Shown here: positions 1 to 44,230 of the stretch, piece by piece
Layout of the letters: every line of letters begins with the position of its first letter
Numbering within the stretch: position 1 is the first letter of the stretch
Source: Sneathiella sp.
Lineage (GTDB): Bacteria > Pseudomonadota > Alphaproteobacteria > Sneathiellales > Sneathiellaceae
DNA length: 44,230 bases
Assembly: GCF_002694385.1 (NCBI RefSeq)
Contig: NZ_NZMB01000003.1
Location: 14,889-59,118, forward strand
Direction of reading: 5' to 3'
Notes under the pieces: generated by a model
What the model was told of the DNA's origin: nothing
Databases searched by the model: none
What the model saw: the letters and a program-made list of their open reading frames with translations, nothing else
Position numbers and translations under genes: made by a program

Positions 1-575
1 GGATAGCCGACATTGATCTGCATCAGGAAACGGTCAAGCTGGGCCTCCGGCAGCGGATAGGTGCCTTCCTGCTCAATCGGATTTTGCGTCGCCAGAACGT
101 GAAACGGGGTGGGCAGCGGATAGGTCTGACCGGCGACGGTGACCATTTCCTCCTGCATCGCCTGTAACAGGGCGGACTGGGTACGCGGGCTGGCGCGGTT
201 GATTTCGTCAGCCATGATGATCTGGCCGAAAATCGGTCCCTTCAGGAATTTGAAATAGCGGCTGCCATCCTCGGCGGTTTCCAGAATTTCCGATCCCAGA
301 ATATCCGCGGGCATCAGATCGGGCGTGAACTGCACCCGCTTGTCATCCAGACCCAGCACCCCGCCCAAAGTCTCGACAAGCCGTGTTTTGGCAAGACCCG
401 GCACGCCGATCAGCAAGGCATGACCCCGCGCCAGCAGGGTCACAAGGGTCAGTTCGATAACCTCTTCCTGTCCGAAAATGAAGTCGCCAATTCCGGACTT
501 CAAATGAGAGAGTTTCTCCGACAGATTATCAACTTTTTCGAGAATTTTCTGTTCGCTGTCACCAGTTGTTTTCAT
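1..575 (-). CDS. MoxR family AAA+ ATPase (partial, C-terminus outside window)
   Basis: MoxR-type AAA+ ATPases act as chaperone-like factors that mature or activate protein complexes, often with DUF58 and VWA-domain partners. The reverse strand reads from an ATG at 573-575 to the window edge, so about 191 N-terminal residues are visible. Seen: an FGQEEV segment, the Walker A motif GVPGLAKT, the MoxR-typical stretch VQFTPDLMPADILG, a Walker B MADEINR followed by the ASPRTQSALLQAMQEE helix, and sensor 1 ATQNPIEQEGTYPLPEAQLD. These are diagnostic of the family. The gene diverges from the DUF1285 operon with 113 bp between starts. The expected DUF58 and VWA partners would lie outside the window, upstream of position 1. 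Confidence 0.93.
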   Translation of the reverse strand, partial: MKTTGDSEQKILEKVDNLSEKLSHLKSGIGDFIFGQEEVIELTLVTLLARGHALLIGVPGLAKTRLVETLGGVLGLDDKRVQFTPDLMPADILGSEILETAEDGSRYFKFLKGPIFGQIIMADEINRASPRTQSALLQAMQEEMVTVAGQTYPLPTPFHVLATQNPIEQEGTYPLPEAQLDRFLMQINVGY

Positions 576-688
576 GTGAGTCTGTCATCCCCGGTGAAAT
601 TTGAGTAATCTCAACTGGCGACTTGGTAGCCAGCGACCGTTAACCTAGATAAATATAGTACCAAAAAACACAAATTCAGGCCAAAATT

Positions 689-1273
689 ATGACAGAAGAC
701 AAAACCGGGGACAGCCTCGGCGCCATCATCAAACAGATACAGGGTCAGAAACATCCGCCCGTCCATTTGTGGAATCCGGAATTTTGCGGTGACCTCGACA
801 TGCGCATCGCCCGCGATGGAACCTGGTTCTATCTCGGCTCTCCGATCGGCAGAAAACCGCTGGTCCGGCTGTTTTCCGGCGTCATTCGCTATGATGATGA
901 CAAAGAATATTACCTTGTAACCCCGGTAGAGAAGATCCGGATTACCGTCGATGATGCCCCCTTCGTTGCCGTTGAAATGTTTGTCGATGGCACGGGGCGG
1001 GACCGCACGATCAGCTTCCGGACCAATGTTGACGATTTCGTGATCATGGATGCGGAGCATCCCTTCCGCCTAGAAATTGATCCCGAAACGAAGGAACCCT
1101 CCCCCTATGTGCTGGTGCGGGCCAATCTGGAGGCATTGATCAACCGACCGGTTTTTTATGAACTTGTAAATCTGGCGGAAGAGGAAAATATTGAGGGGCA
1201 GGCCCGCTTCGGTTTCTGGAGCAGCGGCGAGTTTTTTGAACTTGGTTTGGTAGATGACATTTTTAGTAACTGA
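689..1273 (+). CDS. DUF1285 domain-containing protein
   Basis: This 194-residue cytosolic protein matches the DUF1285 family, which is of unknown function and widespread in alphaproteobacteria. Family-like segments are PPVHLWNPEFCGDLDMRI near the N-terminus, DGTWFYLGSPIGRKPLVRLF around residues 45-65, and YYLVTPVEKIRITVDDAPF around residue 80. There is no signal peptide or membrane helix. It is the first gene of a compact operon: its last 20 bp overlap the start of the CoA pyrophosphatase gene. The order DUF1285, Nudix hydrolase, DUF6111, CCA transferase, next to a divergent moxR, is an arrangement I know from other alphaproteobacteria. I assign the family with confidence but no biochemical role. 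Confidence 0.9.
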   Translation: MTEDKTGDSLGAIIKQIQGQKHPPVHLWNPEFCGDLDMRIARDGTWFYLGSPIGRKPLVRLFSGVIRYDDDKEYYLVTPVEKIRITVDDAPFVAVEMFVDGTGRDRTISFRTNVDDFVIMDAEHPFRLEIDPETKEPSPYVLVRANLEALINRPVFYELVNLAEEENIEGQARFGFWSSGEFFELGLVDDIFSN

Positions 1274-1907
1274 ACAGACGGATCTGGTAACGCAGCTTCG
1301 CGAGAGTCTTGATCCGGTGCCGACCGGTCTTTCCACAGTCCTGACGCTGGAGGGGCGCATTCGGGGGGATCATGATCTCAACCCGGCCAGCGCACCGGAC
1401 AGGAGCCTCACCTTTACGCCGGCCGCCGTTCTGGTGCCGATTGTGATGCGGAAAGACGGGTGGACGGTGCTCCTGACCCGCCGGGCGACGCATCTCTCCC
1501 GCCATGCCGGGCAGATCAGCTTTCCCGGCGGCCGCTCCGATCCGGAAGATCGCGATGCGGTGGCGACGGCGCTTCGGGAATCGCAGGAGGAAATCTCCCT
1601 CGATCCGTCCCTGGTTGAGGTGGTGGGGGCCCTCACGCCCTATATTACCGTGACGCAATATTCCGTGACGCCGATTGTCGGGCTGGTCCGGCCCGCCTTC
1701 GATCTGCAAGCGGAAGAAGGGGAGGTTTCGGAGATATTCGAGGTGCCGCTCGCCTTTCTGCTCGACCATGCGAACCGCAAGCAGCATAGCGGTTTTCACA
1801 ATGGCGTTGAACGCTTCTGGTATGCGATCCCGTTTGGCGACTATTATATCTGGGGCGCCACCGCCGGTATGATCAAGGATTTATCGGAAAGGGTTTCATT
1901 GACATGA
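1254..1907 (+). CDS. CoA pyrophosphatase (Nudix hydrolase, NudL-like)
   Basis: Enzymes of this family split coenzyme A or its oxidised or acylated forms into 3',5'-ADP and phosphopantetheine, probably limiting damaged CoA pools. The 217-residue protein has the UPF0035 signature upstream of the Nudix box (LTRRATHLSRHAGQISFPGG) and then the box itself, ending ALRESQEEISLD, with the metal-binding REXXEE glutamates present. The start at 1254 overlaps the previous gene by 20 bp, and the stop overlaps the next start as ATGA, so translation is probably coupled. Length and architecture are normal for a single-domain NudL homologue. Substrate preference within the CoA family cannot be read from the sequence. 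Confidence 0.92.
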   Translation: MTFLVTEQTDLVTQLRESLDPVPTGLSTVLTLEGRIRGDHDLNPASAPDRSLTFTPAAVLVPIVMRKDGWTVLLTRRATHLSRHAGQISFPGGRSDPEDRDAVATALRESQEEISLDPSLVEVVGALTPYITVTQYSVTPIVGLVRPAFDLQAEEGEVSEIFEVPLAFLLDHANRKQHSGFHNGVERFWYAIPFGDYYIWGATAGMIKDLSERVSLT

Positions 1908-2197
1908 TGCGGGGCATTCTTTTTCACGTCATCCCCCTGCTGCTGCCCTTTGTGGTGTATGCGGTCTATCTTTACTTCAACGCCCGGGCGGGCGGGGATA
2001 AATCATGGGGCAAGACATCGCTGGCCGTTACCACGATGATCGGGCTTATCCTGATGGCGGCAAGCCTGATCACCCTCGGGTTGGTGGGGGGAGAGCCGAG
2101 CGAGGGGACGGTATATGTGCCGCCCCGCTTCGAAGATGGCCGCGTCATTGATTCCCAGGTGTTACCCGCCGATCCGCCTGCCGAACAGAAAGAATGA
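1904..2197 (+). CDS. DUF6111 family small membrane protein
   Basis: This 97-residue protein has two predicted membrane helices, about residues 5-26 and 43-63, and a short proline-rich hydrophilic tail (YVPPRFEDGRV, ADPPAEQKE). It fits DUF6111, an alphaproteobacterial family usually found between the CoA pyrophosphatase and CCA-transferase genes. The first ATG at 1904 overlaps the upstream stop by 4 bp; a second ATG follows at 1908 in another frame. The function is unknown. Its conserved position suggests co-expression rather than a proven link to tRNA maturation or CoA turnover. Confidence 0.87.
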   Translation: MMRGILFHVIPLLLPFVVYAVYLYFNARAGGDKSWGKTSLAVTTMIGLILMAASLITLGLVGGEPSEGTVYVPPRFEDGRVIDSQVLPADPPAEQKE

Positions 2198-2204
2198 GGA
2201 TGTG

Positions 2205-3425
2205 ATGGACGCGGGCGTTCCTCTTGTTGATATTGCGTCCCGTCCGCCGTCCTGGCGGCGCTGGCCGGAAACGGCGATGGTGCTCAAGGCCCTGATGGAG
2301 GAAGGCGGCCATGCGCGCTTTGTCGGCGGTTGCGTCCGTGATGCGCTCATCGGTATCGACAGCGAGGATATAGATATCGCCACGGATTTACTGCCCGGTG
2401 CGGTGTTGCAAGGGCTGGAACGGGCCGGGATCACCGCCATACCGACCGGGCTGGATCATGGCACGGTCACGGCCGTCTGCGGCCACCGGCGGTTCGAAAT
2501 TACCTCCCTCCGCGTGGATGTGATTTCCCATGGCCGCCATGCGGAGGTGGCCTTCACCCATGACTGGGAACTGGACGCCGCCCGCCGGGATTTTACGTTC
2601 AATGCGCTGTATCTTGATCCGAACGGGGAGTTGGTGGATCCGGTCGGCGGCCTCGCCGATCTGGCCCGGCGGCATGTGCGCTTCATTGGCCAGGCGGAGG
2701 ATCGCCTGCGCGAGGACCGCTTGCGGGTGTTGCGCTATTTCCGGTTTTACGCCCGCTTCGGCGACGATAACCCCGATGAAGAGGCGCTGGCCGCCTGCGT
2801 ACGCTGGGCGGACAGGCTCGACACCCTGTCGGTGGAGCGGGTGCAGAAGGAAATGCTGCTGCTGCTGGGAACGGAAAACCCTGTTCCGGCGCTGCGACTG
2901 ATGGCAGAGACGGGCGTGCTCGCGGCGATCACGGGCGAGAACACCGATATCGAGCGATTGCAGCGGATGCTGTCCCTGCGCCGTTCCTCAGATGCGCTGC
3001 TGCGGTTTGCGGCCCTTCTCGGTGGGGAGGCGGGGGCGATGCGGCGGCTCGCCGGTAAATGGCGGTTCTCGAATAAGCAGAAAGAGCGCCTTGCGTGCAT
3101 GACCGGCGGGGAGGTGACGGCGGGACTGGACGCAAACGCCAGCCGTGCGCTGCTCTATCGACTGGGGACCGAGGCCGTGGTGGATCAGGCGATGCTGCTT
3201 GCTTCCTGCGCGGGGCGCCTTGATGAGTATCAAACCTGCTTTGACGCGGCGGAGGGCTGGGTCAAGCCGCAATTCCCCCTCTCCGGCCATGATTTGCGGG
3301 CGCATGGCATGTCGGAAGGGGCGGAGATCGGCCGCCAGCTGCGCGAGATGGAGGAGCGCTGGATTGCCTCCGGTTTCACGCTCAGCCGGACGGAGTTGCT
3401 GACCAGCCTGCGGCGTGATACCTAG
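2205..3425 (+). CDS. CCA tRNA nucleotidyltransferase / poly(A) polymerase family
   Basis: Class II CCA-adding enzymes build or repair the 3' CCA end of tRNAs. I chose the ATG at 2205, because GAGG at 2196-2199 sits just upstream; the frame stays open back to 2115, but that would overlap DUF6111 and add a non-homologous N-terminus. The 406-residue product has the catalytic head GGCVRDALIG at about 41-50, the metal-binding EDIDIAT with D55 and D57, RRDFTFNALY, and the tRNA-binding EDRLRVLRYFRFYARFG. The C-terminal half is helical, as in the family. The stop overlaps the stop of the convergent gene within CTAG. It ends the four-gene operon begun by DUF1285. Confidence 0.93.
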   Translation: MDAGVPLVDIASRPPSWRRWPETAMVLKALMEEGGHARFVGGCVRDALIGIDSEDIDIATDLLPGAVLQGLERAGITAIPTGLDHGTVTAVCGHRRFEITSLRVDVISHGRHAEVAFTHDWELDAARRDFTFNALYLDPNGELVDPVGGLADLARRHVRFIGQAEDRLREDRLRVLRYFRFYARFGDDNPDEEALAACVRWADRLDTLSVERVQKEMLLLLGTENPVPALRLMAETGVLAAITGENTDIERLQRMLSLRRSSDALLRFAALLGGEAGAMRRLAGKWRFSNKQKERLACMTGGEVTAGLDANASRALLYRLGTEAVVDQAMLLASCAGRLDEYQTCFDAAEGWVKPQFPLSGHDLRAHGMSEGAEIGRQLREMEERWIASGFTLSRTELLTSLRRDT

Positions 3426-4282
3426 CGGACGCCGAGGATCCACCCCTCTTCCTCACGGCAGATTTTCTCCTGTGCGGGATCGAGCCAGTCCGGCGCGGCA
3501 AAAGCCGCCGCCGCTGTTCCTTTCGCCATTTCATCCAGCAGCCAGTCGCGACAGGCTATCACCTGTCGGGCGTCCTTGACCGGGTGGTCATAGGGTGTTT
3601 CATCCCGAAGGCTCGGCCAGATTTCGGTGAGGATGATGCCATCCAGCCGCCTTTCCCAGTCCGTCTCGAACGGCCAGAAACGAATGCGCGGTGCAATATC
3701 CGCCTGTGTGGCCAGCAGGGCGAGTTCCCGGAGGCCCGTCAATGCCTGACTGCCGACGGAGCCGGTGGTGTAGAGCTTCCAGACGCTGGAGAGGGAATGG
3801 CGGCGATGCTTCTCTTTCAGATATTTCTCGGCAATTCGCCATTCATCGAAAGCCGGAAAGGGGAACCCTGTTCTTTTTGTCGAGAGATAATCAGAACTGG
3901 CATTCGCCGGACATCCCCAGAAAGGACCCGTGCGGTCTGTCATTTCGCGGTTGAAGCGCGCGGCCACATCAAAGCGGTTGTTCCTGTCCCGCTCATCGGA
4001 GGTAAGGTGCCGGGCAATCCGCATGGCCGCCTGCCGTCCGCCGCCAAGGCCGCTGCCCACAGGATATCCGAACGGAAAATCGAAACCGACACAGGCGGTG
4101 CCATGGTGGGTGCGCAACAGATGACAGATCCGCGCCATGCAGTCCCGCCGTGTTCGGAAATATTCAGGGGCGGGCATTTTGCCACCCGTGGCCCAGGCGA
4201 TCCAGCAGCGATCCGGAGATGGTTTCGCCGGTCCCGGGCTGGACGCGGCGGACCAGTCCACCATGATAACAAGATCGAACAT
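3422..4282 (-). CDS. DUF429-like / RNase H-fold-like protein of unknown function
   Basis: I recognise this 286-residue protein only loosely. Its N-terminus, MFDLVIMVDWSAASSPGPAK, and the later HHGTACVGFDFPFGYPVG resemble a proteobacterial family often carried in databases with doubtful names linked to molybdopterin or cobalamin synthesis; the early Asp-Trp-Ser on a hydrophobic strand recalls DUF429/RNase H-like folds. No signal peptide or membrane helix is visible. The middle holds several Trp- and Arg-rich stretches. It converges on the CCA-transferase gene, both stops sharing CTAG, and lies upstream of nothing on its own strand, so context gives no role. Enzymatic function is not assigned. 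Confidence 0.72.
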   Translation of the reverse strand: MFDLVIMVDWSAASSPGPAKPSPDRCWIAWATGGKMPAPEYFRTRRDCMARICHLLRTHHGTACVGFDFPFGYPVGSGLGGGRQAAMRIARHLTSDERDRNNRFDVAARFNREMTDRTGPFWGCPANASSDYLSTKRTGFPFPAFDEWRIAEKYLKEKHRRHSLSSVWKLYTTGSVGSQALTGLRELALLATQADIAPRIRFWPFETDWERRLDGIILTEIWPSLRDETPYDHPVKDARQVIACRDWLLDEMAKGTAAAAFAAPDWLDPAQEKICREEEGWILGVR

Positions 4283-4404
4283 CGCTTCCCTTTTAACGCC
4301 TGTCCCGGATGCCGGGGCTTTATGATATACTCAGGAGGTGACAAATATCCATGAGTGATTATATGGACAATGGTTGCGTCATTTCTCAGCAGGAGGAAAA
4401 TGCG

Positions 4405-4668
4405 ATGAAGCGAATTGTGATGACATCGGCGATCGCGTTGTTCATGGGGCTGGCCCAACCGGCGCTGGCCGAAGATAAGGAAACCCCGCCGGGCGATATG
4501 GCGCTGGACGGGATCAGCCGCCTGATGGAGGCGCTGGGCGCGTTTATTTCCTCCCTCCCGCAGTATGAAGCGCCGGTGATGAATGAAAATGGCGATATTA
4601 TCATCCGCCGCAAGAACCCGCCGCCGCCCGAAAAGAAAGAGCCGAAGCTGGAAGAAACCGCCACCTGA
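4405..4668 (+). CDS. Small exported protein with NGDIIIRRK motif
   Basis: This 87-residue protein starts with a clear Sec signal peptide, MKRIVMTSAIALFMGLAQPALA, cleaved near residue 22. I chose the ATG at 4405 because AGGAGGA lies at 4391-4397 at ideal spacing; the frame opens earlier at 4351, but that would bury the signal. The mature part carries a short helical region (LDGISRLMEALGAFISSLPQYEAP), then NENGDIIIRRKNPPPP and a charged tail. Small periplasmic proteins with a similar NGDIIIRRK segment occur in alphaproteobacteria and are sometimes misnamed ATPases, although no nucleotide-binding motif exists here. Function unknown. Confidence 0.78.
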   Translation: MKRIVMTSAIALFMGLAQPALAEDKETPPGDMALDGISRLMEALGAFISSLPQYEAPVMNENGDIIIRRKNPPPPEKKEPKLEETAT

Positions 4669-4759
4669 CGGACCCCGGTTATTGATCACGGAAAACGGAT
4701 AGGCCGCGTGCAGCATCGTTTCTAATATATGTCTGGTTGAGATATGAACAGGTGATGCC

Positions 4760-5845
4760 ATGACACAAAAAGCCAGAATGACCGCCATCATGACCCGCGA
4801 TGCCACAGAGGACGGCCGTTTTGTCTATGGCGTCAAGACGACCGGGATTTATTGCCGCCCGTCCTGCCCGGCGCGTAATCCGAAACCAGAAAATATCCGT
4901 TTCTTCGAATTGCCGGAACTGGCGGAGGCGGAGGGGTTTCGCCCCTGTCGCCGCTGCCGTCCTGATCTGGTGAAAGTTGCCGATCCAGCGTTGTCCCTGA
5001 CCCGTCAGGTCTGCCGCATGATTGAACAGCATGTGCAGGAACAGGGATCGGACAGGATGACGCTTCAACAGATCGCTGCCGAGACCGGCTATAGCGAAGA
5101 TCATCTGTCGAAAAGCTTTCGCAAAATCCTCGGGATTTCGCCCGTGGATTATTATGACAATCGCCGCACCTCCCTGTTCAAGGAGAATGTCCGCGCTGGC
5201 GAGACGGTGACACAGGCCGCCTATGGCGCAGGGTTCGGCTCCTCCTCCCGGCTGTATGAGAAGGCCCATGCCCGCCTCGGGATGACGCCCGCCTCCTACG
5301 CCAAGGGTGGCGCAGGCGCGGAGATCGCCTATGCCTTCGTTGATTGTTTCCTCGGGCGGATGCTGGTTGCCGGAACGCGGCACGGGGTGTGCGCCGTCTA
5401 TTTTGGCGACGATGACCGGGCCTTGCTGGAGGAACTGGAGGAGGAGTTTCCCCGGGCGGAAATTGCCGCCGATCTTGGCCGCCTCGCCGATTGGACAGGG
5501 GAAATCGTCACTTTTCTGGAAAGCAGTGCGAAGGCGGTGCCGGAAATCCCCCTTGATATGTATGGTACGGCGTTTCAGCGTCGCGTCTGGCGGGCCTTGT
5601 TGGAGATCGCGCCGGGAGAGACAAAAACCTATCGCGATCTGGCGGAAGATATCGGTGCGCCCAAATCCGCGCGGGCGGTCGGCCGGGCCTGCGCCACCAA
5701 TCCGGTGTCGCTGCTGGTGCCTTGCCACCGGGTCATCGGCACCGATGGCAAGCTGCATGGCTATCGCTGGGGAATGCAGCGCAAGGAAATGTTGCGCGAC
5801 TGGGAGACGGCGGAGCGGATGGAGCAGACGAAGCGGGCAGGGTAA
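4760..5845 (+). CDS. ada: Bifunctional DNA repair methyltransferase / transcriptional regulator Ada
   Basis: Ada repairs methyl phosphotriesters and O6-methylguanine by suicide transfer to its own cysteines and, once methylated, activates the adaptive response. The 361-residue protein has all parts: an N-terminal zinc domain with Cys32, Cys36, Cys63 and Cys66 (GIYCRPSCPARNP, GFRPCRRCRPD), an AraC-type helix-turn-helix around 80-185, and a C-terminal methyltransferase with the active-site PCHRVIG (Cys322). It is full length. No alkB or alkA lies beside it in the window. It stands alone between a small exported protein and a convergent lytic transglycosylase. An Ada box upstream was not recognised. 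Confidence 0.95.
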   Translation: MTQKARMTAIMTRDATEDGRFVYGVKTTGIYCRPSCPARNPKPENIRFFELPELAEAEGFRPCRRCRPDLVKVADPALSLTRQVCRMIEQHVQEQGSDRMTLQQIAAETGYSEDHLSKSFRKILGISPVDYYDNRRTSLFKENVRAGETVTQAAYGAGFGSSSRLYEKAHARLGMTPASYAKGGAGAEIAYAFVDCFLGRMLVAGTRHGVCAVYFGDDDRALLEELEEEFPRAEIAADLGRLADWTGEIVTFLESSAKAVPEIPLDMYGTAFQRRVWRALLEIAPGETKTYRDLAEDIGAPKSARAVGRACATNPVSLLVPCHRVIGTDGKLHGYRWGMQRKEMLRDWETAERMEQTKRAG

Positions 5846-5860
5846 ACCCCCTGCCGGCGA

Positions 5861-6565
5861 TCAGGAGGACTGTCCGCTTGCCTTCAGCCGTGCCTGATTT
5901 TCCTTGCTGAAGCGCCGCTCGCTGGCCTCCTGGATGCGCTTGGCCAGCTCTTCCCGCTTCAATTGATACGCTTTGCGGGCGTCCGCCATTCTCGCATTCG
6001 TATCCTTGCGCCGCTCCTTCTGCCAGATATTCAGCACCTTCTGACGGTAGGGAATATTGTATTTCTTGGTGCGCGAATGGTAATGAGCGATGGCGACATT
6101 CCACGACCGGCTTTCCGCCTGCAGGCGGCTGAGCAGGTCAGCGGCGTAGCGGGTGTTCTGTTCCGGGTCCAGCGCGGCGTCCAGATCCTCGAACGCCTCG
6201 GGATGGTAATAGAGATTGATCTGCATGCAGCCGACATCAATATTCTGCACGCCCTTGGCTTTCAGCGCGGTCACTTCCGCGATCGCGTCTTCCTTGCTCG
6301 GCAGATACCGGCCGCGCCCCTCGGCATAAACTGTCCAGGGCCAGGCAATCATTTCCTGCTGCTCCTTGTGCCAGTGGCCGCTTTCGGTCAGCGACACGGC
6401 GGTCAGCAGCCGGGTCGGCAGGCGATATTCCTGCTCCGCCGCGGTGACCGCCTTGGCGCAGGTTTCCGCGAATTCCGGGGCTTTCGCGATGACGCTGCCC
6501 GCGGCTCCCGGGGTGGCGGCGAGGGTGGCGAAGGCCAGTGATATTATTCCGATCAGTATACGCAT
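5861..6565 (-). CDS. Lytic transglycosylase SLT domain-containing protein
   Basis: Lytic transglycosylases cleave peptidoglycan glycan strands with formation of 1,6-anhydro-MurNAc. The 234-residue product has an N-terminal signal peptide (about residues 1-22), then a transglycosylase core in which SLTESGHWHKE supplies the probable catalytic Glu61. Further family features are VGCMQINLYYHPEAF and NTRYAADLLSRL, followed by WNVAIAHYHS. The C-terminus is strongly charged and helical (KERRKDTNARMADARKAYQ), an extension outside the catalytic core. The gene converges on ada with 15 bp between the stops. It probably acts in the periplasm on wall turnover; a specific role such as flagellar or pilus assembly cannot be assigned. 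Confidence 0.88.
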   Translation of the reverse strand: MRILIGIISLAFATLAATPGAAGSVIAKAPEFAETCAKAVTAAEQEYRLPTRLLTAVSLTESGHWHKEQQEMIAWPWTVYAEGRGRYLPSKEDAIAEVTALKAKGVQNIDVGCMQINLYYHPEAFEDLDAALDPEQNTRYAADLLSRLQAESRSWNVAIAHYHSRTKKYNIPYRQKVLNIWQKERRKDTNARMADARKAYQLKREELAKRIQEASERRFSKENQARLKASGQSS

Positions 6566-6612
6566 TCATCTTCTCCTGCCCAGAGAGAAGCAAAACCCGC
6601 GCCAGTTTCGGA

Positions 6613-7134
6613 TCAGTCGTCGGAATTGAGATTTTTCTGCATGATCACGGTATCGACCCAGCGCTCATGCTTGTAGCCGACCGATTCCATAATGCCGACC
6701 AGACGAAAGCCGAGGGCCTTGTGCAGGTTGATGGAGCCGCGGTTGCCGCTATCACCGATGACGGCCACCATCTGCTGCTTGCCGGCCTGGCGGGAGAGAT
6801 TGATCACCTCTTTTAACAGGGCGCGCCCGACGCCGGTTCCGCGCATGTCGGCCGCGATATAGACGCTGTCTTCCACCGTATTGATATAGGCGGCGCGCGG
6901 GCGATAGAGATTGGCGTAGGCAAAGCCCGCGATCTCGCCGTTCCGCTCCGCCACCAGATAGGGCAGACCCTGTTGCAGAATGCTGTTGCGCCGGGCCATC
7001 ATTTCCACATCATCCGGCGGCTCGATCTCGAAGGTGCCAAGACCGTTCAGAACGCTTTCCGCATAAATCTTTGTGATAGCGCCGATATCCCCGGAAGTGG
7101 ACGGCCGGACAAGGAGAGAGGTATCTGTTTTCAT
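6613..7134 (-). CDS. GNAT family N-acetyltransferase (phosphinothricin acetyltransferase-like)
   Basis: This 173-residue protein is a single GNAT domain of the Pat/Bar/MnaT type, which acetylates the amino group of small molecules such as phosphinothricin, methionine sulfoximine or related amino acids. Seen: VRPSTSGDIGAITKIYAE at the N-terminus, GFAYANLYRPRAAYINTVEDSVYI in the core, the acetyl-CoA pyrophosphate loop MRGTGVGRALLKEVI, and the C-terminal NLHKALGFRLVGIMESVGYK followed by WVDTVIMQK. The gene begins 5 bp after the stop of N-formylglutamate amidohydrolase on the same strand, so the two are probably co-transcribed. A glutamate-like substrate is an inference from that pairing only. 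Confidence 0.9.
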   Translation of the reverse strand: MKTDTSLLVRPSTSGDIGAITKIYAESVLNGLGTFEIEPPDDVEMMARRNSILQQGLPYLVAERNGEIAGFAYANLYRPRAAYINTVEDSVYIAADMRGTGVGRALLKEVINLSRQAGKQQMVAVIGDSGNRGSINLHKALGFRLVGIMESVGYKHERWVDTVIMQKNLNSDD

Positions 7135-7139
7135 GTGTT

Positions 7140-8015
7140 TTACGCTGTCAGGAGAGAACTGTATTCGGCGCCGAGCCCGTCAATGAACCGGCTGATGTTG
7201 TTTTTAAGCCGGGGGAAGCCGTCTGTCGGGGCCAGGCGATGCTGATCCATATATAAACCACGGTTGATTTCAATCTGCAAGGCATGGATGTTGTGGTCGG
7301 GCCTGCCGTAATGGGCGGTGATGAAGCCGCCTGCATAGGGCGTATTCAGGCCGATCCGATAGCCGAGATTTTCAAGCCGGGTCAGGATATTGTTGAACAG
7401 CGGCGCACCGCAGGACGTGCCATAACGGTTGCCGAGAATGATGTCCGGCCGGGCGCCGCGCAATCCGGATTTCCCGCGCCCCTCCCCACAGGCGGTGGCG
7501 GGCATTGAATGACAGTCGAGAAGATAGATAAAGCCGAATTTCCTCACCCCTTCCTCCAGCAGCTGACGCAGCGCGTGATGATAGGGGAAGTAGCATTCAT
7601 GGATGCGCTTCTGCGCCTCCCGAAAATCGAGCTTGCCCGCATAAATCTCCTGCCCGGCGCCGACGACGCGCGGAATGGTGCCGATCCCGCTGGCGAGGCG
7701 CGGGCTGGCGGTCAGGGCATAATCGGGCAGCGGCGTGCTGTACATCAGGGGATCAAGCTCGAACGCCTCCCGGTTGGCGTCGCAATAGGCGCGCGGAAAA
7801 GTGGCGCAGAGCAGCGGTGCGCCGCAGAGGGGGGCGCTCGCAAACAGCTCATCGACCAGAAAATCCTCCGACTGGCGGAGCTTGCCGAAGGTGAGCATGG
7901 AGCTCTGGATAAAGTCGGCGGGATAGTTGCGCCCGCTATGCGGAGAGGAAAAGACAAACGGAATGCGCCATTCATCGGGCCATTGAATATTTACCGGGGA
8001 TGGAAAGGCCGTCAT
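7140..8015 (-). CDS. N-formylglutamate amidohydrolase family protein
   Basis: The 291-residue protein belongs to the N-formylglutamate amidohydrolase family, which in histidine degradation releases glutamate and formate; many alphaproteobacterial members act outside hut operons on unknown N-acyl amino acids. Family segments are PFVFSSPHSGRNYP near the N-terminus, the ANREAFELDPLMY stretch, FIYLLDCHSMPATA with likely metal or active-site residues, DIILGNRYGTSC, and NTPYAGGFITAHYGRP toward the C-terminus. No hut genes are in the window. It lies upstream of a GNAT acetyltransferase (5 bp gap) and diverges from cpdR, an adjacency I recall from other alphaproteobacteria. Confidence 0.92.
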   Translation of the reverse strand: MTAFPSPVNIQWPDEWRIPFVFSSPHSGRNYPADFIQSSMLTFGKLRQSEDFLVDELFASAPLCGAPLLCATFPRAYCDANREAFELDPLMYSTPLPDYALTASPRLASGIGTIPRVVGAGQEIYAGKLDFREAQKRIHECYFPYHHALRQLLEEGVRKFGFIYLLDCHSMPATACGEGRGKSGLRGARPDIILGNRYGTSCGAPLFNNILTRLENLGYRIGLNTPYAGGFITAHYGRPDHNIHALQIEINRGLYMDQHRLAPTDGFPRLKNNISRFIDGLGAEYSSLLTA

Positions 8016-8135
8016 GGTCCTGAATATCTCCTGTCCGGGCGGGCGAAAAAAATCCCGTAGCTTTTTGCCAGCCGCATGTGGATAGTATAATCTGATTTCC
8101 GACCCTTTTTGAACGAGAATTGTACAGATTTCGCC

Positions 8136-8507
8136 ATGGCCCGTATTTTACTTGCTGAAGATGACGATAACCTGCGGCCGTTCCTGGCCCGCAGTCTGGA
8201 AAATGCCGGTCATGAAGTGCTGGCCTTCAGCGACGGGGAGGATGCGCTGCCCGCGCTCGGCGCGGGACAGATCGATATCCTGATCTCCGACCTGGTCATG
8301 CCGGGCATGAACGGGATTGAGCTCGCCCGCCACGCGCGGGAGCAGGAGCCGGACCTGCCGGTCATTTTCATTACCGGCTTTTCCGCCGTGGCGATGGAGG
8401 CGCTCAACACCGTTGACGGGGTCAGCAAGGTCCTGTCAAAGCCGTTTCATCTCAACTCACTGGTGGAGGCGGTGCATAACGCGCTGGAGGACCGCGCCAT
8501 ATCCTGA
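8136..8507 (+). CDS. cpdR: CpdR-like single-domain response regulator
   Basis: CpdR controls polar localisation and substrate delivery of the ClpXP protease in the alphaproteobacterial cell cycle; it is active when unphosphorylated. The 123-residue protein is only a receiver domain: acidic pocket ILLAEDDD, phosphoacceptor Asp52 in LISDLVMPGMNG, conserved Thr in FITGFSA, and Lys102 in VLSKPFH. The GFSAVAMEAL and KVLSKPFHLNSLVEAV stretches are typical of CpdR. I use the ATG at 8136, since the receiver starts there; a TTG at 8109 in frame would add nine residues. It is an orphan regulator, with no histidine kinase or phosphotransferase near. The divergent neighbour encodes N-formylglutamate amidohydrolase. 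Confidence 0.9.
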   Translation: MARILLAEDDDNLRPFLARSLENAGHEVLAFSDGEDALPALGAGQIDILISDLVMPGMNGIELARHAREQEPDLPVIFITGFSAVAMEALNTVDGVSKVLSKPFHLNSLVEAVHNALEDRAIS

Positions 8508-8612
8508 CACTCTTCAGGATGTCTTTCGCATGCGCGCTTTATAATTGGCTTGCAATGGCAATCATGGCGGATTATAAGTCGCCAAAACCCGCCGCAAACC
8601 GCGCGGATCCGG

Positions 8613-8689
8613 GGGCGTATAGCTCAGTTGGTTAGAGCGCTGTGTTGACATCGCAGAGGTCACAAGTTCGAATCTTGTTACGCCCACCA
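8613..8689 (+). tRNA. tRNA-Val (anticodon GAC), CCA encoded
   Basis: All cloverleaf arms are visible: acceptor stem GGGCGTA at 8613-8619 with TACGCCC at 8679-8685, a D arm with AGCTCAGTTGGTTAGAGC, an anticodon stem CTGTG/CGCAG around the loop TTGACAT (anticodon GAC, reading GUC valine), and a T arm ACAAG-TTCGAAT-CTTGT. A at 8686 is the discriminator and CCA at 8687-8689 is encoded. It lies downstream of cpdR and is followed by a strong terminator. I found no copy of its 3' end further downstream that would mark an integrated element. Confidence 0.97.
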
Positions 8690-8699
8690 TTTGTTTAAC

Positions 8700-8726
8700 A
8701 ACCCGCCCTACTTGGCGGGTTTTTCT
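8700..8726 (+). terminator. Rho-independent terminator after tRNA-Val
   Basis: ACCCGCC, loop CTACTT and GGCGGGT form a perfect 7-bp GC-rich hairpin followed by TTTTTC. It starts 11 bp after the tRNA CCA end and should end the cpdR/tRNA-Val transcript. Confidence 0.9.
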
Positions 8727-8791
8727 ATGCTCAAAAACCCCGTTTTCCTATAAGGCGCGGGATTTATTTGCATATTCCGGATGGTTGTGCG

Positions 8792-10405
8792 TTATGGGCA
8801 GGTCGGCGTGGCCATTGTAAAGCCGATTGAGCCGGTATTTACACCGCCACCAATATTGCATGTGCTCACGTTTCCACTATTGCCGGAGCCTGATAGGTTG
8901 GTGTTGTTGCTGTTAAAAAGCAGCAGGTAGTTGTTTGTTGCGCCGCTGACATTGATTACATTGTTTTCGAAAATAAGGTTGGCCGATCCGACAGCGCTCA
9001 TGCCATAGGCAAAAGTATCGTCATTGTTCGATGTGATCGTGTTGCCACGAATGACAGTATTTTGCGCATTACCCAAGACCTGAATGCCAGTGACTGTGTT
9101 GCCCGCTGCGGTTACTGTCATGGTGTTATTGATAATGTCAACATTGTCTGCGCCGTTAATCCGGATGGCCGTGGTCGCCCCCGCTGCGGAAGTTGCAACA
9201 TTTACACCAATGAGGCGGCTGTTATCTGCCATGTTAAAAATGTGGCTGGGGCTGCCAAAGCCGGGCGGAAATGCCCCGCTGCCACTCAGACTCGCGCCGG
9301 GTGTGGCGATGCTCACAGTGCGGCCGGATGGCGTTTGAACATTCAGACTTCCAGTGCCCATAATGGTCTGGCCATCTTGTACATCAAGGCGATCATTCAC
9401 GCTGTCAAAACTGCCGTTGAGGATCACGATGGAATTATTGCCGGCGGTCAATATCTCATTGGCAAGGTCGGGGCTGGCTGTTGTGTCGCTGCTGACAAGT
9501 GTGATGGCCTTGCCATCGGCGGTCGTGGTAATCGCTTCTGCTTCGCCAAATGCGCCCGCTTGACTGACGATGTCTATATCACGAATGACCGGATCGGCCA
9601 TGCGCCGCTCCATTCTGGTCAATGGTCGGCTTCCTGTCTTTTTAGAACGCTGCAAGGGAATACGCAAACGGAGCGAGGCGAAGCCTTGTGTGCCGCGTGG
9701 ATCATCATGCTGGATTTCTGCCCCCACCGATAAGCGCGCGCCCTGCCAAAGGAAAGGCACCTCATCGAATGTTAAATCAAGGCGACCGCGCGGCCCCGCA
9801 ATGGTGTCGGCCTTATCATCGGAAAAGTGATAACCGCCGATATACGCGCGAAGTTGTTGCCCGGCATCCGCATCAAATAGCGGAATGCGTCTGCCGATTT
9901 CGGCATCGAACCCGCCCATGGCACGTTCTTCGCCACCACGGTATGTAATAGTGGATCCTGAAAAATCAGCGGTGCCGGCACTATCCTCGGCATGGCTTGT
10001 GCGCCCTACGGGGATGTAGGCGTTGGCACGAAAATCCCAATCAAGGGACAGGGCTTCTGCGCCAAGGGTTATCTGGTTAAGGCTGTTGTCGTAGGGGCTG
10101 TTGCGATGATCAAAATAAGCATAGCCGCCAAGGTTCCAGCCATTACCCTGCATTTGGCGCAGACCGATGCCGAAATTGCCTTCCTGACTGTCATTGTTAT
10201 CTATCCGCCCACGCAGATTACCAAACAGTAAGGTATCATTATTTTGCCAAAGGGGTAAAAACAGGTCTGCTTCGCCGAGATCACGTTCATTTCCAACCTT
10301 GCCTTCCAAGTCAATGTGGGCTTGCCATTTATCCTGTGCGAAAGATTTCTGCGCGGGGATGAGAGCTATTGTGGCCGCTAGCAAAGTGAAAAGATGTCTG
10401 GTCAT
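8792..10405 (-). CDS. Inverse autotransporter beta-barrel protein with beta-helix passenger
   Basis: Inverse autotransporters (intimin/invasin family, type Ve secretion) insert an N-terminal outer-membrane barrel and expose a C-terminal passenger. I start at the ATG at 10405, which gives a clean signal peptide (MTRHLFTLLAATIALIPAQKSFA) and 537 residues; the frame is open further upstream to 10513. Residues about 25-260 hold alternating barrel strands with inverse-autotransporter features such as ADLFLPLW, NFGIGLRQM, NLGGYAYFDHR and the closing strand RLRIPLQ. A linker with MERRMADPVIRDIDI leads at about 269 to a passenger rich in NTI/NNTMTV-type rungs (NTVIRGNTITSN, IFENNVINVSG), typical of a right-handed beta-helix. 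There are no Ig-like or LysM domains. Base composition seems less GC-rich than the neighbours. Confidence 0.85.
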   Translation of the reverse strand: MTRHLFTLLAATIALIPAQKSFAQDKWQAHIDLEGKVGNERDLGEADLFLPLWQNNDTLLFGNLRGRIDNNDSQEGNFGIGLRQMQGNGWNLGGYAYFDHRNSPYDNSLNQITLGAEALSLDWDFRANAYIPVGRTSHAEDSAGTADFSGSTITYRGGEERAMGGFDAEIGRRIPLFDADAGQQLRAYIGGYHFSDDKADTIAGPRGRLDLTFDEVPFLWQGARLSVGAEIQHDDPRGTQGFASLRLRIPLQRSKKTGSRPLTRMERRMADPVIRDIDIVSQAGAFGEAEAITTTADGKAITLVSSDTTASPDLANEILTAGNNSIVILNGSFDSVNDRLDVQDGQTIMGTGSLNVQTPSGRTVSIATPGASLSGSGAFPPGFGSPSHIFNMADNSRLIGVNVATSAAGATTAIRINGADNVDIINNTMTVTAAGNTVTGIQVLGNAQNTVIRGNTITSNNDDTFAYGMSAVGSANLIFENNVINVSGATNNYLLLFNSNNTNLSGSGNSGNVSTCNIGGGVNTGSIGFTMATPTCP

Positions 10406-10518
10406 TGAAAGCGTGCCTTGAAGAATTGTAATCATCTCTTTTTTATAGTCGGAAGCATGCATATCTACAAGCGCGCGGAGGTCAAAGAAAACTGATGCAG
10501 AATTTCCGAACATTTAAT

Positions 10519-10553
10519 CTATTTTAAAACAATTAACAGTTGCTTTAAAATAG
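10519..10553. repeat. AT-rich inverted repeat (possible operator)
   Basis: CTATTTTAAA at 10519-10528 is the exact reverse complement of TTTAAAATAG at 10544-10553, and the inner CAA/TTG bases at 10530-10532 and 10540-10542 also pair. The centre is about 130 bp upstream of the chosen start of the inverse autotransporter. It has the size and symmetry of a dimeric regulator site, but no regulator is known. Confidence 0.6.
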
Positions 10554-10585
10554 TTCGTATGATGGCGGCAAATCCATCACCATTC

Positions 10586-10624
10586 CCGGGACATTGATAT
10601 GTAATAGATTTGCGGATGTCCCGG
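10586..10624. repeat. Inverted repeat CCGGGACAT ... ATGTCCCGG
   Basis: Two perfect 9-bp arms (10586-10594 and 10616-10624) are separated by 21 bp. Neither strand has a T-run after the second arm, so it is not a standard terminator. It lies 33 bp from the AT-rich palindrome, upstream of the inverse autotransporter gene. Operator or cruciform roles are possible. Confidence 0.6.
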
Positions 10625-10865
10625 TAAGACACGCTGAACGCGCGGCTCTGCCCGTCCATCCGGCTCTATAACCAGTCTATTGCCGGGAGTTGTGACGGCC
10701 GCGCCGGTCTCCGTTTAGTCCGTTGTTTCTGGGCATATGGCCGGTTCAGCTTTTCAGAAGAACATCGAAACCGCGAAGATGATTCGCTTGCCATCGAACG
10801 GCATGGGGGGATGCCTTCCTGCGCGCGGGGGCTCCATCCTCTTCTATGTGTCCGCGTCCCGCCGT

Positions 10866-11408
10866 CTATTGCAGGGCGGCGCTCCGCAGCAGGGTCGGGT
10901 TGCCAAGGGGGAAGTGGATCAGGGTCTGTTCGCCGTCCGGCTGGTCGAGGGCGATTTTCCATTCCATGACATAGAGCAGGGGCGCTTTCGGCTGCGCGAA
11001 ATCGAGCTCCCCCGTGCTGATGTTGAGATACATCAGCTTATGTGGCATGCGGCCGGATTTGACCGTGAGATAGGTTGCCTCCTGGCTTTCGATGACATCG
11101 CCGGGCTTTGGCCAGTAGCCAAGCTCCATCAGCATCGTGGCTTCGGAGATCACCGGCCTGAAAGACGTATTGGCGACGCAATAGACGGGCCGTGTCGTGG
11201 CATTTCTCTCCTCCACCAGACGGGGAAGGTGGGTCCTGTCCCGCTCCGATGGTTTGATGGCAACGGTGTAATCGACAATCTCCGTCTCATTCAGAACAAG
11301 GAAGGCTTTCAGACAGGGAAAAATCCTCCGTTCAATTTCTGTATAGAACAGGCTTCCGTATTTCACGTCGGACAGAAAGGCCGGTTTTCCCAGAAGATCA
11401 ACATTCAT
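10866..11408 (-). CDS. Hypothetical protein, 180 aa
   Basis: I do not recognise this protein. It reads as a soluble, mixed alpha/beta protein without signal peptide or membrane helix. It begins MNVDLLGKPAFLSDVKYGSLF and contains a glycine/proline turn-rich centre (ELGYWPKPGDVIESQEATYLTV) followed by LMYLNISTGELDF and LLYVMEWKIAL. Codon use looks normal for the window, which supports it over the open frame on the opposite strand. It stands alone, 460 bp upstream of the inverse autotransporter gene and divergent from a DUF4136 lipoprotein gene. The context does not suggest a role. Confidence 0.7.
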   Translation of the reverse strand: MNVDLLGKPAFLSDVKYGSLFYTEIERRIFPCLKAFLVLNETEIVDYTVAIKPSERDRTHLPRLVEERNATTRPVYCVANTSFRPVISEATMLMELGYWPKPGDVIESQEATYLTVKSGRMPHKLMYLNISTGELDFAQPKAPLLYVMEWKIALDQPDGEQTLIHFPLGNPTLLRSAALQ

Positions 11409-11748
11409 ATCGACTGCCTTAATACTGCCGCAATGTTCATATACAATGCGCAGTTCAATTGAAATTCACCCTGACAATTTTACTTCAACTCTTGCGATCC
11501 CGCAGATGGATCATCCTGTTTTGAGACTTTTATTGTTCCAATCAATCAAAGGATACAGCAGAAGCAAAAATTATATCGCAAATTATATCGAAGATTTCCC
11601 GATAAGTAAAAAAATATCAGTTACATGGTTAATGGACTAAGCCGGGTTCATACTGCTTATTTTTCAATTTCCGCCCTTTGCCGGTTGAAGGTGCGGTTTA
11701 TTTTGCCAATATGAAGTATGTGGGATTGTCCCCCTCGGGAGGCATTGG
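11409..11748. other. 340-bp AT-rich intergenic region
   Basis: This divergent intergenic region between the unknown gene and the DUF4136 lipoprotein is markedly AT-rich from about 11410 to 11640. It contains a 12-bp-period tandem copy of AAATTATATCG (11568-11578 and 11580-11590). An open frame of 64 codons at 11446-11640 has no clear ribosome binding site or family and I do not call it. Promoters for both flanking genes are likely here, but I could not place -35/-10 boxes with confidence. Confidence 0.55.
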
Positions 11749-12363
11749 ATGAGAGTATATATCCTGTTTGTTGTCGGTCTGGTTCTGGCGGGTTGCGCCA
11801 CGCCGACAATTGATGCCAACGTAACCGCCTTTCATACGCCGGAGCTGTCGCAGATCCGGGGCAAGTCGGTTGCGATCCATGCGGACCCGCCTTCCCGTGA
11901 GACAAGCCTTGAGTTTCTGAACTACCGTCCCAGGATTGCCGCGAAACTGCAGCATGTCGGGTTCGTTGTCGTGGAAGATGCGGCCGATCCCGATTATATC
12001 GCCCGGGTTTCCTATGGCGTTGAGGGGAGCGAATCCTATTCGTCGGTGACGCCCTCGCCGACATTCGGCTTCGGCTATTTCGGCGGCGGTCCGGTCTATT
12101 ATGGCGGTGCGATCAACAGATCCTACAACACCCGGACATGGGTCGATTACAACCGCTATATCGCCCTCGACATTATCGAGGGGGAGACCGCCAATCGCGA
12201 CTCCCCGACACGGATTTATGAAGGCCGGGCCCAGTCATCGGGCCGTTGCCCGACGGTCGCCGGGGTTTTCGACGAGATGCTGGACGCCCTGTTCCGCGAT
12301 TTTCCGGGCGCGAACGGCAAAACGGTGTTTGTCAGCGTCCCGTGGGATGGATCCTGCGAATAG
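11749..12363 (+). CDS. DUF4136 domain-containing lipoprotein
   Basis: The 204-residue product has a lipoprotein signal (MRVYILFVVGLVLAGC) with the acylated cysteine at residue 16. The rest fits DUF4136, a family of envelope lipoproteins of unknown function: an early strand KSVAIHADPP, then DPDYIARVSYGVEG, a Gly/Tyr-rich stretch GFGYFGGGPVYYGG around residues 105-120, and a DYNRYIALDIIEG strand followed by IYEGRAQSSGRCPTVAGVFDEML. A second cysteine pair (Cys in GRCP and the terminal SCE) might form a disulfide. It probably sits on the periplasmic side of a membrane. It is a single-gene unit. Confidence 0.85.
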   Translation: MRVYILFVVGLVLAGCATPTIDANVTAFHTPELSQIRGKSVAIHADPPSRETSLEFLNYRPRIAAKLQHVGFVVVEDAADPDYIARVSYGVEGSESYSSVTPSPTFGFGYFGGGPVYYGGAINRSYNTRTWVDYNRYIALDIIEGETANRDSPTRIYEGRAQSSGRCPTVAGVFDEMLDALFRDFPGANGKTVFVSVPWDGSCE

Positions 12364-12452
12364 GGCGCTTGCGGTAACCGGGAATAATGCCCCGCGCGGC
12401 GGGTGCTGATGGCGGCGCGCAGCGCGCCCGCTCTCTGTTCTTGCCTTGTCGG

Positions 12453-12914
12453 TTATTCGACCTTGAAAACGCTGTATTTCGGGCCTTGCTTGTTGCGCTC
12501 TCCCGTGGCGATGAACAGATGGCGGTTCATCCAGAGGTGCGGCTCCGCCGAGGTTTCAAAGCGCGGCTGCACCCGGAAATAGAAGAGGGACGGATCGACC
12601 GGCTCCCCCGCCGCCATTTTGGCCATCACATCGGCCGGTCCGTGGCGGAGGCCTTCATAACGGCAGTAGATCAGGCCGCCGTCCGCCGCCTCGATCGTCA
12701 GCCGGACATCCAGCTGCGTCACGCCGTCTTCGCGTGTCAGCAGCCAGTCGCCGCCGCCGCCCTGGGCACGGCCCTGAAGCAGTGGTCCGGAAATCTCACC
12801 GCCCGTCACCTCCGCAATCAGCCGGGTGCCGTGGGAGGTTTTGCCGAGATTCTGGATCGGGGTCTTCACGAAGAGCTGCATGTCAAAGGCATGGGTGAGT
12901 TTTATGTCCGGCAT
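12453..12914 (-). CDS. DUF3237 domain-containing protein
   Basis: This 153-residue cytosolic protein matches DUF3237, a small beta-barrel-like family of unknown function found next to many catabolic genes. Typical segments are LGKTSHGTRLIAEVTGGEISGP near residues 23-45, GGGGDWLLTREDGVTQLDVRLTI, and SLFYFRVQPRFETS followed by WMNRHLFIATGER. No catalytic residues are established for the family. It is 42 bp downstream of the small lipoprotein gene on the same strand. Confidence 0.88.
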   Translation of the reverse strand: MPDIKLTHAFDMQLFVKTPIQNLGKTSHGTRLIAEVTGGEISGPLLQGRAQGGGGDWLLTREDGVTQLDVRLTIEAADGGLIYCRYEGLRHGPADVMAKMAAGEPVDPSLFYFRVQPRFETSAEPHLWMNRHLFIATGERNKQGPKYSVFKVE

Positions 12915-12941
12915 TTTCTGTTCCTGTTCTGGTTATCGCCC

Positions 12942-12965
12942 CGATTATAGCCGCGATTATAGCCG
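12942..12965. repeat. 12-bp tandem duplication CGATTATAGCCG x2
   Basis: Two exact adjacent copies span 12942-12953 and 12954-12965. The second copy includes the TAA stop (12957-12959) of the small lipoprotein gene, so the stop region has been duplicated. It is probably replication slippage without function. Confidence 0.85.
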
Positions 12966-13100
12966 CGGCATATTACCCTGTCGGCAGCAGTCGGAAGTAT
13001 CGTAAGTATAGGTGCTGTAGGGGTTGGGATTGTTGATAGAGAAACTCGTTCCGCATCCCGTTACGGCGAGTGCCAGTCCGATGATCAGCAGATATTTCAT
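12957..13100 (-). CDS. Small lipoprotein, 47 aa
   Basis: From the ATG at 13098-13100 this encodes MKYLLIIGLALAVTGCGTS, a clear lipoprotein signal with the lipobox cysteine at 16, then a mature tail of about 32 residues: an Asn/Pro-rich NNPNPY, STYTYDTSD and a CC pair. A GGAA sits six bases upstream of the ATG. The frame is open further to 13151, but that would precede the signal with a charged extension. The size resembles small entericidin-like or YgdI-type lipoproteins, but no homology is claimed. It lies in a run of minus-strand envelope genes downstream of the MscS gene. Confidence 0.68.
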   Translation of the reverse strand: MKYLLIIGLALAVTGCGTSFSINNPNPYSTYTYDTSDCCRQGNMPRL

Positions 13101-13195
13101 GTCAGTTCCGGGGCGCGCGGCCCCTCTCCTCATTTGTTCCGGTGGTGTCAATCTGGTTGCCTGCCCAAATTAGTCAAATGCGCCGCCACGGTATT

Positions 13196-14068
13196 TTACA
13201 GCACCGGAGGCGGGGTTGACGGGCCGTTTCCATCATTCAGTTTCGGCAGGGCGAGACTGCTGTTGCCGATCTGCATCAGCGCGATCCCGTTTTCCTTCAA
13301 TGTCGTGTAAACGGCGCGGTTGATATCATAACGATCCTCGAAATACTGGAGGCCGGGCACCCAGGCCCGCACGCCGATAACAACGCCGCCATAGGTGAAA
13401 TCCTGTATGCCGACTTGCGGCGGATGCGGGGATTCCCCTTCTGTCACTTTCTTGATGGCCGCCTCGATCAAATCGATCACGCGGAGGGCGTCTTCGTCGA
13501 TGGCAATACAGAAGTTGCTTTCGACGATGCGCATTTCCATGGAGTTGACGATAACCTGACCGACAATTTCCTTGTTGGGAACGGCGATCTGTTCGCCGTC
13601 TTCGCCGGTCAGGAACGTCATGCCGAGGGTGATCTTGTCCACCACGCCGCTCACCCCGCGCACGGTGATGACATTGCCGACGACAAAAGGCCGGGTCAGA
13701 ATGATCGCGACCCCGGCGCCGAAGTTCGAGATTGGCCCCTGTAATGCGAGGGTTGCGCCGAAGGTTACGGCGCCGGCAAGGGCGATCAGCGGTGCAATGC
13801 TGACCCCGAAATTGCCGAGCGTGATGATGATCAGCAGCGCGACCAGAATCAGCTTGATGGCGCTGCCGATGAATTGCGACAGGGTGACGTCAATGTTCCG
13901 GCCCAGCATGACATTGATGAGCCGGTTGCCGATCCAGTTGGCGACCCACAGGCCGAACAGCAGGAAGACGATGGCGCCCAGTATCTGAAATCCGTATGTG
14001 ATGGCGAATTCGGTGAGGATATCCACCCACTTCGATACGGTTTCAATATTGTCGTTTACCTTGTCCAT
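13196..14068 (-). CDS. Small-conductance mechanosensitive channel (MscS family)
   Basis: MscS channels open under membrane tension and release osmolytes during hypo-osmotic shock. The 290-residue protein has the MscS layout: three helices at about 22-45, 65-88 and 92-125, where the pore-lining TM3 carries the glycine/alanine pattern APLIALAGAVTFGATLALQGPISNFGAG. Then come the beta domain (GVSGVVDKITLGMTFL, IAVPNKEIVG) and the C-terminal alpha/beta domain ending in a Pro-rich tail. Its length is close to E. coli MscS. It begins 33 bp after the stop of the AsmA-like gene on the same strand, so they are probably co-transcribed in an envelope unit. Confidence 0.94.
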   Translation of the reverse strand: MDKVNDNIETVSKWVDILTEFAITYGFQILGAIVFLLFGLWVANWIGNRLINVMLGRNIDVTLSQFIGSAIKLILVALLIIITLGNFGVSIAPLIALAGAVTFGATLALQGPISNFGAGVAIILTRPFVVGNVITVRGVSGVVDKITLGMTFLTGEDGEQIAVPNKEIVGQVIVNSMEMRIVESNFCIAIDEDALRVIDLIEAAIKKVTEGESPHPPQVGIQDFTYGGVVIGVRAWVPGLQYFEDRYDINRAVYTTLKENGIALMQIGNSSLALPKLNDGNGPSTPPPVL

Positions 14069-14101
14069 CGTCCTCTTTGCTCTTGGAGTTGATTATTCGG
14101 G

Positions 14102-14941
14102 TCAGTCGCCGAACAGCTTCTTGACGGCGCCGCCCGCCCCACCGAGGGCATCCGTCGCCCCTTTGGTCACACCTTTGGCGGCATCACCGGCCTGCCCGGC
14201 GGCCGCGCCGATGCCGGATTTGTTGATCAGATCACCGGCATTGGTCAGCAGGCTGTCGAGATTTTTGCCGATGCCGAGGTTATCCAGCACATTCATGGTC
14301 TGGCCGGAGAGCTGATCGACGAGCAGGGCGATGACCTCTCCCGGTGTGGCCCCGCCCTCATCCTTGCCGATATCCGACAGGTGAATGTTGGGAAGGCCGC
14401 TTTCGATTTTCTGGCCCGCCAGCACAGGCGCCCGGACGGAGACACGCCCGCCATTGACAAAGAGATTATCGATAATGATTTTCGGCCCCTCACCGGCGCT
14501 GTCATCCGCTGGCTTCTCCCCGCCGGAGAGGCCATGCTCCTTCATGAAGGCATCGACATTCTCCTGAATGGCGGTCAGGTTGTTGGTCGTCTGGTTGACC
14601 TCGTAAATGACGGAGGGATTGTCAACGCGCACTTCGCGGATATGAATCAGCTTGTTACTGGATCCGCCAATATTCACATCGACCGAGACGTTATCAAACC
14701 GGATGGAATGATCTTCTTCAAAACCCGCCGGATTGCCGACGCTGAATCCGTTGAGCGCCAGTTTCCCGCCAAAGATATCCAGATCGACATTTTCAAGAAC
14801 CACGTCGGTTTTTGTCACTTTCGAGCCATATTCCTTGACCGATGCAACAATCACCCTGTCCAGGTTGAAGTAAATGATCCCGACAGCTACGGCAATAATG
14901 ACAATTAATGCGACAATTATTCCGCCTATTATCTTGCCCAT
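14102..14941 (-). CDS. AsmA-like family inner-membrane protein
   Basis: The 279-residue protein has an N-terminal membrane anchor (residues 4-26, IIGGIIVALIVIIAVAVGIIY) and then a beta-rich periplasmic region with AsmA/DUF748-like features: DRVIVASVKEYGSKVTKTDV, VLENVDLDIFGGKLALNGFSVGNPAGF, IRFDNVSVDVN and HIREVRVDNPSVIYE. The C-terminal third is low-complexity, Gly/Ala/Asp/Lys-rich (GAAAGQAGDAAKGVTKGATDALGG). AsmA-like proteins are tied to outer-membrane lipid transport and assembly; this short member is closest to single-domain relatives. The gene lies directly upstream of the MscS gene, which suggests an envelope-stress theme. Confidence 0.82.
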   Translation of the reverse strand: MGKIIGGIIVALIVIIAVAVGIIYFNLDRVIVASVKEYGSKVTKTDVVLENVDLDIFGGKLALNGFSVGNPAGFEEDHSIRFDNVSVDVNIGGSSNKLIHIREVRVDNPSVIYEVNQTTNNLTAIQENVDAFMKEHGLSGGEKPADDSAGEGPKIIIDNLFVNGGRVSVRAPVLAGQKIESGLPNIHLSDIGKDEGGATPGEVIALLVDQLSGQTMNVLDNLGIGKNLDSLLTNAGDLINKSGIGAAAGQAGDAAKGVTKGATDALGGAGGAVKKLFGD

Positions 14942-15106
14942 TTTTCAAATCCTTCGTTTTGTTGGTGTCTGGCTGAACTCCACCGGCGGTCATTTAGCCA
15001 GAGAACGCCATGTTAGGCAAATATTTATGCGGCCCGTTGTGGCCGCTTTACAGACGGCCGCCGCTCGCCTACAGATAAGACCTCTGGCAGGCGGAAAGGC
15101 GTAAGG

Positions 15107-16252
15107 ATGTCACCGGTCATTTCATCCGATTTCACGATGGCGCTCCGCCTCGTTCCCTTTTATATCGCGCTGTTTCTGATCGTCGGCTTTCAATTGCCTT
15201 TCTGGCCGGTGTGGCTGGCGCATAAGGGCCTCAGGCCGGAGGAGATCGGCATCGTGCTGTCCGCGCCGATCTGGGCGAAAATATTCGTGACCCCCGCCAT
15301 GACCGCCATTGCCGATTATGTCGGCCGCCGCCGCGCGCCGCTGGTGGTGATGTCGGCGCTCTGCCTTGGCCTGTTCCAGCTTTATTTTCTGGTCGGCGGC
15401 TTCTGGCAGATTTTCTTTCTTGCCCTTACCATCGGGGTGTTCATCACCTCCTTCACGGCGCTTGGTGACAATCTGGTGCTGACTCTCGGTCGGACCTGGA
15501 AGATCGACTATCCCCGCATCCGCCTGTGGGGCTCGATTGCCTTTATCGCCGGGTCCTATCTCGGCGGGGTGGTGATGACGGGACGCTCTCCCGATTTCAT
15601 TCCGGTTTTGCTCGCTGTCGCCTATCTGCTCTTGTTCCTGTGCTGCCTGATGCTGCCGGAAATCCGGGTGGAGCGCAGTGACAAGGGGCGCAAAGGCTTT
15701 CGCCTGCTGCTCGGCAACCGTTCTTTCGTGGTGTTCCTGATTGCCAGCGGCCTTATTCAGGGCAGCCACGCCGTGCTTTACAGCTCCGGCACCCTGCACT
15801 GGCAGCAGCAGGGCCTCAGCGATCAGACAATCGGCTTTCTCTGGGCCGAAGGCGTGATTGTCGAGGTGATCCTGTTCGCCTTCTCCCGCCGGGCCTTCGC
15901 GCCGTTCAGCCCGGTCCAGCTTCTGCTGCTGGCCGGTGTCGCGGGCACATTGCGATGGCTCGTCATGAGCTTTACGCCCGGCGTGCCGGTGCTGCTGCTG
16001 ATCCAGACACTGCATGGCGTCACCTTCGCCGCGGCGCATCTTGGCACCATGCGGATGATCAGCGAAACCATTCCGCTGGAATTTTCGGCGCGGGCGCAGG
16101 GGCTGTATACCGCCATCGCCCTTGGTCTCATTATGGGCGGGGAGATGTTCCTCTCCGGCTATCTCTATGATGCCTTCGCGGCGCAGGCTTATTTCTTCAT
16201 GGCGGGGAGTTGCCTGATCGCCCTTTGCCTCTGTCTGCGCATAAAAAGCTAG
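15107..16252 (+). CDS. MFS transporter, HcaT/phenylpropionate permease-like
   Basis: This 381-residue protein has about 12 hydrophobic helices and the N-terminal signature of the PPP/HcaT-type (MFS_1_like) subfamily: FYIALFLIVGFQLPFWPVWL and the loop ADYVGRRRAPLV between TM2 and TM3. The central segment RIRLWGSIAFIAGSYLGG is also diagnostic. Substrates in this subfamily include aromatic acids and nucleosides, but the true substrate is open. The start at 15107 is supported by AAAGG seven bases upstream; a second in-frame ATG lies at 15137. It is followed by the CaiB/BaiF gene 94 bp further on the same strand, a possible but not forced operon. Confidence 0.9.
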   Translation: MSPVISSDFTMALRLVPFYIALFLIVGFQLPFWPVWLAHKGLRPEEIGIVLSAPIWAKIFVTPAMTAIADYVGRRRAPLVVMSALCLGLFQLYFLVGGFWQIFFLALTIGVFITSFTALGDNLVLTLGRTWKIDYPRIRLWGSIAFIAGSYLGGVVMTGRSPDFIPVLLAVAYLLLFLCCLMLPEIRVERSDKGRKGFRLLLGNRSFVVFLIASGLIQGSHAVLYSSGTLHWQQQGLSDQTIGFLWAEGVIVEVILFAFSRRAFAPFSPVQLLLLAGVAGTLRWLVMSFTPGVPVLLLIQTLHGVTFAAAHLGTMRMISETIPLEFSARAQGLYTAIALGLIMGGEMFLSGYLYDAFAAQAYFFMAGSCLIALCLCLRIKS

Positions 16253-16345
16253 TATCCGCCCGGTTACTTTATGGGTGACAGCGCAAAGGCCTTCGGTTTA
16301 GATTGGGCGAAATTCTGGGTCTGAAAATTTAAAAAGGAAAAACGA

Positions 16346-17488
16346 ATGGGACCGTTAGCTGGATATAAAATCGTTGAAATGGGCGGCATTGGGCCGGGCC
16401 CGATGTGCGCCATGCTGCTGGCTGATCTGGGGGCGGATATCGTCCGCATCGACCGGCTGGCGGATCCGGGCCTCGGCAGCATGCCGACCTCCCGCTTCAG
16501 CCTGCTGATGCGCGGCCGCCGCTCCGTCTCCATTGATACGAAAACCGAAGCGGGCAAGGAAGCGGTGCTCAGCCTGATCGAAAAGGCCGACGGGCTGATT
16601 GAAGGTTTCCGTCCCGGCGTGATGGAACGTCTCGGCCTCGGTCCGGACGTGGCGCTCGCGCGCAATCCGAAGCTCGTCTATGGCCGCATGACCGGCTGGG
16701 GTCAGGACGGACCCATGGCGCAGGCGGCGGGCCATGACATCAACTATATCGCGCTGTCCGGTGTGCTGCATGCCATCGGCCGCAAGGATGAGGCGCCGGT
16801 GCCGCCGCTCAACCTCGTCGGCGACTTCGGCGGCGGGGCGCTGTATCTCGCGCTCGGTCTCGTCTGCGGCCTGCTGGAAGCGCAGAAATCGGGCAAGGGC
16901 CAGGTGGTCGATGCCGCCATGGTCGATGGCGCGGCGTCGCTGATGACCATGTTCTTCGGCCTGATGGCCGCCGGTCACTGGAAGGATGAGCGCGGCGTCA
17001 ACCTGCTCGACGGCGGCACCCATTATTATGATGTCTATGAGACGAAAGACGGGAAATATATTTCCCTCGGCTCGATCGAGGCGAAATTCTACAAGCAGCT
17101 GATGGAGCTGACCGGTCTCGACAAGGAAAACCTGCCGCCGCAGCTTGATCCCAAAAGCTGGCCGATCATCAAGGCGCGCCTGACCGAGGTGTTCAAGACC
17201 AAGACCCGAGACGAGTGGGACGACATCATGCTGACCACCGATGTCTGCTATGCGCCCGTCCTCTCCATCATGGAGGCGACAAAGCATCCGCATAACACCC
17301 ACCGCAAGACCTTCGTTGAATATGACGGGGTGGTGCAGCCGGCGCCGGCGCCGCGCTTCAGCCGCACGGAAGCAACCATCCAGCGGCCGCCCTGCCTGCC
17401 CGGAGAGCATACGCGCGAAGCCATGCGGGACTGGGGCATTACGGAAGACACCATTGACGGGCTGATCAATCAGGGCGTTATCAAGTAA
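16346..17488 (+). CDS. CaiB/BaiF family CoA transferase, alpha-methylacyl-CoA racemase-like
   Basis: The 380-residue protein belongs to the family III CoA transferases; the best fit is alpha-methylacyl-CoA racemase, which inverts 2-methylacyl-CoA thioesters in branched-chain lipid breakdown. Seen: the start GPLAGYKIVEMGGIGPGPMCAMLLADLGADIV typical of AMACR, ARNPKLVYGRMTGWGQDGP, then GHDINYIALSG containing the His-Asp pair matching the racemase catalytic His, and NLVGDFGGG containing the matching Asp. An AAGGA lies nine bases upstream of the ATG at 16346. The enoyl-CoA hydratase downstream is 7 kb away, so a joint pathway is not shown. Confidence 0.9.
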   Translation: MGPLAGYKIVEMGGIGPGPMCAMLLADLGADIVRIDRLADPGLGSMPTSRFSLLMRGRRSVSIDTKTEAGKEAVLSLIEKADGLIEGFRPGVMERLGLGPDVALARNPKLVYGRMTGWGQDGPMAQAAGHDINYIALSGVLHAIGRKDEAPVPPLNLVGDFGGGALYLALGLVCGLLEAQKSGKGQVVDAAMVDGAASLMTMFFGLMAAGHWKDERGVNLLDGGTHYYDVYETKDGKYISLGSIEAKFYKQLMELTGLDKENLPPQLDPKSWPIIKARLTEVFKTKTRDEWDDIMLTTDVCYAPVLSIMEATKHPHNTHRKTFVEYDGVVQPAPAPRFSRTEATIQRPPCLPGEHTREAMRDWGITEDTIDGLINQGVIK

Positions 17489-17599
17489 GCGTAGTTACAG
17501 GGTTTTTCCCGACAGAACACCCTCTCCGGCGGATCAGAAAACTTGACGCCGGAGAGGATTTCATGAACCTTTCTCTGAGAGTTTGGTAGGAGAGGGGTG

Positions 17600-20500
17600 A
17601 TGTTGCAAAAACATCAAGATCTGGAAGTTCGCGGCGGCGTAGGCTCGCCTGCGGCGAAAAACGGGGCTGTGCCGCAAAAAATGACAGAAAACAAAGGTTT
17701 GTCAGGGGCAGCCAAGCTCTTTGGCGTTGGTGTTTTGTTAACCATAAGCTGGCTGGTGGCCGCTGGCGCCTATGCCTATACAAGAATCGGCTGGCCGGAA
17801 ATCCTGACCATTGCGCCCCTTGACCTGGGAATCCTGCTGCTGGGGGCCTTTGCCCCGCTCGCTTTTTTATGGTTACTTCTGGGGTATTTTTATCGCGGCC
17901 ATGAAGCGCGGCTGAAAGGTCATGCGCTCGATCAACTCATGGCCAATCTTGGCTATCCAAGCGCCGAGGCGGAAGCCCGCGTCGCCCGCCTGACCGAGGC
18001 GCTGGAGCGGCATTCGCAAAAGGTGCAGGCGGAAACGGACAAGGCGGCAGAGCGTATTGAAGCGGCGTCGGGCGCGCTTGAAAAACAGGGCAGTTCGGCC
18101 CGCTCCGCCACCGACGGGCTGCTCAAAACCTCCGACCGGATCAAGGGCGAACTGGAGACGCGTGAATCGCATCTTCGCGATCTGATCGACCGGATCAATG
18201 AACAGGGCGTGCGGCTGAATGACGCCATCAAGCTGCAATCGGACGGCCTTGAAACCGCAGCGGGCGATGCGGAACGCCGCAGCGTTGCGGTGCAGGCAGC
18301 CCTGACCGCGCAGATCAGTACCCTGGAAAAGGCGGTCGCTGCGGCGGATGCGAAATCACAGGAAATCACCCGCCTGCTGGCGGAGACCAGCGAGAAAATC
18401 TTCACCAGCGCCAGTGAAACCCTGACCAGAACAACAGAGACGAAAGACGCGCTCGGCGCCGAGATCATCTCCCTTGAAGCGGCGGCGGACAAACTGCAGG
18501 CGAAGCTCGATGAAGGCGCCGCGAAACTTGGCGAACGGGGACAGGAGATTGAGGAAATCTCCCGCACCTCCTCCGGCGAGCTGTCGAAAACCGCCGATAT
18601 GCTGCTGCAAAGCACAACCGACCTCAGCATTGCGAGCGATGAGGGCATCACGCGGCTGAATGCGCTGCGCAATACACTGGCCAGCAGCATGGCCGAGGTG
18701 GACCGCGCCCTCGAACAGCTTGAGAGCCGCGAAGGCGGGCTGTTGCAGGTCGCTCGCGATACCGAGACTGGCGCGCGCGAATCCGCCGAGAAGCTGCATC
18801 AGAATTCGCAGGAGCTGGCCGTCAGAGCAAGTGAGATGGCAGAGCAGATGCTGCTCTCCAGCATGAAGCTGAAGGACGAAACGCTGGTGCTGGATGAGGT
18901 GCTGAAAACCACCGGGGTCAGCCTTGGCGCCATTGACCGGAGCCTGCGCGAGGGTCAGGCGCTGCTCGATGAAGCGGGCGAGAAATCCCTGCGCAATGCC
19001 GATCAGCTTGGCGAGAAGCTGGCGAGCCATGCGGCAACCCTGAACGAGGCGTCGGAAACCACAGGCGCGCGCACGACGCTAATCCAGGAGCAGCTGCGCA
19101 ACCAGATTGCGGTCTTCGAGCAGGCATCGCAGCAGATTCTTGAGATGTCGCGGGAAATCAGCGAACGGCTGGAACAGGATCTCGACCTGCTGAGCCGGAC
19201 GAGCGTTGAGACCAACAGCCGGATCACGGAAGTCGGCGGCGGATTGCAGCGTCAGGTTGAAGGGTTGAAGGATATTTCGGACGCCATCACCAGCCGGATG
19301 CGCGAAGCGGGCGAGGAGTTGCGCAAGGAAGGCTCCGATATGGAGGTCAGCGCCGACAAGATGTCGCGCACGCTTGTCTCCGCCAGCGAATCCCTCGCCA
19401 AGCAGCAGAAGGAGCTGGGCGCCAGCGCCGATCATTCCAAGGGCAAGCTCGCTGCCGCGATCGAGGAAACCATCCGTTATCATCAGGATTTCATGGCCAC
19501 GGCCGAACGGGCGACATTGCAGGCCCGCCAGTCCGGGGAAGCGGCCCATTCGCAAACGGCGGAACTTGCCAAAACGGCCGAGCGGGCCTCCGCCGAGCTG
19601 CGCGCCATGGGCGATCAGGCCTCAACCCATATCGAGGAGCTGAACAAGGCCGCGGCGCGGGCGGAAAGCCAGGGCAGCCGCCTCGCCGAGGTGACGCGTT
19701 CCTCCCTCTCGCATATCAGCGAGGCGAGCGGCTCCGCCAAGGTGCATATGGAGGAACTGGCCGATATCTCCGTCCGGGCAAAGAACCACGCCGAAGCCAT
19801 GGAGGAAATTCTCCAGCAGGAAACCCAGGCCCTCGCCGATATCGCGCAGCAATTGACCGAACAGGTGGAAACGGTCGAGAAAACCCTGTCGGAGCGGTCC
19901 TATATGCTCGACAATTCGGTCGAGCAGGCATCGGAGGCGACAGACCGTTTCCATCGCCGTTCCGTGGAGCTGGCCAAGGCCAGCGAACTGATGATCAAGG
20001 GCATCCAGTATGCCGACCGGGCGCTCGCCAAGCACAAGCTGGAAATCGACGAGGCGCGCAAGCATATCCATGACGATCTGGACCGCGTGACCTCCAAGAT
20101 CTCCGAGGCCAGCCAGCAGGTGAAATCAGCGGGCTCGAATGCGTCCGAGCTGTTCCACGGCCAGGCGGAGGATCTGATCCGCTTTACCGCCAAGGCGAAT
20201 GAGAGCGCCCGCCTGCTGGGCGAGCAGTTTGAAAGCCAGCAGCAGCGCCTGACCCTGTCCATCCGGCAGGTGGAAGAGAAGCTGAGCCAGTCCGCGGGAT
20301 TGCTGAAGAACGAAAGCGAAGCCTTCAAGAAAGCCGCCGAAAAAGCGGCGGAGGATGCCAGCAACTCCGGCCAGCGCATTGAAAAGCAGATGATGAGCCT
20401 GACGACGGCGGCGGCGAAGGCGAAGCTGGAAGCCGACCGGCTGGCCGACAAGAAGAGCCGCGTGCGTAACGAGCAGTTCATGAAATCGACCGCCTTCATT

Positions 20501-20830
20501 ATGGAGAACCTCAACTCCCTGACCATTGATCTCAACCGGATTCTGGACAGCAGCCTGTCGGAAGAACTCTGGCGCCGCTACCGTAAGGGAGAGAAGGGCA
20601 TTTTCACCCGCAAGCTGCTGAAATCCCGGGATGCGGACAAAATCCGCGCCCGTTATCGGGACAGCGGCGATTTCCGGCGGTTTGCCGATCAGTATGTCTC
20701 AGAATTCCGGGAAATCATGACGGAAGCGGGCAATGTGGATCATTCCGAACTGCTCTCCGATGCCTTTATCACGGCGGATGTGGGGAAGGTCTACCTCCTG
20801 TTGCAGGAGGCGCTGGAAGGAATGGAATGA
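17600..20830 (+). CDS. Large membrane-anchored coiled-coil protein, TipN-like candidate
   Basis: The protein has 1076 residues. Two N-terminal membrane helices (about 39-60 and 74-97) are followed by roughly 850 residues of charged heptad-rich coiled coil (Ala/Glu/Ser/Arg-rich, with many ASE and LAE/KAS repeats) and a compact C-terminal segment with NLNSLTIDLNRILDSSLSEELWRRYRKGEKGIFTRKLL, YRDSGDFRRFADQYVSEF and GKVYLLLQEALEG. Caulobacter TipN, the birth-scar polarity factor, has a similar plan of two membrane helices plus coiled coil, and the conserved tail is the type found in related alphaproteobacterial proteins. Polar function is inference. ATG 17600 has AGGAG at 17588-17592; GTG at 17597 is an alternative. 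DUF4870 follows after 17 bp. Confidence 0.85.
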   Translation: MLQKHQDLEVRGGVGSPAAKNGAVPQKMTENKGLSGAAKLFGVGVLLTISWLVAAGAYAYTRIGWPEILTIAPLDLGILLLGAFAPLAFLWLLLGYFYRGHEARLKGHALDQLMANLGYPSAEAEARVARLTEALERHSQKVQAETDKAAERIEAASGALEKQGSSARSATDGLLKTSDRIKGELETRESHLRDLIDRINEQGVRLNDAIKLQSDGLETAAGDAERRSVAVQAALTAQISTLEKAVAAADAKSQEITRLLAETSEKIFTSASETLTRTTETKDALGAEIISLEAAADKLQAKLDEGAAKLGERGQEIEEISRTSSGELSKTADMLLQSTTDLSIASDEGITRLNALRNTLASSMAEVDRALEQLESREGGLLQVARDTETGARESAEKLHQNSQELAVRASEMAEQMLLSSMKLKDETLVLDEVLKTTGVSLGAIDRSLREGQALLDEAGEKSLRNADQLGEKLASHAATLNEASETTGARTTLIQEQLRNQIAVFEQASQQILEMSREISERLEQDLDLLSRTSVETNSRITEVGGGLQRQVEGLKDISDAITSRMREAGEELRKEGSDMEVSADKMSRTLVSASESLAKQQKELGASADHSKGKLAAAIEETIRYHQDFMATAERATLQARQSGEAAHSQTAELAKTAERASAELRAMGDQASTHIEELNKAAARAESQGSRLAEVTRSSLSHISEASGSAKVHMEELADISVRAKNHAEAMEEILQQETQALADIAQQLTEQVETVEKTLSERSYMLDNSVEQASEATDRFHRRSVELAKASELMIKGIQYADRALAKHKLEIDEARKHIHDDLDRVTSKISEASQQVKSAGSNASELFHGQAEDLIRFTAKANESARLLGEQFESQQQRLTLSIRQVEEKLSQSAGLLKNESEAFKKAAEKAAEDASNSGQRIEKQMMSLTTAAAKAKLEADRLADKKSRVRNEQFMKSTAFIMENLNSLTIDLNRILDSSLSEELWRRYRKGEKGIFTRKLLKSRDADKIRARYRDSGDFRRFADQYVSEFREIMTEAGNVDHSELLSDAFITADVGKVYLLLQEALEGME

Positions 20831-20847
20831 CGAAGGGGCCGGAATAA

Positions 20848-21213
20848 GTGAGGGATGTCATAAAACCGGTCGCGCCGCCGCCCGCCGAAGGGCCGGCCAG
20901 GATGGCGCAGATCATCTATTTTCTGTATCTGGCGGGACTGGTCTTTCCGATTGCCCATCTGGTTGGCGTGATCATGGCCTATGTCAACCGGGGGGACGGG
21001 CCGGAATGGGTGGAAAGCCATCTGACCTTCCAGATCCGCACCTTCTGGATGTTCCTGCTGTACGGGATAATCGGGACACTTCTGACCCCCATCGGGGTCG
21101 GGTTTCTGATTATCTTTCTTGTTTATATCTGGCTGATTGTCCGCTGCGCCAAGGGACTGAAATCCCTGACCCGCGAGGCGGCAGTGGCGGATCCCGCGAC
21201 CTGGCTCTGGTGA
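20848..21213 (+). CDS. DUF4870 family membrane protein
   Basis: A GTG at 20848, nine bases after AAGGGG, begins a 121-residue protein with about three membrane helices (YFLYLAGLVFPIAHLVGVIMAYV, TFWMFLLYGIIGTLLTPIGVG, FLIIFLVYIWLIVRC). The pattern WVESHLTFQIRTFW between helices one and two is typical of DUF4870/Tic20-like proteins, whose function is unknown. It is only 17 bp downstream of the coiled-coil gene and ends in front of a shared terminator, so the two form a likely operon; DUF4870 could help place or anchor the coiled-coil protein in the membrane, but this is speculation. Confidence 0.85.
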   Translation: MRDVIKPVAPPPAEGPARMAQIIYFLYLAGLVFPIAHLVGVIMAYVNRGDGPEWVESHLTFQIRTFWMFLLYGIIGTLLTPIGVGFLIIFLVYIWLIVRCAKGLKSLTREAAVADPATWLW

Positions 21214-21235
21214 TCCGGCGATGTGATCGGCAGAA

Positions 21236-21270
21236 GAAAAAAGGGGCCGTTTCTGGCCCCTTTATTTTTG
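21236..21270. terminator. Bidirectional rho-independent terminator
   Basis: AAAGGGGCC (21240-21248), loop GTTTCT and GGCCCCTTT (21255-21263) make a perfect 9-bp stem with TTTATTTTTG on the plus strand and a T-rich run on the minus strand. It separates DUF4870 from the convergent typA and serves both. Confidence 0.92.
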
Positions 21271-21271
21271 T

Positions 21272-23092
21272 TTAGCTTGCAACCTTCTCGCGGGAGGCTT
21301 TTTTCCGCTCATGCGGGTCAAGATGGCGTTTGCGCAGGCGGATGTTGTTCGGCGTCACCTCCACCAGCTCGTCATCGTCGATATAGGCAATCGCCTGTTC
21401 GAGGCTGAGCTTGCGCGGCGGGGTGAGGCGGACGGCTTCATCCGATCCGGCGGCGCGGATATTGGTAAGCTGCTTCGCTTTCAGCGGGTTGACTTCCAGA
21501 TCATTGGGGCGGGTATGCTCACCGAGGATCATGCCCTCATAGACATCCACGCCGCTGCCGATAAAGAAGAAGCCGCGCGCCTCCAGATTCCAGATAGCGA
21601 AAGCCACCGACTTGCCCGTCGAGTTGGAAATGAGAACGCCGTTGCGCCGCCCCGGAATCTCCCCCTTGTGCGGCACATAGGAATGGAACAGCCGGTTCAT
21701 GATGCCGGTGCCGCGGGTGTCGGTCAAAAACTCGCCGTGATAGCCGATCAGACCGCGGGTCGGGCAGTGAAAGGTGATGCGGGTCTTGCCACCGCCGGAG
21801 GGGCGCATATCCGTCATCGTGCCCTTGCGCAGCGCGATTTTCTCAACGACCACGCCGGAAAACTCGTCATCCACATCGACGACGACTTCTTCCATGGGTT
21901 CCAGACGCTCGCCCTTTTCGCCCTCGCGATAGAGGACTTTCGGGCGGCTGATGGACAGCTCAAAACCTTCGCGGCGCATGGTTTCAATCAATACGCCGAG
22001 CTGCAATTCGCCGCGCCCCGACACAATGTAGGAATCGGCTTCGGGGCTGTCCTCGACGCGGATCGAGACATTACCCTCGATCTCCTTCATCAGGCGGGCG
22101 CGGATGACGCGGCTCTGCACCTTGTCGCCATCCCGCCCGGCAAGGGGGGAGGAGTTGATGGCGAAGGTCATGGAGATGGTCGGCGGGTCGATCGGCTGCG
22201 CATCCAGCGGCTCGGTCTCTTCCGGGGTGCCGATGGTGTCGGCGACCGTCGTCTTGACCAGCCCGGCGACGGAGACGATATCCCCGGCGCGCGCTTCCGC
22301 GATGGTTTCGCGTTCCAGCCCGCGGAAGGCCATGATCTTGCTGATGCGCGCTTCCTCGATCTTGCCGCCCTTGCGGCTGAGGCCCTTGACGGGGTCGTTG
22401 GTTTTCAGAACGCCGCTCTCTACCCGGCCCGTCAGCAGACGGCCGAGATAGGGATTGCTTTCAATCGTGGTGACCAGCATGCGGAAGGGTGCTTCCTCAT
22501 TCACATCCGGCGCCTGCACATGGCGGACGATCAGATCGAACAGGGGGTGAAGATTCTCACGCGGGTCGGTGAGATCGGCGGCGGCCCAGCCTTCCTTGGC
22601 GGAGGCGTAAAGGACCGGAAAATCGAGCTGTTCCTCATTGGCATCTAGCGCGACCAGCAGGTCGAACACCTCGTCCAGCACCTCATCGGCGCGGGCGTCG
22701 GGGCGGTCCGCCTTGTTGATGACGATGATCGGCTTGAGACCGAGGCCAAGCGCCTTCTGCGTCACGAACTTGGTCTGCGGCATCGGCCCTTCCGCCGCAT
22801 CGACAAGCACGACAACGCCATCGACCATGCTGAGGATCCGCTCCACCTCACCGCCGAAGTCGGCATGGCCGGGGGTATCGACGATGTTGAGACGGTATCC
22901 GTCCCATTCGACCGAGGTGCATTTCGCCAGAATGGTGATCCCGCGCTCGCGCTCGAGATCGTTGCTGTCCATGGCCCGTTCGGCCACTTTCTGGTTGTCC
23001 CGGAACGTGCCGCTCTGTTTCAAGAGGCCATCCACAAGGGTAGTCTTCCCATGGTCAACATGGGCAATAATCGCGACGTTCCGAATTTCCAT
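21272..23092 (-). CDS. typA: Ribosome-associated translational GTPase TypA/BipA
   Basis: TypA/BipA binds ribosomes and helps assembly of the large subunit and growth under cold or other stress. The 606-residue product has all G motifs: AHVDHGKTT (G1), RGITI in the switch region (G2), DTPGHADFGGEVERI (G3), NKADRPDAR (G4) and the SAKEGW stretch (G5). The C-terminal domain contains MRREGFELSISRPKVLYRE and the BipA-typical HCPTRGLIGYHGEFLTDTRGTGIMN. Length and architecture are standard. It is a single-gene unit ending at the bidirectional terminator with DUF4870, and it diverges from the M20 amidohydrolase gene. Confidence 0.97.
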   Translation of the reverse strand: MEIRNVAIIAHVDHGKTTLVDGLLKQSGTFRDNQKVAERAMDSNDLERERGITILAKCTSVEWDGYRLNIVDTPGHADFGGEVERILSMVDGVVVLVDAAEGPMPQTKFVTQKALGLGLKPIIVINKADRPDARADEVLDEVFDLLVALDANEEQLDFPVLYASAKEGWAAADLTDPRENLHPLFDLIVRHVQAPDVNEEAPFRMLVTTIESNPYLGRLLTGRVESGVLKTNDPVKGLSRKGGKIEEARISKIMAFRGLERETIAEARAGDIVSVAGLVKTTVADTIGTPEETEPLDAQPIDPPTISMTFAINSSPLAGRDGDKVQSRVIRARLMKEIEGNVSIRVEDSPEADSYIVSGRGELQLGVLIETMRREGFELSISRPKVLYREGEKGERLEPMEEVVVDVDDEFSGVVVEKIALRKGTMTDMRPSGGGKTRITFHCPTRGLIGYHGEFLTDTRGTGIMNRLFHSYVPHKGEIPGRRNGVLISNSTGKSVAFAIWNLEARGFFFIGSGVDVYEGMILGEHTRPNDLEVNPLKAKQLTNIRAAGSDEAVRLTPPRKLSLEQAIAYIDDDELVEVTPNNIRLRKRHLDPHERKKASREKVAS

Positions 23093-23321
23093 AAGATTTC
23101 TTTGTCTTTAAAAAAGAGGCGCGCAGTATAGCGTCAGGCGCGCGAATGGCAAGCGATCCTTTCGCAGACGCACAATTTTTTTCGCATATGCGGATTGACA
23201 GCGGTGGCGGGCGAACCAGCAGCATTTTGCCTTGGACGGGCCGGGAGTTCCGTCAGTTGTTGCCAATCCGCATAAAGGGTGGCACGATGCCTGAAAATAA
23301 AAACAGGGATTTGGGAACGCA

Positions 23322-24494
23322 ATGCCCGTCTACAACCGGATTGCCGAAACTCATGAGGATATGCAGCGCTGGCGCCGCGATCTGCATCAGCATCCGGAGC
23401 TGTGCTTTGAGGAGCGCAGAACGGCGGGCATCGTCGCGGAGAAGCTGCGGAGCTGGGGCATCGAAGTTCATGAGGGCATTGGCGTGACCGGCGTTGTCGG
23501 CGTTCTGAAGGGGCGGGGCAACAGCCCGCGCAGCATCGGCATCCGCGCCGATATGGACGCGCTGCCCCTGCAGGAGCTGAACGACTTTGCGCATAAATCG
23601 AAAATAGACGGCAAGATGCATGCCTGTGGCCATGACGGGCATACGGCCATTCTGCTCGGCGCGGCGCAATATCTCGCTGAGACCCGCAATTTCGACGGCA
23701 CGGTGCATTTTATTTTCCAGCCGGCGGAGGAAGGCGGCGGGGGCGGCGACGCCATGGTGAAGGATGGCCTGTTCGACCGCTTCCCCTGCGAGGGGGTGTA
23801 TGGCCTGCACAATCAGCCCGGCATGCCGCGCGGCAGCTTCAATGTGAAGGTCGGGCCGATCATGGCCTCGGCCGATACAGCGGTGATGAAAATCCGCGGC
23901 AAGGGCGGACATGCCGCCTATCCGCATCTCGCCAATGATCCCATTGCCGCAGGCGTACAGCTTTATACGGCGCTGCAAACCATCGTGGCGCGCAATGTCG
24001 GCCCCGTCGATAATGCGGTGGTCAGCGTCACCCTGTTCGAGGCCGGGACGGCCATCAATGTCATCCCGCAGGAGGCGACCCTCAGCGCGTCAATCCGGGC
24101 GATGACGCCGGAAATTCGCGATTTTATCGAACGGCGCATCCGGGAGATTTGCAGCGGTGTCGCGGCGACGCATGGCGTTGCCATCGAGCTCGACTATCAG
24201 CGCCGTTACCCGAGTGTGATCAATTACGAGAAAGAAACGGAAATAGCGGCCCGTGCGGCGCGCGAGATCGTCGGCGAGGATAATATGGATCTGGCAACGC
24301 CGATCCGCATGGGCAGCGAGGATTTCGCCTTCATGCTGGAGGCATGCCCCGGCTGTTATTTCTTCCTGGGTACCGGGGATGAGACGCATTTCCATGCCGT
24401 TCACCATCCCGAATTCGACTTTAATGACGAGGTGCTGTCCATCGGGGCGAGCATCTGGGCGCACCTTGTCGAACAGCAACTGCCGCGCCAGTAG
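23322..24494 (+). CDS. M20 family amidohydrolase (hippurate hydrolase / N-acyl-amino-acid deacylase type)
   Basis: These dimeric zinc or cobalt enzymes remove acyl groups from N-acyl amino acids. The 390-residue protein shows the family start NRIAETHEDMQRWRRDLHQHPELCFEE, the metal motif HACGHDGHTAILLGAAQYL, FIFQPAEEGGGGGDAMVKDG with the catalytic Glu, KIRGKGGHAAYPH for the dimerisation lid, and MGSEDFAFMLEA with HHPEFDFND at the C-terminus. The N-terminus is the usual one for the family, so the ATG at 23322 is accepted. An enoyl-CoA hydratase follows 45 bp downstream, so the two may be co-transcribed. Its nearness to dgcN/dgcA makes an N-acetylglutamate-type substrate a testable idea, not a call. 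Confidence 0.93.
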   Translation: MPVYNRIAETHEDMQRWRRDLHQHPELCFEERRTAGIVAEKLRSWGIEVHEGIGVTGVVGVLKGRGNSPRSIGIRADMDALPLQELNDFAHKSKIDGKMHACGHDGHTAILLGAAQYLAETRNFDGTVHFIFQPAEEGGGGGDAMVKDGLFDRFPCEGVYGLHNQPGMPRGSFNVKVGPIMASADTAVMKIRGKGGHAAYPHLANDPIAAGVQLYTALQTIVARNVGPVDNAVVSVTLFEAGTAINVIPQEATLSASIRAMTPEIRDFIERRIREICSGVAATHGVAIELDYQRRYPSVINYEKETEIAARAAREIVGEDNMDLATPIRMGSEDFAFMLEACPGCYFFLGTGDETHFHAVHHPEFDFNDEVLSIGASIWAHLVEQQLPRQ

Positions 24495-24539
24495 CGGCCC
24501 TTCCAATAAATCACCATAAAAGGGAATAAGGAAAAGAAA

Positions 24540-25331
24540 ATGTCAGACGTACTTCTTGAAACTATTAAAGACGGTATCGCAACCGTCACCATGAACCGCC
24601 CCGACTCGCGCAATGCCTTCACGCCCGAGATGATGGACCGGCTGACAGAAGCCTTCGAACGGCTGGCCGCAGATAATTCCGTCCGGGCCGTTGTGGTGAC
24701 CGGCGCGGGCGATGCGTTCTGCGCGGGCGGCGATGTCAAAAGCTTCGCGGCCAAGGCGGGGGACAAGGTGGATGTCAACGGCCGTATCCGCGAATTACGC
24801 AATCGCATGAAGATGTGCGTCACCCTCTATGAAATGCCGAAACCGACGCTGGCGGTCATTCCGGGCCCGGCGGCGGGGGCGGGTTTCTCCCTCGCCATGG
24901 CCTGCGACATGCGCATTGCCGCGGATGAGGCGAAAATCACCACGGCCTTTTCCAAGGTCGGGTTATCCGGCGATTTCGGAGGTTCCTATTTCGTGACGAA
25001 GATGCTGGGCGAAGCGAAGACGAAGGAACTCTATTTCTTCGCCGATGTCCTGCTCGGCAAGGAGGCGGCAGAGATCGGACTGGTGAACAAGTCGGTTCCG
25101 GCGGCGGAACTTGCCGATGCGGCAGCCGCTCTGGCCAAACGGCTGGCCTCTCTGCCAACGGTTGCCATCGGTTATATGAAAAAGAATATCGGCACGGCGT
25201 CCGACGGTACGCTCAATGAGGTGCTGGACTGGGAAGCCAACCAGATGATCCGCGCGTTCGAAACCGAAGATCACAAGGGCGCGGCGAAGGCCTTTGTTGA
25301 AAAGCGGGCCCCGGAATTCAAGGGCCGCTAG
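24540..25331 (+). CDS. Enoyl-CoA hydratase/isomerase family protein
   Basis: The 263-residue protein is a single crotonase-fold domain. Seen: TVTMNRPDSRNAFTPEMM at the N-terminus, the oxyanion-hole segment GDAFCAGGDVKSF, the second oxyanion stretch IPGPAAGAGFSLAMACDMRIA, and FSKVGLSGDFGGSYFVTKMLG, where an Asp sits near the place used by PaaG-type isomerases rather than the hydratase Glu pair. Hydration, isomerisation or another crotonase reaction is possible. A strong AAGGAA lies upstream of the ATG. It is 45 bp downstream of the M20 gene and converges on dgcA. Confidence 0.93.
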   Translation: MSDVLLETIKDGIATVTMNRPDSRNAFTPEMMDRLTEAFERLAADNSVRAVVVTGAGDAFCAGGDVKSFAAKAGDKVDVNGRIRELRNRMKMCVTLYEMPKPTLAVIPGPAAGAGFSLAMACDMRIAADEAKITTAFSKVGLSGDFGGSYFVTKMLGEAKTKELYFFADVLLGKEAAEIGLVNKSVPAAELADAAAALAKRLASLPTVAIGYMKKNIGTASDGTLNEVLDWEANQMIRAFETEDHKGAAKAFVEKRAPEFKGR

Positions 25332-25395
25332 ACGCCGCGCAGACGGAATGGAGAGGGGGAGGGCGCGGGCCGGTCCCGCGTCCCATCCCGCCGCG

Positions 25396-26382
25396 TTATC
25401 CCCATAGTTCAGCCTTCGGCGGGTGCATGATGCTGCCGTCGAAGGTGATGCCGTTCTCCCGGTCTTTTTCCAGCAGCAAGGGCCCGTCCAGATCGACAAA
25501 GCGGGCGAAAGGGGAGAGATACATTGCGGGCGCCATGCCGAGGCTGGTGCCGAGCATGCAGCCGACCATGACGCCAAGGCCGAACCCGCGCGCCGCCTCC
25601 GCCAGCAAGAGGGCCTCCGTCAGGCCGCCGGTCTTGTCCAGCTTGATATTGATGAAATCATACAGCTCCGTCACCGCATCGAGGGTGGCCGTATCATGGG
25701 CGCTTTCATCGGCGCAGATGGGAACCGGCCGCTCCATCTCGCCAAGAATGGCATCCTCGCCTGCGGGCAGCGGCTGCTCGATCAGCTCGACGCCGAAGTC
25801 CGCCATTTTCGGGCAGTAATCGCGCATCATGTCAGGGGTCCAGGCCTCGTTCGCATCGACAATCAAGCGGGTTTGCGGCGCATTGGCACGGACAGCGGCG
25901 ACACGTTCCAGATCCCCCTCCCCGCCGAGTTTCAGCTTGAAAAGCGGGCGGTGCCGGGCGGCTTTTGCGGCGTCTCCCATTTTCTCCGGACTGTCGAGGG
26001 AGAGGGTATAGGCGGTAATGACCGGCCCCGGCGCCGGGATGCGGGCAATGGCAGCGATGCTTTTGCCGGTCTGTTTCGCCTCCAGATCCCAGAGGGCGCA
26101 GTCAACGGCATTGCGGGCCGCGCCGGAGGGCATGATGGTCAACAGGCCGTCGCGCGTCAGCCCGTCGGCTATATAGTCACGGACGGCGGTAATCTGGCCG
26201 AGGACAGAGCGTATGCTCTCCCCATAGCGGGCATAGGGCACGCATTCCCCCCGGCCGGTCACGCCATCCTGTGTAATCTCGACAACGATGACTTCCGCCG
26301 TGGTTTTCGCGCCGCGGCTGATCCGGAAGCTGCCCCGGATCGGCCAGCTTTCGGATCGCGCCTGAAGGCTGCGTTTGCTCAT
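25396..26382 (-). CDS. dgcA: N-acetyl-D-glutamate racemase DgcA (enolase-superfamily dipeptide epimerase type)
   Basis: In the reported DgcN/DgcA route, D-glutamate is acetylated by DgcN and the N-acetyl-D-glutamate is racemised by DgcA to the L-form. By sequence this 328-residue protein is a dipeptide-epimerase-type enolase-superfamily member: GRGECVPYARYGE, the KxK motif FKLKLGG (Lys149, Lys151), metal ligands Asp176 (VDANEAW), Glu202 (LIEQPLP) and Asp225 (CADESAH), and the second catalytic Lys247 in INIKLDKTGG. The ATG overlaps the stop of dgcN as ATGA, so they are translationally coupled. Taken alone, L-Ala-D/L-Glu epimerase would be equally likely; the fused-looking pair with dgcN decides for DgcA. 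Confidence 0.86.
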   Translation of the reverse strand: MSKRSLQARSESWPIRGSFRISRGAKTTAEVIVVEITQDGVTGRGECVPYARYGESIRSVLGQITAVRDYIADGLTRDGLLTIMPSGAARNAVDCALWDLEAKQTGKSIAAIARIPAPGPVITAYTLSLDSPEKMGDAAKAARHRPLFKLKLGGEGDLERVAAVRANAPQTRLIVDANEAWTPDMMRDYCPKMADFGVELIEQPLPAGEDAILGEMERPVPICADESAHDTATLDAVTELYDFINIKLDKTGGLTEALLLAEAARGFGLGVMVGCMLGTSLGMAPAMYLSPFARFVDLDGPLLLEKDRENGITFDGSIMHPPKAELWG

Positions 26383-27380
26383 GGCAGATTATCGACGATG
26401 CGGGCAGTGCCGTCGCGGAAGGGATCGACCGTCGGCAGTCCCAGTTCCTTTTCGATTTTGGCGAGATACTCTTCGCGCTCCCCCTCCTTGAGGCCGGAGC
26501 TGTTGATGGCGACGCCATAGAAGGCGGCCTTTTTGTTGGTCAGCCGGGCGCAGGTGAGGTTGAGCTCCATGCATTCCTTGAGGCCGGGGATCGGCATATG
26601 CGGCAGGCCGCGCATATGGGTACGCGTCGGCTCATGACAGAGGATGAGGGCATCCGCCTGCGCCCCGTGCAGCAGGCCGAGGCTGACGCCGGCATAGGAG
26701 GCATGGAACAGCGAGCCCTGCCCTTCGATCAGGTCCCAGTGATCGGCATCATTGGCAGGCGACAGCATCTCCACCGCGCCGGAGATGAAATCGGCGACCA
26801 CCGCATCGACGGAGATGCCGCTCCCGGCGATGAAAATTCCGGTCTGGCCGGTGGCGCGGAAATCCGCCTTCATGCCCCGGGCGAGCATTTCCTTCTCGAG
26901 CGCCAGCGCGGTGTACATCTTGCCGATGGAGCAGTCGGTCCCGACGGCCAGCAGGCGCTTGCCGCTGCGCGGCGTGCCCTTGCCGGTGGGGATGGTCTGG
27001 GTTGGATGGCGGACATCGAACAGGGTGCGGCCATTGCGCTCGGCGGCCGCCTTCAATTCCGGGATACTGCCGAGGCGGATGTGCAAACCGCTGGCCACAT
27101 CCATCCCGGCATCCAGCGCCTCGACGATGGCGGAAATCCAGTGTTCAGGCAGGAACCCGCCGGAGTTGACGATGCCGACAATCATGGTCCGGGCGCCGTT
27201 TTCCACGGCCTCCCGGATGCCCATGTCCGGAATGCCGAGATCGGCCTTGCAACCCTCCAGCTTCATCTGACCCAGGCACCAGTCAGGGCGCCAGTCGACG
27301 ATGCCTTTGGCGGTCTTGGCGGCAAGCTGATCCGCCACATCGCCGAGAAACATGAGATAGGGGTTCTGCATTTCCTTCAT
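26379..27380 (-). CDS. dgcN: D-glutamate N-acetyltransferase DgcN (DUF1611 family)
   Basis: This 333-residue protein is a DUF1611 member with a dethiobiotin-synthetase-like P-loop region: LLAVGTDCSIGKMYTALALEKEM around residues 143-165, an N-terminal Rossmann-like part with YLMFLGDVADQLAAKTAKGI and TMIVGIVNSGGFLP, then FRATGQTGIFIAGSGISVDAVVADFISG and DLIEGQGSLFHASYAGVS. DUF1611 proteins paired with a dipeptide epimerase were reported as DgcN, acetylating D-glutamate in marine proteobacteria. The stop overlaps the dgcA start by 4 bp; upstream, only 21 bp separate it from the gamma-carbonic-anhydrase-like gene. No DgcR-type regulator is visible in the window. Confidence 0.87.
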   Translation of the reverse strand: MKEMQNPYLMFLGDVADQLAAKTAKGIVDWRPDWCLGQMKLEGCKADLGIPDMGIREAVENGARTMIVGIVNSGGFLPEHWISAIVEALDAGMDVASGLHIRLGSIPELKAAAERNGRTLFDVRHPTQTIPTGKGTPRSGKRLLAVGTDCSIGKMYTALALEKEMLARGMKADFRATGQTGIFIAGSGISVDAVVADFISGAVEMLSPANDADHWDLIEGQGSLFHASYAGVSLGLLHGAQADALILCHEPTRTHMRGLPHMPIPGLKECMELNLTCARLTNKKAAFYGVAINSSGLKEGEREEYLAKIEKELGLPTVDPFRDGTARIVDNLP

Positions 27381-27401
27381 AGTGCCTCTCGATCCGTTCT
27401 T

Positions 27402-28004
27402 TCAAACTAGCGTTCCGCCGCGGCTTTCAATCCGGGCCTGTTCTTCCTGCAATTTCTCCATTTCCACCTGCATTTGTTGCAGGCAGTCATCGGAGGCCCA
27501 TTCGCGATGTTCGCCCCGGCCATAGGCCAGGGCATTCCGATAATACAGGAAGGCGTTCATGCGGCAACGGGCATAATTATTCTGCGTGCGCACGACCTGT
27601 CCGGGGGTGCCCATGACGATGGAATTATCGGGGATGACGGTGCCTTCCTTCAGGAAGCTGTGTCCGGCGACGATGCAGTTGTCGCCAATGACGCAGCCGT
27701 CCATGATGGTGGTATTGATGCCGATCAGACAGTTATCGCCGATGGTGCATCCGTGAATGGTGCAATGATGGGTGATGGAGCAGTGCGCCCCGATGATTGA
27801 CGGTGTGCCGGACCCCACATGGATCATCACGAAATCCTGGATATTGGTGTATTCACCGACAACGACTTCCGAGGATTCCGCCCGGATAACGGTGTATGGC
27901 CAGAGGGACACCCCCTGTTCAAGGCGCGCCTTGCCATAGATCAGCGCGGTTGGATGGATATAGGCGGCGTTGTTAATGATGACGTCCGGACCGAATTCTG
28001 ACAT
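27402..28004 (-). CDS. Gamma-carbonic-anhydrase-like hexapeptide-repeat protein
   Basis: The 200-residue protein is a left-handed beta-helix with many hexapeptide turns (IGDNCLIG, VIGDNCIVAG, VIPDNS) and the histidines that in gamma carbonic anhydrases bind metal: MIHVG, ITHHCTIHG. The first 150 residues match the gamma-CA/CaiE/PaaY class; a C-terminal helical extension of about 50 residues (ARCRMNAFLYYRNALAYGRGEHREW and an EMEKLQEEQARIE coiled segment) is additional. It is the first gene of the operon with dgcN and dgcA, 21 bp upstream. Carbonic anhydrase or thioester-hydrolase activity are both possible; nothing in D-glutamate catabolism clearly requires it. Confidence 0.88.
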   Translation of the reverse strand: MSEFGPDVIINNAAYIHPTALIYGKARLEQGVSLWPYTVIRAESSEVVVGEYTNIQDFVMIHVGSGTPSIIGAHCSITHHCTIHGCTIGDNCLIGINTTIMDGCVIGDNCIVAGHSFLKEGTVIPDNSIVMGTPGQVVRTQNNYARCRMNAFLYYRNALAYGRGEHREWASDDCLQQMQVEMEKLQEEQARIESRGGTLV

Positions 28005-28076
28005 TCCCTGCTCCCTGCTTTTCAGGCATTTTCAGGGATATGCGTGCGAACGTCAAACGGATGTTGGCCGGGAAGC

Positions 28077-29807
28077 CTAATTCAGCTCCTGCTTCCAGCT
28101 TTGCACGGTCAGCCAGTCATTGAAGGTCTTAAGATCAATCGGCCGACTCATGAAATAGCCCTGCGCCACATCACAGCCCAGCGCTTCCAGCATCCGCCAG
28201 GTTTGCGCATCCTCCACGCCTTCGGCCACCACGGACAGGCCAAGGTTGCGGGCCAGATCCAGCAGTGTGCGGACAATCACTTCATCGTCGGCCACGCGCG
28301 GCATGTTGAGCACGAAACTCTTGTCGATCTTGATTTCATCGACGGGAAGTTTGCGCAGATAGGCAAGCGAGGTATAGCCGGTGCCGAAATCGTCAATGGA
28401 CAGGCGCACGCCGATGTCATGCAGCTTGAAGACAATCTCACGGGCCCGGTTGACATCGGAAATGATCGCGCTTTCGGTAATCTCCAGCTTCAGCAGTTCC
28501 GCTGGAAAGCCGGTTTTGTCAAGCTGCCGTTCAACCATGTCGGGGAAGGCGGGATTATGCAGGATAAGCGCCGAGATATTGACCGAGACCGACAGCCGGC
28601 TGCCATGTTCAAGCCAGTCGGCGCCCTGCCGGACGGCCGCCGCCAGCACCCATTCAGTCAGAGCCTCGATCGAGCCGGAGCCTTCCGCAAGCGGGATGAA
28701 GGTATCGGGGAATAGCAGCCCGTGCTTCGTATGTTGCCAGCGCACCAGCGCCTCGACGCCGATCACCTGCTGATCATGGATACGCACAATAGGCTGATAG
28801 TTCAGCAACAGCTGGTTATGTTTGATGGCCTCCGGCAGATCCTGCGCCAGGCGAAGCTGCCGCCGCCTCGCATGATCATCCTCATGGGTATAGAGAACAA
28901 TTGATGTCTTGTCGCGCTTGGCGGAATAGAGGGCGGCGAGAGCTTTGTACAGCAGGCTGTCGGCGGTGTCATGATCATCCAGGATGCCGAGACCCACGGA
29001 AAGGCTGATATCGGTTTTCTGCCCATCGATCAGATAGGGCCTGCGAATTTCCAGCAACAGCCGCGACGCATAGCCGCCGACCGGATCTGCGGTTTCCTGA
29101 TCAAGGGCAAGCAGGGCAAATTCGTCATCACCGAGACGGCCGATGATCGAATTGTCCGGCGCGATATTGATCAATCGCTTGGCCACCCGCTTGAGAATTT
29201 CATCCCCGAATTCATGGCCGCGAATTTCATTAAGTTCGCGGAAGCTGTTGATGTCGAGAATAATCAGGGAGGCAGGAATTTTGGCCGCATGGGCCTTTTC
29301 AATGGCCTTCGCCATGCGCATACGGAATTTGCTGCGGCCCGGCAGCGCCGTCAGCGGATCTTCCTCGATAAAGGCGGACAGCTCCATTTCAAGGATCGTT
29401 GTCCGATTGTTCAGCTTGCAAAGCCGGTCGGCATTAAACAGCGCCGTTTCAAGCCGTTCCGCCGTCAGGTCGCTCCGCAGGATGCATTCGGAAGCCCCCC
29501 GGCGCAGAAATCCGAGGGAGCCATCAATGACAATGACCGGCAGAAAGGGCGGTTTACCCGCGACCGAGGCCAGGATGTTCATGCAGATGTCGTTGTCGTC
29601 GGCGCCATCCACGATGATACAGTTATACACCCCGGCGGAAATATCCTTGGCGATAGACTCGTCATAGGTTGTTTCATGGCCGGTAACCGGAATATTGATC
29701 GCGCGGCAAAAATCGAGAATATGGCTGCCTTCTTCGAGGATCAGAAGCCTGAGCTTGCTGTAATTCAGCCTGAGAACGCGCCCGTCCTGAACTGCAGAGG
29801 CAGTCAT
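28077..29807 (-). CDS. GGDEF-EAL protein with receiver-like N-terminus (c-di-GMP phosphodiesterase)
   Basis: The 576-residue form from the ATG at 29805-29807 is chosen; a TTG at 29861 is an alternative adding 18 residues. Domains: a receiver-like fold at about 17-130 (LRLLILEEG, NCIIVDGADDND), a GGDEF domain at about 147-310 in which the signature reads GDDEF (GRLGDDEFALL), and an EAL domain at about 320-565. The EAL part has the catalytic set: GVEALVRW, SVNISA, LEITES, DDFGTGY, EIKIDKSF, VAEGVED and AQGY, so c-di-GMP hydrolysis is expected; cyclase activity is doubtful. No membrane helix is seen. It is a single-gene unit beside a 380-bp AT-rich upstream region. Confidence 0.92.
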   Translation of the reverse strand: MTASAVQDGRVLRLNYSKLRLLILEEGSHILDFCRAINIPVTGHETTYDESIAKDISAGVYNCIIVDGADDNDICMNILASVAGKPPFLPVIVIDGSLGFLRRGASECILRSDLTAERLETALFNADRLCKLNNRTTILEMELSAFIEEDPLTALPGRSKFRMRMAKAIEKAHAAKIPASLIILDINSFRELNEIRGHEFGDEILKRVAKRLINIAPDNSIIGRLGDDEFALLALDQETADPVGGYASRLLLEIRRPYLIDGQKTDISLSVGLGILDDHDTADSLLYKALAALYSAKRDKTSIVLYTHEDDHARRRQLRLAQDLPEAIKHNQLLLNYQPIVRIHDQQVIGVEALVRWQHTKHGLLFPDTFIPLAEGSGSIEALTEWVLAAAVRQGADWLEHGSRLSVSVNISALILHNPAFPDMVERQLDKTGFPAELLKLEITESAIISDVNRAREIVFKLHDIGVRLSIDDFGTGYTSLAYLRKLPVDEIKIDKSFVLNMPRVADDEVIVRTLLDLARNLGLSVVAEGVEDAQTWRMLEALGCDVAQGYFMSRPIDLKTFNDWLTVQSWKQELN

Positions 29808-30185
29808 TCCGCTGACGTTTCGATCTCTGATTTGCCGGGAAGCTAAACCTTTTATCGTCAATGCACTGTTCTCTATCGGTTTATATCGCAGGCAGCAGAT
29901 GCTGCTGTGAAATTGGAATGCCTCATCAACAACCTATAAACCGAGGATGTAAAGAAGGTCTTAATTTTTGCAAAATGCAATATATTTGCGATTTCAATAT
30001 ACTGCTAATCTAGGAATGAATTAGCGTTATGCAATATAATGGTTATCAAATCTTCCGGATCGACCGGTTCACATCATAAATATTTCCCGTCGCGTTGTTT
30101 ATTTGAAAACGGTCGGGAATAGTGTGCCGCAATAAAGAAAAGGCCCGGAAATCCGGGCCTTTCATCAGCCAAAATAAATTATGTA
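29808..30185. other. AT-rich intergenic region upstream of the EAL protein gene
   Basis: Apart from the cytochrome terminator at its right end, I see no gene here. It is AT-rich between about 29940 and 30060. It contains a 10-bp direct repeat ATGCAATATA (29975-29984 and 30029-30038) and CTAAT...ATTAG (30005-30024) as a weak inverted repeat. The promoter of the EAL gene is expected here. Confidence 0.55.
30138..30164 (-). terminator. Rho-independent terminator of the cytochrome c gene
   Basis: On the minus strand AAAGGCCCGG, a 3-4 nt loop and CCGGGCCTTT form a perfect 10-bp stem followed by TTCTTT. It lies about 20 bp after the stop of the cytochrome gene. Confidence 0.9.
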
Positions 30186-30569
30186 TTATTTGAATGTCTC
30201 AAGATAGGTAATCACGTCCTGGCGCTCACTTTCCTTCTTGAGGCCGACAAACCCCATTTTGGTCCCTTTGACATAATCGCGGGGTTTTTTCAGGTAATCG
30301 TCCAGAGTTTGTTTATCCCAGACCAGATCTGCATCCTTCATGGCCTTTGAATAGTTATATCCTTCGACGGAGGCTGATTTTTTGCCTGTAATGCCAAAAA
30401 GATTCGGGCCGATCTTTGCTCCGGCGCCTTCTTCAATGGTATGGCAGGACATACATTTCCTTTTGAAAATCTTTTCGCCCTTTGCCGCATCTCCATCAGC
30501 GAATGCCGATGTTGCCGTCAGAGACAGGGCCAGTGACAGCCCGAGCGTCATGAGTTTCATTTTCATCAT
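30186..30569 (-). CDS. Class I c-type cytochrome (c2/c550-like), periplasmic
   Basis: The 127-residue precursor (ATG 30567-30569) has a Sec signal ending near SAFADG, then one c-heme domain: CMSCH with Cys39 and Cys42 for heme attachment and His43 as axial ligand, GPNLFGITGKKSA typical of mitochondrial-type cytochromes c2, and the second axial Met105 in GTKMGFVG. GGAGG sits five bases upstream of this ATG; a second ATG follows immediately, so the start may shift by one codon. It is likely a soluble electron carrier to a terminal oxidase. It is a single-gene unit with its own terminator, divergent from DUF2336. Confidence 0.94.
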   Translation of the reverse strand: MMKMKLMTLGLSLALSLTATSAFADGDAAKGEKIFKRKCMSCHTIEEGAGAKIGPNLFGITGKKSASVEGYNYSKAMKDADLVWDKQTLDDYLKKPRDYVKGTKMGFVGLKKESERQDVITYLETFK

Positions 30570-30739
30570 CTTTTCCTCCATCCTCCAGGGCGCATCGCCC
30601 TGACTGAGGACCGGGATATCACAGCAGTTAATGCTGTAACAGGGGGCATAATGTCGCGGCTTCTAGGCGGCAGTTTAAGATAATCTTAAGAAAAATTGGC
30701 GACAGTAAGGGTTCCGAACAACTCAAAACTGGAGCCACT

Positions 30740-31864
30740 GTGACAACGAACGGTTCTTTAAGCCCTGCGGATGTGGAGCGGCTGCTGACGGATCGCTCCG
30801 CGGCGGCGCGGGCGGAAACAGTTGGAAAAATTGCGGGCGGCATGAGCGGCTCCGGCTTCAGTTCTTCCGAACGACGGGAAGCCGAGGCCATCTTTCGTCT
30901 GCTGGTCAATGATGCGGAAGTTCTGGTCCGTCAGACATTGGCGGAGACGCTTAAATCCGTTCCCGATCTGCCGCGGGATATTGCCAAAACGCTGGCCAGT
31001 GACATCGCCGATGTGGCGACGCCGATGCTGAGTTATTCCGCATCGCTGACGGATGAGGATCTGTTCGAGATTATCAGTCAGAAATCCGACATGCATCAGA
31101 TGGCCATTGCGAGCCGCAGCACGGTATCGGAGGCTGTTTCTGAAAAGCTGGCGGAAACCGGCTCGGAAGATGTCGTTGCGACACTGATGCAGAATGAAGG
31201 CGCGGCCATTTCCGAAGACACCTACGTCCGGGTGCTGGAGCAGTTTGGCGACAGCGAGAAGGTCAAGACGCCGATGGCCCATCGCAGCGCCCTGCCGATT
31301 ACCGTGACCGAACGGCTGGTCACCATGGTGTCGGACAGGCTGCGCGACCATTTGGTCACGCATCATGAGATGTCACCCGGCCTGGCGACCGATATCATTC
31401 TGGAAAGCCGGGAAAAAGCCATGATCGGCTTTATCAAGGATGGCGCAAGCCATACGGAACTCGTCGATCTGATCGAGCAGCTTCATGCCAATGACCGCCT
31501 GACGCCGACTATTATCCTCCGGGCGCTCTGTGTCGGGGATGTGGATTTCTTCGAAACGGCAATGGCAAAATATACGAATATCCCAGTTTCCAACGTGCAT
31601 ATCCTGGTCAATGATGCCGCCGGAAACGGCCTTCGCCAACTATGTGAAAAATCAAATATTCCGGGCGGACTGCAGGAAATCATGCGGGTTGGGCTGGATG
31701 TCGCCAATGAGCTTGACTTCGACGGCACACCGGGAGATCGCGAACGCTATCGCAATCGGGTGATTGAGCGCGTCTTGACCCATTTCCAGGACGAATTCGA
31801 CGGCGATAATGTCGATTATCTGATCGGCAAGCTTGGCAATAATAAACAGAACAGGGCGGCGTGA
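30740..31864 (+). CDS. DUF2336 domain-containing protein
   Basis: A GTG at 30740 preceded by GGAG starts this 374-residue protein. It is almost wholly helical and resembles DUF2336, a HEAT-like alphaproteobacterial family of unknown function: early EAEAIFRLLVNDAEVLVRQTLAETLKSVPDLP and IADVATPMLSYSASLTDEDLFEII, mid HRSALPITVTERLVTMVSDRLRDHLV, and later VHILVNDAAGNGLRQLCEKSNIP. Members are often near motility or cell-cycle genes; here it diverges from a cytochrome c gene and ends at a bidirectional terminator. No catalytic motif is visible. Confidence 0.9.
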   Translation: MTTNGSLSPADVERLLTDRSAAARAETVGKIAGGMSGSGFSSSERREAEAIFRLLVNDAEVLVRQTLAETLKSVPDLPRDIAKTLASDIADVATPMLSYSASLTDEDLFEIISQKSDMHQMAIASRSTVSEAVSEKLAETGSEDVVATLMQNEGAAISEDTYVRVLEQFGDSEKVKTPMAHRSALPITVTERLVTMVSDRLRDHLVTHHEMSPGLATDIILESREKAMIGFIKDGASHTELVDLIEQLHANDRLTPTIILRALCVGDVDFFETAMAKYTNIPVSNVHILVNDAAGNGLRQLCEKSNIPGGLQEIMRVGLDVANELDFDGTPGDRERYRNRVIERVLTHFQDEFDGDNVDYLIGKLGNNKQNRAA

Positions 31865-31888
31865 TCCGCCCTGCCGGTTAATCCCTTT

Positions 31889-31926
31889 AACAAAAAGCCG
31901 CCGTCCCGATGGGCGGCGTTTTTTAT
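31889..31926. terminator. Bidirectional terminator between DUF2336 and thioesterase genes
   Basis: AAAAAGCCGCC, about 9 nt of loop and GGCGGCGTTTTTT form a GC-rich stem flanked by A and T runs, readable from both sides. It partly overlaps the stop of the minus-strand thioesterase gene. Confidence 0.88.
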
Positions 31927-32411
31927 GCCTGTTTCCGGCGGATGCCGATGACATTGCCGGCCTGCGGTGGATTGGGGACGCCCGCATAACGATCCTTTCG
32001 TTCCTGAAGCGCCTGTTGCAGGAACTCCGGCATGGCCTTGGCCTTGGGGCCCGCCCGGTCGAGATGCATGATCATCTGTTCCGACGTGGCGGCGAGGAAG
32101 CCTTTGTCGCGATGACGCATTTCAAGGAACAGATGCATGCGCTTTTCGTCGCAATCCAGCACACGTATATAGATGACAAGCGGATCGCCTTCCTTCACCT
32201 CCTGCAGGTAGCAAACATGGGTTTCCAAGACATAGATTGTGCAGTTGGCCGAATCCCGATAGGCATGGGTGAGCCCGATTTCATCCAGAAACACATCCAG
32301 CGACTGATCGAATATCAACACATAATAGGCCACATTCATATGCTTGTTGTTGTCAATCCATTCCGGCAGAACCGTCTGCTCATGCAACCGTGTGAGGGTG
32401 GAATTACTCAT
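31923..32411 (-). CDS. Hot-dog fold acyl-CoA thioesterase
   Basis: The 162-residue protein is a single 4HBT-type hot-dog domain, expected to hydrolyse acyl-CoA thioesters. The motif WIDNNKHMNVAYYVLIFDQSLD carries the catalytic Asp-to-Asn region typical of the family (DxNxHMN), followed by TIYVLETHVCYLQEVKEGDPL on the long strand, which is the usual pattern of the carnitine/betaine-linked thioesterase subgroup. The C-terminus has an extra helical and basic tail (LQERKDRYAG, IRRKQA). It has its own terminator and diverges from the FAD-dependent dehydrogenase gene by 102 bp. Substrate unknown. Confidence 0.88.
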   Translation of the reverse strand: MSNSTLTRLHEQTVLPEWIDNNKHMNVAYYVLIFDQSLDVFLDEIGLTHAYRDSANCTIYVLETHVCYLQEVKEGDPLVIYIRVLDCDEKRMHLFLEMRHRDKGFLAATSEQMIMHLDRAGPKAKAMPEFLQQALQERKDRYAGVPNPPQAGNVIGIRRKQA

Positions 32412-32513
32412 AATCGGGTTTCCCTATTCTTCTTCCTTTGATCTGATGTTTGGCTGTATGATAGGGGGAACAATTCACGCTGGCCAGAGCGGTTGACAGG
32501 GAAGGGCAGGCAA

Positions 32514-33911
32514 ATGGCGGACAGACATCCCGAAATGGATCAGGTAATCGGCAAGCTCACCAAGCTTCTGGGAGAGCGCTGCTCCACCGCCCAGGCGGTG
32601 CGCGAACAGCATGGCAAGGATGAAAGCTGGCACATCACCGAAGCGCCGGACGTTGTCTGCTTCGCCAGAAGCACCGAAGAAGTCTCCGAGATTGTCAAAA
32701 TCTGCGCGACGCATAAAGTGCCTGTCATTCCCTTCGGCGCGGGCACCTCGCTGGAGGGGCATGTCAATGCCGTTGCGGGCGGGGTTTCCATTGACCTGAA
32801 CGAGATGAATGCGATCCTGCGGGTCAGCCCGGAAGATCTCGACTGTACGGTGCAGCCCGGCGTGCGGCGCAAGCAGCTCAATGAGTATTTACGCGATACC
32901 GGCCTGTTCTTCCCCATTGATCCGGGGGCCGATGCCTCCATCGGCGGAATGACGTCAACGCGCGCTTCCGGCACCAATGCGGTGCGTTATGGCACCATGC
33001 GGGAGAATATTCTCAGCCTCAAGGTGGTGCTGCCCGACGGGAGGGTCATCTCTACCGGGCACCGGGCGAAGAAAAGCGCGGCCGGATATGATCTGACCAA
33101 GCTGTATATCGGCTCGGAAGGGACGCTCGGCGTGATTACGGAAATTACCCTGCGCCTTTACGGCATTCCGGAGGCGACCTCGGCGGCGACGGTCTGCTTC
33201 GCCGATATCGAAGGGGCGGTGCAGACCGTCATCCAGACAATCCAGAGCGGCATCCCCGTGGCGCGGATCGAGCTTCTGGATGATGTACAGGTGGATGCGG
33301 TCAACCGCTATTCAAAACTCGATCTGCCGGTGCAGCCGACCCTGTTTCTGGAATTTCATGGCAGTGAGGCTTCGGTCCGGGAGCAGGCGGAGCAGGTGCG
33401 GGCCATCTCGGCCGAATTTGGCGCCGGCGATTTTCAATGGACGACACAGGCGGAGGAACGCACGAAGCTCTGGCAGGCACGCCATGATGCGGCTTATGCG
33501 GCCGTTGCGCTGCGCCCCGGCGGTCAGCTCTGGGCGACCGATGTCTGCGTGCCGATTTCCCGCTTGGCGGATTGTATCCGGGAAACCAAGAAGGACCTGG
33601 AAGGCAGCTTTCTGGTGGCCCCGCTGGTTGGCCATGTGGGGGATGGGAATTTCCACCTTGCCTTCGTGATCATGAAGGATGACCCGAAGGAAATGGCGGA
33701 GGCCGAGAGGATCAATGCCCGGCTGATCCAGCGCGCCCTTTCCATGGACGGCACCTGCACCGGCGAGCACGGGATCGGCCTTGGCAAGATGAAATATATG
33801 CATCTGGAACATGGCGAGGCCGTTGATGTGATGGCGACACTGAAACAGGCGCTGGACCCGGACAATATCATGAACCCCGGAAAGATCGTTCCGCTACGGG
33901 CGGCGGAATAG
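32514..33911 (+). CDS. FAD-linked oxidoreductase, D-lactate dehydrogenase / GlcD-like
   Basis: The 465-residue protein is a PCMH-type flavoprotein closest to D-lactate dehydrogenase (cytochrome). Seen: the FAD-binding IPFGAGTSLEGHVNAVAGG, TVQPGVRRKQLNEYL, the pyrophosphate region DPGADASIGGMTSTRASGTNAVRYGTM, LYIGSEGTLGVITEITL, and the C-terminal GHVGDGNFH with the catalytic-site His, then CTGEHGIGLGK and LDPDNIMNPGKI. The ATG at 32514 is preceded by AGGGAAGGGCAGG; the frame is open to a TTG at 32493. No iron-sulfur partner genes (GlcE/GlcF) are beside it. A HAD hydrolase follows 51 bp downstream, so co-transcription is likely. Confidence 0.93.
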   Translation: MADRHPEMDQVIGKLTKLLGERCSTAQAVREQHGKDESWHITEAPDVVCFARSTEEVSEIVKICATHKVPVIPFGAGTSLEGHVNAVAGGVSIDLNEMNAILRVSPEDLDCTVQPGVRRKQLNEYLRDTGLFFPIDPGADASIGGMTSTRASGTNAVRYGTMRENILSLKVVLPDGRVISTGHRAKKSAAGYDLTKLYIGSEGTLGVITEITLRLYGIPEATSAATVCFADIEGAVQTVIQTIQSGIPVARIELLDDVQVDAVNRYSKLDLPVQPTLFLEFHGSEASVREQAEQVRAISAEFGAGDFQWTTQAEERTKLWQARHDAAYAAVALRPGGQLWATDVCVPISRLADCIRETKKDLEGSFLVAPLVGHVGDGNFHLAFVIMKDDPKEMAEAERINARLIQRALSMDGTCTGEHGIGLGKMKYMHLEHGEAVDVMATLKQALDPDNIMNPGKIVPLRAAE

Positions 33912-33962
33912 GGTGGTTTTTGCCCCCGTCTCTGAATTTTCTGAAGTTGATGTAAGGTTGGT

Positions 33963-34709
33963 ATGACTGTATTTTCACGCGGCAAGGGGCTGTCGGTCAT
34001 CGGCTTCGATGCGGATGACACCCTGTGGCAGAATGAGTATTTCTTTCGCCTGACCGAGGAGAGGTTCGCGGCGCTTCTCTCCGATTATGCGGACAGCGGG
34101 CATATCACGGAAAAGCTGCTGGCGGCGGAGCGGCGTAACCTGCAATATTACGGCTATGGCATTAAGGGCTTCACCCTGTCGATGATTGAAACGGCGGTCG
34201 AGGTGACGGAGGACCGGGTGCCTGCCGCCCTCCTGCATGATATCCTGCGCGCCGGGCGGGAAATGCTGCGCCATCCCATCGAAACACTGCCCCATGTGCG
34301 GGAAACATTGACCGAGCTGAGCGGCCGTTACCGGCTGGTGCTGATCAGCAAGGGGGATCTGTTCGATCAGGAACGCAAGCTGGCCCAGTCAGGGCTGGGG
34401 GAATTGTTCGATGATATCCAGATTGTCAGCGAAAAAACAACGGCCACCTATGCCCGTATTTTCAATCATGCAGGCCTCACGCCGGGGGCAAGCATGATGG
34501 TCGGAAATTCCCTTAAAAGCGATATCATCCCGGCGATAGAAGCAGGGAGCCATGGCGTCTATATCCCCCATGATCTGACCTGGGTGCATGAGCATGCGGA
34601 GGCGCCGGACGGCCATTCGCGGTTCCACACCCTTGCGCATCTGGGGGAACTGCCTGCGCTGATTGACCGTCTGGAGGGCATCATCAGGGGTCGCACTTCG
34701 CAAGTTTGA
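33963..34709 (+). CDS. HAD family hydrolase
   Basis: This 248-residue phosphatase-type HAD protein has the four motifs: FDADDTLW with nucleophile Asp16 and acid Asp18, LVLISKGDL (motif II, Ser), the Lys in IVSEKTTATYARI, and MMVGNSLKSDIIPA (motif IV acidic, Asp). A helical cap of about 85 residues lies between motifs I and II (type C1). The substrate is unknown. It follows the flavoprotein gene by 51 bp and overlaps the convergent pentapeptide gene by 26 bp at the 3' end. Confidence 0.9.
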   Translation: MTVFSRGKGLSVIGFDADDTLWQNEYFFRLTEERFAALLSDYADSGHITEKLLAAERRNLQYYGYGIKGFTLSMIETAVEVTEDRVPAALLHDILRAGREMLRHPIETLPHVRETLTELSGRYRLVLISKGDLFDQERKLAQSGLGELFDDIQIVSEKTTATYARIFNHAGLTPGASMMVGNSLKSDIIPAIEAGSHGVYIPHDLTWVHEHAEAPDGHSRFHTLAHLGELPALIDRLEGIIRGRTSQV

Positions 34710-35490
34710 TACGACCGGGCAGCTTTGTGCGCTCATCTCCGCAGGCGGCTTCCAGTTGACCCTGTTCCAGCCCCTTCACATTCGTGAAGTTGGCGCCGGA
34801 AAGATTGGCGCCCCAAAAGGTGGCGTTGGCGAGGTTGGCGGCGGAGAAATCCGCCTCCGCCAGATTGGCGCGATAGAAATTGGCATAGCGCAGATCGGTC
34901 TTGTCGAGGTGGGCGCCGGAAAGATCAGCCCGCGTGAAGTTGCTGTTTGAAAGATCAGCGTTCGACAATTTTGCCCCTATCAGCGTCGCCCGCTTGAAAT
35001 TCACATCCGAAAGCTTTGCTCCTGTGAAATCGGCATTGGTCAATATCGCGCGCTTGAAATTGGCCTGGCGGATATCGGCATTCAGAAACTGGCCACCTTC
35101 GATTGTGGCATTGTCAAAATCAGTGTTACGTAAATCAGCCCCTTTCAGGGTTGCATTCGTCAGGACCGCCTTTTCCAGGTCCGCCTCCTGCAGGATAGCC
35201 TGATCAAGATTGGCGGAGATGAGGGTCGCCTTTTCAATATCGGAGCGGCGCAGGTCCGCCTTTTCAAGATTTGCGTTGCTGAGATTTATCTGTTTCAGAA
35301 AGGAATCACGCAAATTTGCTCCCTTGAGAGTGGCGTCGTTCAAATCCTGATATTGAAGTTTTGCCCCGCGCAGATCACAGCCGCTGCAACTATTCGTCGT
35401 TGTCAGCTTTTTCAAAGCCGCCCTGTCCAGCGCCTGTGCGCCAGCCGTGGTTAGTACAAGAAAAAAGGCGCCGACAATCAATTTTCTCAT
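34684..35490 (-). CDS. Exported pentapeptide-repeat protein
   Basis: The 268-residue precursor starts at an ATG at 35488-35490, eight bases after GGGAG, with the signal MRKLIVGAFFLVLTTAGAQALD. The mature protein is then a long array of A(D/N)LXX-type pentapeptides from about residue 28 to 235 (for example GANLRDSFLKQINLSNANLE), predicting a right-handed quadrilateral beta-helix; CSGCDL near residue 38 holds two cysteines. Most such proteins of the family are cytosolic (QnrB-like, MfpA); an exported one probably works in the periplasm or on the surface. Its 3' end overlaps the HAD gene by 26 bp. Function unknown. Confidence 0.92.
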   Translation of the reverse strand: MRKLIVGAFFLVLTTAGAQALDRAALKKLTTTNSCSGCDLRGAKLQYQDLNDATLKGANLRDSFLKQINLSNANLEKADLRRSDIEKATLISANLDQAILQEADLEKAVLTNATLKGADLRNTDFDNATIEGGQFLNADIRQANFKRAILTNADFTGAKLSDVNFKRATLIGAKLSNADLSNSNFTRADLSGAHLDKTDLRYANFYRANLAEADFSAANLANATFWGANLSGANFTNVKGLEQGQLEAACGDERTKLPGRIKLAKCDP

Positions 35491-35681
35491 TGAAATCTCC
35501 CACAATCAGGATGGTTTTTTGTGCTGTTATTTGCTTTAGAATTAATCTTTATTGCCGCAAATTCAATTCATCATGATGTTTGACAGGATAAAGGCCGCCT
35601 GTCACTATTTAACAAAAGCAAGAATGATAACCTGCGTCGCCCCGGGCGGCCTTAGCATCACCAGAAGGATTTATTTTCAAG

Positions 35682-36323
35682 ATGATAAAAGCCATCCTGT
35701 GGGATTTCGGGGGCGTTCTGACGTCGAGCCCGTTTGAGGCGTTTGCCCGGTATGAGTCGGAGCGGGGATTGCCGGAAAATTTTGTCCGTACAATCAATTC
35801 GACCAACCCCGATACCAACGCCTGGGCGCGCTTCGAGCGGAGCGAGGTGACGCTGGATGAATTTGACACACTGTTCGAGGCGGAAAGTGCCGCCCTTGGC
35901 CATCCGGTTTCGGGCAAGGATATTGTCCGTCTGCTGGGCGGCGATATCCGGCCGAATATGGTGAATGCCCTCAAGATTTGCCGTGAGAAATATATCTGCA
36001 CCTGCCTCACCAATAATGTGGCGGCCGGGAAGGGACCGGGCATGACCCGCGATGCGGCTGCGCAAGCAGACGTGCAGAAGGTTATGGGTCTGTTCGGTGA
36101 GGTGATCGAATCCAGCAAGATTGGCCTCAGAAAGCCAGACCCGAGGATTTATGAATATGCCTGTGGGCAGATGGGCGTCAAGCCGGAAGAAGTTGTGTAT
36201 CTTGATGATCTCGGCATCAATCTGAAGCCGGCCGCCGCAATGGGCATGACAACCATCAAAGTGGTGAGCGAGGCGCAGGCGCTGCGGGATCTGTCCGCCG
36301 CATCGGGCCTCAGCTTTTCCTGA
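35682..36323 (+). CDS. HAD-IA family hydrolase (EPHX2/ACAD10 N-domain-like)
   Basis: The 213-residue HAD protein begins ILWDFGGVLTSSPFEAFARYE, where Asp8 is the nucleophile and the residue at +2 is Gly, as in the YihX/EPHX2-N/ACAD10-N group. Other motifs are CTCLTNNVA (motif II), ESSKIGLRKPDPRIYEYAC with the motif III Lys, and VVYLDDLGINLKPAAAMGM (motif IV). The Cap is helical and inserted early. The substrate is unknown; related enzymes hydrolyse sugar or lipid phosphates. It is preceded by a 190-bp spacer after the divergent pentapeptide gene and converges on the CHASE2 cyclase. Confidence 0.88.
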   Translation: MIKAILWDFGGVLTSSPFEAFARYESERGLPENFVRTINSTNPDTNAWARFERSEVTLDEFDTLFEAESAALGHPVSGKDIVRLLGGDIRPNMVNALKICREKYICTCLTNNVAAGKGPGMTRDAAAQADVQKVMGLFGEVIESSKIGLRKPDPRIYEYACGQMGVKPEEVVYLDDLGINLKPAAAMGMTTIKVVSEAQALRDLSAASGLSFS

Positions 36324-36391
36324 CCGGCCCTGCTGGTCCAGCTATCGCCAAAGCCTGCCGGAGATAGTCGGAGGCGCCTATTTTCACACCT

Positions 36392-38620
36392 CTATTTCTC
36401 GCTGGCCCGATAAACGCCGTCCCAGCCGTCGGACGGCGGGGTCTCCTGAAAGGCCCGGATGCGCATCCGGAACAGGGCGGCGTAACGGGAAAACCGGTCG
36501 TTCATTGCCTCGATCCCATCGAGCCGGGTCAGCGCCGCCTGCCAGTTGCGGGCGAGATACAGCTCAAGGAAGGCTTCCATTTCGGCTCTTGCTTCCCTGA
36601 AATCCTGTCGCGTGGCATATTCCTCATTGCCGAACAGGCCGTAGATGGTCACGGCCTCCTCCTTGCCTTTCACGGTGATCAGGTCAAGCTTGATGAGGGC
36701 ATAACCCGGGATGGCCCTGGCCGTGCTCTCGCCGATGATGATGCTAACCCCGTATTCCTTGGTCTGCCCTTCGAGGCGGGACGCAAGGTTGACCGGGTCG
36801 CCTAGCACCGAATAGTCAAACCGCTGCTCGGACCCGAGATTGCCGACAATGCAGGCCCCGGTGTTGAGCCCGATCCCGACGCGCAACGCCTTGAAAGGCC
36901 GATCTTCCGCCTCCGCCTCTTCCTTCAGGCGCGCATTCAGGGCGACAAGGCGGAGAATCATCTGCAAGGCGGCATCCGCGGCGTCTTTCGGATGCCGGGC
37001 GTTTTCCAGCGGCGCATTCCAGAAGGCCATGATCGCATCGCCCATATATTTGTCGATGGTGCCATTATGTTTGAGGATTTCATCCGTCATCGGCGTCAGA
37101 AACCGGTTGATCAGATGGGTGAGGCCGCGCGGGTCATGACGATAGCCTTCGGATATCACCGTAAATTCGCGCACATCGCAGAACATGAAGGTCATTTCGC
37201 GCATTTCCCCGCCGAGGACCAGACTGTCCGGGGACGCGGAAAGCCTCTCGACAAGCTCCGGCGAGAGGTAATGGGCAAAGGCATTCCTGATCCGGGTTCG
37301 CTCCTGCTCCGTACCACGGTAATTTGAATAGACCATGGTAATATATACAAGGATTGAGATGAGCAGGGTGTAGCTGACATCAATCAAGGTTGATGTGTAG
37401 ATGAACAGGAAAATGGAAGACCCGATGGCGGTGGCAGAGATAAAGATCAGCAGCCCAAGCGTGGTTCGCGCCCCGACGAGCGGCACCAGCAGGATCAGCA
37501 GCAATCCTGTGGCGAGCGTTCCGATCCATTCGAAAATGGCGATGAAGTCGGGGCGGAACAGGTAACTTTTACTCCAGATATTTTCCAGAAGCTGCACATG
37601 CATCTCGACCCCCGGCAAGTTGGAGGTCAGCGGCGATGCCCGCAAATCTTTCAGCCCCGTTGCCGATGTTCCGACCAGAACCAGCTTGCCGTCAATGCGC
37701 TGTTTATCAACGGCGCCGTTTATGACATCCACAGCGGAAATATAGAGCGACGGATCATATTCGGCATATTTGACGCGGATTCGCCCTCTTGCGTCGGTTG
37801 GGACTAAGGTATCGGCCACCTTGAAGCCGATAATGCCGTTTTCGCCGGACTGGATGATCACATTTCGCCCCGTGGCAACCCGCAGCATGTCAAGGGCCAG
37901 CGAGGGGATAATCTGGTCGCCGACCCGGTTGGCGAGTGGGATGCGGCGGACGATACCGTCAAAATCCTGTTCAAGACTAATCATCCCGCGCCCGGCGGCG
38001 GCTTCATCCAGCGTGGCAATATTGCCGACAAGCGCAGGGTAGCTTCGAAGATAGTTTCGCGGGTGCGGGCCAAGAATAGCGAAGGAGGGGATCCGGTTGA
38101 GCCCGAGATTGTTCGCCCCGACAATATCGGTAATGACGGATATGCCAAGCACGACACGGCTTTTTGCGATGGCGGTGGCAAAGGTGTCATCGAAAGAGGG
38201 CAGGGCCCCCAGCCTCTCCCGGATATCAGGGGGAAGATTGACAATATTCTTTGGCATCTGGTCGGGCGACAGACGGTCTGCTTCGGCAAACAGCATATCG
38301 AATCCGATAACCGCCGCCCCGTTTGCCGTCAAATTGTCAACGAGCTGGGCAAGGAAGGTCCGCGGCCAGGGCCATTGCCCCAGATTGAGCAGGCTTTTCT
38401 CATCAATATCCACCACCACAACCGGGCGCGACGCCTCTGCTTCACGGGGGTGGTAATGCTGATAGATGTCAAAAATCCGGTCCCGGAAGCTGGAAAGGAC
38501 AATGGGATCGGAGATCTGTAGAAAGAGCGCCGTGGCCAGCAGAAGGGATGCCCATATCCGGCTGAGCCCGGCGGAAGGAGACCGGCCGAGCGGGCTTTTT
38601 ATGCGTAAGGATTTGGCCAC
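36392..38620 (-). CDS. CHASE2-domain adenylate/guanylate cyclase
   Basis: This 742-residue membrane protein, starting at a GTG (38618-38620), has a first helix at about 20-37, a periplasmic CHASE2 sensor at about 45-340 (VVVDIDEKSLLNLGQWPWPR, GAAVIGFDMLFAEADR, GVEMHVQLLENI), three membrane helices at about 350-430 and a C-terminal class III cyclase at about 460-640. The catalytic set is present: FCDVREFT and DKYMGDAIMAFWNAP with the two metal-binding Asp, and LGDPVNLASRLEGQTKEYG with the transition-state Asn/Arg pair. A short C-terminal helical extension follows. It probably converts an envelope signal into cAMP or cGMP. It diverges from the giant FecR/RTX gene. Confidence 0.95.
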   Translation of the reverse strand: MAKSLRIKSPLGRSPSAGLSRIWASLLLATALFLQISDPIVLSSFRDRIFDIYQHYHPREAEASRPVVVVDIDEKSLLNLGQWPWPRTFLAQLVDNLTANGAAVIGFDMLFAEADRLSPDQMPKNIVNLPPDIRERLGALPSFDDTFATAIAKSRVVLGISVITDIVGANNLGLNRIPSFAILGPHPRNYLRSYPALVGNIATLDEAAAGRGMISLEQDFDGIVRRIPLANRVGDQIIPSLALDMLRVATGRNVIIQSGENGIIGFKVADTLVPTDARGRIRVKYAEYDPSLYISAVDVINGAVDKQRIDGKLVLVGTSATGLKDLRASPLTSNLPGVEMHVQLLENIWSKSYLFRPDFIAIFEWIGTLATGLLLILLVPLVGARTTLGLLIFISATAIGSSIFLFIYTSTLIDVSYTLLISILVYITMVYSNYRGTEQERTRIRNAFAHYLSPELVERLSASPDSLVLGGEMREMTFMFCDVREFTVISEGYRHDPRGLTHLINRFLTPMTDEILKHNGTIDKYMGDAIMAFWNAPLENARHPKDAADAALQMILRLVALNARLKEEAEAEDRPFKALRVGIGLNTGACIVGNLGSEQRFDYSVLGDPVNLASRLEGQTKEYGVSIIIGESTARAIPGYALIKLDLITVKGKEEAVTIYGLFGNEEYATRQDFREARAEMEAFLELYLARNWQAALTRLDGIEAMNDRFSRYAALFRMRIRAFQETPPSDGWDGVYRASEK

Positions 38621-38897
38621 AGCCCCCCTCGTACTTCCTTATCCGGAATATAAATCAGTAAACGACCGTTTCCACAAATCTTTCCATTAACCATAGTTGC
38701 GAAAAAATTTATGAAATATGTTCGAAATGTGGCATACTCTTCCAATTGAGACCAGTGCGCTTTGTATTTTATGTCTTCGTTTATTCCTTTCGCCGACAGA
38801 AACCAAACGGCGACTTTTTTTGATGTGATTATTTTAAGGGTTGATAATTGCGCTTTTCGCATTGCAATGAATTTCTCCCGCCCAGAGGTTGTTTAAT
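38621..38897. promoter_or_regulatory. Divergent intergenic region of CHASE2 cyclase and FecR/RTX gene
   Basis: This 277-bp AT-rich spacer separates two divergent starts and must hold promoters for both, although I could not place boxes with confidence. An 87-codon open frame on the minus strand (38599-38862) overlaps the cyclase start and lacks supporting features. No CRP-like TGTGA-N6-TCACA site was found. Confidence 0.5.
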
Positions 38898-41800
38898 ATG
38901 AAACAGGAAGGTTTATCTGACCTCGACAGCCGATCCCTTGCCGATTATCAGGCACCCGAGCAGGGATACCTGCGGCTGGGGGATGAAATAAAGCCGCTTG
39001 TTGCGGAGTTTTCCCGCGAGGGGGTTGATCTTCGCCTGACATCGGAAGATGGCGGTTACATTACGGTGCATGATTATTTTGCGTCCGGCCCGGGTGTGGA
39101 CATTCTGACCGCGGGCGGTGCCCGAATCCCGTCGGATCTTGTCAGCAAGCTGTCCGGCCCCGGACCGGTGGCGCAATCGGCGGGTACTCAGTCGGATGCG
39201 GGCGGCCCGATCGGCGAGATCAGTCGGCTTGAAGGAACCGTTACCGTACGTCACGCCGATGGCACCCGTGTGGAGCTGGTTGAAGGGGCGGCGGTTTATC
39301 AGGGCGATGTCATCGAAACAGCAGGCGGATCGTCCTTTACAATTATTTTTGTCGACGATACCCAGTTTTCCATGAATGAGAATGGCCGGGCGGTCCTCGA
39401 TGAGCTGGTTTATAACCCTTCCTCCGGCAGTGGAAAGTTTGGCCTCTCCCTTTTACAGGGGATTTTCTCGCTGGTCAGCGGCCAGATTGCCAAGGACGAG
39501 CCGGAAAATGTGGATGTCCGTACGCCGGTCGGCACCATCGGTATCCGCGGGACAAGCTGGTCCGGCCAGGTCAAGAGCATTGGCGAAGACTCTGTCTTCA
39601 CCCTCTATACCGGCGCTATCGCCGTCAGTAACGAGGCCGGATCGCAGCTTCTCACCTTGCCGAACCAGACGGTGATCGTCACCAGCTATTCCTCCATACC
39701 CGGGCAGCCTTTTGTTTTAAGCGATCAGCAGGCAGTGGACCTCTATGGCGATGTGCTGCGGTTGATCAATCCGGAATGGTTCAGAAATGAGGAAGACTTT
39801 GATCCGGACCGGATAAACCCGGAAGGCGGGCGGCGGTCCCATAATGGCGGCGGCGCGGGGTTCAATCCTTTTGCGGATGGTCAGATTGATGGCGGGCTGA
39901 CTGTCGGTGATCTTTTGAAATCGGCGGATTTGCTGGGAGAAACCGATCTGGGTTTTGAGCGATCTGAAAGCATGCAGGAAATCACCGGTCTTGGCCCTCA
40001 GACCAGCCTTTCGATTGTCTCCGTTACAGATCCGGAAACAGGGAATCTGCAAAGCTTCCAGATTGTTGTCAGCCTTAATGAGCCAACGAATGTTCCGGTG
40101 ACGATAACCTATGATCTGCGCGGCGGATCGGCTTCGGGCGTGGGGGCAGGATTGCCGGGCGATCTTGATTATATCATCGAAGGGGGAAGCGACGGTATTA
40201 TCGTCATTCCGGCCGGATCGACGCAGGCAACTTTCACCGTTTCGATCATAGATGATGATGTGATCGAGAATGTCGAGTTTTTCATCATCGCCCTGACGGG
40301 GGCGCAGAATGCCGACATCAATGTTGCCTCCAGTCAGGCTATGGTTGTGATCACGGATGATGATATCGGCGTTGTCAGCCTGTCGAATGTGACTGTCGGC
40401 GGGGTGCCGGTTGCAAGCGGGGAGGCCATCACGGTTGATGAAAGCGCCGGCGTCCTCTCATTTGAACTTATTCTCGACAAGGCGGTCGCTCCGGGTGTGA
40501 CAGTGGCGGTCAATTATACCATCAGCGGATCGGCAACGGCGGGTGGCGACTATGTGACAGATGGCATACAGACCGTTCTGTTCGAAGGCGGAGAGAGCGG
40601 TCTTGCTCCCGGGGCAACGGCGGTTATCACCATTCCCATTGTGGACGATGACATTGCGGAAGGGACGGAAACCCTGACCCTGACGCTGGTCGGCGGATCG
40701 AGCAATGTCGTTATTGACGAGGGGGGAGAACCCCTGACAATCGTCATTGAGGATAACGATAGCACGCCCATTGAGCTTGGGGAGGCTATGCCGGCCGAGG
40801 TCACGGAATCGGCGACGGGCGACGTCATAGAAGGCGGATCAACTGGGATTGTCGGCGGGGATATTGCGGCGGTTACGTTCGATACGGTGCAGGCGGAGTT
40901 CAGTGAAACCGGGCTGACATCCGGCGGCGTCCCCGTTGTCCTGGATGGCCTCGGCACGAATGCCGTCACGGGTATGGCGAACGGAGCGCCGGTTTTTACC
41001 GTCACGCTCAATCTTGACGGCTCCTATGATTTTGCGCTGCTCGGGCCGATAGATCACCTCGATGCGGCGGGCGCAAATCTGCCGACGATTGCCTTTGATC
41101 TGGCATTTACAGCGACGGGTCCGGGCGGGGATTCCGTCTCTGGCTCGCTGCCTGTCACAATCGCGGACAGTGGCCCAATTGTCAGCGATGTGGCGGCGTC
41201 AATCCTCTATGAAGCGGCTCTGGCTGACGGCACGAATCCCTCTGCGGCCGGGACAGTTGTCAGCGGATCGGTGCCGGTTGACTTCGGCCTCGACGGGGCA
41301 GGCAGTGTGACGCTGGATATTGACAGCTTGCCGACAGTTACATCGGCGGGCGATCCGGTGACCTATACGATTTCAACGCTTGCCGATGGCGTGACACAGC
41401 GCGTCGAGGCCATGGCCGTCCCATCACAAGGCGGCGCGGCGCGGCCCGTCTTCTCGCTCGATTTCGGACCGGAGGCGAATGCAGACGGGTATCAGTATAC
41501 CCTGACGCTGAAAGACGCGCTGGATCATCCGGCACCGGGGGCCGATAGTCTTGATCTTTCCTTCAATTATAATGTTGCCGATGAGGACGGGACCGTCGCC
41601 ACCGGCTCCTTTACAACAACTGTTGTGGATGATGTTCCTGTTGCAGAGCCGGATGCGGTTGAATTGCCGGCCACTTCCCTGCCCGATCACAATCTGCTGT
41701 TCGTTCTGGATGTTTCCGGCTCGATGACGAATTTCGTGCCCGGCGCCGGGCAAACCCGCATTCAGATTTTGCGCACCGCCGTTGATAATATGCTCAGCGA

Positions 41801-43025
41801 ATATGCACCCGTGGCGCGCGATGTGAATATCACCATCATCGCCTTTGCCGCCGGTGCCTCCGTGGTTTTTTCGGGAAGTTCGATTGACGATGCGCGGGCG
41901 TTTGTCATGAATGCCGATAATCTGGTGCCGGAAGGCGCGACAAATTATGCCGCGGCCCTTGCCGATACGGCGACAGGGGCGCAAGGCGTCCTTTCGTCAC
42001 AAATTACCGATCCTGCATTTGAAGGATATAAATCGACCGTCTATTTCATTTCGGATGGCGAACCGAGCTTTGGCCAGGCCGTCCCGACAGAAGATGGCAA
42101 CGCATGGCAGCAATTTGTTGACAGCAATGATATCGAGGTTCTTGCCATCGGCCTTGGCAATGATGTCAGCACCGATGAGCTTGCCAAGGTTGAAAATGCA
42201 GGGGATGAGCCCGTTGTGGCGGCCGATCCGGCGGATCTCGGGGCCGTACTGGAAGGGACGGTTCCTGTGGTGGAGACGGACAATGTGGTGAGCTCCGGTT
42301 CGGTGGATCGTCTCGGCGCCGATGATGGCCAGTTGACCGCACTTGTCTATAACGGTGAGGAATATGATATCCCGCAGAATGGCGATCCGCTTGTGATCGA
42401 GACATTGCTGGGCGGACAGCTTTCCATTGATGCAGAGGGGAATTATACCTATACCGCCCCCGCCGCCACGCAGCCCGGGGATATAGACAGTTTTGAGTAT
42501 ATTCTGACGGACGGCGATAATGATACAAGTGTTACGACGCTGACCTTTACGTTTGTCGAGAATGGGGTGGGCGATGTGGCGGCCTTTGCGGCGTTTGCCC
42601 CGCAATCAAACCTGTTCACCGGACCGGAGGGGGGGCAGACGCTATATGGCACGTCGGGGGATGATTTCCTCTCTGGCGGCGAGGGAAATGATATGCTGTA
42701 CGGAAATGGCGGCAATGATATCCTGAACGGCGGGGAAGGGGCTGATATTTTCTTCTTCACCCCGGCTGATAATGGGCAGACGATCATTGCGGATTTTGAT
42801 ATTGCGGAGGACAGTATCAATCTGGATCAGATATTTGACAGCCTTGGCCTGCTGGCGGAAGAGCGCGGACGCGGCGATGCCTGGGAGCTGTCGGATACGG
42901 GCGGGAAGGCAACGCTGAGTTTTCTCATTGCAGATGGCCCCTCTATTGTCATCGACAATTATCAAAGCCCGGATGTGCGCGCGCTCAGTGATATCGCATC
43001 AAAAATAGTGGTGGATGAGTCCTAG
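38898..43025 (+). CDS. Giant FecR / Calx-beta / VWA / RTX secreted protein (adhesin candidate)
   Basis: I start at the ATG at 38898 (TTG at 38889 is one base from the AGAGG and unlikely), giving 1375 residues without a signal peptide. In order: an N-terminal cap (1-95), a FecR domain at about 105-235 (ISRLEGTVTVRHADGT, GTIGIRGTSWSG), a linker, two Calx-beta domains at about 370-490 and 495-620 (IDDDVIENVEFFI, DDDIAEGTETLTLTL), cadherin/VCBS-like segments, a von Willebrand A domain at about 930-1110 with the MIDAS set DVSGSM, GATNYAAAL and SDGEP, another VCBS-like segment, and C-terminal RTX nonapeptides from about 1250 (GGEGNDMLYGNGGND). Type I secretion is inferred; no T1SS genes are in the window. 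Confidence 0.9.
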   Translation: MKQEGLSDLDSRSLADYQAPEQGYLRLGDEIKPLVAEFSREGVDLRLTSEDGGYITVHDYFASGPGVDILTAGGARIPSDLVSKLSGPGPVAQSAGTQSDAGGPIGEISRLEGTVTVRHADGTRVELVEGAAVYQGDVIETAGGSSFTIIFVDDTQFSMNENGRAVLDELVYNPSSGSGKFGLSLLQGIFSLVSGQIAKDEPENVDVRTPVGTIGIRGTSWSGQVKSIGEDSVFTLYTGAIAVSNEAGSQLLTLPNQTVIVTSYSSIPGQPFVLSDQQAVDLYGDVLRLINPEWFRNEEDFDPDRINPEGGRRSHNGGGAGFNPFADGQIDGGLTVGDLLKSADLLGETDLGFERSESMQEITGLGPQTSLSIVSVTDPETGNLQSFQIVVSLNEPTNVPVTITYDLRGGSASGVGAGLPGDLDYIIEGGSDGIIVIPAGSTQATFTVSIIDDDVIENVEFFIIALTGAQNADINVASSQAMVVITDDDIGVVSLSNVTVGGVPVASGEAITVDESAGVLSFELILDKAVAPGVTVAVNYTISGSATAGGDYVTDGIQTVLFEGGESGLAPGATAVITIPIVDDDIAEGTETLTLTLVGGSSNVVIDEGGEPLTIVIEDNDSTPIELGEAMPAEVTESATGDVIEGGSTGIVGGDIAAVTFDTVQAEFSETGLTSGGVPVVLDGLGTNAVTGMANGAPVFTVTLNLDGSYDFALLGPIDHLDAAGANLPTIAFDLAFTATGPGGDSVSGSLPVTIADSGPIVSDVAASILYEAALADGTNPSAAGTVVSGSVPVDFGLDGAGSVTLDIDSLPTVTSAGDPVTYTISTLADGVTQRVEAMAVPSQGGAARPVFSLDFGPEANADGYQYTLTLKDALDHPAPGADSLDLSFNYNVADEDGTVATGSFTTTVVDDVPVAEPDAVELPATSLPDHNLLFVLDVSGSMTNFVPGAGQTRIQILRTAVDNMLSEYAPVARDVNITIIAFAAGASVVFSGSSIDDARAFVMNADNLVPEGATNYAAALADTATGAQGVLSSQITDPAFEGYKSTVYFISDGEPSFGQAVPTEDGNAWQQFVDSNDIEVLAIGLGNDVSTDELAKVENAGDEPVVAADPADLGAVLEGTVPVVETDNVVSSGSVDRLGADDGQLTALVYNGEEYDIPQNGDPLVIETLLGGQLSIDAEGNYTYTAPAATQPGDIDSFEYILTDGDNDTSVTTLTFTFVENGVGDVAAFAAFAPQSNLFTGPEGGQTLYGTSGDDFLSGGEGNDMLYGNGGNDILNGGEGADIFFFTPADNGQTIIADFDIAEDSINLDQIFDSLGLLAEERGRGDAWELSDTGGKATLSFLIADGPSIVIDNYQSPDVRALSDIASKIVVDES

Positions 43026-43885
43026 CGACCGTCCCGTCGATGTCGGGCCTTGATCTCCCGGATCTTCCGCTCTTCCCAGTCATCTGCGTGGCGGTTTCTG
43101 CTAAAGAGACGCACGGCCTCCATCAGCAGGACAAATCCCATGGCCCCCGCAGGCCAGAGGAACCACCAGTAGTCAGTCGAACTGGCCAGGTTGATAATGA
43201 AAAGGAGCAGGATGATGGCGCCGAAAGTCCCCGCGCGACGATAAAATGCGGCCTGCCGTTTGACATAGGCGCGAATACGGGCGTCTTCTTCCGAAAGGCC
43301 GGTTGCCGGATCCGCAGGGCCTTCTGGCAATGGCATGTGGGCGTTATCCGGGGCGGGCATTTCCGTCAGGGACAGGGAATAGACCGCGACAGGGTCGCTG
43401 ATATTTTTGACTTCTTTGTTGCCTAGGAAACTAAATTTCCTCGGCAGCCGGTTTTTAATCTGTTCAAAGACAGAGCCGGAAATGCAGATGCCCCCGGCAG
43501 GCGCCAGCGCTTCCAGTCGGGCCGCGACATTGACGCCATCGCCGAAAAGATCGTTTCCCTCCACAAGCACATCACCAAGATTGATGCCAATGCGATAGAG
43601 CATGCGCCTCTCCGGCGGAACAGACCGGCTTTCGCGGTTGATGAGATTCTGCACTTCAACCGCGCATTCAACAGCGCGAATAACGCTGGGAAATTCGCAG
43701 ACCAGGCCATCGCCCGCCGTATTGACGAGACGCCCGCCATGCTCACCCACGTGATGCAGAAAATCGGCATGAGTTTTTTTTAGCCGGTCGAGGGTCGTCT
43801 CTTCATCGGCATTCATAAGCCGACTGTACCCTGCGACATCAGCGCAGAGGATGGTTGTCAGCTTTCTGTCTCTATCAGACGGCAT
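43022..43885 (-). CDS. Class III adenylate/guanylate cyclase with C-terminal two-helix membrane domain
   Basis: The catalytic domain is N-terminal (about residues 5-175) in this 287-residue protein. Its motifs are complete: LCADVAGYSRLM and TAGDGLVCEF with the metal-binding Asp pair, LYRIGINLGDVLVEGNDLFGDGVNVAARLEALA with the Asn/Arg transition-state residues. The C-terminal half holds a short linker and a 2TM-type domain: helices GAIILLLFIINLA and FLWPAGAMGFVLLMEAVRLF, ending in charged NRHADDWEERKIREI. The catalytic-domain-first, membrane-last order is inverse to the CHASE2 cyclase. It converges on the FecR/RTX gene; both stops share CTAG at 43022-43025. Confidence 0.93.
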   Translation of the reverse strand: MPSDRDRKLTTILCADVAGYSRLMNADEETTLDRLKKTHADFLHHVGEHGGRLVNTAGDGLVCEFPSVIRAVECAVEVQNLINRESRSVPPERRMLYRIGINLGDVLVEGNDLFGDGVNVAARLEALAPAGGICISGSVFEQIKNRLPRKFSFLGNKEVKNISDPVAVYSLSLTEMPAPDNAHMPLPEGPADPATGLSEEDARIRAYVKRQAAFYRRAGTFGAIILLLFIINLASSTDYWWFLWPAGAMGFVLLMEAVRLFSRNRHADDWEERKIREIKARHRRDGR

Positions 43886-43918
43886 TGGATTTTTTTCCGC
43901 CTGTTGATTGGGCGGCTC

Positions 43919-44230
43919 CTAGTGATCCGAGGCGGCGGCGAAGTTTTTCTCAAGCCCCGTTGAGAAATTCAGGCCATCAGGGGTCAGAATGATTTCCTCT
44001 TCAAAATTATCGCGGACCAATCCCTTGCGGGACAGCGCCGTCCAGACAGATTTGTTGGCGAGGCCGCTCGCGTCCCGGCTGGCCACGACATACTGTCCGA
44101 CATGCATGTGATTGCCATGGGCATGGGGCAGGCGGGTGATTCTCACCTCCCCGCTGTCACCGACGGGGCTGCTGCTGTCCGGGTCGCGCGCCAGCAGTTG
44201 GAGGAGCATCAGGGTCTTGCTCTGAAGGGC
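43919..44230 (-). CDS. Hypothetical protein (partial, N-terminus outside window)
   Basis: The reading frame stays open through the window edge (ALQSKTLMLLQLL), so the ATG at 44207-44209 may be internal. The visible C-terminal part has about 103 residues: LLARDPDSSSPVGDSGEVRITRL, a His-rich HAHGNHMHVGQ, YVVASRDASGLANKSVWTALSRKGLV, then VRDNFEEEIILTPDGLNFSTGL. I recognise no family. The stop is 33 bp upstream of the cyclase start, same strand, so they might be co-transcribed. Confidence 0.55.
   Translation of the reverse strand, partial: ALQSKTLMLLQLLARDPDSSSPVGDSGEVRITRLPHAHGNHMHVGQYVVASRDASGLANKSVWTALSRKGLVRDNFEEEIILTPDGLNFSTGLEKNFAAASDH

What the first reader, a model, noticed from the sequence alone, without database searches (positions are those of the whole stretch)
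36392..43885. A giant FecR/VWA/RTX surface protein between two class III nucleotide cyclases
Seen: a 1375-residue protein combining a FecR domain, Calx-beta domains, a MIDAS-complete VWA domain and RTX repeats lies divergent from a CHASE2 cyclase and convergent with a second cyclase. FecR domains usually work in sigma-factor signalling, yet no ECF sigma or FecI-like gene is here. I recall FecR-domain proteins as frequent neighbours of CHASE2 cyclases. Inference: the extracellular protein or its FecR part is tied to CHASE2 sensing, so cAMP or cGMP reports adhesin status or controls its production.
Basis: partly seen in the sequence, partly recalled or inferred. Interest (0 to 1): 0.72.

Follow-up and report, generated by a model that had tools for sequence, protein, structure and literature searches.

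The report
Cyclase paired with giant surface adhesin
A membrane enzyme that makes a cyclic nucleotide signal is genetically paired, in many alphaproteobacteria, with a giant secreted surface protein whose inner end is built like a periplasmic signalling and anchoring module, which suggests that the cell uses the enzyme to sense its own adhesin.

Summary
A 1375-aa FecR/Calx-beta/VWA/RTX protein lies divergent from a CHASE2 cyclase and tail-to-tail with a second cyclase.

FecR ORFs lie near 35 of the 70 best CHASE2 matches in 144 alphaproteobacterial genomes (about 2.9 expected), against 1 of 133 listed cyclases without CHASE2. The pairing is uneven: only 1 of 17 CHASE2 cyclases with the strongest catalytic matches has a listed FecR. 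FecR also pairs with CHASE2 proteins whose output is SpoIIE or a histidine kinase, so the link follows the sensor, not the output.

In 51 of 80 close cyclase loci the partner is a long FecR protein; 41 sit directly upstream on the same strand. Type I secretion genes or a LapG-family (C93) protease gene often share the locus. A same-genus relative has ABC-HlyD-CHASE2 cyclase-TolC-FecR giant in one run.

The modelled FecR region matches the PupR anti-sigma domain and the Marinomonas adhesin anchoring domain.

Best reading: the FecR-like periplasmic end of a type I secreted adhesin is the partner read by CHASE2. Binding is inferred. FecR-CHASE2 clustering is in print for Campylobacterota and Burkholderia; the giant-adhesin form appears new.

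The parts
36392..38620 (-). CHASE2 class III nucleotide cyclase, 742 aa (GTG start as listed)
   Evidence: model mean pLDDT 85
37499..38530 (-). CHASE2 sensor domain (aa 31-374 of the cyclase), taken to be periplasmic
   Evidence: Pfam CHASE2 1.3e-55; long helices on both sides in the model, read as transmembrane (no separate TM prediction was run)
36647..37201 (-). class III cyclase catalytic domain (aa 474-658)
   Evidence: Guanylate_cyc 4.2e-17; D482, K524, D528, N611, R615 present and invariant in the 39-sequence alignment
38621..38897 (.). divergent intergenic region between the cyclase and the giant gene; no CRP-like TGTGA-N6-TCACA site with up to 2 mismatches
38898..43025 (+). giant FecR/Calx-beta/T1SS-143/VWA/RTX protein, 1375 aa, no strongly hydrophobic stretch near the N terminus
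38964..39719 (+). modelled N-terminal module: small prefix domain, low-confidence linker, FecR-like domain
   Evidence: AlphaFold2 model, mean pLDDT 73
39201..39491 (+). stretch matching the Marinomonas adhesin 'cell surface anchoring domain' (5ix9)
   Evidence: sequence E 3.9e-6; VIA Z 8.8 over 75 of 76 residues
39297..39719 (+). FecR-like domain (PupR / anti-sigma fold)
   Evidence: Pfam FecR 5.7e-9; VIA Z 13.7 to 6ovk_R, 124 residues, rmsd 2.4
40425..40694 (+). Calx-beta domain (best of two stretches)
40884..41246 (+). T1SS-143 repeat (best of two stretches)
   Evidence: TIGR03660 7.1e-35
41694..42062 (+). VWA domain with MIDAS motifs
42645..42749 (+). RTX calcium-binding repeats near the C terminus
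   Evidence: PF00353 7e-10
43022..43885 (-). second class III cyclase with C-terminal 2TM domain, tail to tail with the giant gene; lineage-specific neighbour

Best explanation
The giant protein is a type I secreted, cell-surface adhesin (inferred from RTX and T1SS-143 repeats, no hydrophobic N-terminal signal, and T1SS genes in the locus of several relatives). Its N-terminal end carries a FecR-like module that is last to leave and stays folded on the periplasmic side of the outer-membrane channel, as in retained RTX adhesins (inferred from the fold match). The CHASE2 domain of the cyclase faces the same compartment and reads this module, directly or through a shared partner. Presence, absence or engagement of the tethered adhesin thereby sets cyclase activity and cytoplasmic cAMP (cAMP rather than cGMP is inferred from K524). 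Shown here: the domains, the recurrent FecR-CHASE2 gene pairing, its independence of the output domain and of the adhesin ectodomain, the predicted fold of the FecR region, and correlated divergence. Inferred: contact, retention, and the direction and consequence of signalling.
For: Pairing: 37 of 150 listed CHASE2 matches have a listed FecR within 10 kb. For the best 70, 35 have a FecR ORF nearby (2.9 expected at doubled FecR density): 10 taken from the Pfam list and 25 from DNA read here. All 25 have Pfam FecR support, 23 above the cut-off and 2 just below it. Control with full lists: 1 of 133 listed Guanylate_cyc matches not belonging to a listed CHASE2 protein. Output-independent: three fetched CHASE2 proteins without a cyclase domain but with FecR nearby carry SpoIIE (2) or a histidine kinase (1). 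Close relatives: FecR protein in 51 of 80 loci; 41 same strand with a gap under 700 bp, 5 with ABC+HlyD between, 3 further upstream, 2 divergent. Same-genus relative: ABC-HlyD-CHASE2 cyclase-TolC-FecR/RTX giant contiguous on one strand. Fold: PupR signalling domain Z 13.7, adhesin anchoring domain 5ix9 Z 8.8. Divergence: partial rank correlation FecR-CHASE2 given catalytic domain 0.64 (highest of 999 permutations 0.34), against 0.17 for FecR-catalytic given CHASE2, 39 pairs. Among 26 giant pairs: CHASE2 0.80, TM 0.65, catalytic 0.56, tail 0.35.
Against: No interaction was tested; complexes could not be modelled. The pairing is uneven: of 17 CHASE2 cyclases among the 150 strongest Guanylate_cyc matches, 1 has a listed FecR within 10.5 kb, and half of the best 70 CHASE2 places show no FecR (some contigs end early). 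8 of 80 close loci hold at least 4 kb upstream of the cyclase and fell in none of the classes FecR, T1SS or cut-off long ORF. In the window genome the T1SS and C93 genes lie on another contig, so retention there is indirect inference. NF033682 (LapA retention module) matches below its cut-off (35.7 against 50). The catalytic domain is more conserved than CHASE2, which can lower its correlation; at equal column numbers the gap narrows to 0.72 against 0.51.
Confidence: 0.5

Rival explanations
1. Transcriptional wiring: CHASE2 senses something else, and the cyclase sits beside the adhesin because cAMP through a CRP/Clr-type regulator switches on the adhesin (and its protease).
For: CRP-like TGTGA-N6-TCACA with at most 1 mismatch upstream of 26 of 52 FecR giants (51 loci and the window), against 1.5% of 2324 stretches of the same loci. 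In S. meliloti the FecR gene smc02177 is activated ex planta by cAMP-Clr in a cyaD1D2K-dependent way (PMC5498481, passages). The window genome has 7 cNMP_binding matches, 6 over the cut-off.
Against: Of the 30 loci with a site at up to 2 mismatches, 29 are records titled Bradyrhizobium and 1 is Sneathiella, so there are few independent events. The window has no such site. In nodules smc02177 expression was largely independent of clr and of the three cyclases (PMC5498481, passages). It does not explain pairing with SpoIIE and kinase outputs or the tighter FecR-CHASE2 correlation.
Confidence: 0.25
2. Lap-like retention switch: the C93 protease cuts the adhesin near its periplasmic end and the CHASE2 cyclase takes the place of LapD, controlling or reporting cleavage.
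For: C93 genes in 39 of 51 FecR loci, 37 divergent within 1.3 kb of the giant gene. Of 38 aligned C93 proteins (including one of the window genome), the presumed catalytic Cys and His are kept in 38 and the Asp in 37 (roles recalled). C93 in 23 of 23 genomes searched. LapD_MoxY_N has no match in 13 of these 23; 10 have matches, 6 over the cut-off, all in 458-521 aa frames, shorter than LapD as recalled.
Against: No [TAP]AAG motif anywhere in the window protein. C93 was not found in the window locus or in the two Sneathiella loci. FecR-CHASE2 pairs exist with small FecR proteins that are no adhesins. The LapD search rang in none of its 14 control genomes, and a LapD of diverged sequence would be missed.
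Confidence: 0.12
3. Ordinary neighbourhood: a mobile adhesin cassette beside a common signalling gene, without a functional link.
For: The ectodomain and the flanking genes vary widely; FecR is rare beside the CHASE2 cyclases with the strongest catalytic matches (1 of 17).
Against: 35 of 70 against 2.9 expected; 1 of 133 for non-CHASE2 cyclases; same orientation and short gaps in 41 of 51.
Confidence: 0.08
4. Classical FecI-FecR-FecA sigma signalling.
For: Pfam FecR match and PupR-like fold.
Against: No Sigma70_r2 match on the contig; FecR sits inside a 1375-aa RTX protein; no hydrophobic N-terminal segment.
Confidence: 0.02

Closest known systems
Campylobacterota CHASE2 adenylate cyclase cluster (PMC9239204, passages seen)
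   Same: CHASE2 adenylate cyclase clustered with a FecR-domain outer membrane protein
   Different: the paper names a phosphodiesterase and a TPR protein in the cluster; here the FecR domain is part of a giant RTX protein, and relatives add T1SS and C93 genes
Burkholderia BiofilmReg operon (PMC5192318, passages seen)
   Same: FecR protein next to a CHASE2 receptor; linked to biofilm
   Different: LysM-FecR with a CHASE2 histidine kinase and a response regulator, not a cyclase and not an adhesin
S. meliloti clr - cyaD1 - smc02177 - smc02178 (PMC5498481, passages seen)
   Same: CHASE2 cyclase CyaD1 (SMc02176) and a FecR-domain protein with the next locus tag; cAMP-Clr activates the FecR gene ex planta
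   Different: separate FecR protein; plant infection control; the paper's tests gave no support for a role of these genes in plant signal perception
LapA/LapG/LapD and Dvh adhesin systems (PMC13090378, passages seen)
   Same: large adhesin with an N-terminal periplasmic retention module; LapG-family protease beside the adhesin gene in many relatives
   Different: no LapG consensus site in the window protein, no LapD_MoxY_N match in its genome; a class III cyclase instead of a c-di-GMP receptor
PupR/FecR cell-surface signalling domain (PDB 6ovk)
   Same: predicted fold of the FecR region
   Different: no sigma factor gene on the contig; pairing with a TonB receptor not tested

Membership tests
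FecR-CHASE2 gene pair | FecR-domain protein gene next to a CHASE2 receptor gene | tested here: met
   the genome's only FecR and only CHASE2 are divergent neighbours
FecR-CHASE2 gene pair | FecR protein exported to the periplasm or outer membrane | tested here: inconclusive
   RTX/T1SS features and no hydrophobic N-terminal stretch; location not shown
T1SS RTX adhesin | RTX repeats, T1SS repeats, no N-terminal signal peptide | tested here: met
   RTX repeats are few
T1SS RTX adhesin | dedicated T1SS in the same locus (common, not obligatory) | tested here: not met
   none among the seven window genes scanned around it; a C39-ABC, HlyD and TolC-type set is on contig C11; present in the locus in some relatives
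T1SS RTX adhesin | adhesion | not testable with these tools
   needs an assay
LapA-type retained adhesin | N-terminal retention module (NF033682) | tested here: inconclusive
   E 8.5e-9 but 35.7 bits against a cut-off of 50; fold match to 5ix9
LapA-type retained adhesin | LapG consensus site [TAP]AAG after the retention domain | tested here: not met
   none in the whole protein
LapA-type retained adhesin | LapD with LapD_MoxY_N | tested here: not met
   no match in the window genome; the search rang in none of its 14 control genomes
Class III adenylate cyclase | two metal Asp, Lys for adenine, transition-state Asn and Arg (roles recalled) | tested here: met
Class III adenylate cyclase | makes cAMP | not testable with these tools
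   needs an assay
FecI-FecR sigma regulation | FecI-like ECF sigma gene adjacent | tested here: not met

The most novel reading that the evidence does not exclude
FecR-fold domains are the periplasmic ligand of a large part of CHASE2 receptors, whatever the output. In this branch the ligand has been built into the anchored end of a giant adhesin, so that the cell measures, through a cyclic nucleotide, whether its adhesin is deployed, engaged or shed: an adhesin-status sensor that runs outside-in, the reverse of LapD.
Probability: 0.27. Interest if true: 0.82.

Novelty: new variant of a known kind. Interest (0 to 1): 0.62.

Why it matters
The signal for CHASE2 receptors is stated as unknown in the Burkholderia paper (PMC5192318, passage), and no solved chain had its best match in the CHASE2 part of the cyclase by sequence. 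A strong, output-independent partnership with FecR-fold domains gives a direct candidate ligand that can be tested by binding. If right, it also adds a cyclic-nucleotide route to the control of large retained adhesins, which the Lap/Dvh paper seen here describes through c-di-GMP.

Tried and rejected
Sigma-factor reading of FecR: rejected. Second cyclase as part of the system: rejected as general, 2 of 80 loci, LysR in its place in a same-genus relative. cAMP site in the window: no CRP-like site with up to 2 mismatches; one exact TGTT-N8-AACA overlaps the giant's start codon, was not found in L002 or L003, and is taken as chance. LapG consensus site in the window protein: none. A near-invariant Ala-Gln pair in the linker before the FecR domain was considered as a processing motif; a loose pattern found it in 37 of 66 giants, so nothing is claimed. 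BapA_N (prefix-like domain) was matched below its cut-off in two other giants and was not reported for the window protein. Fold of CHASE2: the 50 Foldseek rows shown for the cyclase model are cyclases; no statement on the CHASE2 fold is possible. The region control for the correlation failed for the full set of 39 (no usable rows) and stands only for 26 giant pairs. Of 24 genome handles given were searched (L078 not held). Paper searches; CHASE2 with RTX gave one unrelated image-analysis paper, CHASE2 with 'type I secretion' and with LapG gave none. Papers not named with passages were seen as listings only.
Full report
What is there. The window is part of a 3.6 Mb alphaproteobacterial genome; the nearest named relatives by the cyclase are Sneathiella (76-78% identity in the best segment). 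The giant gene runs 38898-43025 (+) and codes for 1375 aa with FecR, two Calx-beta stretches, VWA, a bacterial Ig domain and RTX repeats, and T1SS-143 repeats. The VWA MIDAS motifs are present, the RTX repeats are few, and the N terminus has no strongly hydrophobic stretch. It is divergent from a CHASE2 class III cyclase (36392-38620, -) and tail to tail with a second, 2TM cyclase (43022-43885, -). The genome has 11 Guanylate_cyc matches, 10 over the cut-off, but only one CHASE2 and one FecR: these two neighbours.

Is the pairing chance? In 144 genomes of the class, CHASE2 is in 72 and FecR in 75. Both tables of places are cut at the best 150. From the tables alone, 37 of 150 CHASE2 places have a FecR within 10 kb, in 27 genomes (the window's own FecR was added to the FecR table). 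For the best 70 CHASE2 places, 60 were read as DNA (about 8 kb on each side where the contig allows, 12 kb on one side for one of them) with a FecR model built here, and 10 were taken from the tables because a FecR was already seen beside them: 35 of 70 have FecR, 29 of 50 genomes, 15 of the FecR frames being 800 aa or longer. The 25 FecR frames found by reading have Pfam FecR support, 23 over the cut-off and 2 just below it (L179 22.9 and L186 23.4 bits against 24). The expected number is 2.9 with FecR density doubled and a 20 kb span. Several contigs end early, so 35 is a lower bound.

Control and its limit. Of the 150 strongest Guanylate_cyc places, 133 (49 genomes) are not within 3 kb of a listed CHASE2; 1 of these has a listed FecR within 10.5 kb (full lists; Fisher p 1.4e-10 against 37 of 150). 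The other 17 belong to listed CHASE2 proteins, and only 1 of them has a listed FecR. So FecR pairing is not a general property of CHASE2 cyclases: those with the strongest catalytic-domain matches mostly lack it, and the pairing must be concentrated in other branches. No tree of CHASE2 was built to show which.

What is paired with what? Of the 60 CHASE2 proteins read, 56 carry the cyclase domain in the same frame (22 with FecR nearby) and 4 do not (3 with FecR nearby). The three carry SpoIIE, SpoIIE and a histidine kinase; the fourth (L196, no FecR) has a cyclase-type frame directly next to it and looks like a split gene. On the other side, FecR comes as small proteins (8 of the 11 frames under 700 aa have a 12-residue stretch of mean hydropathy 2.0 or more near the N terminus) and as giants. 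Across 26 giants Pfam FecR is found in 25, while Big_9 is in 18, HemolysinCabind in 13, VWA_2 in 4 and Calx-beta in 3. The constant elements are therefore the CHASE2 domain and the FecR domain. This points to the periplasmic side as the place of the link (inference).

The branch with giants. Of the 29 without a FecR, 8 have ABC and HlyD directly upstream, 6 have a long ORF that runs off the held DNA, 7 hold under 4 kb upstream, and 8 have at least 4 kb and fell in no class. C93 (LapG-family) genes occur in 39 of the 51, 37 of them divergent within 1.3 kb of the giant gene, with the presumed catalytic Cys, His and Asp kept. Pfam confirms ABC, HlyD, TolC-type and C93 genes in sampled loci. In the same-genus genome G141 the order is ABC, HlyD, CHASE2 cyclase, TolC-type, FecR/RTX giant on one strand; in G033 the giant is divergent from the cyclase as in the window. 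In the window genome a T1SS with C39-ABC, HlyD and TolC-type genes and two C93 matches lies on contig C11. The 2TM cyclase is in 2 of the 80 loci only.

What the FecR part is. By sequence, the only PDB chain matched by the N-terminal region at E up to 5 is 5ix9 (E 3.9e-6), titled 'cell surface anchoring domain'. The model of the region (mean pLDDT 73) matches the PupR anti-sigma cell-surface signalling domain (Z 13.7, 124 residues, rmsd 2.4), a putative Parabacteroides anti-sigma factor (Z 12.7 and 12.5) and 5ix9 (Z 8.8, 75 of 76 residues); the next rows are at Z 5.4 and below. It is thus at once FecR-like and anchoring-module-like. That it stays in the periplasm is inferred from these parallels.

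Correlated divergence. For 39 dereplicated pairs the rank correlation of distances is 0.76 for FecR-CHASE2 and 0.56 for FecR-catalytic domain. The partial correlation with CHASE2 given the catalytic domain is 0.64 (999 permutations: highest 0.34); the reverse is 0.17. For 26 giant pairs the values are CHASE2 0.80, TM segment 0.65, catalytic domain 0.56, C-terminal tail 0.35. With 150 columns drawn from each, CHASE2 gives 0.72 and the catalytic domain 0.51. Rate differences between domains can produce part of this, so it is supportive, not proof.

cAMP and expression. In Bradyrhizobium loci a CRP-like site stands upstream of the giant frame (26 of 52 with at most 1 mismatch; 1.5% of 2324 stretches of the same loci; C93 upstream regions 33 of 44 with at most 2 mismatches, largely the same intergenic DNA). 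Of 30 loci with up to 2 mismatches, 29 are titled Bradyrhizobium. The window has none. This supports cAMP control of the adhesin in that branch only.

Literature. FecR-CHASE2 clustering is reported for Campylobacterota (PMC9239204, passages) and Burkholderia (PMC5192318, passages). S. meliloti CyaD1 (CHASE2) and the FecR protein SMc02177 bear consecutive locus tags; smc02177 is a cAMP-Clr target ex planta but largely clr-independent in nodules (PMC5498481, passages). mtxA is followed by a CHASE2 cyclase gene; FecR is not mentioned there (PMC4439547, passages). Lap/Dvh biology is taken from PMC13090378 (passages). I found no paper on CHASE2 together with RTX adhesins, type I secretion or LapG in the held library.

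Verdict. The most likely mechanism is that the CHASE2 domain reads the FecR-like periplasmic end of the adhesin (confidence 0.5). The main alternative is transcriptional wiring by cAMP. The two are not exclusive.

Noticed in passing
L085:14031-16082 (G000 contig C11): A 683-aa frame holds an HlyD-type membrane fusion protein followed by a C93 (LapG-family) domain in one reading frame, an unusual fusion of a T1SS part with the adhesin protease family.
   Followed up: no
L085:6606-8741 (-) and 16003-18132 (+): The T1SS/C93 cluster of the window genome is flanked by two HD_5 proteins with PAS_4 matches, possible c-di-GMP phosphodiesterases (recalled), so the C93 there may be under c-di-GMP control.
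   Followed up: no
L005, L014, L019, L024, L037 and other Bradyrhizobium loci, about 260-330 bp upstream of the FecR giant frame: CRP-like site close to TGTNA-N6-TCACA with conserved half-sites and variable middle in the divergent C93/FecR-giant region.
   Followed up: partly
L158 and L206: CHASE2-SpoIIE proteins with a FecR protein gene nearby.
   Followed up: partly
class sample, CHASE2 cyclases with the strongest Guanylate_cyc matches: Only 1 of 17 has a listed FecR within 10.5 kb, so CHASE2 cyclases seem to fall into pairing and non-pairing groups.
   Followed up: no
window:34684-35505 (-): 273-aa pentapeptide-repeat protein near the cyclase.
   Followed up: no
window 38640-38760 against L002 and L003: A stretch of the divergent intergenic region looks well kept between the window and two Sneathiella loci, seen by eye in the output; not aligned or assigned to a regulator.
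   Followed up: no
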